DNA from: Lineus longissimus
Lineage: Eukaryota; Nemertea; Pilidiophora; Heteronemertea; Lineidae
Direction: 5' to 3'
DNA length: 64,000 bases
NCBI RefSeq assembly: GCF_910592395.1
Contig: NC_088310.1
Location: 10,053,501-10,117,500, forward strand
The notes below the pieces were generated by a model. The model was not told where the DNA came from. It was given only the letters and a program-made list of their open reading frames with translations, and did not search any database. The position numbers and the translations under genes were made by a program. Below are positions 1 through 64,000 of this stretch, one piece after another (the stretch's first letter is position 1; each line of letters starts with the position of its first letter).

Positions 1-181
1 TGCTGCAGTGATTTGACCTGGGTGGTGAGTTCTTGTCTGTCTGACGAAATTCGCCCCCCCCCATCTGGTACACACCCATTCCAGATGACGTTCCACCAAT
101 ATGTCCGGGGAATCGTGTATAAAAACTGCCATAATTACTATGCAATTTATTTATCATCAAGTCAACTCCCTTGGTTCTTAC

Positions 182-267
182 CTTCAACATTTCCCTGTTT
201 TGCATAAAGGGCTGCCAAGTTGATGATCTCCGACCCATATGCTCGGAAATGATCAAAGTCATTCTCA
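182..267 (-). CDS. LRPPRC: LRPPRC exon t (last one in window)
   Basis: This is 86 nt, acceptor tttctttccag, donor gtaaga, phase 2 in and 1 out. It reads [20 protein letters not shown] then YAKQGNVE, matching human FDRL...KYLGLVRVLAKHGKLQ. It leaves mid-codon, so the gene continues beyond the left edge of the window. Confidence 0.92.
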
Positions 268-3200
268 CTGGAAAGAAATAGGAACACGTATTTGTTTACT
301 GGTACCTCTATGGCTACATTCAGTTGCCAGCATTTCTTAAAGGGACTCTATAGACAGCAGTTAAGTAGGCAAGATGAAGTTACATGAAGTCACCAATAGG
401 GGTCTCTCACATCTCACAGTACATTGAAATGATTCACACTTGTACGAGGAATATACTTCCTGCTAAGTCTGACATTACCCAGGGCCTGTACTGTGCATAT
501 GAGTCACCCAAAGATGGCCAATTTAACCCCCTGCTCCTGCCTATAGTCCCCCTTTAACACTTTTAATGCAATATGACCTATGTCTTGGTTTTCTGTCCGA
601 AGATACCCCACTTCCAGCTGCTGATCTGTTCTCTCAAGACTTTGAAGTAAGAACTACAAAAACATCCTCAAGGGAAGATAGGTACTTTCTTTGGTTATAA
701 ATATCCATTGTAAAGCAATTCTGACAGTTTTAGGGGGTGGATGGGGTGATGGAAAAGGGGTAATTTTGGTTACTTTTCAACCAGAGAAGTTAAATATAGA
801 TGGGGATATACAACAAAGTAATCTTTTCTCTGTTGATTCATCAAGCTCTGGTTGGGGAAGATATTGCAAAAGAATGTTACGCAGCTATATGTATTTCTAA
901 TCGATTTTTTTCGTGGGTTCTAAAAAGGGGTTGAAACACTAGCACTGAAACAGTGAACGTGTCCAGTTGCCCCAATTATCAAACTAAACTATCAAGTAGA
1001 GTTATAGTTGGTTTCAGGTTCCTAACTTTTTTCATGGCTGGTTTTATAGCTGACCCTGTTGATGGATGTTTATGGTATTGATACCGAACTGGAGGTATTG
1101 GTTGTCTCGGTTAATCCCCATTTCGCCTACACCCATTTCGCCTACAAAATTTACCCGTTTCGCCTACTCACCATTTCGCCTACACCCATTTTGCCTACTC
1201 ACCATTTTGCCTACTCGCCATTTCGCCTACACCCATTTCGCCTATTCACCATTTCGCCTATTACCCATTTCGCCTATTACCCATCTTGCCTACATCATTT
1301 CAAATGTTTTATGAAAGTGACTTCAAATTCAAAAGACGTTTCAGCCTTCTAGTCTAATTTGAAATGTCTATTGGTGCCAAAATTTTGTAACACTTTTAGA
1401 AATATGCAGTTTATCCAACTAAATACCAACTAAATACTATCAGACGAACTGAGTAGGGTCATGAGTAGGGTCATGATTTGGCCGAAAACAGTGGAAATAT
1501 CATGGTCTCTCAAATTTGTCCAATTTGAAGAAAAAAAATTTGTGGACAACCACCAGTTTTAATAAAATTTCACCATTTACTCGCCTGACTGTCTGGAATG
1601 TCATATCCAAATTTCAGATTCACAACCCGAAGCATTATTTGATGCAAGGCGGTCAAACTGTGACAATTTAACTGCAAAAAGGCTTAAAATATCAATGGTG
1701 GTCTTGTCTCAAGAGGCTGGGTTGGAATGATAAAGTAGGGTAAAGTTTAACTGGGAAATATGCTATAATATGAAGGAAAAAAACCAAGCTCAACAATTCG
1801 TAAAATTGTTCAAATGTCCAGCGCACACCACTCTTTTCCTTTTTAGTAGGCGAAATGGTGAATAGGTGAAGTGGGTGTAGGCAAAATGGTGAATAGGCGA
1901 AATGGGTGTAGGCGAAATGGGTGTAGGCGAAATGGGGGTACACCGTTGTCTCACCAAAACCGCTGGTGTGGAGCTAAAATGTAGACCAAAACCGAGGCGT
2001 AGCTGAGGTTTTGGTGAATATTTCAGCTCCACTCGTTCGGTTTGGGTGAGACAATCAATACTGACAGTGAGGTATCAATTTCTATTCCAAAACATCTCAA
2101 ATTAAATAATGAATAATGTGGTTTTAAATGCTTTTGAACTGCTTCCACATTTTGTACCAACCCAAATGGTTTATGGTTGCCTAACCATAACCGCTGAATT
2201 CAAAACAAGGCTTCATTGGTGCATCGTGCATTCACACTGTAATCTGTGGTTCATTCTAAACCCAGTTGTTTTAGAATTTGCTACAACAGGAGCAAGTTCA
2301 TATGTTTTTTCCATAGACTTGCAGAGAATACATGTAGGATTCCGTTCAAATCTTACAGCATTTCCTTGTATTTGAGAGCCTCAGTCAGGTCCTGTTTGTG
2401 TCGTGTGGCCAGAAACATCAACGCTCTGATAATATCGGGCGTGTAGATAAATCCAAGTCCATCAAGTTCAGTTTTGATTTCGTCGGCTTTGGCAACATTC
2501 TGAAAAAAAATTGTGAAAGCAGGTTAACCCTTTCAGTCCCACATGTACTGAGATTTCCTCCAGTTGTCGGCTCTTCTGAGACTGTCTAGCAAGGGCCTAA
2601 ACACATGAGATATAAGTTAAAGGCCTTGGTTACTGAAAATGTCAAGATAAGATAGAATGTATGAGGGTTTGAAACTCCCAACAGATGTTGCCAGACTGCT
2701 GTATCAGCGAAAATCAGCAGAGAGTGTAACAATTTTGAAAAAGCTTCCTTAAAGTTATCTTATCTGTGTGCCTCCCTAATCAATCATATGGTTCCATCTC
2801 AGTTGATGCGTAACAATGGCTTAGCCTCAGACTTGATCTAGGTGTCAGACCAAGGACTACGAAACGTCATCTATACAAAAGTCACACAGTTTTGGTACAA
2901 AAAGAAAGTACAGTATAACCTCCCTTAGCAGACACCCTCTTTATTAAGGACACTAGTTTTGGTCCCAAATTGGGTGTTTCCATTCAATTTGACCTCTCTT
3001 ATCACGACAGCACTTGTCAGTCCCGAGGGTGTCATCAATGGAGAGGTTCTACTGTACCTTTCAACTTGGATTAATCAATCATGTTGGCTAAAACGTTTTT
3101 TTATCCTAACTGGGGCTCCTTTGTCAATCTTGGTTGGTCCAGGCAAACCAACTTGATATCTTTCCTGATGAATTTGATACTAAAACGGTAAGAACTCAAT

Positions 3201-6200
3201 ATCGCACTCTCCATTGCCAAAATTGCAACATTTTTTTCAATATGAAATGGAATGCAGACTTACCCCAGCAAGGCAATGTTTTTCCAGCAGCCATCTGAGA
3301 GGGCCCCGGATATTCGCATCACTTGCTCGGCTTTCTTGCAAAAGTGCCTCAAGTTCTTCCATTGATTTTGATCCCAACATAGTTTGCTCAAACTGGAAAA
3401 GAGTTCTCTAACAATCAAATTCTGGAGACATTGGTGATGTGATCTCTATTCTAACTTTATTACTACAGAATCTCTTAAATGGAAAAAAGAGAGTTTACAA
3501 GTCATGTACACGATCATGCACACTATGCATTATCATGCTTTGTTCCATGGTTCTAAAATAAAAATATATGGATTTTGAACGAATCGCACTCTACAGTGCA
3601 AATGCACTATGCGCAAACTAAGCATCGTTTTTAATTCAGCGGTTATGGTTAGGCAACCAAAATGTGGAAGCTGTCAAAAAGCATTTAAATTCACATTTTT
3701 CGTTGTTTAATTTGAGATATTTTAGAATAGAAATTGATACCTCAGTATCGGTATTGATTGTCTCACCAAAACTGCCCGGGTGGAGCTGAAATGTTGGCCA
3801 AAACCTCGGCTCTGCCAAGGTTTTGGTCGGCATTACAATTTAGGTAAAACACCTGATTTACAGTATTTTTTAAAAGAAATATAGTTTACACCCCTCACCG
3901 AATTCCGAAATAATTGGCAGAACTGGACATTACCCTATGATTCTTCTAAAAAGCCACAAAAAGTCATACAAACAACACAGAAAATGTTCCTAGAACTCCC
4001 TAGCAACAAACTGCATAATAAAACATTGTCTAAGGCATCCAAAACCTTATGGGCTGTAAATCTGAATTGACCGGACATTTTGACAGAAAATCGTCTGCTA
4101 GCTGTCTCCACCATATACACCAAACCATCACTCGACCACAGTACATGTAAGAAAAAATATTGGAACACAGCTGTTAGTAATCTAGAATGACTGTAGATGT
4201 CTCTCAGATCGATTCCAGACAGTGCTGAGCACAGCTTAACCGTGTGTAGATAGTAATGTATGCAAACGGCATAGGTCGTTCAACGTTACTGGCGCCTGAT
4301 TTACCCAAACGACTTATGCCGTTCAACAGTCTCAAAGAGTTAATTCCTGTATATGAAGAGTTAGATTGATCATACATCTAAGAGTAGATGACAACAGAAA
4401 CAGTGGTTAATTGTAGCGCCTTCAGCTTGGTGTATTAGAGCCTTAAAGGGTAACTCGTGTCAAATTTCACCATATAATGTTTTGACAAATGACTATGTCA
4501 CTTGCTCATAAATCGGTAAGGTTTTCGAATCAAAATGCACATTTTCTAGAAATTGATGGTTTAATCCCACCCACGATGTTTTCGTTGATGACGTCACAAC
4601 ATGAACATTTTCGCGGTCGCGGAGCTTTACATTCAGCGATTTTATAATAAATCTAATCAAAAATGGAAAATTTGAGCTTTACATTTGTGATCAACAATTA
4701 AAAACGGACGTATTTCCGCAAAGTTGTAAATCACATCATAGTATCACTTTAAGGATGTCATAGCTTTGGTTTTTTGTAGGCAGATGGCGCAGTGGGGCAA
4801 TATGTCATGCTTCATTGGAACTAGACTAGGCCTATTAAATTCAACAAGTATATAGGCCCCAAGTGCTGGTGTGGTGTATACAGAGCACGTAACTGGCGTT
4901 GTTAACAAAGAGGTTAATTACATGTACATTGCCATCATGTTTAGTTCGACAGTATGTTTTTATGCAAAATCGGAAACTTTTACGGACAAAATGAAATGGT
5001 CCAGGGACCATGTGCTCACCTGTGTCGAAGGGGAGGCTATGGAGTCAGTGATTCTGACATTGGTAAAGCTGTATATATCATTTTATGGTCAGACCAGCAA
5101 TTGTCAATGATCCCTGTATGGTGCACATGATGTGCATTTGTAAATACAAGGTCTAATTTGGTGTGGTAATCAGTTGTTGACCTTTAGCCCCCTATTGGCC
5201 AAACCGTAAATCGTATGACGCCACGATTCAGTCTCTGAGTAAAGGTCACCCAAGGGTAAATATGTACCAAGTTTGAGTTCAATAGCCTCAGCGGTTACAA
5301 AACGTGCCACCATTGACCTATCTTACCTTGAAAATTAGGTCAAATCAAAAACCCGGAGGATATGTGATGTCCCATTAGTAGAAGTACCTACCATATTTTT
5401 TTAAAAATTTTCGGACCAGTAATAAGGGAGAAAACGCATTTCTTCATTTTTTACCTTTGGCCCCCTGGTGGCCAAACCGTGAAACATATGAGACCGCGTT
5501 TTGGTCTCTAAGTAGTGGTCACCAAGGGGTACATGTGTACTAAGTTTCAGTTCAGTGGCTTTAGCGGTAACAAAACGTGCCACCCATGTCTAACGACGAC
5601 GGACGACGACGACGGACGCTGCGTGATGGTAAAGGCTCACAGGTGAGCCAATAAAAATGAATACCCTGTGGAGTCGGATGTTATTTCATATCTCACAAGT
5701 GTTATGGTCATACTTTAGCAAGAGTTGATAAAGACTAGTCTTTATTAATTCTAACTAATAGTAACAGATTTTGAGCATAGAAAATCACTGGAACAATCCT
5801 CACACCATCTCCTCTACAAAGGATTATGAAGATGTGTATTGACCCAATGCAATCCCCTCACAGAACACACCAACACTGAGACGCCCCCTCCACGGAATGA
5901 ATTACTGAAGTAGCTCTCAATATCTAGAATAGTTCACAATCTCCAACCCAACCCCAATGCAATGGAATGTCCTGATAACAGCTCATAGCTCAAATATGTT
6001 CATTATTATTCATTGGCCCAATATCTTACCGGTTGTCTTCGTTCTGCTCGTGCTATCACAGGAACTGTCACTTTCACTGCTACCAGTTGCTGGAATATGA
6101 AATCAAGAATATAAGAACAGTTTAACCCTTCAAAGATTGTAACTAGAGTAGAACCTCTCTAGTAAGGACAACCTCGGGACGGGCAAGTGCTGTCCTTAAT

Positions 6201-9200
6201 ACAGGGTTTCCTGATTAGAGAGGTCAAATTGAATGGAAACAACCAATTTGGGACCAAAAGTAGTGTCCTTAATAGAGAGGGTGCCCTTAATGGAGAGGGT
6301 GCCCTTAATAGAGAGAGTGTCCTTAATAGAGAGGGTGTCCTTAATAGAGAGGGTGTCCTTAATCGAGAGGTGTCCGCTAAGGGAGGTTCTACTGTATTTC
6401 GTAAATTAAAGGCAAACCCATTATTATTTACATCAAAATACAATCAAAGATGAGAAAGTTCTACCATCAGTGCTTTTCACTGAGCCTGAGAACGGTTTGC
6501 TCATGAAAGCCCAATAAAATGTTTTCGCACTCGTTGATTTTCACTGGCCAGTTTATGAGATTGGAGAGAAATCAACATTTGATCGGCAACTTTAGATCCA
6601 GGGCCGAATTCAGAACATCCCAGCCATCACTGTTCAGAATACAAACCTCAATCAACTTTAATGAAACACCAAGTGCAGTCAGTCTCTCTGTTAATCTTTC
6701 ACTCTCAGTAACTCCCAATTTCTGCAAAAAACATTAATTTTTTTATGAACAACCCGTCAAGTAGGCAAAAATGATGTAATGACACCGAACCTGCAAGAGC
6801 AGTTTATCTTGTAGTTGGAAATTATTCATCAGCAATGATCTTATAAACTTCATCTCAAGTATTTAACTGTAAGATGTAAGTATATCTCCTATCTTTTCAT
6901 GGTCGATGAACTCTCCTGGATACAGGGTGGGTCAGGGGGTGCAATATTGTTATGTCACAGCATGGTCTGTAGATATGTGCTCTGTATATATCTCCCATCT
7001 TTTCATGGTTGATCAACTCTACCAGGAACCAGGTGGGTCAGGGAGCGCAATATGGTTATGTTACAAAGTGGTCTGTACACATTGACATACAGAATTTCTT
7101 TCTCGGTGTAAGACATGGCAACTGAGCGTACTTTTTAACAACAAAGAGTTTACAGAATATCCAGGGCACAAGTACAAATTTCAACCGACAGTGCGACAAT
7201 ACTCCACGAAGGTACTGCACTCGAACCAGAAGAAGAAAAAGAAGTATTTGCAATGGAAGCAGGTTGGCGCCTTGTTTAAAAACATGGCGCAGGCCCCTTT
7301 TATGTAGACAGTTCAGCTTTAATATCTATCATTGCAGGCTGTGATGGTGTTCCCTTACTTCTCATGGAAACACACAGTTCAGCTTTAATATCTATCATTG
7401 CAGGCTGTGATGGTGTTCCCTTACTTCTCATGGAAACACACGGTTACGATTAATCAACCTTACAATGACTATTGTGCGCTGAAATACAGACGCTGTGGTA
7501 TTTGTGTATGTTTTCCACTCATCATCCCATGTCAGTCTTGAGGACAATGTCCTAAGAAGTAGGCTGGAATAAGATCACTTTAAAATGAGAGTTTTCTCAC
7601 CTTGTCCACCATAGACTGTATAACAGCTTCTAGACGGTCAGTGTCACCAGAATACATATCCATCACTTTGAAGAGAAATGTTGTAGCGAGATCTGTCACT
7701 CGGAAATCGCGACTCATGAATGCACCATCCTGGGCCAACTCCAGCAGCTGCAAGATGAAACAACGAATTTTGACGAGTTGGTATAATTTCTTATTGATCA
7801 AACTCCACCTACTTCACATCAACAGCAAAGAGGGAAAATGACTTCTAACTTTTGAGTCCCGCAAGTGAGATTTGGAGACTCATGATCTCAGCTGCCAAGA
7901 CCAGATTAAAGAAAAAGTGTAGATGGAGGGAATCCCCTTCTTGAGGGATTCATTTTCTTTCTTGTCTAGGCTCTCTTGCACGTTTGAGAGCCAGTTCATG
8001 TGGCCAGCACATTTGGGTGTGCTTTAAAAATTTCTCATCTGGCAATACAACATCGACATGGTCGTTAGATGGTGAACGTGAATATGTTACAGTAGAACCT
8101 CTCTATCAAGGACACCCTAGGGACTGACAAGTGCTGTCCTTAATAGAAATGTGTCCTGATTAGAGAGGTCCAATTGAATGGAAACACCCAACTTGGGACC
8201 AAAACTAGTGTTCTTAATAGATATGGTGTCCTTAATAGAGAGGTGTCCGCTAGGGAGATTCTAATCTATATCCATTCTGGGCATTCTGACAACGATGTCT
8301 TCAAGATGGATATTTACATTTACGGTACTTGAAAATACAACTGAATATTAAAAATGTGATATGAAAATATTTATGTTGGTGTGATTGCAAAGAAATCTTT
8401 TATACGGGCTATGCCATGGGATGGTTAAGTAAAAATATTGGATTTCTTGTGTAAATCATGCTTTGCATTTAAAACTCTTGTTTTTTTTTACTAACCTGGA
8501 CTGCAGCATCCGAATCCCTCGTGTTTTTGAACTGATCCAAGAGATAAGGCCGCAAGAGAGCATGGTAGAATCGCACATCTCTCCCTTTCGCTGAAGGGAA
8601 AACAACGAACTGTAAGGGGCTGTTGCAAAATGAAAGTGAAGCCAATAGAAACGAAATATTTTAGTTTCTCCTCCAACCCCCTCCCTCCAGAAACTAAAAG
8701 TGTCATGATTTTTGGTTTCACTTTCGATAGGCTTGTGTTGCACCTTTTGACTTTTGGCATTTTGGGACATACTTCAAGGCAGGATCATAATATGCTTGAG
8801 GGCAACAGGGGGTTTGAAAATTCTGGTAGTAACAGGCTACCCAGGAAAAGTATGAGGCTATAAGGCATTTAGGAGCAGATTTGGGCATTTTGAGGGTCAG
8901 AAAACACTTCAGGAAGGATCATAAATATATACCCCTAAAAAGAATCTTTTTTGTATATTTTTGATGAGGTCGAAAAAAAGGAAGAAAAGTTTTCGTTTTT
9001 ATTTGCTTCACTTTCATTTTGCTACAGCCCGTAACAATATAGGCTTAACTCCCTTTTATACAATAACATAATATGTAAGCCCCTACATAAATAGCCCCGG
9101 CTTCCATAATGCAAACTAAATGCATAACTTTGTCGATGATTTCTCGAAGTGGTCAATCAGGAAATGTTTTCATTTTGAGAGATTCGGTTTAATTTGAATG

Positions 9201-12200
9201 ACTCTGGATTGGATGCACTGCCCTATATTTTATTATGAAAACTACTTTGAATATCACCATGATTATTGGTATGAAAGTAGACATGGGTAGTAGAACCCAG
9301 ATGGCGATGTTATGACAATTTCAGAAAAATTGCAGATTGGACACTTCGTGAAATTATCGCTGACTTGTCCAATCTGCAATTTTTGATAACGACAAAAATA
9401 GGCAGTGTCAAATTTCACCATTGTCCCAAAGGACTCCAATTGTTTCACTTCGAATCCACTCATTCATTCTTTGTTCTTCATGTTTTTGGGCTCTTGAGCA
9501 CAAATTTCTGGTTGGGATTTGTTTGAAGTATGGATTCTGTTGACCCGAGCGACGTGAGCGAACAGGATTTCTAGGGATCTGAGTCCTAAACATTTAGGAC
9601 AAATAATTAGTAAATTTGTCTTGATCCAACACGTATTTGCCTTCCACTAATTCCAATCTTTTTTTACAAAACAGATGTTATTTTTGGAACAAAATTGCAT
9701 AGTCCACTCTGGCAACAAATATTTGACCCAAAAATGATCTGAAAATTACTGCGTCAGATGTGCATTACCGCTCCTTCAATATTGATTTTAGCAACATTAG
9801 TTGGTATTTTGATTCAGATGCTTCAAAAAGATATTAGAAATCTAAAGCGTAAATTCATTTCAAAATGCCGAAACTTTTACTTACCAAAGGTAACAACTTC
9901 TTCAGCCTTCCCACTTTTCAGTAGACCAAGCATAGATGCAAAATTCACATCTCCTGCTGCTATGCCGGCCGACTGCAAATAAAACCAGTTCAATGAAACT
10001 TTGGTATAATTTAAATCAACAATAAATAGTTTTAGTGGGCGTTTTATTTTATTCGCTGATCCGAAGATTTGCAAAAACGAAATTCATGAAAAAATATTTT
10101 TCACTCAAAATGAAATGGCCAGGGCCATTGTGCTCACCTCATGTGGAGGAAAGATAGATGAAGAGTATGGTATTGTGTCATGTAGTGTTAGGTTTGATGT
10201 AGGTCCAACCAATTACAATTTCCCCAAAATGGCCAATTTACAGTACATTTGACCTCTGTGACCTTGAAAAGTAGGTAAAATCAAAAAAGACCCCGGTGAC
10301 ACATTGAATGGTTGTTAGAATTAGATGTACCTATGATATAAAATTGGTGCCAATCAGGCAAGTAATTAAGGAATAATAGCATTTTGAAGAATTTTTGATT
10401 TGGCCCCCTCCCTGGAGGCCAAACAGCAAATCAGATCGAACCAAACTTCGGTACCTGAGATCACCTGAACAATGGGTACATATGTACTTAATTTGTGATC
10501 AATAGTCATTGCGGTTAAGAAACGTGCCATAGTTACGGCCTGACGGCCAATTTACGCCATTTGACCTCTGTGACCTTGAAAAGTAGGTCAAATTAATGAA
10601 ATGGTCCAGGGACCATGTGCTCACCTGTGTCGAAGGGGAGGCTATGGAGTCAGTGATTCTGACATTGGTAAAGCTGTATATATCATTTTATGGTCAGACC
10701 AGCAATTGTCAATGATCCCTGTATGGTGCACATGATGTGCATTTGTAAATACAAGGTCTAATTTGGTGTGGTAATCAGTTGTTGACCTTTGGCCCCCTAT
10801 TGGCCAAACCGTAAATCGTATGACGCCACGATTCAGTCTCTGAGTAAAGGTCACCCAAGGGTATATATGTACCAAGTTTGAGTTCAAAAGCCTCAGCGGT
10901 TACAAAACGTGCCACCATTGACTAACAGCGGTGCCGTCGGCGAACTTTGACCTATCTTACCTTGAAAATTAGGTCAAATCAAAAACCCGGAGGATATGTG
11001 ATGTCCCATTAGTAGAAGTACCTACCATATTTTTTTCAAATTTTTCGGACCAGTAATAAGGGAGAAAACGCATTTCTTCATTTTTTACCTTTGGCCCCCT
11101 GGTGGCCAAACCGTGAAACATATGAGACCGCGTTTTGGTCTCTGAGTAGTGGTCACCAAGGGGAACATGTGTACTAAGTTTCAGTTCAGTGGCTTTAGCG
11201 GTAACAAAACGTGCCACCCATGTCTAACGACGACAGACGACGACGACGGACGCTGCGTGATGGTAAAGGGTCACAGGTGAGCCAAAAACATGTGTGACAT
11301 ATACTGTATGGTGGTCAGATGTACCCATGATATCAAATTGGTGGCAATCGGGCAAGAAGTTAAGGAATAATCACATTTTTAAGGTTTTTGGATTTCGCCC
11401 CCTGGTGGTCAAGTGGTGAATCATATTGGACCGAACTTCGCTCCCTGAGATCACCTGACTAAGGGGTACATGTGTACCAAATTTGGGATCAATAGTCATT
11501 GCAGTTTAGAAACGTGCCATAGTTACATCCTAACGGCCAATTTACGCCATTTGACCTCTGTGACCTTGAAAAGTACGTCAAATCAAAAACACGTATGATA
11601 TGTGATGTATCCTTGCTAGGAGTACCTACCATAAAAGTTTTATTGAAAACGGATCATTAATAGGAGACATATCACACTTTTTATGTTTTCAGTTTTGGCC
11701 CCCTGGTGGCCAAGTTATGAACCAGACCACACCGAAATTCAGTGTCAGAGTACCTCTGACCTAGGAGGTCATGTGTACAAAGTTTCAAGTTCATAGCACA
11801 AGCGGTTAAGAAACGTGCCACACAGGATACGGACGACGACGACGGACACAGGGCTAACGGTGAGCCAAAAACGGAAGAACATTACAATGCACATGTACTG
11901 TAGAATCTCCCTTAGCAGACACCTCTCTTTTAAGGACACACCCCCTATTAAAGACACTTCTTTTGGTCCCAAATTGGTTGTTTCCATTCAATTCATCAGG
12001 ACATCTCTCTATTAATGACAGCACTTGCCAGTTCCGAGGGTGTCCTTAATAGAGAGGTTCTACTGTAATTCAAATTTGATTAGTTATTTAACTGTAGTGC
12101 CCCTTCTAGGCAGCCAATGAGCTACCAGCACTTGTTGGCACCATGCCAGACAGCCTGCCAACTTCATGCATAGTCCCCCAGTCTCGATGTAGTTTGACCG

Positions 12201-15200
12201 CCATAGCAAGAATGAGGTCTGGAGTCCAGTCAAGCCAACTTAATTGCAGCTGTTGGTGCAAACCCCGGGGAAAATCTCCGACTTGCTGCAGTGGTTAACG
12301 GGAAGGAAGACGCCGGTCCATAGCCTAATACCATTAGGCCCCGCGTGGTGGTGCTGAGACAGCCGCGGCCGGGGGCCGAATTCTAAACGATTTCATTTTT
12401 GTAATCCTTGACCAGAATTTTGGAATGGCAGGATCTTCAGCTAGGAATAAGTTTTAGTGTTTTAACGACGCAAACAATTTTCTAACAGCTGGTTTTTCAT
12501 GAGTTGTCCGTTTCAATCATAAATCACACAAATTAGATTGTTAGTATGGACAAGCAGATTTGGTTCAAAAAAATATTCCATGTAGAAAATTGAGGGCCAA
12601 CTTCTGTTATATACGTTGTCCCTATGTATAAGCCCCCGCTAGGTGGCCAGTGTGTAACCACTATTGGCCAGGTCCGGGCCACTCTCTGTAATTGAATCAA
12701 GAGAGTGGTTGAGTCTCTCTAGCCAGTCCACTGCACCCGGAGTGTACATAAATCTGGTCAAACATACCCCAAGCTTTTCTACTATACTATCGATGTCCTC
12801 TCCAATCTCCAACAAAGATGGCACGACGTACTCGTGTAAGGTGGTCAAGAAATCAAAGGACTTGCTGACTTTCTGTTCCATTGTCTGGACTGCTCTATAA
12901 ATGCCTGAAAGTTGAGAGAAACTGGTTTGAAGTCATCTTTCTTGTTACTTAGATGAAGAATAATTCAAAACTTAAAGTTAGAACTTCAGAAGGGCCCAAA
13001 AATTTTCATTTCATAAAACTGCCAGCCCAGATACCTTGAACTCAGAAATTTATAATTTGTAAATTCATTCCAAAGAGAAAACCAATATAAACAAAATAAT
13101 GCCTCATTTTGCTGTGAACTCCCAAAGATAAAGGAAATATGGGGCATTTTGTCATCAGTGTGAAATCCTCTATTTCATATGCAGTGCAAGCCGCAGTGCT
13201 GGCTATTCGGATATCTTAGACATGTTCGACAGGTTTTAAGATCGCATAAAAACACCATTTCCTTTTGACATTCACATGCATAAGCTTGATAAGCACCACA
13301 AAATTAGTTATCAAGGCATGTATTTTGTGATGTAAATCACAGTGACAGCCAGCCAATAGGTCCAACAGCCATTGGATCAGAGCTAACCTTGTAATAAAAG
13401 CCCCCATTGTCAGAATTGGGTACCTGGAACTTGATAACATGGTGTCGGATGGATTCCAAATTTTTAGTCCTTATTAATTTGTGTTTAAATCAACACCAGT
13501 ATCGCAGGGCAGGTTTTGTGCATCGAAGGTGGACAGCTACTCCATCTCTGAGCACTTACCCTCCTGGCAACAAAGTCAAAAGTCTAGCAACTGACACAAA
13601 GTTGAAAAGTGTGTTCCCAAGCTACACACAAATGGTTCAGAGCATAGATTTATGAACTTACTATGAACTTTTGATTCAAGATTTGTGAACTATCTATGAA
13701 CTTTTGATACAAAGTATATAAGGATAGCTCACTTATTACCAGGCATATTGAATCCAGAGCTGTCCTCATTAGAGCTAACAACAGCACAGTTGCCAGTGTG
13801 AAGACCAAGAAATATTTAATTCTTAGTTTTTCAACTGAACCCATGAAACAACCCCCTACCTTCAGCATTCTTTGCATTTTTATAGGCTATGAACACTGGC
13901 CAAAAGTAATGCGTCCGCAGAGGAAGGCCCTGAAAAAAAGGAACTATTCTTGATTATTTGGACCTAAAATTCAACTGCTGTCTTGGTCATTCGGGCTCGC
14001 TTACTTTTGTCTGTCCCTCCAGCGTGGCAGGTGATGACCACTCTATTGTCTCATCAGCCAGTGAATGGCTGGCAATGTTCAACAGGTGACTGTCGCCAAG
14101 TCAGTCTAATTCATTAAAGAGTAAGTAGATTGGAGCCACACTGCTTTTCATTACTTTAGTCACAGCGAGCATAATAAAACGACCCAGAAACTTCTGAGCA
14201 GATATCAGGTCGCATATGACTTCTATGGGCCAATTTACGTTTGGCTGACCATTCCCGCCAAAAAACCCGCACTGGTCCATGGAGGCCGCCATTTACATTG
14301 TATGACGTCACAAAATTGTATTTTACGTCATATCGACCTCGATTGCGCTGAGGTGCGTAAATTTTGCAAGTACCCGACCGCCGACGTCACGAGGACGTCC
14401 TTCTTGGATTTTACATGGTATGACGTCATTTTCCAAACATGGCTGAAGTCTGTTTTTGGCGCCAAGATATTTGCCCCTTAAACGGCCGATTCAAATCCCT
14501 GATATAGGTCATGTGGCAATATTTCGGCACGGAAATTTGGTCAGTTGTGATATATCGAGTTAATGTCTAATGGGTAAACTGTATTTCGAACGATTTTAAA
14601 GGCTCTCTACTTACTCTTTTAAGCAAACATTTTTTTCCCTAGAATATTCCATGGAGCCACCTACCTCATTCACCATTTTATCAAAGCTCTCCAGAGCATA
14701 TTCCGGTTTCTCATAGACCAACGCCCACTGAGCAATGAAGTCGAGGCGATCTGTGTTGAGCCCTCTTGATGTCAGGTCATTCAAGACACTAACAACTCTT
14801 TCCAACGGCTGAAGAGAAGCAAAGACTGATGGTCACCTATAGTGCAACAGTGGTTCAACATTGCAGTTTTGCTTCTTTAGCAGATTTCTTGGTCAGTTAT
14901 CACTGCTGAGCCAACAACCTCTAGCAAAATAGCAGTGGCAACAAAAGTTAACACTTCACTACGAGAGACCAGCGTTCTAGCCTGATGTGTGATGTCGCAC
15001 CCTAACAACCCCAGATTTGACGGCAATGGATTTTTAGCTAGATTTTTCACCATTCCCCATGCATCTTGATGACCATGAAAACAGGGTCACTCGTGAAGTG
15101 AATATTTTCAGACAAGACCGGCAGATGATTCGCTGAGCTGTCTTGGCAATGAGGAACATGACACAGCTTTGCTTTCAACGGAAAGGAGGCCATGTGGAGA

Positions 15201-18200
15201 ATATATTCCTATTCCTCTTTAAAATCTACCAAACAAGTTTTAAATAAACCTGAAGAAAAGGAGATTGGTTTTTCTTTCCTTTCCTGCATCAGTTTCAGCA
15301 GTCTAAGATTGTCTAAGAAGGCATATTTGGTACCAAAAGATGTAGGAGCGGATGATGCAAAGGTGGGTGTGGAAAGATATTGTATTGATTACAACAAGAA
15401 AATAACAACGAGGCCTTTAAAGGGACAATATAGGCAGCAGCTAGGCAGGCAAGATAAAGATACACAAAGTTGCCAATAGGGGTCTCTCACATCTCACAGT
15501 ATGTCGAAATGCTTCACGCTTGCACAAGGAAAATATCTAGTGCTGAATCTGACATGACCCAGGTCCCTTACAGTGAAAATAAGTCACTTCAAGATGGGTA
15601 ATTTAGCCCTCTGCTCCTGCCTATAGTCTCCCTTTAAATTGTGTAGCTGTTTTTTGACACGCTCTGTAGTAGAGAAAATTGGTGATGACAAATGTTTGGA
15701 GAGACTGATGAAAACCAGCTGGATGAAAAACTTACCCGATCATGTTTGATCATTGCCTTGAGTAGAAACCGCCCAAATGTTTTCTCCGCTTCATCCATCA
15801 ATGTGGGATGTTGCATCGACAGAAACAGCTTGTGCGCGACATCATCGTGACCTCGTGCCACTGCCTGCAGAACGGCATTCATGCAATCCTGGTTGTACCA
15901 GGCCATGTTGGACTTCGGACAGAGATCCAAAACCTGCAAAGTAGTAGACAATATCAAAGACCCCATCCAAGTGGACAATAGTCAAAGGCCCCATTCAAGT
16001 GGACAATAGCCAAAGACCCCATCCAGGTGGACAAAAGTCTAAGGCCCCATCCAAGTGGACAATAGCCAAAGGCCCCATTCAAGTGGACAACAGTTAAGAG
16101 CCCACTCCAAGTGGACAATAGCCAAAGACCCCATCCAAGTGGACAATAATCAAAGGCCCCATCCAAGCGGACAATAGTCAAAGGCCCCATTCAAGTGGAC
16201 AATAGTCAGACTCATCCAAGCGGACAATAGTCAAAGGCCCCATCCAAGTGGACAATAGTCAAAGACCCCATCCAAGTGGACAATAGTCTGTGATGGACTC
16301 TCCCTCTGGCCTCAGGCCAAATGATGGAGACACTAGCTCTTTCGCTACCGTACCCGGCATATACTGGGCCCGTGCACTGCGTACTACTGGCCCGCAGTAA
16401 TCCATACTGCCAAATTTCCCCCAAGTTCTATCATCACCATAATCCCTATAAGTTTTTTGTTGGTTACACCTGAAAAAACAAGACGGCAGTACTGCACTCA
16501 ATTCAATGTAGAGCCCCTCCTGTCCCTGTCCCCAAGATTGGGCAATGCTAGCTTTTTTAAAACAAATGTACGATGAAACTTTTCCTAGGCAAATTTGGCC
16601 GCCCGGTCTATACTGGGTGTGGGCGAGGGGTACGGTACACTCCCAAATCCCTGCAGTAGCGAAAGGGTTAAGACTTTCCTCTCTGGACTTGTGGTTAGCA
16701 TGCTAACAGAAGACTTACCTTGTCAAAATGTTGGCTGTAACCACTGGAGCATAGCACCTGCACTACATCTAGGTGATTGCTCGGATAGATAGCCACCTGA
16801 GATTCAATGGCTTCAGCTGATATCTAAAACAAAATAAAACTATAATTTAGGCATTTCATACAAAGTATTCCAAGATGGCCAGATGAGATTCAGCTTAAAG
16901 GTCACATGCAACACTTTTTAACTTAGGGAAAAAATAATAGGGCATAAGATAACAAACACAATGGTGAAAACCGCATAAATATCGAACTACCCATCTTCAA
17001 GTTATGGCAGGTATAAAATTCAAACATTCCAGGTGGTGCAGGAAGCACAAACTGATGATGTACATTGTGCTGTACTGAAATAAAGTTTTATATAGTTTCA
17101 TGCCTATATTCTAAAATTGGACCTTAACATGTTCACTAAAGGCCATACCTGTGACAAGGTATTTAAGATATAAGCATGAAACTATCAAAACTTTACTTCA
17201 GTACAGCACAATGTACATCATCAATTTGTTCTTCCTGCACCACCTGGAATGTTTGAATTACAAACTACTATTTAAATTTAAGATGAGTAGTTTGATTTTT
17301 ATGTGGTTTTCACACTTGCGTTTCTTATGTTATGCCCTATAATTTATAACCCAAGTTAAAATTTTAATAAAAGCATTTCAGGTCACCTTTAATCATTTCC
17401 CTTTTATGCGCGGGGAACCAAGAAAGCAAAAGAAAAGTTGATAAAAATACACTTAAAAATGGGTCTTATGGCTAGTTAACTTCTCCAGACTAAAATCAGA
17501 ACCATTTGGACAAAACAATTTTTTATTCAGAGGGGGAAGTGCAAGCAAAATTGAGGTTGTGTGTTTATTTTCTTGATGCCATTTTAAATTGTGAATACCT
17601 ATATAAACTATTCGTTTACATGATTTTACATATTCCAACAGAATGCCCTGTCTTAACCATTTCACTACTGGCCTCCCGGAACTGACCTTTTCTATATTCT
17701 CAATGTCTCCTTTTCTTCCGAATTCTATCATCAAAGTGGTGTAGGTATCACCAGATGGAGGAACGCCAGATTCTCTGCAAGAATTAGGATATAGAAATGA
17801 TGAAATGACAAATTCTGTTAGCACTTTTCTGGGACCTTTCCAATTCCATACAGTGTGGAGACTTCGAAACAACGTGTTATACCATCAAAAGTTTATTCAA
17901 ACTCAAGTTTAAATAGTCAATGCAAATATTGTCTGTCTTTATCATCACCCTGTGGAGAATCAATTCTCCAAATTGCCGAGCATCTTATCAGCCCTCCGGT
18001 TTGCCGAGCTTGCCTGGCCTGGGAGAGGAAATTTCATTTGATAAAGTAACAAGAGGCCCAAGGGCCTGGCGCTCAGCTGGATGACCTAATAACATGACTG
18101 ATGGTGCAAAGTAGTAAATATCGGCTTTATACTACTGTTTGAAGGTCAAGAGAACACGTTATACCACTAAAATTTTCAATGCAGAGCTGCCAGCTGGATG

Positions 18201-21200
18201 AAATATGATTGAACTATTCAGCCATGGTATGTAAATATTACAGGAGGCAACGGAAGATATCCCTAGTTCAGTATGTTGTATCGGTAGCTTTACAGAAAAG
18301 AAGTGTCAGAGAGGATGAGACTTCTCCATGGACAACTGTGGTATGTCCAGGCTGGGTTGTACAGCACAAGGATACAAAATGCTGTCTGTAATTGAGAGGT
18401 ATCCTGATTTAACAGAGGTCAAAATAAATAGAAATTACCAGTTTGGGACTAACACCACTGTCTTTTTTTTTTAATTAGGTAGAGATTACAGGAGTCAACA
18501 AACTTAATTTTATTGAGAGAAATTGACCTGTCCTGCAGGTGATTGGAATTTACAATACAAAGGGTCATTTTTCATGACATTGTGCTCTACTGCTTATCCC
18601 TAGTGAGTCGATCGGGAACCAATCTATCCTTGGCGCAGACAGGTTCAAATTGGCTATATCTTGAATAGATTGAATTGCGATGAAAATCTAATGCAATAAA
18701 GGAGCAATATCGAAGAGACAAATTAATCAAACCAATTGTCCACAGACATTACCCTGAAATGGCGTGATGTATGCGTGCATATAAAAGTATATCAATTGGT
18801 CTGATAGAGATGATGAGGCAATGTCAATATGCCTTGTTCCTTAGTCAGCAATATGCCCCTTTTTATAAGGAGAAGAAGGAGATCCCAGATAGGCCTTCAC
18901 ATGTCGGCTGCCAAATGGCTCGAACCAACTGTCCTATCACTACTATTGATTTAAAATGCGTGCTCCTCCTACATGTAGCAATGTCTCGGCCAAAAAGGCA
19001 CTTAGTCGACAGGCAAGCTAGAAGTTCAGCACCGTGAGCAGCTCCTTGGTAAGGCCATGTCAGGTTCCGCGCGCCTCTTCAGATACATCAAGTATTGAAA
19101 GCTGTGGTGAGCACATAAAAAGACCATGGTCACCTTAATTTGAAAATCCCTTCATAATCAAGGACTACCTCTGACTAAAACAGCACCCATAAACAATAGA
19201 CCACCAATTTGACCCCAGCTCCAAACTGTGGGAAAACCAAAGTCCAGCAACCAAAAGTACCAAAAATACATTTTTGTTTACATTTGAACTGCACACATGC
19301 GTTTGTTTACAATTTCATTTCCCGCGAAATCTCGAAAATCAGGTGACCTGCAATCGTGGATTGAAAATAACATTAACCTGGGTTCAGCAGGTCAGCAGGT
19401 ATACCGGCTGTTCCAGTCATCCCCCTACAGCCAGCTGTTCAAAAGGTAATGTTATTCACCCCACAGGGAGTGCAGGTAATTGATTAAGCCCCTGCATAAC
19501 TTTACAGCAATGGCTTGGCTTCTGTGAGTGGTAAGGAGAATTGACAGTTTTTTTATGAGAGTAACATTATTGTGTTGCTTAAAACGTACTTTTTACTCAT
19601 GTAAGAATCGTAGTACTACTAATAACTTCAACTTATTTTCCGGTTATGATAACACAACACGCATCTTCGTGATCATGATCTTTCTCAAACTAACTGAATG
19701 ACCTAATCGCCTTGGACGCACAACCACATATCAATCCGCCCCGACGATCGACACATCCATTCGATTCGATAACACTCGATACAGTTTGATAAATAAACAA
19801 AGTTTTCGTGCTTTTAGCTGTCAACATCAATGGCTATAATATACTCCTGCAGAATAGTAGAACTAATAGAACTAATTTCCGAAGTTTCCAATAGTTTGAA
19901 CACAAATCAGAACATCACCCTGGCCCATCAGCTGGACTAAGATCTGCATAAATTACGATAAATAATGAGGTCGTCGCTTCAATTTCACAAAGAAAGTTGA
20001 CTCCATTCGAAGGTTGTTTTGACCAAATTCCGTTGAACTCATCGTTATGAGGGCATTTGAACACATTCTCGTTGATCTTTTCTATAAATGTGTGAAGTTT
20101 CGTACCAAAATACATTTCCGTAAAGGCTTAAATAAGAAAATTTGTCACTTACAAAATCATCGCTCCGGTAGAAATAAAAAGGTCACCGCCATTTTCTTGA
20201 TGATAGTACGGTACTCCAGGTAACCTCGACCGCGCAGTGATCAATTTATCCCAGACGAGCCGTTCATATAGTGGATGCACTGGCAATACCAGCAGTCCGG
20301 TATTCCCTGGTTCGAGGTTTTCATGTCAGTTCGCGGTGGGAAATTTAAAGTGGGGTCATCCGGGGTCAAACAACAGTTTTGCTCACTACCGCCAACTGGT
20401 GATATAAATCGACACTAATCTATTTTATATCAAAACTTCTGTATCATGAAGACCTTTTCAACTTTATTTCAAGCTTTTATCTGCTGGAATAGAGCGTCAA
20501 AAAATAGTTTTTTCATTTACGCATTTTGCCCCCTGGGGAGCTGAATTTGAGTCGAATCGCCCAAATTTTTTTCCGTAAGCAACATTTTCTGCGTTGTTTA
20601 TAAGCAAGACTAGATTTGAAGTGCCTCGGTTGTATGATTACAAAATGCCCAATTTTGTCTACAGATGGCTAGATGGAAGGATGGCAGGATGGGTGGAAGG
20701 ACGGACACCAATCGAATAGCTATTTGACTAGCTCCGCTGACTTTGTCAGCTGAGCTAAAAAAAATGCATTGTTGGGTCTTTCAATGAAATATTGTTGTGT
20801 TTATCTTATCTGGTAATAAGGTTCTTCAAGCATGATTTGCATCAAATGTAGAGAAAAGTGCACTGCTGGTCTGTCCTATGGAAAGCACACAAATTGTGAA
20901 TTATGCATGGAAGAGTAATGCATGCAGAGTAACCCGCTGGTAAATTTACCTCAAAATTTCGTGCATATGATGGCAATTGTCCAGGTTACCAGATGGATCC
21001 AGTTTATTTTTAAAAATTTACCAACGAGCATACATTTTTGATGTTTTTCTTGTGAGGCAGCCGTTCTCCCAGGCCTAAAGAAGCACTATCCAAGGCAGTC
21101 TGCTCGGTAAGTTGGAAGGCCTGATAAGATGCTCCGCAATTTGGAGAACATCGCAAGCAGAAACTACACACAAACAAAAACTGAATATTTTCACATTTTT

Positions 21201-24200
21201 GTGGATATTTCTTCTGAATTTATTTTTTGATGCTTTTTATTTTGGCAAATTTCAAACTTGAGTAAGTGGTGAAAAATTTATTTCAGCACTATTCATTTTC
21301 AGGTACAGGGTGTCGGCGAAATCAATGTTAACCAGTCAGCTAAAGTTTCCGGGTTTACTGATGGCTATCCTAGAAACAATAACAAACGAATATTTCCTAC
21401 CTCATTATTTTTAGTATTCCTGTGGCACTCTCTTCATCACTGAAAAAAATTGAAATTTTTCAAGGAGGTTTGTCGGCAGGAGGTACATGTACATATTTAA
21501 TTGGTAGTCTCCAGGTGAGGAAATGTTACAGAAAATTTATGTGCAAACATGGGAAAAAAATAAGATGGAGCAAATTAATGAATGCTATGGCGTAGCCTCG
21601 ATAACATGACAATTGTGATTGAAAAGTAGCCACTGACGTATTCAATCGGGCGGTTACAGGAAAATTCGTCCCCGGATAATTCGTCCCCGGAAAATTCGTC
21701 CCCGCAAATTCGTCCCCAGATAATTCGTCCCCAAGGAAAATTCGTCCCCGGAAAATTCGTCCCCGAGAATGATTCGTCCCCGAGGATAATTCGTCCCCGG
21801 AAAATTTGTCCCTGAGGATAATTCGTCCCTGGAAAGTTCGTCCCTGAGGATAATTCGTCCCCAGAATATTTTACAAAGTTGAAAGTTTCTGACTTTACTT
21901 TCTAAGACTCTTAAGTCTTGTCGAATGGACTGTAGTAATAACTACTACTTTCGATTTTTCTCATTCAGTGTAACACCTCTCTTTACTACCATACTAGCTA
22001 GTTACCTACCCCACTATTTTTATAGTAGGTAGAAGTAGGCAGGCGAAATATTTTATTGAAGGATTTAGAGCTTTTCTTTCATTCTGACCAGTAAAAATAC
22101 TTATTTGAAAAAAAAAAATTATTTCGCCTGCCTACCTTTACCTACTATGAAAAGAGTGGAGTAGGTAACTAGCTAGTAGGGTAGTAAAGAGAGATATAAT
22201 GAATGAGAAAAGTCGAAAGTAGTAAGTAGTAGTTATTACTAGAAAGTAATGTCAGAAACTTTCAACTTTTGTTTAATTTTCCGGGGACGAATTATCTTCG
22301 AGGACGAATTTCCCAGGGATGAATTATCCTAGTGGACATATTTTCCGGGGACGAAATTTTCTTTGGGGACGAATTTTCCAGAAACGAATTATCCTCGGGG
22401 ACGAATTCTCCAGGGACAAATTATCCTCGGGGACGAATTTTCCGGGACGAATTTTCCTAGGGGACAAATTTTCCGGGGACGAGTTTTCCGGGGACGAGTT
22501 TTTCGGGGACGAGTTTTCCGGGGACGAATTTTCCTAATCGTTATCAGATATCATAATGTCATGGTTATGTCGAACATTGCGGCAACAAAAATTGCTGATT
22601 GGCATATGGCTATCAGCGCCGTTAATAGCCATTAGCAAATATGCCGATTTGAGGACTCACCCAGCTCTCATATGTCCCACGATTAATGAATTGAAGACTG
22701 TCTCATTGATTGGCAGATTGGAAGTTTTCATGTGCTCCAGAACCCGACTGAAAAAAAAACGTAACGAATAGAGAAGTAGTTTCGAGTTACCAACTGGCTA
22801 GAATAAAAACCAAGGCGGTAAAAGAAACGAAATGCATGGAGAGGTTAATGGAAGTTCTACTTAATTTCCTCTGAAAAACCAATAAGGGAGGAAAAAATTT
22901 AATCAAATGCACCATGAAAAAAACTTGTGATCGGTAGCAAAATGGGAGGTTCCAAGCTTTATAGGGTGGTCTGGTATCTCTGACAGTTGGAAAGGTTTTC
23001 TCTCCACTAAAACAACTGTTTTAACCCTTTATTTCACTTTTTAAGTTGAACACACTCGAGGTTTACATGCTTAAATGCATTACTGACCACCTGACCAGGA
23101 TACCTCTCTAAAGGCCTGCCTACAAGGCATGGCGCAGGTACATTACATTACCTTGCTCCAGCTATATCTCCAGATTGGCAATAACCAGCCACCAGACGCT
23201 GATACGTCAGCTGCAAGATGAAAAATGCAACTATGAGAAAGTAATGATCCAACATGTGCAAAATAGTGTCATTGATCGCCATGAAATTATAATTTAAATT
23301 TCTGTTGTGAAATGTGGGGCCTTACCTACTGTTATCATATTCTAAAACGAAGTTCGTTTGGGACTCAAAATTGATCACACCATGTTTGGCTTTTACGTCA
23401 AACATTTTGAGTCGCAAATATGTGACCCACTCTAGCAAGACCAGTCGGATGTCGCACATAAGATGAGCCTAGATGACACCAGGAGATAATAGAAGAAATT
23501 GATGTCGTCAGATTTCACAAAAGGCAGACAATAGTGAAATGAACAAACAGTCAGTCTCAACCTGCCAAGCTCAGAGCGACATGCGACTGGTTTTGCTGGA
23601 ACGGGTTAAATATAGTAGTCAGCAAATTGTAATATGTCGCCCGTCATAGCAAAACCAGTCTTATGTCGCTCTGAGCTTGGCAGGTTGAGACGGACTGTTG
23701 TTGTCATTTCTCTGTTGTCTGCCTTTTGTGAAATATGAGCACATCAATTTCTTCCATTATCTCCTGGTGTCATTTAGGCTCATCTTCTGTGCGACATGCG
23801 ACTGGTTTTGTTGTGGCGGGTCATCTATAGGGAGCTACTGGTATTACCGTACATGTATTTCAAAACAGTGTTTTCTTTAACATTTGGGGTTGCTAATCTT
23901 CGTAGTCAGTTGTTGAACAATATAGACAATGAGACCTGTTCAAGAAGCACAATGCTACAACTTTCTGCTTACCCTCATGGGTGCAATACCCTCCAACTCC
24001 ATTTTCCCCAGGAACTCGGAGGGCGAGAACTTGTACTCATTCTGGAGATAGATCCCAAGTAAGGCATTGTAGTGCTTCACACCATACTTCACACCTGCAA
24101 GATGAAATGGAATTCGAAGCACTTGACACCAAGAAAGCTCATTTTAATGCTATGGTCTTGTCCAAGATGATGGTCTTGTCCAAAATGTTGAGAAATCTTG

Positions 24201-27148
24201 AAAATCGCTCTCTAATTAACAATTGCATATTTATATAAATGAAACCTACCTCAAATGAATCTTCCCAGCTTTTCCCTATGTTTTAATCCATTCAAAACTT
24301 TACTCTGACTACAACCGCACCAGAAATGTTGACTTTGCAGCAACATACGTTTCCTGTGCTAAATGCAATGAAATGCACTGGCAGCAACAATGCAATGCAA
24401 CAATGCAAATCTCATTGTTGACGACGTCATTTGACTCTGGCTCTCAATGCCTGTACAAATTTTGTGTCCAAAAAATTTCTTATGCTGTTACATTTGGCCT
24501 TATTTTGGAGTGGTTGTGGTCAATACAATCTAGGGAATGGAATAGAACCCTAGGACAAACTAGAAAGATTCATTTAGGTTTCATTTAAAACCATCAGAAA
24601 TTAAGAATTTGAGAGCGATTTTCAAGATTTCTCAACATCGTGGAAAAGACTATAGTGTTACTCCATTTTCTTCTTTTCCTTCTTCAGCATTCGCTTTACA
24701 CTTGGAGGCGTTATTTTCCAGAGATGAGGAGCAGCCCCTCCAAGGCAAGATGATGGAGTTATTGGCCTATACATGCTTCCCGAAATTGGTGGCTTGCATT
24801 GGAACTATCTCTTCCCCCCTTGTCCGTCATTAAAGGCATTCAAGTGTGTTGGTCAACCATGACTATCTCCTTTGTCCCTCCACCATAAGGCCTAGTTTCC
24901 CCTTATGACATCACTATTTTGGACACTCAGCGCCCCATTTCTGGAAAGGTGTATACTGGTGGCTCTGCCTTTGGCCAGAAGTAGAGTTTTTCTTACTTGA
25001 TGGGTGACATTGACACCAAGAACAAGGAACTCTGGCAACTCCAGGGTGAAGTCACTTGGACAAGACTAACCAGTGGATATATACGACCTCCTGCTTATGA
25101 ATTAGCATTTGATAATAATAATCTGTCACTATCATTCACGGAGGCAGGGATCGAATTTATTCGAAGTCGATTTCCTCCGATGCCCTTCAAATTTCTTCCA
25201 TCACGAAGGCAACTTTGTTTTCATTGATTCCCACTTAAAGTGCATCCTTTTTCATGAAACTAACAAAAGTGGCCTTTTTTCGAGAAAAAAATTACTGTGC
25301 CCTTTTAAAAGCGAATTTCGAGGCTTGCGGATGGTTGTCAAAAAGGTACACTAAAGCTTTGCCTAAGTTACGATATCACAGAAACGTTAACTGTATATAG
25401 CAGTAAAAATTCGCACGTTTACATTGGTTAGAAACTCTAGTTGGAAATCTTGCCACTTCCGGATGGTTTTTAAAAATATTCTTTTGGTGAGTATACATGT
25501 ATATTTATCAATTTTATTGTTTTAAACAGTAATCTCATCTTGGCCTCCTGATGAGTTTAAGTAGGACCAACATGTGATGATAAAAAATTGTAAGCAAACA
25601 CCCTGGCATCTATCTCCTTGTCATGTCTGTGCATATCAGTAATCATAAGGTTGATATGCTGTGTGTTTTCATCACCAGGGCTTATTATTGAAGTGGATGT
25701 GGGAGGTATCGTTTTCATAGACTAAAGGCTTTTGAAGAGTATTTGCATAGTGACAAGAAATGCTTTTTTATACATCCACAGCCCCTTACCTAATTCTTTT
25801 AGTCCAGACCAGACCTCTTCTGCCTGTTTGGTTCGAACCTCAGGGTGTTCATCCACCATGACACTGCCAAAGCACCGCAAGATAAGCAGACTCTGATGTT
25901 CTGTGACATGACCTGAAATGAAAAGAGACACATAAAAGACATTTACAGTGGAACTGGAATGTGGACTTTCTATGATGATATCACCTGAAAAAAAATATAT
26001 GATAGAGTATTTGCGGTGACAATTTGTGACAAAGAAATGATCAGATACTGTGTCACTGTAACAAGACCATCCAGACACCTGGATAGCTCAAGGCCTATTG
26101 GGAGTATTTCATGCCTTATTTCCTGCAACAGCCAAGATATTTGAGGGTAGGATGGTAGGAATAATTTATAATTTTATTGGGTTTATAGTGCTCTAGAAAG
26201 CATTCACCATACTGAGGGGTACTTCATGCACGGCAGAGTGTCATTTTATGTATACTATAAAGCACTGTCAAGTGAAGCTACTACATGTAAGTCCTCAGGG
26301 CTGAAAGATTTGTTTTGTTAATTTTAGTTGAGTTGACTCAATTTTTTAACCACTTCACTACTGTAGCCTGAAATTTCGGTCTGACGTGCGATGACGCATG
26401 CTCCTGTAGACAGGTTTTTCGGTCTGATTACGTCATGCACTACGATGTATGATGCATTGCAAGTCATTACGTCATTGCCGGGAATGATGCTACTGGGTCA
26501 AGTACTCAACCAAATAACGTGAAAAATGTCCAGTAGTGAAGAAGTGGTTATTAACCTCTTGAATCCCAATGACCGACCAGCCCGATGACCGACCAGTCGG
26601 TCATTTTGAAACAATTTTTTTTCCCAACAACCGACAGGTTGATCTCAGTAATATTTTTGTTCCCTTGAGCTGGGACGCTAGTTTATTGCTTGTTTTAGCG
26701 TGTTTGATGTACAGTAGGGTCAGTTACAGCATGCCTGGGTACCTCGGTACCGAACTTTGGTGGTTTTATGTGGGCCCTATACATCGTGAAAGTCAGACCC
26801 AATTTTGCAACCACGTGACCACCCTGGGATCCCGGGATTTTCAAGTTTTGGGATTCAAGAGGTTAAAGATGTGACAAAACCGTGTTATGGCTCTGATCCC
26901 TTAATGTTCAGTTTGTTTCAGTTTTTTCACATCTTTTAAAAGCATTTACAGAACATCCAGCAGTACCTGACTTTTGTAGCAACTGATATGTTTTCATTAC
27001 AACATCTTTCCTGATTCTTCCAACCCGCCGCACTTCTCGGTCAATCATGTTAAGTGCATCATCAACATTCCCCGGAAGAGACGCAAGGGATGGTCGTGGC
27101 GTGTGTTGATTGGTGGGCCGTGCATTCTCAATATTCGTACTACAGTTT
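182..27148 (-). CDS. LRPPRC: LRPPRC, leucine-rich PPR-motif protein (20 internal exons, partial gene)
   Basis: The gene product is a mitochondrial PPR helical-repeat protein that, with SLIRP, binds and stabilises mitochondrial mRNAs (family knowledge). Twenty minus-strand exons were found by reading splice sites: 27148-26967, 25912-25790, 24094-23973, 23210-23152, 22747-22661, 21439-21401, 17774-17687, 16823-16719, 15933-15736, 14808-14665, 13929-13860, 12904-12768, 9972-9885, 8590-8496, 7747-7601, 6721-6647, 6089-6030, 3407-3264, 2499-2357 and 267-182. Every junction keeps the frame; about 2190 nt give about 730 residues. The order of segments follows vertebrate LRPPRC: the VRRTGRI-like start, [27 protein letters not shown], the GDTYTTL PPR, the HYFWP segment, and the LATRHK..EALKYKE segment. 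The first exon (presequence) and the exons for roughly the last 500 residues are missing, the latter beyond the left edge. A stretch of about 20 residues seen in human between exons 13 and 14 was not found. Confidence 0.93.
337..557. repeat. TTAA-bounded miniature element, family M1 copy 1
   Basis: This is a 221-bp element starting TTAAAGGGACTCTATAGACA and ending CTGCCTATAGTCCCCCTTTAA. The ends are inverted repeats bounded by TTAA. Near-identical copies lie at 15417-15637 and 44113-44333. TTAA bounds suggest mobilisation by a piggyBac-type transposase (inference). Confidence 0.8.
1116..1938. mobile_element. Foldback element, 'TTCGCCTAC' family
   Basis: The left arm (1116-1294) is a run of about 15-bp units such as CCATTTCGCCTACAC; the right arm (1846-1938) has the same units on the other strand. 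The 550-bp centre is AT-rich with no coding signal. Iterated inverted arms define foldback-type elements. It sits within the LRPPRC intron between exons s and t. Because the unit is 15 bp, arrays read through as meaningless ORFs. Confidence 0.75.
1960..2200. repeat. Dispersed repeat X, copy 1
   Basis: It contains a palindromic 'accaaaacc...ggttttggt' block followed by 'gaggtatcaatttctattcc' and 'ggttgcctaaccataaccgc'. An inverted copy lies at 3625-3835 and a diverged one around 44080-44530. The foldback element at 1116-1938 appears to be inserted in or next to it. Confidence 0.6.
2357..2499 (-). CDS. LRPPRC: LRPPRC exon s
   Basis: This is 143 nt, acceptor ttttttttcag, donor gtaaga, phase 0 in and 2 out. 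It starts [20 protein letters not shown] and ends [17 protein letters not shown], matching human NMQKALELKAKYE...CRHDKVEDALNLKEEF. A stop immediately follows in the unspliced frame, which supports the donor. Confidence 0.94.
2909..3056. repeat. pogo/Tigger-like miniature element, copy 1
   Basis: This 148-bp element is bounded by TA with ends CAGTATAACCTCCCTTAG and GGAGAGGTTCTACTG, which are inverted repeats. Internal 'gacctctctta' and 'ggtcccaaattgggtgtttc' blocks recur at 6144, 8098, 11896 and 41358. TA target and CAG ends fit the pogo/Tigger group of Tc1/mariner (inference). Confidence 0.72.
3264..3407 (-). CDS. LRPPRC: LRPPRC exon r
   Basis: This is 144 nt (48 codons, phase 0-0), acceptor gttag, donor gtaagt. 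It starts [20 protein letters not shown] and ends [12 protein letters not shown], aligning with human [20 protein letters not shown]...LKQLILVLCS. The acceptor lacks a strong pyrimidine tract but gives the right phase. Confidence 0.87.
3625..3835. repeat. Dispersed repeat X, copy 2 (inverted)
   Basis: This is an inverted copy of 1970-2197. It shares 'gcggttatggttaggcaacc', the 'gatacctcagtatcggtat' stretch and the palindromic 'caaaacctcggc...ggttttgg' block. Confidence 0.6.
4443..4752. repeat. TTAA-bounded miniature element, family M2 copy 1
   Basis: This 310-bp element runs from TTAAAGGGTAACTCGTG to ATAGTATCACTTTAA, with short inverted ends. A highly similar copy in the same orientation is at 27230-27564, including the shared 'gatgacgtcacaacatgaac' core. 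Confidence 0.75.
4986..5655 (+). mobile_element. Helentron-like non-autonomous element, subfamily B copy 1
   Basis: It starts ATGAAATGGTCCAGGGACC and ends with a GAC-rich microsatellite (5593-5620) followed by the perfect hairpin GGCTCAC-AG-GTGAGCC (5634-5649). A near-identical copy lies at 10595-11287. A microsatellite plus 3' hairpin without terminal inverted repeats is the architecture of Helentron-derived interspersed elements of molluscs and others (established type; assignment here is inference). Confidence 0.6.
6030..6089 (-). CDS. LRPPRC: LRPPRC exon q (frame uncertain)
   Basis: This is a 60-nt exon with good sites (acceptor atattccag, donor gtaaga). It is symmetrical, so including or skipping it keeps the downstream frame. 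Phase 0 from exon p reads [20 protein letters not shown]. Another open frame is Ser/Asp-rich, but the phases of the neighbours argue against it. No human counterpart is evident; it may be lineage-specific or alternatively spliced. Confidence 0.55.
6144..6396. repeat. pogo-like miniature element copy 2 with 18-bp expansion
   Basis: The ends match the copy at 2909 (start TAGAGTAGAACCTC, end GAGGTTCTACTGTA). The middle contains six tandem 18-bp units (6263-6370) of GTGTCCTTAATAGAGAGG type, making this copy about 100 bp longer than its relatives. Confidence 0.72.
6647..6721 (-). CDS. LRPPRC: LRPPRC exon p
   Basis: This is 75 nt (25 codons, phase 0-0), acceptor ttttttgcag, donor gtttgt (a weaker donor). 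It reads [20 protein letters not shown] then LKLIE. The acceptor is strong and the helical sequence follows exon o naturally. Confidence 0.78.
6877..7080. repeat. Two-copy tandem duplication, about 105 bp
   Basis: The stretch with 'atcttttcatggt', 'aggtgggtcaggg', 'gcaatat.gttatgt' and 'tggtctgta' occurs twice in a row with modest divergence, in the LRPPRC intron between exons o and p. Confidence 0.6.
7309..7440. repeat. Exact 66-bp tandem duplication
   Basis: Two head-to-tail 66-bp units (7309-7374 and 7375-7440) beginning CAGTTCAGCTTTAATATC look identical base for base, so this is a very recent duplication or an assembly artefact. Confidence 0.9.
7601..7747 (-). CDS. LRPPRC: LRPPRC exon o
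   Basis: This is 147 nt (49 codons, phase 0-0), acceptor catcttgcag, donor gtgaga. It starts [20 protein letters not shown] and ends [11 protein letters not shown]. Similarity to human in this helical stretch is weak, but splice sites, phase and order fit. Confidence 0.87.
8098..8269. repeat. pogo-like miniature element, copy 3
   Basis: It begins TACAGTAGAACCTCTC and ends with the decayed GGGAGATTCTAATCTATA. The same internal blocks as at 2909 and 6144 are present, in the orientation of the 6144 copy. Confidence 0.7.
8496..8590 (-). CDS. LRPPRC: LRPPRC exon n
   Basis: This is 95 nt, acceptor tcccttcag, donor gttagt, phase 1 in and 0 out. It reads [20 protein letters not shown] then [11 protein letters not shown], corresponding to human KDGRYCQ...FLYNLIDSM..SEVQ. 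Longer ORFs in other frames across this exon are shadows. Confidence 0.85.
9325..9384. repeat. Perfect 19-bp hairpin
   Basis: Arms AAAAATTGCAGATTGGACA (9325-9343) and its exact complement (9366-9384) are separated by 22 nt. It lies in an LRPPRC intron and no function is evident. Confidence 0.75.
9885..9972 (-). CDS. LRPPRC: LRPPRC exon m
   Basis: This is 88 nt, acceptor tttatttgcag, donor gtaagt, phase 0 in and 1 out. It reads [20 protein letters not shown] then GKAEEVVTF, corresponding to human EAANGNLDFVLSFLKS. Human has about 20 more residues before the next recognisable segment; no exon for them was found in the intron down to 8590. Confidence 0.87.
10107..11874 (+). mobile_element. Helentron-like element subfamily A, split by a B insertion
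   Basis: The outer element starts ATGAAATGGCCAGGGCCA and ends in a GAC microsatellite plus TAACGGTGAGCC. At about 10595 it is interrupted by a subfamily B element (to 11287), after which the A sequence resumes at 'catgtgtgacatatactg'. The uninterrupted copy at 50532-51700 reads straight across that point, showing the nesting. Confidence 0.7.
10595..11287 (+). mobile_element. Helentron-like element subfamily B, nested copy
   Basis: This is near-identical to 4986-5655 in sequence and ends, including 'gggtcacaggtgagcc' preceded by a GAC-rich run. It lies wholly inside the subfamily A copy. Confidence 0.7.
11896..12067. repeat. pogo-like miniature element, copy 4
   Basis: It is bounded by TA and has internal 'ggtcccaaattggttgtttc' and 'gtgtccttaatagagaggtt' blocks. 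It is in the orientation of the 2909 copy and opposite to 6144 and 8098. Confidence 0.7.
12768..12904 (-). CDS. LRPPRC: LRPPRC exon l
   Basis: This is 137 nt, acceptor caactttcag, donor gtatgt, phase 1 in and 0 out. It starts [20 protein letters not shown] and continues EYVVPSL, matching human GIIEILKGMQELG...YTDYVIPCF. The frame stays open for about 40 codons past the donor, but only the GGG|gtatgt junction keeps alignment and phase with exon m. Confidence 0.92.
12905..13859. other. LRPPRC intron, no feature seen
   Basis: The intron between exons k and l is AT-rich. Short ORFs on both strands have no splice or similarity support. Confidence 0.5.
13860..13929 (-). CDS. LRPPRC: LRPPRC exon k
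   Basis: This is 70 nt, acceptor tttttttcag, donor gtaggg, phase 0 in and 1 out. It reads [20 protein letters not shown], matching human [20 protein letters not shown]. It is short but unmistakable. Confidence 0.95.
14665..14808 (-). CDS. LRPPRC: LRPPRC exon j
   Basis: This is 144 nt (48 codons, phase 0-0), acceptor cttctcttcag, donor gtaggt. It starts [20 protein letters not shown] and ends ESFDKMVNE, corresponding to the human PVEKLTDYCKKL...ALMKAVKEEG helix pair. Confidence 0.92.
15417..15637. repeat. TTAA-bounded miniature element, family M1 copy 2
   Basis: It has the same length (221 bp) and ends as 337-557, with about 80% similarity by eye and both ends bounded by TTAA. It lies just downstream of LRPPRC exon i in transcript order. 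Confidence 0.8.
15736..15933 (-). CDS. LRPPRC: LRPPRC exon i
   Basis: This is the longest exon found: 198 nt, 66 codons, phase 0-0, acceptor actttgcag, donor gtaagt. It starts [20 protein letters not shown] and continues with [10 protein letters not shown] and [14 protein letters not shown]. The order matches the human stretch with LEDVALQILLACP and FGSFFLQHC. A 28-bp minisatellite starts about 25 bp upstream of its acceptor. Confidence 0.93.
15960..16288. repeat. 28-bp minisatellite
   Basis: About 11 copies of a 28-bp unit (CCCCATCCAAGTGGACAATA plus GTCAAAGG) with point variants. The array begins about 25 bp from the splice acceptor of LRPPRC exon i and occupies the usual branch-point zone. 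Confidence 0.88.
16719..16823 (-). CDS. LRPPRC: LRPPRC exon h
   Basis: This is 105 nt (35 codons, phase 0-0), acceptor ttgttttag, donor gtaagt. It ends [13 protein letters not shown], aligned with human IIFSFSKAGYPQYVSEI. The acceptor ending tttag rather than the nearby atcag was chosen because only it preserves phase 0. Confidence 0.88.
16895..17392. repeat. TTAA-bounded foldback miniature element
   Basis: The two halves (16895-17110 and 17130-17392) are long imperfect inverted repeats. Matching blocks include 'attccaggtggtgcagga' and 'tgtacattgtgctgtactg' against their complements. The ends are TTAAAGGTCAC and GTCACCTTTAA. It lies in the intron between exons g and h. Confidence 0.75.
17687..17774 (-). 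CDS. LRPPRC: LRPPRC exon g (PPR motif)
   Basis: This is 88 nt, acceptor ttcttgcag, donor gtcagt, phase 2 in and 0 out. It reads [20 protein letters not shown] then KGDIENIEK, a textbook pentatricopeptide repeat (G-xPxxxTYxxLI...GDI) aligned with human [23 protein letters not shown]. Confidence 0.95.
18048..18200 (+). repeat. 5' end of Helentron-like family 2
   Basis: It begins AAGAGGCCCAAGGGCCTGG and GCTCAGCTGG. A similar start is at 52377 and a matching 3' end lies at about 20370-20763. This copy is truncated or interrupted. Confidence 0.45.
18631..19548. repeat. Dispersed 0.9-kb repeat Y, copy 1
   Basis: It is highly similar, in the same orientation, to 49207-50018. Shared blocks include 'ggctatatcttgaatagat', 'gataggccttcacatgtcgg' and 'tgaactgcacacatgcgttt'. 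No coding domain is recognised. It is presumably a non-autonomous transposon; the class is unclear. Confidence 0.7.
20370..20763 (+). repeat. 3' end of Helentron-like family 2
   Basis: It carries a GGAT-rich microsatellite-like run (20672-20705) followed by the near-perfect hairpin TAGCTCCGCTGA-CTTTG-TCAGCTGAGCTA (20729-20757) and an A run. The layout is the same as in family 1 with different sequence. Confidence 0.5.
21401..21439 (-). CDS. LRPPRC: LRPPRC micro-exon f
   Basis: This is a 39-nt exon, acceptor ttttttcag, donor gtagga, phase 2 in and 2 out. The split codons give G at the start and R at the end around [12 protein letters not shown], matching human GDMENAENILTVMR. It lies 1.2 kb from exon e and 3.6 kb from exon g, across a repeat-filled intron. 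Confidence 0.9.
21658..22535. mobile_element. Internal-deletion derivative of the foldback MULE
   Basis: The outer left array (21658-21870) of AAAATTCGTCCCCGG units is mirrored by 22275-22535. Inner arm segments ('gttgaaagtttctgac', 'ctactagctagtta', 'ggtaggcaggcgaaata') are also mirrored. The centre keeps only 'tttagagcttttctttcatt', present next to the right arm of the full element at 31037. There is no transposase. It was presumably moved by the element at 27781-31447 or a relative. Confidence 0.85.
22661..22747 (-). CDS. LRPPRC: LRPPRC exon e
   Basis: This is 87 nt, acceptor tttttttcag, donor gtgagt, phase 2 in and 2 out. It reads [20 protein letters not shown] followed by IVGHMRA, aligned with human [27 protein letters not shown]. 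The foldback element at 21658-22535 begins only about 125 bp past its donor. Confidence 0.95.
23152..23210 (-). CDS. LRPPRC: LRPPRC exon d
   Basis: This is a 59-nt exon, acceptor ttgcag, donor gtaatg, phase 0 in and 2 out. It reads [19 protein letters not shown], which matches the human PPR helix VTYQRLIASYCNVGDIEGA. It is too short to be seen by ORF length but its frame joins both neighbours. Confidence 0.95.
23422..23824. repeat. Long inverted repeat, about 184-bp arms
   Basis: Arms 23422-23605 and 23640-23824 are imperfect complements with a 34-bp loop. Matching blocks include 'ctgccaagctcagagcgacat', 'ttcacaaaaggcagacaa' and 'gacaccaggagataat' against their complements. In the LRPPRC pre-mRNA it would form a long hairpin. 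Confidence 0.85.
23973..24094 (-). CDS. LRPPRC: LRPPRC exon c
   Basis: This is 122 nt, acceptor ttgcag, donor gtaagc, phase 1 in and 0 out. It carries the best family signature in the window, [20 protein letters not shown], nearly identical to vertebrate LRPPRC. The following FLGKME..GIAP stretch is the end of the first PPR-type helix pair. Confidence 0.96.
24186..24640. repeat. Inverted repeat with about 75-bp arms
   Basis: GAGAAATCTTGAAAATCGCT at 24190 is matched by its complement at about 24616-24635. 'aaatgaaacctacctcaaatgaatct' at 24238 is partly mirrored at 24567. This is a probable miniature element in the intron between exons b and c. Confidence 0.6.
25790..25912 (-). CDS. LRPPRC: LRPPRC exon b
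   Basis: This is 123 nt, from acceptor tttcag to donor gtaagg, phase 1 in and out. It reads [18 protein letters not shown] then [10 protein letters not shown], aligning with the human segment HALLLLRSCGSLL and the IWDTLQKLG helix. Both splice sites are strong and the frame joins exons a and c. Confidence 0.92.
26346..26554. repeat. TTAA-bounded miniature element, family M3
   Basis: Inverted ends TTAACCACTTCACTACTG and CAGTAGTGAAGAAGTGGTTATTAA enclose a 209-bp element with 'atgacgcatg' and 'tacgtcat' blocks. Its right TTAA is the left TTAA of the next element. Confidence 0.7.
26551..26866. repeat. TTAA-bounded miniature element, family M4
   Basis: The perfect 19-bp inverted ends TTAACCTCTTGAATCCCAA and TTGGGATTCAAGAGGTTAA are 316 bp apart. 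TTAA with CC-starting ends is the hallmark of piggyBac-type elements. There is no coding capacity. Confidence 0.82.
26967..27148 (-). CDS. LRPPRC: LRPPRC exon a (first one found)
   Basis: This is 182 nt between a ctttcag acceptor and a gtactg donor. It enters with one base of a split codon and leaves with one. The 60 codons start with a polar stretch and end in [17 protein letters not shown], matching the VRRTGRIPKKL region near the start of the mature human protein. Because it enters mid-codon, an upstream exon with the start and mitochondrial presequence must exist; I could not identify it. Confidence 0.88.
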
Positions 27149-27229
27149 CTGAAAGAAAAATAAAGAGGACAATCAAAACCACATTGCAGACGCCTTCATG
27201 ACACTGAAGTGCTGTTACGTGAAAACACC

Positions 27230-27564
27230 ATAAAGGGTAACTCGTGTCAAATTTCACCATATAATGATTTAGCTGTTTTTGACAAATGACTACGTCACTT
27301 TCTCATAAATTGGTAAGGTTTTTGAATCGAAATACACATTTTCTAGAAACTGATGGTTTAATCCCGCCCGGACTGCTCGCTTCGATGCCGTTTTCGTTGA
27401 TGACGTCACAACATGAACATTTTCGTGGTCGCGGTGGTTTACATTCAGCGATTTTATAATAAATATAATCAAAAGTGGAAAATTTGAGCTTTACATTTGT
27501 GATCAACAATTAAAAACGGAGGTATTTCCGCAAAGTTGTAAATCACATCATAGTATCACTTTAA
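27230..27564. repeat. TTAA-type miniature element, family M2 copy 2
   Basis: This is a copy of 4443-4752 in the same orientation with a small insertion ('gactgctcgcttcgatgcc'). The left end is changed to ATAA and the right end keeps TTTAA. It lies just upstream of the first LRPPRC exon found. Confidence 0.75.
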
Positions 27565-27780
27565 CACGTTCACTGCCAAGCCACGATGATACTCGAAAGC
27601 TGGTTCCTGCTTCATTGCCAAGGCACGAGTTGTCGCCACCATTGCTAAGCCTTGAGTATATTCGGAGCAGTCTATGCATTATTCAATGTATTTCAAATGA
27701 CTGGCAAGGTCGAATACGCTTCCGTTCTGTAAAACATTATGGGTCAGGATATATGTTTATTATTGTGTTTATTAGGTTAC

Positions 27781-28010
27781 AGGAAAATTCGTCCCCGGAA
27801 AATTCGTCCCCAGAAAACTCGTCCCCGCAAATTCGTCCCCGGAAAATTCGTCCCCGAGGAAAATTCGTCCCCGGAAAATTCGTCCCCGAGGATAATTCGT
27901 CCCCTAGGAAAATTCGTCCCCAGATAATTCGTCCCTGGAAAATTCGTCCCCAAGGATAATTCGTCCCCTAGGAAAATTCGTCCCCGAGGATAATTCGTCC
28001 CCAGAAAATT
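27781..28010. repeat. Left outer iterated arm of the foldback MULE
   Basis: About 15 units of 11-16 bp centred on ATTCGTCCCC, with spacers GGAAA, GAGGATA or CTAGGAAA. The extreme end AGGAAAATTCGTCCCCGG is mirrored exactly at 31430-31447. Confidence 0.9.
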
Positions 28011-28486
28011 TTTCAAAGTTGAAAGTTTCTGACTTTACTTTCTAAGACTCTTAAGTCTTGTGGAATGGACTGTAGTAATAACTACTACTTTCGACTTTTC
28101 TCATTCAGTGTAACATCTCTCTTTACTACCCTACTAGCTAGTTGCCTACCCCACTATTTTCATAGTAAGTAGAGGTAGGCATGCGAAATATTTTATTTGA
28201 TCGCCATGTTGAAAATGCTATTGCGTTTCTTTTCTTTTGCCATCTTATCAACTGAACAGTGACTTCGGTGAATGTTTTAATTTTTTTGAAACATCTAGGA
28301 AAACCTACTCTTCCGTGAATTGGACCTTCTTTCCACAATTCCGCACCACGATTCAGTAAATGTCGGACTTGTTATTCTCCCAAAAACCAAACTATGAAGG
28401 TTGAGTTATCCAAGCATCTTGTACACAATTTTACAGTAATTGCCAATATTAAAACAATGCTTGAAAAGTTGAGAAGAGCAGGTCTG

Positions 28487-28852
28487 AAGTTTAGAAGAAG
28501 ATCTTTTCTTAATTGCACCCAGTAAAAACTGGGGATTAAGATAAAACACTTCCATGATGCAATTAACAAGAATTAGTCTGTGCACTCTAAATATCCAACT
28601 GTCCCTTAATTGCCATTCAAATCATTGAATTATCACCTTAATAAAGGAGATTGTTTATTAGTGTCCTTTATTCAACTGCTCATTTAATGTTTTGGAGCTA
28701 TTTATTGGCAATTAAAGGACAATTGGATAATTTTAGACCGACTCCTTTGTTCCCAGTCCACAAGAAGCCATTTTCTTATTAATTGCATCATGGAAGTGTT
28801 ATCTGCATATCCAGTTTTAACTGGGTGCAATTAAGTAGAGGTCTTCTAAAAT
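28487..28852. repeat. Foldback insertion inside the transposon
   Basis: Left TTAATTGCACCCAGT...ACTGG is mirrored by CCAGTTTTAACTGGGTGCAA at right; inner blocks 'aacacttccatgatgcaatt' and 'ctttattcaa' are mirrored too. It lies between the left arm and the transposase ORF, so it is either a nested miniature element or part of the promoter region. Confidence 0.65.
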
Positions 28853-28923
28853 TCCCACAAAAAGTCCAGACGTAACAGAGACAAGGTTCTTCTCAACCTT
28901 TGGTTTCTTGGCTCTAAGTCTAA

Positions 28924-30405
28924 TTGCTTGCTCAAAGTGTCAGGTGGTATTATAACAACCCTCAGTGTGGGAAGTTCCTCATTCTCTTCAAAGTGACCGA
29001 TGCTGATACAACTGGAATCATGGCTGAATTTATAACATCCGAGCGAGGAAAAGATAAGCTGGTGTACGACGGTTACGTATACACAAGACAGAAACTGCTG
29101 GCAGGAAACCGCACTTCGTGGATTTGCGAACAGAGATCCAAATGTAAAGCCAGAGTAACGACAGATGGTCTACGTGTAGTAAAGGCCATGAATCAGCATA
29201 CACATGCTCCAAACCGACCTGCTGTCCAAGCGCAGAGGGTGCAGCAGCAGATGAAAGCACGTGTCCAAACCACACAAGAGACAATCCAGCAGGTCTTGAC
29301 AGAGAATGTTGGTAACCTTGGTGAAGGGGCTGCTGTGCTGCTACCGAATATTGCCAATATGAGGAGAGCTCTGCGAATGCAACGACAAACGGCGGCGCAA
29401 CCTGAACCCCAGCCACAAAATGCCATGAACATGGAGATTCCTGAACGGTATACTCGAACTCTTCGAGGCGAATTGTTCCTGCAGTTCGATAGTGGAGTCG
29501 GCGATCCAAATCGCATTCTGATATTTTGTACGCAAAGGAATCTGGAACTTTTGGCGTATTGTGAACATTGGTTTGCTGATGGCACTTTTAAAACAGTTCC
29601 GCTCATCTTCTTCCAGTTGTGCACCATCCATGTCTTGCTGAATGACTCTGTGACTGCATGTATTTATGCGTTGCTACCAAACAAAACTCAGGAGACCTAC
29701 GCTCGGCTTTTCACCACCATAAGACAATTAATTCCCAATGCAAATCCAGAAACATTTTTGATGGACATGGAAAGGGCAGCTTCAAATGCCGCTTCAGAAA
29801 TCTTTCCTAATGTGGATATCAAATACTGCTTTTACCACTTGTCCCAAGCAGTATGGAGGAAGATTCAGGAACAAGGTCTTGCCGTGGATTACCGTGAGGA
29901 TGACGAGTTCGCGCTTAATCTGAGAATGCTGACTGCACTGGCTTTTGTCCCAGTCGATGATGTCATTGAAAGTTATGAAGCCTTGCAACCACATATTCCA
30001 GATGCTGCTGAACCAGTTGTACGATATTTCGAAACAACTTACATTGGAGAGAGAAGACGCCAGGGACGTAGAAATCCAATGTATCATATCTCCAAGTGGA
30101 ACGTGTATGATAGAACTGTCGAAAACCTTCCGAGAACCAACAATGCCATCGAGGGCTGGCATCGCGGTTTCCAGTCGAATGTCGCAGCCTTCCACCCAAA
30201 CATCTGGAAATTCATTGATGTGATTCGCCGTGAACAAAGTCTTAATGAGTTGAAGATTACACAAATTCTTGGTGGACATCAGCCTCCCCAACAACGTCGT
30301 GGGTATCGTGACTGTCAAAGGAGAATTGCTGCTATCGTGCAGAATTATGACAATCGTGATATTGTGGGATACCTGAGAGCAATTGCACACAATCTTCAGA
30401 TGTGA
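28924..30405 (+). CDS. MULE-type transposase with FLYWCH zinc finger
   Basis: This intact 493-residue ORF has no intron. Residues 33-95 form a FLYWCH-type zinc finger (Y53, W66, C68, C74, H92, H94), the usual DNA-binding module of animal MULE transposases. Residues 100-165 are Gln-rich with coiled-coil character. The catalytic core follows: WFADGTF (D219), FLMDMERAA (D281), the YCFYHLSQ C2H pair (C302, H305) and TNNAIEGWH (E410). The DDE triad and the Mutator-specific CxxH are thus all present. Translation could begin at M1 or at M33 (position 29020), just before the finger; M33 is my preference. The AATAAA at 30942 is a likely polyadenylation signal. The intact frame implies recent activity or recent arrival. 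Cellular FLYWCH/MULE-derived genes exist, but the flanking matched inverted arms say transposon. Confidence 0.92.
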   Translation: MLAQSVRWYYNNPQCGKFLILFKVTDADTTGIMAEFITSERGKDKLVYDGYVYTRQKLLAGNRTSWICEQRSKCKARVTTDGLRVVKAMNQHTHAPNRPAVQAQRVQQQMKARVQTTQETIQQVLTENVGNLGEGAAVLLPNIANMRRALRMQRQTAAQPEPQPQNAMNMEIPERYTRTLRGELFLQFDSGVGDPNRILIFCTQRNLELLAYCEHWFADGTFKTVPLIFFQLCTIHVLLNDSVTACIYALLPNKTQETYARLFTTIRQLIPNANPETFLMDMERAASNAASEIFPNVDIKYCFYHLSQAVWRKIQEQGLAVDYREDDEFALNLRMLTALAFVPVDDVIESYEALQPHIPDAAEPVVRYFETTYIGERRRQGRRNPMYHISKWNVYDRTVENLPRTNNAIEGWHRGFQSNVAAFHPNIWKFIDVIRREQSLNELKITQILGGHQPPQQRRGYRDCQRRIAAIVQNYDNRDIVGYLRAIAHNLQM

Positions 30406-30430
30406 ACAGATTTGTGAACTCTTAAGGCCT

Positions 30431-30563
30431 CCATACAGTGCATGACAAAAGTCGAAATATAGTACATTCTACAAGAATTGACCTAGCTATATAGCTAAAT
30501 ATCGAAATGTCTTAGTAAATGTCAAACAGACTATATTTCAAAATTTGTCATGCAGTGTATGAA
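30431..30563. repeat. Hairpin behind the transposase stop
   Basis: CATACAGTGCATGACAAA and ..AAATATAGT are mirrored by ACTATATTT.. and TTTGTCATGCAGTGTATG. The arms are about 30 bp with a loop of about 70 bp, in the 3' untranslated part of the transposon. Confidence 0.7.
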
Positions 30564-30941
30564 TAATGAAGGACTTTATAAAGTTGGTGACTGTTGTGGA
30601 ATACCTGAGAGCATTTGAATACATGGGTGTCTCAAGTTTACTCTTGTCTTGAATTAGTATGAACTGTTTGAGACAGTGAATCAAGAATTTTTAAAATTTC
30701 CTTTCAATTGTACATATTTATCAGGACAAAGTTGCTCAATTAGCATTAACCAATCATTCGAGTGTTATGTTAAAATGTTGGCATTATCTCTTTATTAATG
30801 TAAAATACCAAATTGTGCAACCCAGGGCCATATACATTTGTACGGCAGATTTGCATTTATCCAGAAAATTTACTTAAAAGACAATGAAAGATACTGACAT
30901 ACTTGTAAACAAAATTTTTGGTAAAATTATCTTTTCGTATC

Positions 30942-30947
30942 AATAAA
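30942..30947 (+). terminator. Polyadenylation signal of the transposase gene
   Basis: This is a canonical AATAAA 537 bp after the stop codon and before the right arm. Confidence 0.55.
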
Positions 30948-31029
30948 CTTTCTATTGTACATGTAATTGTTGTCAATTTGCTTTTCTTTTAATTCCCTCT
31001 ATTTTCTTGACAACAAGAGAATAAGGCCA

Positions 31030-31447
31030 CCTTTAGAGCTTTTCTCTCATTCTGACCAGTAAAAATACTGATTTAAAAATAATAAAATATTACCCCTGCC
31101 TACCTCTACCTACTAGTACTATGAAAATAGTGGAGTAGGTTACTAGCTAGTGGCTTAGTAAAGAGAGATATAACACTGAATACTAGAAAATAATGTCAGA
31201 AACTTTCAACTTTTGTTAAATTTTCTGGGTACGAATTATCCTCGGGGACGAGTTTTCCAGGGACGAATTTTCCTCGGGGACGAATTTTCCAGGGACAAAT
31301 ATTCCGGGGACGAATTTTCCTCAGGGACGAATTATCCGGGGACGAATTTTCCTCGGGGACGAATTTTCCAGGGACGAATTTTCCTAGGGGACGAGTTTTC
31401 CGGGGACGAGTTTTCCGGGGACGAATTTTCCGGGGACGAATTTTCCT
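31030..31447. repeat. Right arm of the foldback MULE
   Basis: The inner domain (31030-31215) contains 'cctacctctacctacta' and 'cagaaactttcaact', mirrored at 28021-28175. The outer array of GGGGACGAATTTTCC units (31216-31447) mirrors the left array. Confidence 0.88.
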
Positions 31448-31959
31448 AGAGCCGTTTATTATGCACTAGGTGAGCTCTATGCCCACAGCCAACACTCGTG
31501 GTGGGGTAATGGAGCAAAACACAAAACTTGGCAAACGTGGCACACGGCGGTGCGCTCAAAAAAAATGGGGCGGCTATGAACGTGTTAAAGAGGATTTTGC
31601 ACACCAACGATTTAGCCTAATTTTTACATTTCCTCAGGTGGTGAAAATGAACAACCTCATTTCCTATTTATAACTCAGGTGCAGATCAATTAGCTGGATA
31701 AGGCCTGCTGAACATGTGGACAATAAGTCTGCAGAATAGGGTTCATTCAGTAACCTGCATATGACTTGATGATGCTTTGATATCTACTGAGGTGCGGGAA
31801 GGGCATTGTACTTGTCACAGGAAATACGCTTCAAAATCGGCCACCGATCTAGTATTTTGCATACTTTTGCAGCCATTAGCAAGTGGTCAATTTCAGAGAT
31901 TTATGAGTGAACTGAAAGTTCTAAGAGGAAACCCATGCATAGACTCGAGGAAAATCAAA

Positions 31960-32085
31960 GAGATTGCTTACTTTGCACTGGCCTAGTGCAGCACTATGGC
32001 TAGTGATGCCCTTGACCAGAAATCCATCAAGAACATTGAAATGGTCAAACGTCAGGCAGCTAGAGACGAGAGAGTGTGACGACAA
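31960..32085 (+). pseudogene. LINE reverse-transcriptase relic (weak)
   Basis: One frame reads ALDQKSIKNIEMVKRQAARD, resembling the 'I.kIE.VQRRAAR' segment near the C-terminus of CR1/jockey-type reverse transcriptases. It is broken by stops on both sides. Confidence 0.3.
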
Positions 32086-32419
32086 TGTTACCATGAACCA
32101 AAGCAAACAAGGTATACACTAGTCTTAAAACTTAAGACGATAAAAGAAAAAAATACTTCAAAGAAGCTGGCGTGAATCCGATTGTCTCAGCCAATATGCG
32201 TCGATGGTTCATTCGACTAGGCAGGCCTATAGGTTACACCACAAAACCATCATGCCGCAACAGTAAATTTCAACAGGTACTAGGCCTATTATATGCGCTC
32301 AGGAAGACATTTAGACGATGACCAACAGAATGTGGAACGGCCTATCCAAGAGGGTATCAATTAGCCAGTTCCAGCCTTGTTGAGCAATTCAGGCTGGACT
32401 AGCTCCAACGGTGTATGAC

Positions 32420-32810
32420 CAACTCAGCCTACCAACTCGGCCAGGGTTATAAATCATTGGTTTATTGGCATAAGTTTTTCTTATATTTTTTTGTTTTTTG
32501 AACGATGGTATAGGCCTACTATGTATTCATTCCTGTTGGAAATTTCAAGAAAATTCATTGGGATTTGAAGGAGAAATCCATGAAATAACAGCGGCGAGTG
32601 CGGAAAGTCGCGGTAGCACTCCAAATGCACATTCTTGACTGTGATTTCATGGATTTCTCCTCCAAATCTTGATGAATTCTCTTCAAATTTCCACCAGGAA
32701 TGAATAAATAGTAGGCCTCCATATAGCAACAAAAAAAAACAATATAAGTAAAACTTATGCCAATAAACCAATGATTTATAACCCAGGCCGAGTTGGTAAT
32801 AGGCGAGTTG
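32420..32810. repeat. Long inverted repeat, about 172-bp arms
   Basis: Arms 32420-32592 and 32639-32810 are about 85% complementary by eye (for example CGAGTTGGT against ACCAACTCGG, and 'ataaatcattggtttattgg' against its complement), with a GC-rich loop of about 46 bp. Confidence 0.85.
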
Positions 32811-33819
32811 CCCCGTAATCGCTCCAACACCATTGGCATTCGGCCTTGGACTTTTGCGGGGCGGGCAGGCGGCGTGTGGCGGGGCCGGGGGGAAAGGGCC
32901 TATTTTGTGAATCTAACTCCCTACCTCTCACCCCCAATAACATTCATGCATTCACCAACAAAGTACAAGAAGCAAAAACCTGCTCCAGGCTAAAAAGCCT
33001 ACTGATGTCATGATGATGTGGGTATGTCATGTGTGTATTTGCACGCATGTACGCACTCTAGTCTACATAACAACAATGACATCACTAGAAGTGATGCAGG
33101 CGACCCATTTCGGCCCTTGTTCTGAAGGGTTACCTCTTCAATGAAAACGCCGGTTGGCACTTTAAAGTGATCTTTGGTGACACATTATTTAGATGTAATC
33201 TCCCTGCACCACTAGATCGCCCGAAAAACGGTAAAATACGGCAAAATGCCGAACGACCTCTGAAAAAAGCAGACATGCTGAAAATTGCATGTGAATTGTT
33301 GTTGCGTCGTTGTCCAATTCCTCACCAGCCGACGTGCTAGTAAAGACAACAAGAACGAGTTTTTCCCAGTGCGTGGACATGTAATTATCATGAGGATTGT
33401 ATCATGATCAGCTAACACAGAACTCCTACAAGAGTGGTTTTATTTTACATTTGCATATATACCAACCAACTGCGATAGAGGTGTCATTCGACATCTTATT
33501 GCATAGTCCTATACTGGTTGCGACTTTGTCCTCAAAATACCCGGCATTTAGGAAGAATGAGAGTAACTCTTGCATGTCTCTCTATTTCATGCAACACAGC
33601 AATGCTAAGGATGTCTTTCAACAATGGCAAGTCCAGCAGCACTTAGCTAAGCCTACTGCATCTTGACCAAGGAATTTGCATTTTATGAAGATTTAAACCC
33701 GGTTCAGAATGAGGTGATTGTGATCGTATTGCAATGTGCCTGTGCTGCAACCTGAGGGTAGACACAGTAGAGTAGGGTAGTCCACAAAGCGGCTCCAAAT
33801 GTGTTTCATCATGATTGGA

Positions 33820-34870
33820 AACTGGAAGCTGGAAAACGTAAGACGACATATGACGAAATACGCCGAGGAAGTGAGAAGACAGTAGGTAGAAGAATGATAA
33901 AAGGAAGAAGTAGGCATAGAATTAAAAAGAAGAATTTGATTAGGTGAAGAAGTGGGAAGAAGAAGTACCATCCAGAAGTAAGAAGTAAGGAAGTAGAAAG
34001 AGATAGGAAAACGATTATTCAGGATGAGGAATAAAGAAGAAGAAGAAGAAGTATATAGTAGAAAAAGAAGTAGGAGGAAGAAGTCAAATTCGTTAAAGGA
34101 AGAAGATAAAGGGAGAGAAGAGGGACCGAAAAAGAAGTAGCAATTAAGAAGTATATACGTACGGGAATCAAGAGGTAGGATATATGAAAGAAGAAGTATG
34201 AAGAAGGAGTTGGAGATGATAATTAAGAAGAACTGGGAGAATTACTAAACTGGAAGAATCAAGACCGGCAGGAAGAATTCAAAAGAAGGGTATAGTCAGG
34301 AGAGGAAGTCGGTAGAAGAAGATGAAGAAGACCGTAATAGAAAGGCGTAGGAAGAAGTGGAAAAAGGGAAGATGAAGCAGGAAGATGAAAATTTAAAAGG
34401 TGGGAGAAGAAGTTGAAACAAGAAGTGAAGTGGGATATTAGACGACATAGTACTAAAGTACTAAAAGTACTAAAAGTACTAGTATTAGTACTAAAAGTAC
34501 TAAAAGAAGAAGAAGAGGTGCCATAGGAAGAAGAAGTCGGAAGAAAATGTAGGCACAAGAAATCAACGGAAATGTAGAAATTGAAATGGAAGAGGCTATA
34601 TGAATTACGTAGTATACCGGTAGGACGAATTAAGAAGATGAATTAGGAGAAAGAAATAGGACAAATAATTGGGAGGAAGAAGTTGGAAGAAGATGTAGGA
34701 AGAAGAAGAAGGAGAAGAAGACCGGGCGACTTATCAGGAATAAGAAGGAGGATGAAGGAGGTATTAAAGAAAACGAGGGAATGAGGAGGAGGAAAGGCGC
34801 AGGGTCGGAAGAAGGAATTTTTATTTCAAGTAGGAAGAAGAAGCAAAAAAAGTAGGAAGAAGACTTAAGG
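33820..34870. repeat. 1-kb polypurine tract
   Basis: The plus strand is almost wholly A/G for a kilobase, built from degenerate GAAGAAGTAGGAAGA-type units, with a palindromic AAAAGTACT cluster at 34445-34510. It is followed directly by the TTAA-bounded element at 34865. It can be read as a decayed minisatellite. Confidence 0.8.
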
Positions 34871-35339
34871 GCAGAGACCTGTATTCATCCACGACCGGAA
34901 GTGTGGCACAGTCACATAGAGCTTATCAAAATGTCAAGTTGTGGTAAATACATGGCTGGGATGGACCAAAGTGGAATTAATTCTCAATCTGTGGTTGATT
35001 CTTAATCTACAGAGTCAGGCCATCACAGAAATATGCTTTTTGATAATATATTTAAGAAAATGTGGTCTCACTGGTCAGTTTAGAACTTGTACTTTGACAG
35101 GGCCATATCAATGCGCCAGTGACGTTTTGATGGATATGGTGTACGGAAATCTTTTTTTCTCAGGCAATCGGTATTGGAATTTTTTAAAACTTTATTATGC
35201 TATTGGCAAAGGGTTCTTCTTGACACATATAAAATTTTGTGCAGATTGATTGGTCCAATGAGTACTTTTTTTACCAAAACCTATGCACAACAATGTACAC
35301 GTAATGTACACATGTTTTAATAGAGGACTCTGGCCTTAA
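34865..35339. repeat. TTAA-bounded element, family Z copy 1
   Basis: It runs from TTAAGGGCAGAGACCTGTATT to the mirrored AATAGAGGACTCTGGCCTTAA, 475 bp. A clear copy in the same orientation lies at 62091-62551 ('tctcactggccagtttagaa', 'tctcaggcaatcggtattgg'). Confidence 0.75.
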
Positions 35340-35951
35340 GAAGAGCTAAGAACAAGTAGGTAGAAGCAGGGAGAAGAAAAAGAAACAGGAGGAAGGAGAA
35401 GGAGGAAATTAAGAAGCGACGAGTGTTGAATAATTTCCGGAAATAATAAGAATGTCGGTATCATCGGTTTCGTCTATATTTTTAAGGCCGGTGTAACATT
35501 TTTGTTTGTTATTCCCCATTATTTCAGTGTTTCAATACAACAGACGGCTAGAGATACCATGACTCTTCAAAAGGGGAGCTGAGGAAAGCGTGTCAATCTA
35601 TCTTTCAGCGTTCCAAGACAATAAGGGGAAAAACTCGGAAAAGGAAAGTAAACACTAAGAAAAACGTTACACCTTGGGCAGGTGGGAGGGGAGTACTCCG
35701 GAAATCCGAAGAGTGATAAGACATGGGCGACATGCGTGCATTGATGTTAATCAAGATAATATAGAGATAACTCACGCACATCACTATACCAAAACCGGTT
35801 GGTTACACGTATCTAACGTGAAAACAAACAGATGGACCGCAGCAATATTGTTCATGAGTTTCCACAACATTCGAACACTTGTTGCAGATGATGATGCACA
35901 GTTCTTGCATGAGCTTGCAGTAAGTTTGGAAGAAATTTGTGCCGGCTACAG

Positions 35952-36006
35952 ATGAAAATGGTCGGTGTGGAGATGACAGTCCTGGTTTGTCTTCTGATAT
36001 TACAAG
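35952..36006 (+). CDS. Possible signal-peptide first exon
   Basis: ATG at 35952 opens MKMVGVEMTVLVCLLILQ, a plausible hydrophobic signal peptide, and runs into a strong gtgaga donor in phase 1. A downstream exon with matching phase is at 37401-37514. There is no similarity to name it; the short length makes chance possible. Confidence 0.35.
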
Positions 36007-36416
36007 GTGAGACAATACTTTTCATTTTTTCATCATAAAGGAATTGAAACTTCCATCCTGGGGATCGTGTAATTAAAGGCCTCTAAAACAAAAGAAAATA
36101 ACATTGTAAAATCTTAGAAAACGTTTGACATGAAATTCTCAGACCGGCTACTCCCAACTCCTTCAGAAATCATTGATCGCATTTGCTATTTAGAAATGAT
36201 ATTTTCAAAAGGTCAGCTGCTTCAGTGCATTACTCATAATTAGTCCTGGCGACTTTAGGCGGGTTTTATCAGAGAGGGTCACATTTTGGCTAAAAGAAGC
36301 CAATTTTACGGATGCTTTACTGTACTGGTGATTGTCGTCTTCTAAACAGTACATGGAGAATGAAGAATATTTCCGAGGTTGGCTGTAAAATCCCGCTGCC
36401 CGAGTGACAGTCAAAA

Positions 36417-36690
36417 ATGTCCCTCCTGGACATGGACATAATAGAGGCGACTTCAATCTTTCGTCTCAGGACAGGCAACTGCAGACTTAAAGCCTACCTC
36501 AAGAGGATGAACGTGACCGAGTCCGGAAAGTGCCAGTGCAACACATATACCTCATATCAGACACCAGGACAAGTGCTCCAGAACTGCTCAATCTGGGACA
36601 TCGAGACGCACCACTGGAGACTAAAGCTCTTAGGACAAGAGACGACAGCCAGGTTTATTAGAGACATATCTAAGCCTGGTTATCAAGAAG
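36417..36690 (+). pseudogene. Non-LTR retrotransposon 3' coding relic
   Basis: The open frame reads IFRLRTGNCRLKAYLKRM, then a CQC..T motif and an NCSIWD motif. This is the typical 'lRTGh..L..yL.r......C.C...QT..HiL..C' tail of LINE ORF2 proteins. The reverse transcriptase upstream is missing (5'-truncated copy). It ends in a (GAA)n run. Confidence 0.65.
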
Positions 36691-36730
36691 AAGAAGAAGA
36701 AGAAGAAGAAGAAGAAGAAGAAGAAGAAAA
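36687..36730 (+). repeat. (GAA)n microsatellite
   Basis: About 14 GAA units directly follow the LINE relic, probably grown from its 3' tail. Confidence 0.9.
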
Positions 36731-37400
36731 TGTTACCCTGGAAAAATTCAGATGTCTGAGGATTGCGGCAGATCGTGACCATCAGTACCTCAGAGATTAA
36801 AAGCGAATGATACAAATAGAATCCGTTGTTCCCCGGATATTCTATCTTTGTTGAATTCAGGACATTTTAAACTTTTTCACCTGTTTGCAGCGAGAGCGTT
36901 AATGAATATAGGATACACCATGAACTTGCATAACCTTGTAGAATACAGCTTAGACTTGCAGAACCTTGGTTAAAAAACACAGATCATTTATAATATAATT
37001 GCCCTCCTAATTTAAAAAGAACCCTTAAACTTTACCTAAACTTTAATTGTCGCCTGATTTTGTCAGCCCTAACATAACGGGTTCTTCTACAGCTATTGTG
37101 CTAACAAGAAGGCTTGAAACTAAGTGGAGTGTCGAATATTGCCACTTGTCCGGGGATTGGTCAAATGTGGCCTAATGCTCGGATTTCTCCTCAAGGAATT
37201 TCATTGACACTAAAAGTAGGCCTCATTTTTGTTACAATATTTTTATATTAAAAAAAAAGTCTTAAATGAGTATTGCACCGTGTCGTTTCTCGCAATCTAC
37301 GATGAGAGGCGCCAATTGGATTATAGGCCTATTGACTCGATCTCAAGCTGCTGCCCAAATTTGATGGGGTCCTTTGTTGGTCCTTGTATATGCACACCAG

Positions 37401-37514
37401 AAACGTCGCTTTCATGTCCCAATCAAGGAGTTCGGCGCCTTCCTCAAAGAAATCGAGACCTCCGGTCTTTCATTCGAAAATCACAGGAGGCTTGGCTTGC
37501 ATATCCAGAAATCG
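37401..37514 (+). CDS. Candidate exon of unknown gene
   Basis: This is 114 nt between a gcacaccag acceptor and a perfect gtgagt donor. Two frames are open: phase 0 gives KRRFHVPIKEFGAFLKEIET then SGLSFENHRRLGLHIQKS, the more protein-like; phase 1 gives ETSLSCPNQGVRRLPQRNRD and would join the signal-peptide exon at 35952. The family is not recognised. Confidence 0.4.
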
Positions 37515-37740
37515 GTGAGTTTAGAGTATATTAGTCTTAGTAACAACTTGTCCATGCCTATGTGTGGCGTTTTGGTCGCACTTGTCTGTAAGTCCCTCCA
37601 GAAGAGACTAAAGTGACCGATCAATCCAGGAATTCAGCATCATGTGAGTATAATCGATAAATGTTAGCGGGACGGAGTCGAGTTTACAGTGCAGGTCTGC
37701 CTCACAATCGAGGAGGCTTAAATCAGGGACTTGATTGAAC

Positions 37741-37776
37741 CAGAGTCTTTCTATACAAGACTATAGAAAGACTCTG
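37741..37776. repeat. Perfect 15-bp palindrome, core CAGAGTCTTTC
   Basis: Arms CAGAGTCTTTCTATA and TATAGAAAGACTCTG flank a 6-nt loop. The core recurs in a second palindrome at 38993-39026. Confidence 0.85.
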
Positions 37777-38264
37777 ATTGAACCAACGGAGTGTTCAATT
37801 CTCGCCTCTTATCCTTGTATACTGGGTCGAATTGAAATGTGTGCGCTTAACTAGGCCGATATGAGATTTAGAAATAACTCCGTCGTGAAAGGTTCAATCG
37901 ATGAGTTCGGATAAAACAATCATGCCGGACACGAAAATTATAGGTGACATAAATTGTTCTCGGTTATCGGGGTTCAATTGAAAATCAATAATACGATACG
38001 AATCGTGAACTGGAATCCAGGATATAAACGCAATTTAAGTGCATGGGACGGCCGAGAGAAAATGTAGTACCAATTGGACTGACGAGAAACTACATCTATA
38101 TACGTATTTACGCCGACGCGATACATCCTTTTCTTATTTTACTTTGGTAAGTGTGTCATACTAAGGTTCATGTTGGTCCATGTACAATGTTTTACTTATT
38201 GGTTGATTTATTACTCTTTTTCAAGCCTTTATTTTTCAAATATCAATATCTTCCTAGTCCAGGT

Positions 38265-38400
38265 AACCTCGACCCTATCCGCCGCGCAGCGGACTGTCGA
38301 GGAGGCCTCGTTGATTTACCCGAGGCGAGCCGTGCATACAGTTGATGCACTGTCAATACCGTCCCCGCAGGTAATCTTTGGCTCGAGGTTGCCCATCTTT
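38265..38400. repeat. Short dispersed element with 'GGTAACCTCGA' inverted ends
   Basis: It starts CCAGGTAACCTCGACC and ends GGCTCGAGGTTGCC. A related copy is at 20216-20325, sharing the 'gatgcactg.caatacc' centre. Confidence 0.55.
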
Positions 38401-38992
38401 GTGAGAAACATGTGACCGGACACCGGAAGCTAACGCCCCCTAATCTAGTTCATGACGGGTGAAATGCCGTCAAGTACCAGTCTCTGTAATGATTGGTGAA
38501 AGAGTCTAATATTGGCATGGTTGGCCGCAACCTCGATGACGTCCACTTTCTGAACACGGACCAATCATTCAAGGTAGATTCTCAATCGAATAGCCAGGCG
38601 GTACGACCGTAAAACTTAGAGTATAAAACACGAGGCGTTAAAAACCGTACGATAATTGTAATCCGCCCGCGCGTACTGTTCTACAGTATAGAATATTAAC
38701 TAAACCACCATTGCGTACTGCCTGGCTATCCGATTTAGCCAACGCCGACCAATCAAGCATCGGTATAGGGAGTTGAGGGGTCGACGCCGTAGATACTTTT
38801 TGATTGGCTATAAGACACGTATAAAGATGTACACAGGCTTCACACGATTTTCCCGGTTCAAAGGTAAATCAGGAGGATCGACTGGTGGAAGTGGTGCTGG
38901 TGGAAGTGGTTGGATCGAGAAACAAGGTGCTTCAAACAAGTGATTTCAGGAAGATATTTCTATGACTACCTTTCCCAGCCACTGTTAAATAG

Positions 38993-39026
38993 TATCAGAG
39001 TCTTTCAGTATTGAAAGACTCTGATA
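38993..39026. repeat. Perfect 15-bp palindrome with 4-nt loop
   Basis: TATCAGAGTCTTTCA-gtat-TGAAAGACTCTGATA shares its ATCAGAGTCTTTC core with the palindrome at 37741. Confidence 0.88.
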
Positions 39027-39109
39027 GCACGTCACATGTATGAGCAGTGGTTAAACCCCCGGTTTCAGTCCAAACATCTAACTCTGCAACGCCTTCCTTA
39101 TCCTTATTT

Positions 39110-39186
39110 TTACCTTCGGTCCAGTGTTTCTGGAAATTGCTCAGGATGAAGTTCATGACTGAGTCCATTTTTTCGTGCACAGACAT
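39110..39186 (-). CDS. Possible first coding exon, unknown gene
   Basis: An ATG at 39186, directly after an in-frame stop, opens MSVHEKMDSVMNFILSNFQK then HWTE, and meets a gtaaaa donor in phase 1. It looks like a helical start but has no recognisable family. Confidence 0.25.
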
Positions 39187-39757
39187 TCACTGGGGAAGCG
39201 GGAATAGCACACATGCCCAAGAAGAGCGCTAGAAGTGAGCGAGAATTAAGGGACCGATCTTTGCAAACAGATTTAAGAATAGCTGTATTTTTTGTTTTCT
39301 TTTAAGATCTATGAATGGTACCCGAACATGTACAAAGCCTGACATTTTGAACTCCGACGGATTGTCAGTAAAAATATCTTACCTCAAATTTGGTTTAGGC
39401 TACAATAACGATCAAAAGGGCGCTTTGTCCCTTCAAGCAGAATAGAAAAAGACCAAAAAAGTTTTTTTCGAGTTAAACCATTAAGATTTTTCAATATCTA
39501 CATAGAGGCCTATTTATTTGACACGAAATTCATTGACGGTGAGAATAAAGATCTCACGAGGAATTATCACATAATTTCTGATTTCCATTATATGTGATTT
39601 TGGTGCAGTGCTTTATAATCTCAAGTCGGTCTTTGAAAATGAAAGAACGGCAAAAGCTACAGACCGTGGCCTTTAATACCCTTCATCAACTTGTTTTTTT
39701 TGGCGTAGGGTTTCGTTGTGTCTGATCATGAACTTTGGCCTCATCAGGTCCTCATGT

Positions 39758-40683
39758 TCATGTAGTGATGTGGGTTATGTAACTTTTGCTCACAAAATAC
39801 AGCAAGCGTTGTGTTTGGTCGTGCTGGCCACAAACTTTTGGTAATTTAGACGTGTTGCCAATCACCAGCAAAATTCGAATTGTTTCGCCATGTTCATTCT
39901 TGAAAACGTGTTTGCTGAAGTTTGGCAACAACCAATTGAATAGTTGTCCACTGGTGTAACACCAGTTCTGATAATCAACAAGATGTTTAGCCAGAAGATT
40001 TAACAAAGATTTAGCGAGAAGTTGTACATTCGGCCACGTGCCGGCACAACTACATCGAGCTACTTCTGTGAAACTCCTCGATCTTGATACATGTACGCCG
40101 TGCAATCTCCTACATCGAATCGGGAAGTTTGGTTGGGCCATTGTCGCCCAAATTGGCAGCAAACGCCGTTCGGGATTTCCTCTCCTCATTTGCAAATCAG
40201 CATTATTAACACTTTTCCGAATTAAAAGATTTACATGTAGTTGAGTTTACCGGAAGTCTCCCTGAATTAACACGACCAGTGATTGGCTTATTATTAGTGA
40301 CTGCACCGTTGTTGCAGAATCTATAGAGCTTCTGAATGGACAGAACTGCTGGAAGTCCCACTGAATTCGGCTTCCGAAATGCCTCATTGCTCGTTGAGAA
40401 CTCTTAAGTAAGAGTCGATGCTCAGGCTACAGGTGAACTTCGCTATATTTACAGTACTACTTTCAATACATTCGCGAAAATCAAATCGTTCGTCAATCGA
40501 AGGCTCCATAGTTATTCTAATTCGAGTTATTTCAATATTGCAATCGAACTGACTGTGCATTAGGCACAACAGACTCCTATAATTAGTTGCTTGCTCATTC
40601 TCAGTCGCAGATGAATATTTAGTCAGTGCATATCTAAATAATTTGGCGCCAGTTAAAAGTGTCACTTCCGGCTCTGAAGTCAT
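39758..40683 (-). other. Two unassigned minus-strand ORFs
   Basis: ORF 39758-40195 (145 codons) has an Arg-rich beginning with mitochondrial-presequence character. ORF 40384-40683 is a separate 99-codon frame. Neither has splice support or a recognised domain. I tested the first as the missing LRPPRC start exon and found no fitting donor. Confidence 0.25.
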
Positions 40684-41083
40684 TCTTCCATTATGTAGAT
40701 GAGCATGGCGAGGATGACTAGAATTGGGTTTACTGGTATATTTATCTTACAAGGTTGGAAAGAAATAATTGGCCCTGTTGAGGTTTTATGATTTAATTGA
40801 TCCTGTTGATGTTTGTGAATAGAAAATGGTTGCAAAATTGCTTCATATAGCGGGAGCTCTTTTAGTTATCGGATTCATGATCCGAACACCGCTTTTAACA
40901 TTGGGCGGATCACTTTACGGCTATTGTCACGTTCTCTGAATGCGGGTTTGAATGAGACTAGCTGGTGTTGATGCCACTTGATAACCTGAACTTGGGGCAC
41001 CAGAGCACAAACCATATCCAGTTTGCCGTTATTTATTGTCGATAAAGGTACTACGTATACCATTGTTTTTGCTTCCTTTACAG

Positions 41084-43940
41084 TCTGTCTTGTGAGGAAT
41101 ACAAGCATGGCTTTCAGCCTAAATCAAAAGGAATGTGACCTGACCGTTCAGGGGGCTGTGATCCTCGGCAGCGGAGGGGGTGGACCATTACCATTTGCAA
41201 GGTATATTGTCAGTTTTGAGACGAAATCGACTCTGTCCGCTCCAGTTGATGGCAGAAATGAATCCTATGTACCGCCAGAGGCCTGAATGAGACTTTTAAA
41301 GCAAAACTTAGCATAATCGTCTCCCTAAGAGGCACATCTAAAGACACTGCTACTGATTACTAGTTCAATGGACCCCCGCTGACACCTCTCTTCAAGCTCT
41401 CACCTAGCTTTAGACCCAAAAAGGTTGTTTCCATTCAATTTGACCTCTCAAATGAGGACACATCTCAATTCGGAGCAGCACTTGTCAGTCCCAATCGGGG
41501 TGTCACTAATAGGGTGGATCAACAGTACTTACTTACTTAACTGCAACATGGTTCGGGCCATCAAATGTGCAAGAGTCAGCCTGAGGCTTCTCTTGGCTAT
41601 AAGAGTATAAATCAGACACATGCACAAAATAAGTTGGGATTGAACTCTTTATAGGTCCGAATTTTCCACACTTGCAGACCATTGATATATTTGAAACTTG
41701 GTTCAGGTGATCAGTATTGAGTGTAGAGAGTCTTGTATGCGGCATTTGATGTCATTAGTAAAAGTAAATTTTTCAGACCAAGGTACCCTCGGGGAATTTG
41801 TAGCCCGTTTTTTCGAGGTATAGTCCAGCTGCTAAGTTCCGAAAAAAGCAAGAATTGTGCATTTTAATGGGGAAAGCATGAAATTTGGCAGAGTGGTAGA
41901 ACAGCCCCTAGGGGTCATTTATCGATTAAGACCCTAATTTTTTACGCCCCCTGGCGGTCGCCATCTTGAAATCCAATATGGCCGCCATTTTTGGCCCGTT
42001 TTCCTGCAATATCTCGGAATCTATTGCCATTCAGTGGTTGGGTTGATACACGACCCATAGCTGAAACTTCAGTTTTTAATGGCGCACGACAAGACCGTCA
42101 TTCAATTCAGAATATCACAAGCTGTTGTCTGACACAAGGTGTAATGTACAACAGAGGTGATAGATAAAACTTTGTGTTTTTACACCAGTTTAAAATCAGT
42201 CTGATTTGCGACGATATTGTTTAGATTGTTGGTAAAGTGATCGCATCGAACACCACTTAATGTGTTCAATCATAAATATCGTTTGATACCAGCAAACTCT
42301 TGGCGTCAACCTAGATTGGAAAAATACTGAAAACTTTTACCAATAAAGATCATAAACCTGTGAAAAAATGTTCTCAAACATAAAAAACCATGCAATATTA
42401 AATTTTAGTCAGGGGTATTTGTAGCCCCTGACCACGAGTCTTATATTGTCTCTCAGAGACATTGTTTTAGATTAAGTGCACTAAATTGCAGGCTGTAAAA
42501 TTGGAAGGGGTGCCACTACAAGATGCAGGCCGGTTTTAGTGAATCTGTCTTGAAATCTCTTGCGTAACCAAAATTATAGCTGATAAAGGGGCTACAATTA
42601 CCCCAGTTTACCTTACACAAATTTGAAATCATTTCAGGAAAATAATCGCGGAGATAACCAGCCCTGCTGAAGTGAAACAACTTGATAGTGTCCATGATGA
42701 CGACTGGTTGACTATGATTGCCTTGGTTGGGCAACCCTCAAAGGTTCACGACGTTCTTCCAGGCAGGCACGTTGAGGCCTTTGATGTACCAGACGGACCA
42801 GTCCGAAACGATGCGCGGATGCCGAAATTCGCGGTGAACAAAGATGCGCCTTTGAGTTTCTTCGTCAATGGCCCTTTGATCCCAAAAAGTTCTGTTGATG
42901 TAGTCGACAGTTCTGATTTTGATAGTGTGGACGGCTCAACAGCGTCTGATGGCGTTGTGGTGAATCCAAACGTAGCGGCCAGGAACGCACTGAGATTTTT
43001 ACAAGCACAGTGTCGTCTGCGAGCGAAGGATCCAGACGATTACCCACGTTTTCAGTCATTTCAGAAGTTGACGCATCTTCTGACTGGTGAGTTGGGTGCC
43101 GTCAACATCGCGGTTAGTTTGTATCTATCGTCGGCTATGAATATTCCTGTGGCGGATTGTGATGGCGCTGGTCGCTCTGTCCCGTTAATTAGCCAAATCA
43201 CCTACGCCGATCGCTTCAATGTTTCCCCGACTGTCATTGTGTCGCCCCTGGATGATAAAGCTTTTGAGAGCATCGCGTCCGTCACGCTGGACTTTCCGGC
43301 AGGGACAGAAGGTATGGTACAGCTAATAGCCAAGTCATTGCTTTCGAGTGAGGAGGGTCCATTTGCCCACGGCTACATCGGCTACGGTACGTATGTCGTC
43401 AGCGGCGCCGAGGTAAGGGGTGTCCCAGTTGAAAACAGCTTATCTATGGCTTTCGAGATAGGAAAGGTGCTGAACGAAAGCAAAGGTCGAAAACGTGCTG
43501 ACGATATATGCGCAGTGATGCAGAAATACAAGAGAGACTGCGCAGTTGTCTTCCACGGCAATATTTCTGACAAGTTACTTCACGATGATTTAACCGTTCA
43601 CGATATTGGTTATGTAACAGTTAGAGATGATGATAGCAGTGAGATGCAACTCTGGTACAAGAACGAAGTCATGCTTGCGGGGCCTAAGGGGCAACCACCG
43701 AAGTACATGGCCCCCGACTCAATCTGCATTGTGCCAGCAGAGGGCGAGCCATTCGATGTGTCCACCATCACTCAACGTCAGAAAGAAGGGGTTGAAATTT
43801 ACGTTATTGTTATCGCCGCAGACGAGAAACTAAAGAACAAGAAAATAGTTGAAAGTTTTGAGAAAATATACGAACTCTTTGAAGATGGTGACCAAGACGT
43901 GTACAGGGGCCGCTATGTTCCTTGGTCAGCCTCGAGATAG
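41084..43940 (+). CDS. DUF917 / S-methyl-thiohydantoin desulfurase-like protein, two coding exons
   Basis: The spliced product is 465 residues. Exon 1 (coding 41107-41201) starts at an ATG in good context and contains GAVILGSGGGGPLPFA, the glycine-rich N-terminal signature of the family (G21-G26). Exon 2 (42638-43940) joins in phase 2 to give an uninterrupted domain. It contains GELGAVNIAVSLYLSSAMNI and then PVADCDGAGRSVPL (about residues 205-214), matching the bacterial 'E.GG.N...P...A...LP.vDaDgmGRa.Pe' motif. Known members act on hydantoin-type rings or sit beside hydantoinase/oxoprolinase genes in bacteria, or fused to them in fungi; the substrate here is unknown. It is longer than bacterial members (about 360), with an Asp/Ser-rich insertion at about residues 115-140. 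An acceptor (tttacag) at 41083 suggests a non-coding first exon upstream. Confidence 0.88.
41107..41201 (+). CDS. DUF917 gene, coding exon 1
   Basis: This has 31 codons plus two bases; it ends ..PLPFA plus AG at the donor gtatat. The frame is open further upstream, but the acceptor at 41083 and the ATG context favour this start. Confidence 0.83.
41202..42637 (+). other. Intron of the DUF917 gene, with two repeats
   Basis: This 1.4-kb GT-AG intron holds a decayed pogo-like element (about 41358-41530) and a TIR element (41791-42604). Confidence 0.8.
41791..42604. repeat. 814-bp element with GGGG..TTGTAGCCC inverted ends
   Basis: Left GGGGAATTTGTAGCCC and right GGGCTACAATTACCCC are 14/16 inverted. 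The same motif recurs internally at 42414. It has no coding capacity and fills most of the DUF917 intron. Confidence 0.6.
42638..43940 (+). CDS. DUF917 gene, exon 2 (most of the protein)
   Basis: The acceptor is atttcag at 42637. The first base completes the split codon AG|G, then KIIAEITSPAEV leads into the long ORF, ending with TAG at 43938-43940. A start at GTG 42672 would lose the glycine signature and is not needed. Confidence 0.9.
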
Positions 43941-44112
43941 GCCTTTGGAAGATACATTTTATATCTAGAATGTTTGAGCTGATCGAGATTTGAAATATTT
44001 TCGATCATAGATTATTCTAAAGCACACTGATTGCGGTCTTGTTATTTTACACAGAACCTCGTTTTCGTTGTAGTGGTTTGGCTGTCGCAACCATAACCGC
44101 TTGGTTTAGTAC

Positions 44113-44333
44113 TTAAAGGGACTATATAGGCAGTAGCTAGGCAGGCAAGATAAAGTTACACGAAGTCGCCAATAGGGGTCTCTCGCATCTCACAAATCGT
44201 CGAAATGATTCCCGCTTGTACGAGGAATATATTAGTGCTGAATCTGACATGACCTAGTGCCCTTACTCAGTATATTAGTCACCTGAAGATGGCCAAATTA
44301 GCCACTCTGCTCCTGCCTATAGTCCCCCTTTAA
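44113..44333. repeat. TTAA-bounded miniature element, family M1 copy 3
   Basis: It starts TTAAAGGGACTATATAGGCA and ends CTGCCTATAGTCCCCCTTTAA. It is the best-preserved of the three copies, with near-perfect inverted ends. Confidence 0.82.
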
Positions 44334-46320
44334 TATGGATGCAGTCAAAGAGCAGCAAATGTCATTTCAGTGTTTAGTTTGAGGTGTATTTTATAGTAGA
44401 AGTTGATACCTCACTCTCGGTATTCGATATCTGGTGATGGACCTGCCATTTCACCCGTTTTGGCGTACATTTTAGCTCCGCCCTCGCGGTGTTTGGTGAA
44501 TCGACCAAAAGCCCAGTTCGGTATCAATTCCTTGAACTGTGAACGTTATGATAATGAAGAGTGGGTTTCTGGCTGTCGCGAGTCAAAAGTACGTGTAGTC
44601 ACAATTAGTTATTTTGATCATGTTACACAAGTATCGTCGATTGAAAGACGCCAACCACACCAGTGAGTAATTGTCGATTTCCAGACAAACGCTGGAGCCA
44701 AGTGTAGTTTTGCTGCGGTTGCAATGAAAGCGGGAAAGCGCTCCATTGGAATTATATAGGGGTTTTACGCCTTTAAGAACTGGCATTTTTATCGATCTGG
44801 GCTGCTAAAAAGGTCGACAAGGACTGCCATGGTTTTCTGGTTCCAGAGATAAGCGCCAATGTCAATAATTGTCCATTGATCTTGGCCATATCGCAACAAA
44901 GCAACACAGGCAGTAGTCTGGACCAATGAATTTGCCTCTGGAAGAAGGTGGATTCAGTTATTTAGCAGAACGAGTTTTGAGTGATCTCGTAGCCAATCGC
45001 GATCGAGTGGCTTCTGCTTTTGGGTCATCTACTGCCTGCACTGGGCTGTGACTTGCCTCCGGCCTTTGTAGCTATCGTCTAATAATGTCCTTGATAGCCC
45101 AATAATACTCCCCTTAACAAATGGAACTACATGTACTCCCTTAATCAGGGATACAACGAGTCCAGGACTAGCAACATTGCTGATAATAAAAGTTGTTATT
45201 TCAGTAACTGGTGTTCTTGTTAATTTTTACTGTGGATAATATCGTTTTATGTGGCTTGTCACAAAATATGAAGTCGATAACCTGAATGCCTGACTGGACC
45301 CCTCCCCTGCCCCCCCGCAAAAACAACAATTCTCCCCCAATCCTTTGTCCATGAGTTCAATGTCACGGGCCGGAGATATCGAATCGCTAGTGTAATCCAT
45401 AATTTGCACTAATTGCTCTTATTTTAGACAAAATTCATAGCAGTTCTATCGGTACATGTATGCAGGGTAGTGATCGAATTACACCAGTCATAACAAAGGA
45501 GGAGGAGCGTCCTCGCCTGAACCTCGAAAAGGAAACTATGATGTTGTTTGCTGTCCCAAATAAAGCACGGACTACAAGCAAATTATGGATATTTGGAGAG
45601 GTGCTTTATAGACTCGCACCGCAGCTTGACTCGAAAGATGTTTTCTTGGCTGCAGTTAGTGGGTGAATGTTTTTTCCCCGAGTACAATTCATAATAAAAT
45701 GTGACGATGGTCTTGCGGCTGTACCAGATACCGCAGTGGATGTTAATTACATGTAATATCAGATACATTTTGCGGAAGCCGTTTTGAGGGAAGTCTTATC
45801 TTTGACCCGCATCGGGACCGTAATCCAAAATCGTAATTACACCCGAGCAGTGGAAACCACCGTGTCTTTTTCAGCTACTGCACCAATGGTACCCGATGAT
45901 CATATCCGAGCAAACACTGGAGAAATTCGATATGGCGATAAGAGAAGAGAGAGTTAAACAGCAATATACATGCAACGCAACGTGGAAGAATCTTTCTGTT
46001 GACAATGGGTGTAGGGACTCAAGTTCACGTGAGTGGCGTTGAACACTGAACTTCTCTATCATCATTCATAAATGAGTCAAACTTCGAAAAGGGAAGATTG
46101 TGACATTTGTGACAAGATAGAATGATAGAGGGCCTACTGACGGAAGCGGTGAGGCAAATACAGGTTGTCTGTTGTGTACGGAAGTGAACATTACGCGTGT
46201 TTTTTTAGCCTGATTAATTTTGATTTGGCAAAAATGCACAAAATGTATACAGAGAACATAGACTGAAGTTTTAGTGCAGCATTATAAGCATTGTGTCGGT
46301 TATAAATTAAATTTACATGA
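44334..46320. other. Intergenic stretch, repeat X remnant and no clear gene
   Basis: Positions 44380-44530 contain a diverged copy of repeat X. Small ORFs such as 45460-45666 (+, 68 codons) have no domain or splice support. Nothing else is recognised. Confidence 0.4.
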
Positions 46321-46403
46321 AGGTTCAGGTGGGAGATCTGGTACGGGACACGTGGTAACATTTATAAATAATGAAATGAAATAAAAGGCAACAACTCGGA
46401 GCA

Positions 46404-46816
46404 TTTTTACCAACCAAAAGCCTATACATGTAGTCCACCGGTGCCCGATCATGAAGAAAGCTTTTTCCGACTTTCAATCCTGCAATATTTAGCCCTAACG
46501 AATAACACATCGCAAATTCCGCGTTGGTTAATGTTCCGGGCAAATGTTTTAATGTTTCTTTGGGAAGCGTGTACAAGAAGGACAAGGTGAGGTGAGGGGA
46601 CAGATGATGTAAGGTGATCTTCAGACCACTGGGAAAAATCGAGTTAGGGCATTCTACTTCTACATCTATTAAGGTAATACGGTGCTTAATGCTGTCACGG
46701 ATGTAAAGCACTGTCCATTTGTGATTCTGTATATTCATGCAGCATGTAATCTGTCGAGTAGGACTAGTTCCCCAGGGGACATAATGTACTTTTACATTGC
46801 TAGCTGAGGTCAGTAC
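46404..46816 (-). CDS. Candidate exon, beta-rich domain of unknown family
   Basis: Within a 174-codon ORF, an acceptor (cgcccccag) after 46817 and a gtaaaa donor near 46404 bound about 137 residues beginning LTSASNVKVHYVPWGTSPTR. The alternating hydrophobic pattern suggests beta strands. I do not recognise the family. It may instead be a transposon remnant. Confidence 0.35.
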
Positions 46817-47141
46817 TGGGGGCGATACAGAATGGAAGCGAAAACACAAATCACATTTAATTCAAAGTGTGCAAAAATAATTGGCAGTCCACAGAATATA
46901 ACATGTAACGTTACAATATACAATGCACATGCACTCTAATGTCAAAGTGTTCGACGAGTGTCATAATCGGTAGTGACAAGACTGGCCTGTGATATATGTT
47001 TGTTTTTTTTTTATCGAAAGTGGCTCCCAGCTGTACCGTGAAATCTTAAAACCGCCAGGAAGGCGAATACAAACGGGAATAAAAAATTGTACATGTTTAT
47101 ACATCTAAGTAACAGTTACAATTACAACAACAAAAACAACC

Positions 47142-47263
47142 TTCAGTGCGAGTTTTCTCAGAGTCTGCTCCGCTGCATTGTATCTGTCGATGAAGTGGAC
47201 ATTATCCTCAGCGGTAGACACAACATCAGCCACACCAGGCAGCGAGCGGCCTTTTGGCACCAT
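47142..47263 (-). CDS. Candidate short coding exon
   Basis: An ATG at 47263 opens MVPKGRSLPGVADVVSTAED then NVHFIDRYNAAEQTLRKLAL, with codon use and composition like real protein. It ends at a weak gttgtt donor. It follows a CCA/CAA-rich stretch. The family is not recognised. Confidence 0.35.
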
Positions 47264-48455
47264 AATACGTTATCTAACGGCTTTCCAACACCACCACCAC
47301 TACCGCCACCACCACCAACAACAACAATGGCGCCATGTTGAGGCTGCAAGTCATTTAGATAGGAGGGCCACCGCGTTCACTCTACGGCAAAGAAACCTTC
47401 GTTGAAAATATTCCCCTAGAGTAAAGGACTATATTCGCATAAATTTGTTCTATAATATTTTGCTATATCGCGGTAGCTCATCGACGTCTGGTGAGGTGGC
47501 CCCTTCTGGGGATTCCCAGAAAATGTTTGACATCATTACTTTGGAAATATGGAAGCCATTTAATACCAAACCACCATCACGATATCTAAATTGAGACCAA
47601 AACATTCATCAAATTACCCCATTACGTTGTGACGACATGCGTGCGCCAAGTCGTTTTTGACATCCCATTTTCAAAACAATCTGACGAATGTTTCCACGCC
47701 ATCAATTTAGGTATGATGTAATCACAAACGTGAGATTCTTCCACGATTCTTCAAAAATAGCAATTTCAAAGCAGCGACTCTCACGGGTTACAGATAGCAT
47801 ATACATTATTAGACCATGATATCAATTTAAAGCTCAAGTTCCAAACTCTTTGATAACATCATAGTTAAATGAGTGACATTAAAACCCTTGCTTGAAAGAG
47901 GTAAACGTCGAATTCTATTTCGCCAACGTTATAGTGTTGTTTTTTCTAAATATAAAGGTGACATTAAAACACTTGTCAAATTGCCCCTACATATTGCGTC
48001 TGAACTACATGTACTTGCCTGAGCGAAAAAGATTTTGACATTCATTTTCATGATTATGGCGCTCAATGATGCATGATCGGAGGGTAATTTTTGAGGTGTC
48101 AATAGACCAGTCACTTCTCCTACTTTATGGTATATAATCCATGTGACTACATTCAGAAGATAAGTACGTGCACTTGACGCAAGGACCCAACGCGCCGCGT
48201 AGCGGCAAAATAGCGAAGCTGGCGAAACATTTATAACGGGTCACCGTGACCTCGCTATGGACTTATAGCGCGATTATGGGGTTGTAACTATTTTGCTGTA
48301 TATTGTCACGAGGAAAGAAAAGCACGCGACCTAACGCCAACCAAGGCTATATATGTAAAGTGATAATTAGAATGTATATGGTTCAGGAAATGTTAATAAA
48401 TAATCATTCCTTATCGTCTTTTGAGAGCATTTTTAATTGTAAAAAGTATATGCCT

Positions 48456-48553
48456 ACGTCACAAAGTCTCTACAATGGTCATTTTTATCACAGTAGTCTC
48501 GCGCACGTCACAAAGTCTCTACAATGGTCATTTTTATCACAGTAGTCTCGCGC
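48456..48553. repeat. Exact 49-bp tandem duplication
   Basis: Two identical units (48456-48504 and 48505-48553) starting ACGTCACAAAGTCTCTAC are immediately followed by the hairpin GCCTGGCGCAAGCCAGGC. Confidence 0.88.
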
Positions 48554-49206
48554 ACTTATAAGCCTGGCGCAAGCCAGGCGTTCTTTGTACTGGACGTTTT
48601 CCACCACAATGTATCTGGGCCGAAGAAACACTGCGCAAGATAACCTCGAGCTGGTGCTAAGAATATATTATGATAATGAGCATACTCCTCATTGAGTTTT
48701 CCCAGAATGGTGCATATCGCGCGAAGCTACTTAGCCTAATAACATTAGCATAATACCATTAGGCCCAGCGTGGTGGCGCTGAGGCGGCCGCTGTAATCAA
48801 GAGAGTGGTTGAGTCACTTTAGAAGCTCCTTGGTGATAACAATTGAACGTAACCAAAATTGCTTACATTTCGCATTGCTACAGTGAAAGACCTAATACTG
48901 AAACCATATGTCTGTTGACTGTGCTTAAAGAGAGACTGGCATCAAGCCTCAGTCAACAGACACCACTATACCCCCTCACACTCAGAAACCACAAACGCCC
49001 ACCCCTGCCTGCTAGCTTAAAACGTCTGGGTATTATGGACAATTAGTAATATTACCTTCGGATTACATTTCACTCATCCTGGATATGTTTGCATTATAGT
49101 ATATATACAGCTATATGAGTACGTAAGGTTAGTAGTTTGATCAAAATGATCAGTTACGGTTATTGTCTTCAGTATGGGATATTATAGTGTACTAGCATTA
49201 TACCCG

Positions 49207-50018
49207 TGGCGCAGGCAGGTTCAAATGGGCTATATCTTGAATAGATTGAATTGCAATGAAAATCTAATGCAATATCAAAGGAGCAATATTGAAGAGGCAA
49301 ATTAAACAAACCATTTGTCCACAAACTCGGACCTAGCTGTGGCGTGCTGTATGTGTGCATAAAAAGTGTGTCAATTGGTCCGATAGAGATGATGAGGCAA
49401 TGTCAATATGCCTCGTTCCTTAGTCAGCAATATGCCCCTTTTTATACGGAGAAGAAGGAGAACTCAGATAGGCCTTCACATGTCGGCTTCCAAATGTCTC
49501 GGGCAAGGCACTTCGTCGACAGGCAAGCTAGAAGTTCAGCATCGTGAGCAGCTCCTTGATAAGGCCATGTCAGGTTCAGCGTGCCTCTTCAGATACATCA
49601 AGTATTGAAAGCTGTGGTGAGCACATAAACAGACCATGGTAACCTTCATTTGAAAATTCCTTCATAATCAAGGGCTAGCTCTGACTAAAACAGCACCCAT
49701 AAACAATAGACCATCAATTTGACCCCAGCTCCTTACTGCGGGAAAACCCAAGTCCAGCAACCAAAGTACCAAAAATACATTTTTGTTTACATTTGAACTG
49801 CACACATGCGTTTGTTTACAATTTCATTTCACGCGAAATCGTGGATTGAGAATAACATTAACCTGGGTTCAGCAGGTCAGCAGGTATACCGGCTGTTCCA
49901 ATCATCCCCCACAGCCAGCTGTTCAAAAGGTAATGTTATTCACCCCAGAGGGAGTGCAGATAATTGATTAAGCCCCTGCATAATTTAACAGCAATAAGTG
50001 GTAAGGAGAATTGACAGT
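49207..50018. repeat. Dispersed repeat Y, copy 2
   Basis: This is a copy of 18631-19548 in the same orientation, shortened by small deletions. Confidence 0.7.
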
Positions 50019-50531
50019 GTACGATTAAAAATCCCTCATTACTGCTCCACTGAAGTAAATTTTTGAACAAAACCAAGACGTTGCATCAGGGTAAGGTGTC
50101 ACCACAATTCATGCAAAATTTCAAGGCAATCCAACGCCTCTAAGTGTGACTTTATTCGTCCCCCTTCCAGTATTATTATATAGATGGAATCCTTTAAAAT
50201 GCAGGTTTCTCGTTAATCATCTTCTGTACTGATTTGTACGAGGAATCGGGGAAACTTTCGAAAAAGGTCGTCAATAAAGTACATTTACATACTTAGTACT
50301 TCGTTGCACTTCGTAAATGTTTCGAAACCTGCCTATTATGCCCAGAGGTGGTTACGACAGCAAGCAAGTCACGTGATTTCATGCTCGGGTCGTGCTTTGA
50401 CGCCATCACGATACACCACCCGCACCAGTGTCTATTTCAATCTGGGTATATGTTGCGGTCTGGAGGTTACATTTAAGTCCTGAAAATAAACGCCAATATT
50501 GGTTAGATTTTGATAACTTCAAATTGATATT

Positions 50532-51581
50532 AATGAAATGGCCAGGGCCATTGTGCTCACCTCATGTGGAGGAAAGATGGATAAAGAGCATGGTATTGTG
50601 TCATGTAGTGTTAGGTTTGATGTAGGTCCAAGCAATTACAATTTCCCCAAAATGGCCAATTTACAGTACATTCGACCTCTGTGACCTTGAAAAGTAGGTC
50701 AAATCAAAGAAGACCCGGGTGACACATTGAGTGGTTGTTAGAATTAGATGTACCTATGATATAAAATTGGTGCCAATCGGGCAAGTCATTACTAGGAATA
50801 ATGGCATTTTGAAGAATTTAGGATTTGGCCCCCTCCCTGGAGGCCAAACGGCACATCAGATCGCACCAAACTTCGGTACCTGAGATCACCTGACCAAGGG
50901 GTACATGTGTACTTAATTTGTGATCAATAGTCATTGCAGTTAAGAAACGTGCCAAAGTTACGGCCTGACAGCGAATTTATGCCATTTGACCTCTGTGACC
51001 TTGACAAGAAGGTCAAATTAAAAACCTGTGTGACATATACTGTATGGTGGTTAGATGTACCCATGATATCAAATTGGTGGCAATCGGGCAAGAAGTTAAG
51101 GAATAATCACATTTTTAAGGTTTTTGGATTTTGCTCCCTGGTGGTCAAGTGGTGAATCATATTGGACCAAACTTCGGTCCCTGAGATCACCTGACTAAGG
51201 GGTAAATGTGTACCAAATTTGGTATCAATAGTCATTGCAGTTTAGAAACGTGCCATCGTTACATCCTAACGGCCAATTTACACCATTTGACCTCTGTGAC
51301 CTTGAAAAGGAGGTCAAATCAAAAACCCGGAGGATATATGATGCACCTTTGCTAGAAGTACCTACCATATTTTTTTCAAAATTTCCCGACTACTATTAAG
51401 GGAGATATTGCATATTTTCACTTTTAACGTTTGGCCCCCTGGTGGCCAAACCATGAAACGAATCGGACCGAAACTTGGTCTCCAAGGTGTCATTACATAA
51501 GGGTACATGTGTACCAAGTTTCAACTCAATAGCTCTAACAGTTACGAAACGTGCCCTGCTAACGGACGACGGACGACGACG

Positions 51582-51643
<62 letters not shown>

Positions 51644-51700
51644 ACGACGGACGCCACGGTATGGGATAAGCTCACCTCTGCTAAGAGGTGAGCTAAAAAG
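50532..51700 (+). mobile_element. Helentron-like element subfamily A, uninterrupted copy
   Basis: It starts ATGAAATGGCCAGGGCCA. The middle has repeated modules ('tgacctctgtgaccttga', 'gaaacgtgcca') about every 300 bp. The 3' end has a long (GAC)n run and the perfect hairpin AGCTCACCTCT-GCTA-AGAGGTGAGCT (51669-51694). It is the reference for the nested copy at 10107. Confidence 0.7.
51563..51645 (+). repeat. (GAC)n microsatellite
   Basis: About 25 GAC/ACG units lie inside the 3' part of the Helentron-like element. Confidence 0.95.
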
Positions 51701-51912
51701 TATAATTTTGTATTGCATTGACGACATGTTATATAACCCATTGGGCTACAAAGTCACAACGGTGGTATGCATAAAATGAAGTAAATACTGCTAATCAACC
51801 ATGTTAACTAGTAGAAGCAAGCTTTCGACCTTATGTTGATATGACGATTGCGGCTATAGCCACCCCCGAAATATCTCTCAGTGAAATTAAGGCCCCATTT
51901 ATTTTAACTGAC

Positions 51913-51979
51913 CTGCGCATGGAAAGATATTCATTTTCCTGATTGTTGGATGACTCCGGGTTGTCTGTTTGGTAGCCAG
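51913..51979 (-). CDS. Receptor tail exon with YxxM motif
   Basis: This is 67 nt, acceptor tttttttcag, donor gtcagt, phase 1 in and 2 out. It reads GYQTDNPESSNNQENEYLSM then R. It is acidic, Asn/Ser-rich and contains YLSM. Confidence 0.6.
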
Positions 51980-54900
51980 CTGAAAAAAAATAGGACCCGT
52001 TATTTGGTTTTGCGATTGTAATATTAAAGTGCAAGTCGGCTGCTTTGCTTTAGAGATTGACTTCCTGCCTCGTCAAGTCCCGCCTAAACTAGTTTTATTC
52101 CTAAACAGTGGTTAAATATGTCAAGAAACTTTCGTGAAAGCCCAAGGAATGTCGGATTGGTGCAATGTGCACATCGGCGCATATCATGCACCTCTTGGTC
52201 CTCGGTTTTGATTCCCGGTATACTAAGGAGATGGAGATTGGGGCTCTCATCGGCGCATGTAGGTTTATCCAAGTTGCCCAACGTCCACCAGCACTAAATC
52301 GCCCAAATATTGTCGAAAGAGCCACCAATAATGAACCTAGCAATAATGAGCCTATAACCTCTCATGCTCTATTCTGAACAAGAGACCCAAGGGCCTGGTG
52401 CTCAGCTGAAATACATGGGTACAATGTACAAAACATGGAAAGTACCTGGTAGGTCTCTTTCAACCTAAATTTTGTTACCATATTGATATGTACCATATAT
52501 ACCAAAGTAAAATGACTCAGGGACAAATAATGACAAAATCTGCCACTTATTAGTGAAATTTAAGAACTTGAGCCCATGACCTTGAAGCGTTGGTCAAATC
52601 GATAACCTGGGTTGTAATTGAGACTTATTAGATACACCAACCATTTTGCCACTCTAGGTACAGCCACAGGCTTCGAAATGGCAAAATATGATTTCCAAGA
52701 TGGCCGCTTGCCAAATTAAAAAAATAAAGAAAATGAAATATACAAGTAAAAAGGAAAAAAAAGATTTTTTTGGCCCTGAAGTGGGATCAAACCCACAACC
52801 TTCGGAGTTGTACAAGATCGGGAAATTGAAATAAAGATAAAACTAGGTCAACGCAGTAACGCCAACTGGTAGTAACAAACAAAACTGTTCAAATTTTATA
52901 TCAAAAACCTACTTGCATGCAGTCTTCCTCAACTTTATTTCAAGCCTCTCTCTATTGGAATAAAGCGACAAAAAATCATTTGTAATTACGCCTTTAGCCC
53001 CCCCCCCGTGAGAAGAATTTAAGTCGAACTGTGCTAAAGTTTCTGTCAGGGGTTTTTCCTTTGCTGGTCTTCCTTATGGCCAGATTTGAAGTACATTGGT
53101 CTTACGGTTACAAAACGTACCCCATGTTGATGGATGGAGGGACAGATGCCATTCTGAATAAAAATGAGGAAAGACTCGCAATTAAATGCCGGTTCAACTT
53201 AAGAAGTGCGTGACCAGTCTGCCAGGGAGCTGTGGACAGGTGGCCTGTGGCGTGCATTGAGCGAGACCGCAGATATTTTGAACAGCGTATGTCAGGATTA
53301 ATATTACACTCACCACGTTGCGATGTGTCCCTCGTATTGTTATGATATAAAGGTGGCGCGCCGCCTGAAAAAGAGAGAAACAGGCATATTGGACAAAGTC
53401 CACAGTCAAACATAATGATCGCCAATTAATATGTCTCGAGCAATAGCATGCCGCGAAGTTACTATTTATAGCTCACAAGATCATTTGCATAAGATATTGA
53501 TGACGTTTTAGTCACGTGACAGGCGGACATCGACACTTATTTCTACGCATTTGAGCTTATTCCAAAGTAAATTATCTTTGACCCTGCATTGTTTTTAGCA
53601 TGAATGATACCATAGTCAGAGAAAGAAATATTCAGAACAATTATGTAGTATTTCCAACACTCGGACATGTGCCAGATTGAATCTAACTGCCCAAGTTAGA
53701 ACGCCTGAATCCATTACGAAACCGCATTTTGTCCGACATTGCCTGTAATTCAGCGATGGGGAAATAGAGGGCAGCAGCTGCAGTGACGTCATCTTCGCGG
53801 AATGCTATTCAGTCCAATGTGTACAGCGATGTACAGCTGTGCAGGTATGCTTGACGTAGGCACTGATATACTCGTGATTTTATGCATATTTGGGGAGAAC
53901 TCGGCCAACTGCAATTCTCGGAGTCATGTGATCTGTATTAGCGTTATTTTTGGTGATATTTTGTAACTTATTTAGCTGAAGTAACTGGCGTCTAGTTCAC
54001 AAGGGGAATAGTCAGGCATAGTTCACATGCATGTATGATAATTCATAGCCTGTTATATGTTAGATAGGACGCATTGCACTGTTGCAGTGAGGCCACGAAG
54101 GAAAATACCTCTGGGCGCTGGTCGTCTGGGTTGTGCTTGTACCCGAACTGCCTGCCGAAGATTTCATTGGTGCGCACTGGGAGGAGCGACACCTTAGCGT
54201 CACCATCGAGCCATCTTATCATTCTGAAAAGCTGGCCAACTGACCCGTGTAGCATCAACTGTTGTCATCACTGAGGTCGCTGGCCAGGGTGTCGCAGGTT
54301 TAATTTCTACCATGGTCGAATAACTTCTACCCCATGTTGGCCTACACAATTCTAACGGAGACTCCTCTAGTCTAACAGCGAGTTTGTACATTGAGTCACC
54401 AGAGCTTGAGATAAACTCTCAACTCAATATATCAAAAATTGCTTTGTCAAACATTGGCAGGGACGCTAACGGTTTTACAGCCTACCCCCTGCTGGGCCAT
54501 CCTCCGGTGGTCTACGACCAATTCCTGCATCTGGGTTGATGTAGGAATAATCTTCATGCCAGTCACCTGACAAAGGAAAAACTAAATTGGGATGATTTGC
54601 AACCCAACTGCCTTATCATAATTTTAATCATGATAAAGGCAGTTAAAAGTGATTGAAAAAAATGTTGAAACAAGCCAAATAAAAAAGGCCAAACTAAACG
54701 ATCCAAGTTTACATTGTAACATTCTTTGCAGGATTCGGACAAGTATGTTTATGGCATAAAATATAATATCATTCACATAGCCCCATTCGATTTGGTTCAT
54801 TTTAAGTTTTACAAGGTGAACCATGGAACGTTTCATTTACTCGTTTATTTTGGCTTGTTCAAAACTTAAACGAGCCGAATTAAGTAGGCCCGGGTGAATA

Positions 54901-57900
54901 AAAGTGCTTTTTCATTTCAGGCAAATATCAACCTAACGCTTGCAATCATATTGCATCTAAATGTGATCTTCAATTTCATGTTTAGAATGTTTCTTTAGTT
55001 CGTTTAGTTTGGCTTGTTTCATTTGGCTCGTTTCAACGTTTACATAATACTGGTGTAACATCCGGGTGAAACGTTCACCAAACCCAGTGTTCACCTCATA
55101 TACTGACATTACATTAACTTGAAAGGGATACATAAAGCTGTTAATCCGAAACCTCTTTCAAAGCATTTCTATATTAAGTGGCATAATCAAAACACCGAAG
55201 TTCTCCATTGTGAATATGGAGCAGTGGTTGGAAAGGTTTCGGTGTCAGAGAGACGAATAAAAAAATGGTAAAGGGTTTTTTACGGTTTGGGTCTTGGACT
55301 AACAAAAATTACTGAACACGTATAGAGAATGTCAGATGAATAAAAAGAAGGGCACACGTATGGAGAAGGGGTTGGTACGGTCTGGTTCTCTGATTTAAAA
55401 AATAAGTGCACGCAAATACAAAAAAGTAGGGCGTCTGTGTGGAGAAGAGGTTGGTACGGTCTGGTTCTCTGATTCAAAAAATAAGTGCACGCAAATACAA
55501 AAAGTAGGGCGTCTGTGTGGAGAAGAGGTTGGTACGGTCTGGTTCTCTGATTTAAAAAATAAGTGCACGCAAATGCAAAAAAGTAGGGCGTCTGTGTGGA
55601 GAAGAGGTTGGTACGGTCTGGGTCTCGGATTGATATAAAGAATTGCACGCGTACAGAAAAGGGTTCGGTACGGTTTGAGTGTCGGATTAATAAAAGGAAG
55701 GGCACCCGTAAGGAGAAGGGGTTTGTACGGTTTAAATGTCGGATTGATGAAAAAGGGAACCTGCATGGAGAAGGGATTTGTACGGTTTAAATGTAGGATT
55801 AATAAAAAAGGAACCTGGGAGGAGGGATTTGTACGGTTTAAATGTCGGATTAACAAAAGAGGGAACCTGCATGGAGAAGGGGTTTGTACGGTTTAGATGT
55901 CGGATTAACAAGAAAGGGAACCTGCATGGAGAAGGGGTTTGTATGGTTTAAATGTCGGATTAATAAAAAAGGGAACCTGGTAGGAGGGATTTGTACTTTT
56001 TAAATGTCGGATTTACAAGAAAGGGAACCTGCATGGAGAAGGGGTTTGTACGGTTTAAATGTCGGATTGATGAAAAAGGGAACCTGCATGGAGAAGGGAT
56101 TTGTACGGTTTAAATGTCTGATTGATAAAAAAGGGAACCTGCATGGAGAAGGGGTTTGTACGGTTTAAATGTCGGATTAACAAAAAAAGGAACCTGCATG
56201 GAGAAGGGGTTTGTACGGTTTAAATGTTGGATTAACAAAAAAGGAAACCTGCATGGAGAAGGGGTTTGTATGGTTTAAATGTCGGATTAACAGAAAAGGG
56301 AACCTGAATGGAGAAGGGGTTGGTACGGATTTGGGTGTCAGATGTCTATTTTTTCAGATGATTAACAGGAAGCGCATTGTTTGTAGGTAAAGGATAGGTT
56401 ATTAGGAGGTCGTGGGTTCGATTATCGGAAGGGTCTCCGCTATTTCGCGTTTGAGTCCTTGAGCAAGGCACTTTACCCTACTTGCTTCTCTCCACACATG
56501 CAGGAGTAAATGGGTACCGAGTTCTGGCAGAGTTGGCACACTATAAATGATGGTCCTGAGCGCTGTGTAGTTGCAGCTTGGATCCCTGTGATACTCCCAG
56601 ATGGTAGAGCTTGAACCACGAATGTACAGGCCATTAGCTAGAGGTAATAATGTGAAGTACTTTGAGCGAGTGAGACCAGTTGGCTTTAGAGCTAGCAAAA
56701 TGTGTTTTTCGTGTGTTTTTTCGCATGAATCACTGGCGAGGCTAACATGCTAAGGGTAATAGACGATGCTGCCATCGTAGCCAGGCACCTGAAGTCTAGA
56801 TACAAGATCGCTCCGACTTTCTAAGTATCCTGGTGGTCTAATGGTAAAAACACTGGCCACACACGCCAGCGTCCCGGGCCCGAAACCCGCGGTGGTCAAT
56901 TTTATTCTTCTTATTTTTTCCGTGATTCTTATCATTTCGGAGTGAATATATCTATATTCATAAGTGGATCTCACTTTCTGTAATAGACAAAATCTTTCAA
57001 AATATGGCTGTTCTGATCGCGCAGATTTGTTACTTTATACGTATTCTTACATTAAATTTGTGGATTGAATGCGACCACGTTTAAAGTGCATAAAGACCCA
57101 TAAAATCAGATAAATCGTACTTTAAAGATGAAGAAAACGACAAAGCCAGGGCGATATGACACGGGCGCACCGCCTGTTGTTAGTTTAACCAACTAATGTA
57201 ATATAGATTCCGAGCCTTGACCAACGCCAATATATACGCCAAGTGGTTACTACCAACACCGAAACGGACAACTTCAGTACATACACAATAAATTATAACG
57301 GCAACTACGTGTACATAGTCCCACCATGTTCACAGATTCTGTTTAAATCCCATCGGAATGTCACATCATACTAGAAAATGCCAAAAGGACTCTATATGGA
57401 ACAGTGTTCTAAACTTTCGGTTGAATTTTCAGGGAGAAGTTGTTTCGGTTAAAAGTATCTAATCAGCATATTTGTAAATAGTATATATTGTTCTTTTGAA
57501 GCGGCAAATAACGGCCAAATTATAATCGATATGAAATGCAAATGTTTTTCTCTGTTGGTTATTCCTTACCAAATCCGGCACGCCCCACCACAAATATTAA
57601 GCAGCTTAATCGAACACTCCATGTGTCCATGCCCCAAACTTAATTTGTAGTAATTGCTATTTATCATTATTATTATTACTGTCTGAGCGTTCGATAAATG
57701 ATAAAACAGCCAAAGGTCATTGAGATCACCGGTTAAACGTTGGATAAGAGATGTGCTTCTACAAGTACACAAGTCAAATAGCTAGCGTATGTCATTTGGC
57801 GCGTGTGACCTTGAAAGATTGTTCATACTGGTATTATGTGTACGAAGTTTCAAGTTCATAGCTTACGTGGTTAAGTTACAGGCCACTGTTTGTGAATTCC

Positions 57901-60900
57901 GCACGGACGACGACGGACGATGAATACGGACTCTCTGCGGTATTATATGGACTCGCGGTACGGAGTAGCCAAGAGGAGAGTACTTGTAGGAGGAGGGGTT
58001 GGTACGATTTGAATGTCGGATTGAGTGAGTACTTGTCTGGAGAAGGGGTTGATATGGTGTGGATGTCAGATGATAAAAATATAAAGGCAGGTGCATTAAG
58101 GGGAGGTGGCCCTTTTGTTTGGGTGCCAGTTGAACAAATTGAAGGGCTTTTGTGTGGGGAAAGGATTGGTACGGTTTACGTGCCAGATGAATAAAAAGAA
58201 GGGCACCTGCATGGAGAAAGGTCAGAACGGTTTGGGTGTCGGATATTGTAAGGACACGTGTAAAGTGAAAGAATTAGCTTGGTTTGGGTGTTAGATGAAG
58301 AAAGACAAAGGCACGTGTAGTTTGGTATGGTGTGGGTGTCAGATGAATAACAAGTATGGCACCCGTATGAAAAAGGGGTTTGCATGGTTTAAGTGACGGA
58401 TGAATCATAGATGTGTACAAAATATTCAGAAGCATCTTTTAATTACCTTGTGGATCACGATCGTCGATTGTTTCGATGTATATACCTCCGTCATCATCAC
58501 CACCTTTTAAATATAAAGTCGGGAACCTCATACCATTGTAATATCTCCGATCATTTCACAAAAAATAAGTCAGTTAAGTCAGTTAATCTTTATATGGCCG
58601 AGAAAGATGCAGGGAAAAAGCTTCAGAGGAATGAGAAATACCAGTTAATTACCGGTCTAGAGGAGTGGATCGAGACAATAGAGAGTTTACATGTGTAATA
58701 TTAAATGATGAATATATCAATAATATGGTGTTACGTCGATCGAAAGATCTGATGGACTTGGGTCCCAGAATTCAACTCGCTCTTAAACCAATGTTCCACG
58801 AAGACGTTTGCTAGTAGAACTTCTTAACCAAACAAAAACGCCCATGGTATCACTTACCGCTGTGCTCGTGGTCTTGCAACTGCTGCAAGAATCTTCTAGC
58901 CTCCACCAGCTTCAGAGGTGGCACGATGTCTTTTGCATCGAGGAACAGCAAGTCTTGGGTTTCCTGAACACCAAGTGTTGCAAAGAGTTCAACCAGCTTC
59001 TTCCTTGTGTTGTTGCACACGTTCCGGAGGTAGCGGGTCACTATACTCGTGAGGGGAGATGCTAAACAAGAGATCAGAATGATGGTAAAACCTTTATTGA
59101 CCTCGGTCATTCGCCATATTCCTCAATCAGGAGTGTTGGACTTCCGATCAGGTATTGGCCTAAGAAATATCCATTACTACGACGAAAAAGTTATCCAAGC
59201 GGACTGGACAAGGTCCGGGTTTACAAGCCAGGTTGGTGGCGACATGTGTAGTAATGGCAAAAACATAATGAAACTGAGAATAAGACCGTTCGTAGTAGGC
59301 ATGCGGAACGTAAGAAAAGAAAACGCTGACAGCAAGATCGAGAAGATAGAACATGTGGTTATGGAAAAACATCATACAGATAGCTGAGGCAAGACTCGCA
59401 GGAGTTGGGGTGAGGGTGGGGGAGGAGTCGAGAACAGTCAGAGCTACCTAGATCGTCCGGGTGAGGGATTTATTACGAAAAACCTAGTTGCGGTCCTGAA
59501 CTAAGGGCACAAGAAGTATAAATTTAACATGATTAACAAAAAGGTAGACTACACTTTAGTAAAGGAGAGGTTTTGTAAGTTAAATGATGTAGCCAATTTT
59601 CATTTGGAGCAAACACTCGAACACATACATGTATAAGGAATCTGGTCTGGTGTCCGGTAAAAACGTCCTGGAGTCAAAAAGTCCCCGGCTTATCAAAGTC
59701 AAACCATTCTGGCTTTTAGATTTTGAAAATCACTTCTTAAGTTTTCTTCATATGAAATTACGAATGCAAACATACAAAAGGATACACTATTGTTCTCCTG
59801 ATGCTATATGTGGTATCACACTCTAAAGCTTCGGGGCTATATTCCCACATTGCCATCGGTTTGTTCTGGAAGCTATGGCTCCAAACAAAGTAAGAACTCA
59901 CCTTGAGGAAAAAGTTCATCATCATGAACTCGAGGAAATGCGGCATTCCAATGGTCTGTTACGTTAGCCAAGGATCTGCATTATATAAATATATATGAAA
60001 TATTGGATGTTATTTGACAGGTAAACAGATTATCTCGTTTCTCAAGTGAGATTTCGTGAATATCATTTGCTTGGAGACGTCACGTGTGAGGGTGGCATTT
60101 CGTCATGTCTTAAAAGCCTTTCGTCGTGCCTCGCATATAGCTGCCACACAAAAATCGGATTTGTGATATTTGAAAATTTGACGGGGCTTTGCACCAATTA
60201 CATTTTACCCCATGAGAGGGTTAATATATTAGAAGGGATTTTTTTTCTGTTCAGTAACAAATTTGTTGCGAAATAAACCTGTAGGAAATTCATTATAAAT
60301 TAGTGAAGAAAAAATCCTAAAAAATCTAAATTCTTTATTTGTTTCTTGATTTCTGATGAAAATCTGAGATTTATTTTTGTTATGACACAAAAATAAAACC
60401 CATTTTTTTAAAAATTTCATCAGAAAAAATCTAAACTTTTTGACCAGCCATAGGCTAATGCCATAACATATTGAAACATTTTTTTTTCTCACGTTACCCT
60501 ATTAATGGCTCGATGTGACAGGCCCACAAGTAAGTCTTTTTGTCCTACAAATTCCTCCTAAGACCAAGCGATTTTTGGTGGTTTCACGCACACTATTTTA
60601 ATAGCGTATGGAAAATTGCTGTGTGTTCAGGTTTTATTTCTTCATGCAGACGACGATTTGAAGCGAGTTGTGTTTTGAACCGTCTCAATCATCTCAGAAT
60701 GGAATTAATATTCACCTTATCAAACAGGATAACAATACAGCAGATCAGACTCGAAGATTAGTAGTAAATCGCCACATTTACGGCATTTTTTCGAGTAATC
60801 TCGCCGCGTACAATACACGGGCAATTGACGCAATATTACTGGCATTGAGACTATCCTTGAATATGTTGTCTGCCGGGAGAATGCATGCATGCATGCTTGA

Positions 60901-62979
60901 TGATTGCTTTATCTACCTTTCAACGTTCACGATGTTCGTCACGGCACCTGTAAAAAAATATTATTCGAATGGTCTTATTAGGCTTGACAAGTATGCTCTC
61001 ATTGGATAACATTGCCTGCAACTGGTTCAGATTAAAAAAAGATCCAGACCGTCCAACGATGGTATATTTCCTGTTTCAAGAATACTATTGGCAGCCTGGT
61101 CTACACTGGCAAACATGACCAAACATTTGTTTGCAAACATGACCAAACTTCGAGTTTGCGAATGTTTTGGGCACACGTCCACACCATAAACACAGGCAAA
61201 CATTGCCAAACAAAAGTTTGGCATGAATATATTTGAGTGAGTAGCTCCAGCACATAATCCAAATCTGTTCCCTGATTGGCTGCTGATTGCAAACACCAGC
61301 AAACATGTTTTCCAGAAGGTGCATGGCCTAACACTGGCAAACAAGTTTGCTGATGTTTTCACTTGTTTTTCGACCAGTCCACACTGGCAAACAAGAGCAA
61401 ACATGCCTCGGGAAACAAGGCCAGACACAAAGTTTGCTCATGTTTGCAAGCAATTGTTTGGTCGTGTTTGCTAGTGTAGACCGGGCTTCAAACAAGTTTG
61501 TGCTGATGTTTTCACTTGTTTTCCGACCAGTCCACACTGGCAAACAAAAGCAAACATGCCTCGCCAAACACGAAGTTTGCTCATGTTTGCAAGCAATTGT
61601 TTGGTCGTGTTTGCTAGTAGTTTTCACTTGTTTTTCGACTCGTCCACACTGGCAAACAAGAGCAAACATGCCTCGGAAAACATGGCCAAACACGAAGTTT
61701 GCTCATGTTTGCAAGCAATTGTTTGGTCGTGTTTGCTAGTGTAGACCCAAAAAGAGATCAGGGCTCGCTTGTTCAAAAGCACAAAAGTCACGTTCAGTTA
61801 AACACAGACGTCCGTTAAAGCTAACGTTGCTTAAACTCAGCCAAGGATGACAATCATCCAAATGATTCAGCGCCCATTAAAAAATGTTGTTCCTTCAAAT
61901 TACGCGCACACGACGGACAAAATGACCAAAATTATTTAAAAAACATTGTTTGCATTATTTGTCCGTCGTTAAAAGGTGACGAAAACCAAGAACACTGTTC
62001 CAGCACAAAGTTCTCGGATATAAATCGTGTGCGATGTTTTTTTTGCCCGGAACGATATTTCTGTTTTTCGTCTTCGGCGAAATATGCTGAAGGGCAGAAA
62101 CATGCATTCATCCACAGGCGGAAGTGTGGCACAGTCCGTACTGAACTGTGAATCTGTGGTAAATACATGACTGTGATGGGTGAAAGTGGATTTATTCTTC
62201 AATCTTTGGTGGATTCTTAATCTACAGTGCCAGGCCATAACAGGGATATACTTTTTGATAATTAATTTAGGGAAATATTGTCTCACTGGCCAGTTTAGAA
62301 CTTGTATTCTATAGGCCCATATCAGTCCGCGAGTGACGATTTGATGGCAATGCTGTACACAAATCAATTTTTCTCAGGCAATCGGTATTGGAATGTTTTG
62401 AATTTTTACTATTATTCGATAAAAAGCCTCTTCATAACGCATATAAAATTTGGTGGGAATTAAAGCACCCTTGGTGTACATTTTTCACCAACCTATATTC
62501 ATTAAAATGTACACAGATTGTACACGCTGGCTAGTAGAGGTCTCTGGCCTGAAAACTACCCTTTTGTTTTTGATTGGGTCATTTTGTTTGCCGTGTGCAG
62601 GTTACCCTGAAAACATTTGAAAATATTCTGAAAACAATGTTTAGCCAAATGTGAGCGATGTGATGTGATCTGCTCTGGTTTGGTCTGGTCGGGTTTAGTT
62701 GCAATTGGTACCGCGTAAACGGCCTCATAATTTGTTCAATGTGTTCAACGCAATCAATTTAGATTCAACTTGAATAATTTTTACGTTCATCGTGTGATAG
62801 GGGTATGACCCTATCGGCCAGCTAAAGAGACAAATTTAAGAAATACATGTACCAACCTTTCCGTTTCTTGTGGACCAGAAGCACAACAACGACGAGGATT
62901 ATCAGAACGATACTGGCAGTGGCGCAACCAGCAACGGTCGAAATTGGTGGGCCAGCTATTGTATGTAAATTCTCTTCAG
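51913..62979 (-). CDS. Putative single-pass receptor: transmembrane and cytoplasmic exons (partial gene)
   Basis: Four minus-strand exons share phase 1 junctions and join in frame: 62979-62857 (transmembrane), 59061-58858 (helical domain), 53364-53314 and 51979-51913 (tyrosine tail). The last exon leaves in phase 2, so at least one more follows to the left. The extracellular region would be encoded beyond the right edge. The tail contains YHNN (YxN, Grb2-SH2 type) and YLSM (YxxM, PI3-kinase type), suggesting tyrosine phosphorylation signalling (inference from motifs). That the four exons belong to one gene rests on phase, strand and order only. Confidence 0.55.
52377..53160 (+). mobile_element. 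Helentron-like family 2, diverged copy
   Basis: It starts AAGAGACCCAAGGGCCTGG and GCTCAGCTG like 18048. It ends near a GGAT-rich run at 53126-53145 as at 20672. It lies in the putative receptor intron. Confidence 0.45.
53314..53364 (-). CDS. Receptor tail exon with YxN motif
   Basis: This is 51 nt, acceptor ctctttttcag, donor gtgagt, phase 1-1. It reads GAPPLYHNNTRDTSQR. Both splice sites are strong. Confidence 0.6.
54130..54245 (-). other. Exon-like open stretch, unassigned
   Basis: After a cttttcag acceptor the frame reads MIRWLDGDAKVSLLPVRTNE and continues to a gtattt donor. Its phases (2 in, 0 out) do not fit the receptor exons. The adjoining 54246-54310 resembles a tRNA-derived repeat, so a transposon origin is possible. 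Confidence 0.25.
55256..56345. repeat. 55-bp minisatellite array
   Basis: Tandem units of AAGGGAACCTGCATGGAGAA + GGGGTTTGTACGGTTTAAAT + GTCGGATTAACA type run for 1.1 kb. The left third has longer (about 106-bp) higher-order units. ORFs on both strands here are products of the repetition. Related units appear at 57975-58405. Confidence 0.9.
56404..56698 (+). repeat. SINE-like element
   Basis: A polymerase III box B-like GGGTTCGATTA (56413) is followed by TCCTTGAGCAAGGCACTTTACCC, a motif shared by many animal SINEs, and a unique tail. Box A is weak and the head is probably truncated. Confidence 0.5.
56829..56901 (+). repeat. tRNA-like sequence (Val CAC-type), probably a SINE head
   Basis: It has box A-like TGGTCTAATGGT, a perfect 5-bp anticodon stem CTGGC/GCCAG around CACACAC (anticodon CAC), and box B-like GGGCCCGAAACCC. 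The acceptor stem does not pair, so it is not a working tRNA. Confidence 0.4.
57788..57925 (+). repeat. Helentron-like element 3' remnant
   Basis: It contains 'gtgaccttgaaagattg', 'gtttcaagttcatagctta' and 'cggacgacgacggacga', as in the 3' third of the subfamily A and B copies. Confidence 0.5.
57975..58405. repeat. Degenerate block of the 55-bp minisatellite
   Basis: Dispersed units such as 'ggaggaggggttggtacgat' and 'gcacctgcatggagaaag' recur at irregular spacing. It is an older outlier of the array at 55256. Confidence 0.7.
58858..59061 (-). CDS. Receptor exon: cytoplasmic SAM/death-fold-like helical domain
   Basis: This is 204 nt, acceptor cttgtttag, donor gtaagt, phase 1-1, 67 codons. 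The core KKLVELFATLGVQETQDLLF, then DAKDIVPPLKLVEARRFLQQ, shows the spacing of a small helical interaction domain: an LGV turn, a D-L-x-x-L-D-x-x-DI helix start and a terminal helix. It resembles SAM-type folds, but I cannot assign the family. Confidence 0.6.
59062..61090. other. Intron or intergenic stretch
   Basis: A minus-strand open stretch around 59900-59975 (frame ..DHWNAAFPRVHDDELFPQ, donor gtgagt) could be a small exon, but its best acceptor is poor. The rest is AT-rich with a GCAT run at 60883-60896 and no gene. Confidence 0.35.
61098..61745. repeat. Nested inverted-repeat element, 'TTTGC(C/T)AGTGTAGAC' ends
   Basis: Left GTCTACACTGGCAAACATGA and right GTTTGGTCGTGTTTGCTAGTGTAGAC are inverted over about 55 bp. 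The interior repeats the same arms three times, in both orientations ('cactggcaaacaa.agcaaacatgcctcg', 'gtttgctcatgtttgcaagc'). Confidence 0.78.
62091..62551. repeat. Family Z element, copy 2
   Basis: Same orientation and layout as 34865-35339; here the outer TTAA is not preserved. Confidence 0.72.
62857..62979 (-). CDS. Receptor exon: transmembrane segment
   Basis: This is 123 nt, acceptor ggtttccag, donor gttggt, phase 1-1. After EENLHTIAGPPISTVAGCAT comes ASIVLIILVVVVLLV and then HKKRK: one hydrophobic span followed by a basic stop-transfer patch, so the C-terminal side is cytoplasmic. Confidence 0.72.
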
Positions 62980-64000
62980 CTGGAAACCGGGGAGAAAATG
63001 CTTCATTTATTGCACTGGTCTTGCATGCAATGACAGGTGAAAGATCTATCACAGGCCAACATTTCTATATAGAATCTATAGAATCTATAGAATCTATGAA
63101 AAATCTATATAGATATTTCTTTACAAAATTGGTGGGCCATTCTAGGAAACATCAATTAAATAATTTCTAGCTCTTCACTACATAATGAGGTAATTGAGTA
63201 TACCGCACACCAGATTATATAGTAAAGGTGTATCTTGCAGGGGGGACTCGCAAATCGTGGTCAAAGTCAGATCAAAAGGGATACGATGATGTAAAATATC
63301 GTATAAGGATGCAGCTGATGGGGATAACGTATAGGGTAAAATTAGATCCAGGGGGAAAAAACATTCAGCATTGCCTGCCGTGGCAATTATTTAATTTTAT
63401 TAATCATAAAAAATTAGCCTATACATGTACATTTTGTACATCTCTAATATGATCTGACCAAAAAATTAGATTATTGACTGAAGTCCAAGATGGAGTACCG
63501 GCGCCTACTTCTAGTGCAATTCGCAAAAACCCGATTTCAAAACTACGTAGAATGACGGTCTGCAAGATCGTATAATCGTAAGAGGAATCATTATCAGAGC
63601 CAGATAAACCTTGAGGCATGTTCGTGTCTTGGGAAAACAGCAAAAAATGTCTCGCAGGTTGTTTTGGGCTCCAAGATACGAACACGTTCTTTTTCACAAA
63701 CCAAGTCACATGATTACATAGTTGACTGTCGTATCATTGAACAAATCATTTGCAATTTAATTCTATGATTGTGCTCATCAAGATTAATCCTTTAGCCGAA
63801 CTAAAATTACACTCGGAATGTTTTTGCACATAGGTCGTTTCGGCCCTATGCATTATGGGTGAACACTCAGCTGATGTAAAATAAATCATGGTTTGGTCGC
63901 GAAGCCAAGATCAGTAAAAACCCATAAATACGACCAGTAGTTCACGCTCAAGAGTCCAAAACGATCCGGACAAAATATTTACGAATGGACATTAACACGG
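62980..64000. other. Right edge, no gene assigned
   Basis: It contains a short AGAATCTAT tandem (63066-63118). A 96-codon minus ORF (63419-63709) has no splice sites that fit the transmembrane exon. Confidence 0.4.

Follow-up and report, generated by a model that had tools for sequence, protein, structure and literature searches.

Analysis of the window (the whole stretch of DNA that was analysed, 64,000 nucleotides from the bootlace worm Lineus longissimus, matched at 100% over 408 aa) showed an element of 3,679 bp at 27775..31453 on the forward strand, designated family F1. It is probably (at a rough probability of 0.7) an autonomous FLYWCH-type Mutator-like (Phantom-like) foldback DNA transposon, with a transposase that is likely to move it by cut and paste and to recognise its ends by binding the repeated units of the arms with the FLYWCH finger. 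The boundaries were set from the target site duplication (TSD), the limits of the arms and the ends, which were identical to the base in three other copies. The TSD was an 8-bp sequence, GTTTATTA, found on the left (27767..27774) and on the right (31454..31461), and in the chance control, 20,000 pairs of 22-bp stretches drawn at random gave 86 with a match of 8 or more. The outermost six bases formed terminal caps outside the inverted arms, GGTTAC on the left (27775..27780, forward strand) and GGCTCT on the right (31448..31453, reverse strand; AGAGCC on the forward strand), and these were not mutual inverted copies. The preliminary description had placed the element at 27781..31447 and had suggested a search for a duplication of 8-11 bp; the element was real and the duplication was found, while the true ends (27775 and 31453) lay six bases further out. 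A Tc1-like insert was nested inside the element, a point against the autonomous reading.

The transposase was encoded by a single-exon, uninterrupted ORF of 461 aa (29020..30405, forward strand), and a homologue, P0001, was equally long and began similarly. Pfam gave FLYWCH (1.6e-16) and MULE (PF10551, 1.1e-14), both passing the curated cut-offs, as the only matches besides a sub-threshold DDE_Tnp_ISL3. The FLYWCH zinc finger (29029..29205, forward strand; residues 4-62, with C36, C42, H60 and H62) lay at the N-terminus ahead of the MULE domain match (29569..29847, forward strand; residues 184-276), as in Phantom transposases. The catalytic residues spanned 29578..30153 on the forward strand (D187, D249 and E378, with C270/H273 and W360 in between), and neither these nor the four finger residues varied among the 20 aligned sequences, F1 included. 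The MULE transposase domain with its DDE triad, and CxxH and W residues spaced like those essential in Muta1 (D249-H273, 24; W360-E378, 18), are features of Mutator-like elements. These results bore out the preliminary description, which had reported an intact FLYWCH/MULE transposase with all DDE and CxxH residues between the arms and had proposed the search against MULE profiles. A PDB sequence search matched the finger to 2rpr (FLYWCH1, 1.6e-8) and gave only weak, unrelated matches outside the finger. The predicted fold (pLDDT 89.9) had the ISCth4 transposase as its best match, with the P element and Hermes lower in the list. Membership of Galileo or the P superfamily was rejected, with neither a THAP domain nor a P-type transposase in the Pfam result, as was membership of Rehavkus, with no PHD match in the same result; a PHD finger in the transposase is a Rehavkus feature in Table 1 of PMC6446971.

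The arms were composite inverted arrays of short tandem repeats, the architecture of type 2 Foldback elements. The left iterated arm (about 27781..28010, forward strand) contained 14 units with gaps of 14-17 bp, and the right (about 31219..31447, reverse strand) contained 14 units with gaps of 15-17 bp, with a mean unit pitch of about 15.8 bp. The window element together with the shorter copy of its family gave 53 unit gaps, distributed as 15 bp (28), 17 bp (21), 14 bp (3) and 18 bp (1); the inverted tandem arrays described earlier were present, and the unit was not the strict 15-mer that had been claimed (gaps 14-18 bp). Inward of the arrays, a plain inverted repeat continued in the non-iterated parts on the left (28011..28178, forward strand) and right (31106..31218, reverse strand), with 83% identity between 28103-28178 and 31106-31181 and 87% over 120 aligned bases of the inner inverted repeat. 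Two physical properties of the arms were rejected. Uniform helical phasing (a mean pitch of about 15.75 bp, giving 1.5 turns of DNA) showed no clear gain in coherence over shuffled gap order, with fractions of 0.09-0.79 across 8 arms (lowest 0.09). Strong self-folding of the arm strand was also rejected; the left arm as ssDNA was less stable than its own shuffles (z 2.49), 198 of 200 of which were at least as stable.

Genome-wide, two further full-length copies (on C7 and C8) were 99.8% identical and carried perfect 9-bp TSDs (AATCAGGAC and GTTTTAAAC, respectively), and a 1.8-kb deletion copy had the TSD ACAAAAAGG. The three full-length copies lie at C3:10.08 Mb (the window element), C7:16.60 Mb and C8:5.83 Mb. 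TSD lengths were within the 8-10 bp of Mutator-like elements (8 bp at the window element; 9 bp at L003, L004 and L009). The F1 left end occurred 180 times in the genome, and the reversed-pattern control gave 0 occurrences. Fifty of the 180 left ends were read, and 38 of them could be paired with a right end and a TSD of 8 or 9 bp without mismatch. In 36 the matched TSD lay within the stretch read (32 of 9 bp and 4 of 8 bp), and the remaining two, the window element and L009, were established from longer stretches; 36 of the 38 copies were too short for the gene. A second, gene-less F1 copy in the window (21652..22536, forward strand) was an internal deletion without the region from about 28197 to 31032 of the full element, and neither its right cap nor a TSD of 6 bp or more was found. 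The view that arms and transposase belong together was upheld by the three full-length copies that have both and by the 36 of 50 left ends with matching right end and perfect TSD, and the other full copies that had been sought in the assembly were the two above. Arms without the gene, named beforehand as evidence to the contrary, do exist, though trivially, as internally deleted derivatives. Since the copies are 99.8% identical, their sequences suggest that F1 was recently active, and the gene-less copies were presumably mobilised in trans. No relatives were found in viral contigs by protein or by DNA pattern.

At least 10 FLYWCH-MULE families were found in the Lineus genome, and L001 lay on a shrimp-like contig; all 11 matched the FLYWCH and transposase profiles and all had arrays, on both sides and inverted in 9 of 11 and seen on one side only in F6 and F7 (two copies each; finger identity between the two families 66%). 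The unit sequences differed between families. Ten of the 11 had a pitch of about 15-17 bp, and F8, at 20-22 bp, ruled out a universal pitch of 15-17 bp. The window also contained a gene-less foldback element of family F5 (1109..1944, forward strand), with the TSD GTTGTCTC at 1101-1108 and 1945-1952 and nowhere else in the window, and the F5 transposase in L037 was flanked by arms with the unit of this element.

Across the 11 families, units were more alike where FLYWCH-finger identity was higher, with r 0.54 and a p of 0.0001 from permutations that ignore phylogeny. The correlation persisted given whole-protein identity, a measure that contains the finger (partial r 0.33, p 0.010), and the reverse partial, whole protein given FLYWCH, was -0.03 (p 0.57). 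With the finger separated from the rest, the partial for FLYWCH given residues 151-461 was 0.26, a value that carries no permutation p. Along the protein the FLYWCH window ranked 1 of 40, with a narrow lead (partial 0.31 versus 0.26 for the next window). The unit strings for these 11 families were hand-chosen from TRF output; the first exon of F5, which at first showed no FLYWCH, was located separately. F4b (L034), L070, L071 and L072 were left out as second copies of F4, F7, F6 and F5, respectively, as were F2-like loci beyond the C9 copy (L016, L019-L021, L026-L028, L031 and others). The correlation was first suggested by seven families and then tested on 11, and the subset "new + F1, F7" was picked after the first seven had been seen. 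Because unit similarity follows finger identity beyond whole-protein identity, the result indirectly supports the finger as reader of the arms, which the preliminary description had suggested, and the co-divergence could also reflect simple shared descent of arms and gene.

The strongest competing explanation, although unlikely, is that the catalytic core or other parts of the transposase read the arms, that replication slippage and unequal exchange, acting on long inverted repeats, produced most of the iteration as a by-product, and that only the caps and the first unit matter. Unit number varied widely (left 2-18, right 0-22), an array was seen on one side only in F6 and F7, and the right array was absent in 2 of the 36 short TSD-bearing copies. 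L040 had a perfect 9-bp TSD with just GGCTCTAGGAAAATTC of the right arm, and L043 was only 85 bp long. Unless these copies lost the right array once inserted, an element may be able to do without it. However, 34 of the 36 retained at least 6 right-arm units, the DNA matches between F3 and F4 with coding sequence masked were all arm against arm (25 of 25), and unit divergence tracked the finger better, if narrowly, than the rest of the protein.

It is considerably less probable that the arms serve another job, such as promoter or enhancer of the transposase gene or binding of host proteins. Promoters in MULE TIRs are described in PMC6446971 and the arrays flank the gene on both sides, but arrays in both arms were kept in 34 of 36 copies too short for the gene, and among families that share a host the unit changes with the finger of the family's own transposase. 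A chance or artefactual arrangement, in which unrelated repeats happen to flank a host gene that encodes FLYWCH and MULE domains, is hardly credible; no support for it was found, and it is already refuted by the recurrence of arms, gene and ends at three sites, each with its own TSD.

Under the preferred reading of a FLYWCH-type Mutator-like foldback transposon, the encoded transposase would cut and paste the element, and its finger would bind the repeated arm units and so recognise the ends. A first layer would be the cap at the cut, often starting GGT and partly common to families, which the catalytic part may recognise. The second would be the inner array, with a unit particular to each family and mostly recurring every 15-17 bp or so, on which transposase might load multivalently; repetition would thus lend specificity to a single finger whose contact with DNA is weak and short, and each family's finger is predicted to prefer its own unit. 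We tentatively propose, at rather less than even odds, that FLYWCH foldback transposons use such a two-layer end code, with a partly shared cap and an array (units mostly 15-17 bp apart) serving as a family-specific address read by the finger, and that the finger-array pairs of the at least 10 families coexisting in one worm genome are a readable FLYWCH DNA-recognition code. If finger and unit do evolve as lock and key, at least 10 families could therefore coexist in one genome.

The preliminary description had held that the element would newly tie iterated-arm foldback elements to Mutator; foldback arms joined to a Mutator-like transposase were already in print for Tm1 (2011, PMC3169594) and Muta1 (2017, PMC5225508), and the Lineus element therefore does not newly link the two groups. 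Muta1 of Aedes aegypti, termed a type 2 Foldback element, shares with F1 a FLYWCH and MULE transposase, a TSD of 8-9 bp, iterated arms (9 copies of a 12-bp repeat with 3-4 bp spacers, a pitch of 15-16), short derivatives of variable repeat number and equal D-to-H (24) and W-to-E (18) spacings (D283/H307 and W401/E419; PMC5225508). It differs in host phylum, in the first D-to-D spacing (69 versus 62 in F1), in a protein of 504 aa encoded by two exons (461 aa from a single exon in F1) and in a 10-bp imperfect palindromic end motif, and it transposes in yeast (PMC5225508), whereas activity of F1 is predicted from sequence. Tm1 of Meloidogyne resembles F1 in its Phantom-like transposase with FLYWCH and MULE domains, a composite TIR built from repeats of 13-15 bp, mostly 9-bp TSD and many short gene-less copies (PMC3169594). 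Its arms, too, are bounded by caps that differ between the two ends (on the left CGGTTAA in Tm1, GGTTAC in F1). Its units differ (CGATTCAGTATCCGC), Tm1-A has 7 exons versus one in F1 and lacks the last FLYWCH His present in F1, and Tm1 was judged inactive by its own authors (PMC3169594), whereas F1 has 99.8% identical copies. The Phantom clade (group 20 in PMC6446971) likewise combines a FLYWCH finger (some members), a MULE domain, a TSD of 8-10 bp and, in some, long TIRs; nemerteans are not among the hosts given for that group in the passage concerned, and F1 is likened to the clade by its features. Galileo of Drosophila has foldback-like arms in which the transposase DNA-binding domain binds several sites (PMC3688188); it has a P-superfamily transposase with a THAP domain, unlike F1, which would work like Galileo and is not a member.

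What the analysis adds is a set of 11 array-bearing FLYWCH-MULE families in which divergence of the arm unit tends to go along with that of the finger. In 2013 it was noted as untested whether the tandem repeats of Phantom and Foldback elements act as binding sites for the transposase (PMC3688188, section 13). One genome now offers at least 10 natural pairings of a finger with an array, the units differing between them, as well as three full-length copies that are nearly identical, and the question is therefore open to simple swap experiments. The answer would also inform which DNA FLYWCH fingers prefer; the domain is named in animal transcription factors as well.

Pfam analysis of the window element F1 showed that its 461-aa transposase ORF (29020-30405) matched FLYWCH (1.6e-16) and MULE (1.1e-14). 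The ORF was located between two inverted tandem arrays, in each of which unit scanning found 14 units, and the intact FLYWCH/MULE transposase between iterated arms that the preliminary description had proposed was thus borne out. The arms it had delimited also stood, while the outer ends were moved six bases outwards on each side, to GGTTAC (from 27775) on the left and AGAGCC (to 31453) on the right. The element was flanked by the target duplication GTTTATTA; at least 8 shared bases were obtained in 86 of 20,000 trials on random pairs of 22-bp stretches. Directly 3' of the transposase ORF, a nested short element was observed at 30434-30559 with ends CAGTGCATGACAAA and TTTGTCATGCAGTG and TA on each side, which we take to be features of Tc1/mariner-type MITEs. 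The 5' part of F1 contained an imperfect palindrome of 350 bp (28496-28847, 67% self-complementary), probably another nested element.

The 391-Mb assembly contained at least 96 transposase matches, among which three F1 copies were full-length and essentially identical: the window element (the window being C3:10053501-10117500), C7:16602906 and C8:5831893. The latter two showed 99.8% identity to the window element (6 mismatches in 3,657 bases and 7 in 3,683) and carried the 9-bp duplications AATCAGGAC and GTTTTAAAC, and the C7 copy had one unit fewer at the left. In a short copy of 1,779 bp (L009, C3:16355571), flanked on each side by ACAAAAAGG, a deletion with its junction at a CTGACT microhomology had removed the 5' portion of the gene. 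The caps, the terminal bases outside the arms, were identical in all four copies. The left end GGTTACAGGAAAATTCGTCCCC, with up to two mismatches, occurred 180 times genome-wide against 0 for the reversed-pattern control. Fifty of these left ends (30 loci and 20 further stretches, every one with the exact left end) were read, and a right end with matching duplication was found for 36 (9 bp long in 32 cases, 8 bp in four and 10 bp in none). The other 14 had no matching right end inside the stretch; two of these, the window element and L009, have theirs. The other copies and target duplications that the preliminary description had proposed to look for were thus found; F1 is a genuine autonomous element, and it was likely mobile recently.

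Thirty-four of the 36 duplication-bearing short copies measured 0.5-1.0 kb, and the remaining two only 399 and 85 bp; the 1.4-kb gene therefore fits in none of them. Counted within half of each element, their arms had 2-18 units on the left (median 13) and 0-22 on the right (median 16). L040 (540 bp) and L043 (85 bp) lacked the right array despite a perfect duplication; these two may have moved without it or lost it afterwards. L043 consists of little beyond the two ends, with the perfect 9-bp duplication ACTGAACAT. Across 26 duplication-bearing elements, the 648 gaps between units averaged 15.85 and were distributed as 15 (341), 17 (266), 14 (23), 18 (14), 13 (2) and 16 (2). Within the core, G, T, C, C and C were conserved at 0.98-0.99 among 616 units drawn from 23 elements of this set. 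The last core base reached 0.82 and the fourth linker base 0.61, and the linkers between cores measured 4 to 8 bases. The core values are too high and blind to indels within the core, because units were chosen by core likeness without gaps.

Alignment of the F1 transposase with 19 of the 661 homologues found showed that the FLYWCH ligands C36, C42, H60 and H62 and the catalytic residues were invariant in all 20 sequences. The AlphaFold2 model (pLDDT 89.9, pTM 0.70) had as its best PDB match the transposase of ISCth4 (E 6.7e-6), presumably an IS256 family member, with the P element at rank 7, Hermes at rank 11 and retroviral integrase cores between; none of their query TM-scores rose above about 0.3.

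Among 30 transposase-match loci taken with 1.5-kb flanks, several of which overlap, a foldback-type unit array was present in 20, a short 17-bp array with no apparent relation to the others in two (L012 and L023), and no array in eight, all of them partial transposase matches. Arrays were also present in all ten stretches of divergent families (L034-L037, L068-L073), some with fewer than 3 copies. The units of the other Lineus families, hand-picked from TRF consensus and sequence and read inward, were GGACATTTGCCCCCC (F2), AAAGGCACTGGAAAA (F3), AGGTACAGGTAAAAA (F4), CACCCATTTCGCCTA (F5), GTCAAATCGTCCCCAG (F6), TGTCCAAAACGTCCCC (F7), a 21-mer (F8), GAGTCAAAACGGCCCT (F9) and GTCCCGGGTCCTATGC (F10). 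An eleventh family was represented by L001 (1-3169 of QNXQ01000082.1). Although assigned to an Aquifex MAG, this contig holds a FLYWCH-MULE element of animal type, with arms AGAAAATTCCACCCA (94 nt, 100% complementary) and a transposase 35% identical to that of F1 whose closest named relatives are from shrimps; it is likely mis-binned animal DNA. An upstream frame in L001 resembled a non-LTR retrotransposon by eye. Inverted arrays stood on both sides in nine of the 11 families (F1-F5, F8-F10 and L001), and on one side in two copies each of F6 (left; L035, L071) and F7 (right; L036, L070), where the second arm may be missing, decayed or further away. The pitch was about 15-17 bp with single irregular gaps in ten families and 20-22 bp in F8. 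In L068 (1130-1557, 3665-3840), a second array of the F8 unit, oppositely oriented, lay outside the left arm, an arrangement resembling two abutting elements, and a stray array GAGTCAAAACGGCCCC, almost the F9 unit, adjoined an F3 element on C20 (L032, 867-922).

Perfect duplications were found for F5 (CGATCTTTT), F4 (CTATCATTG) and F2 on C15 (GTTTTTATGG), and none at F2 on C9 and C6, F3 on C19 and a second F4 copy, whose left end is outside the stretch. The gene-less element at 1109-1944 in the window probably has its autonomous partner in F5. After-the-fact comparison of the caps at ten duplication-supported ends (left and right of F1, the window F5-type element, F5, F4 and F2) showed a GGT start in seven, including F5 right only if its duplication is taken as 8 bp. 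The other starts were GGC (F1 right), GGA or GAA (F4 right, with an 8- or 9-bp duplication) and GAT (F2 left, if 9 bp). When F1 and the F5-type element were aligned from the cuts, 10 of 17 bases were common on the left (reached in 267 of 200,000 shuffles) and 7 of 17 on the right (16,591 of 200,000). TTC began at base 14 in all six ends examined, four of them duplication-defined.

Unit similarity between the 11 families, scored at the best rotation on the same strand, correlated with FLYWCH identity (r 0.54, p 0.0001) as well as with identity over the whole protein, finger included (r 0.45, p 0.0012). The partial correlation was 0.33 (p 0.010) for FLYWCH given protein and -0.03 (p 0.57) for the reverse. 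The ten Lineus families alone gave 0.55 for FLYWCH, 0.45 for protein, a partial FLYWCH value of 0.36 (p 0.012) and a reverse of -0.06, and a six-family subset, mostly of new families, gave a simple FLYWCH correlation of 0.42 (p 0.075) and a partial of 0.55 (p 0.026). The FLYWCH window ranked top of 40 overlapping 60-residue windows (r 0.49, partial 0.31), followed by residues 261-320 (r 0.47, partial 0.26). After masking of coding sequence, F3 and F4 gave 25 alignments, every one of them arm to arm, although one overran the arm limit by 1 base. For F6 and F7, four of six alignments ran arm to arm, and the two close to the gene may be coding. Common descent of arms and gene could also have produced this co-divergence. 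Moderate evidence from these sequence comparisons nevertheless suggests that the FLYWCH finger reads the arm unit, as the preliminary description had proposed.

Elsewhere in the window, the 408-aa protein at 42714-43940 matched Lineus longissimus LOC135484728 at 100% identity from end to end. Each of the six homologues listed was a nemertean protein or a metagenome protein carrying the name DUF917 family, and this ribbon-worm gene may be bacterial in origin. Large tandem arrays with periods of 79, 55/162 and 301 bp were seen at 55361-56328 and 50654-51449, the former inside a stretch of raised G skew (54-60 kb).

No account of nemertean Mutator repeats was found in the literature searched, which left most subscription journals outside it. 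Galileo arms are shown to have several sites for the transposase domain and the Foldback and Phantom repeats are called untested (PMC3688188), while short subterminal repeats of 9-15 bp are given for 10 of 12 Aedes long-TIR families (PMC5225508). A FLYWCH-MULE transposase has been described inside foldback arms both in Tm1, where the repeats are 13-15 bp long (PMC3169594), and in Muta1, where 12-bp repeats alternate with spacers of 3-4 bp (PMC5225508), so the view that F1 newly ties iterated-arm foldback elements to Mutator does not hold. The FLYWCH-MULE transposase in foldback arms is already known, and F1 adds one more such element.
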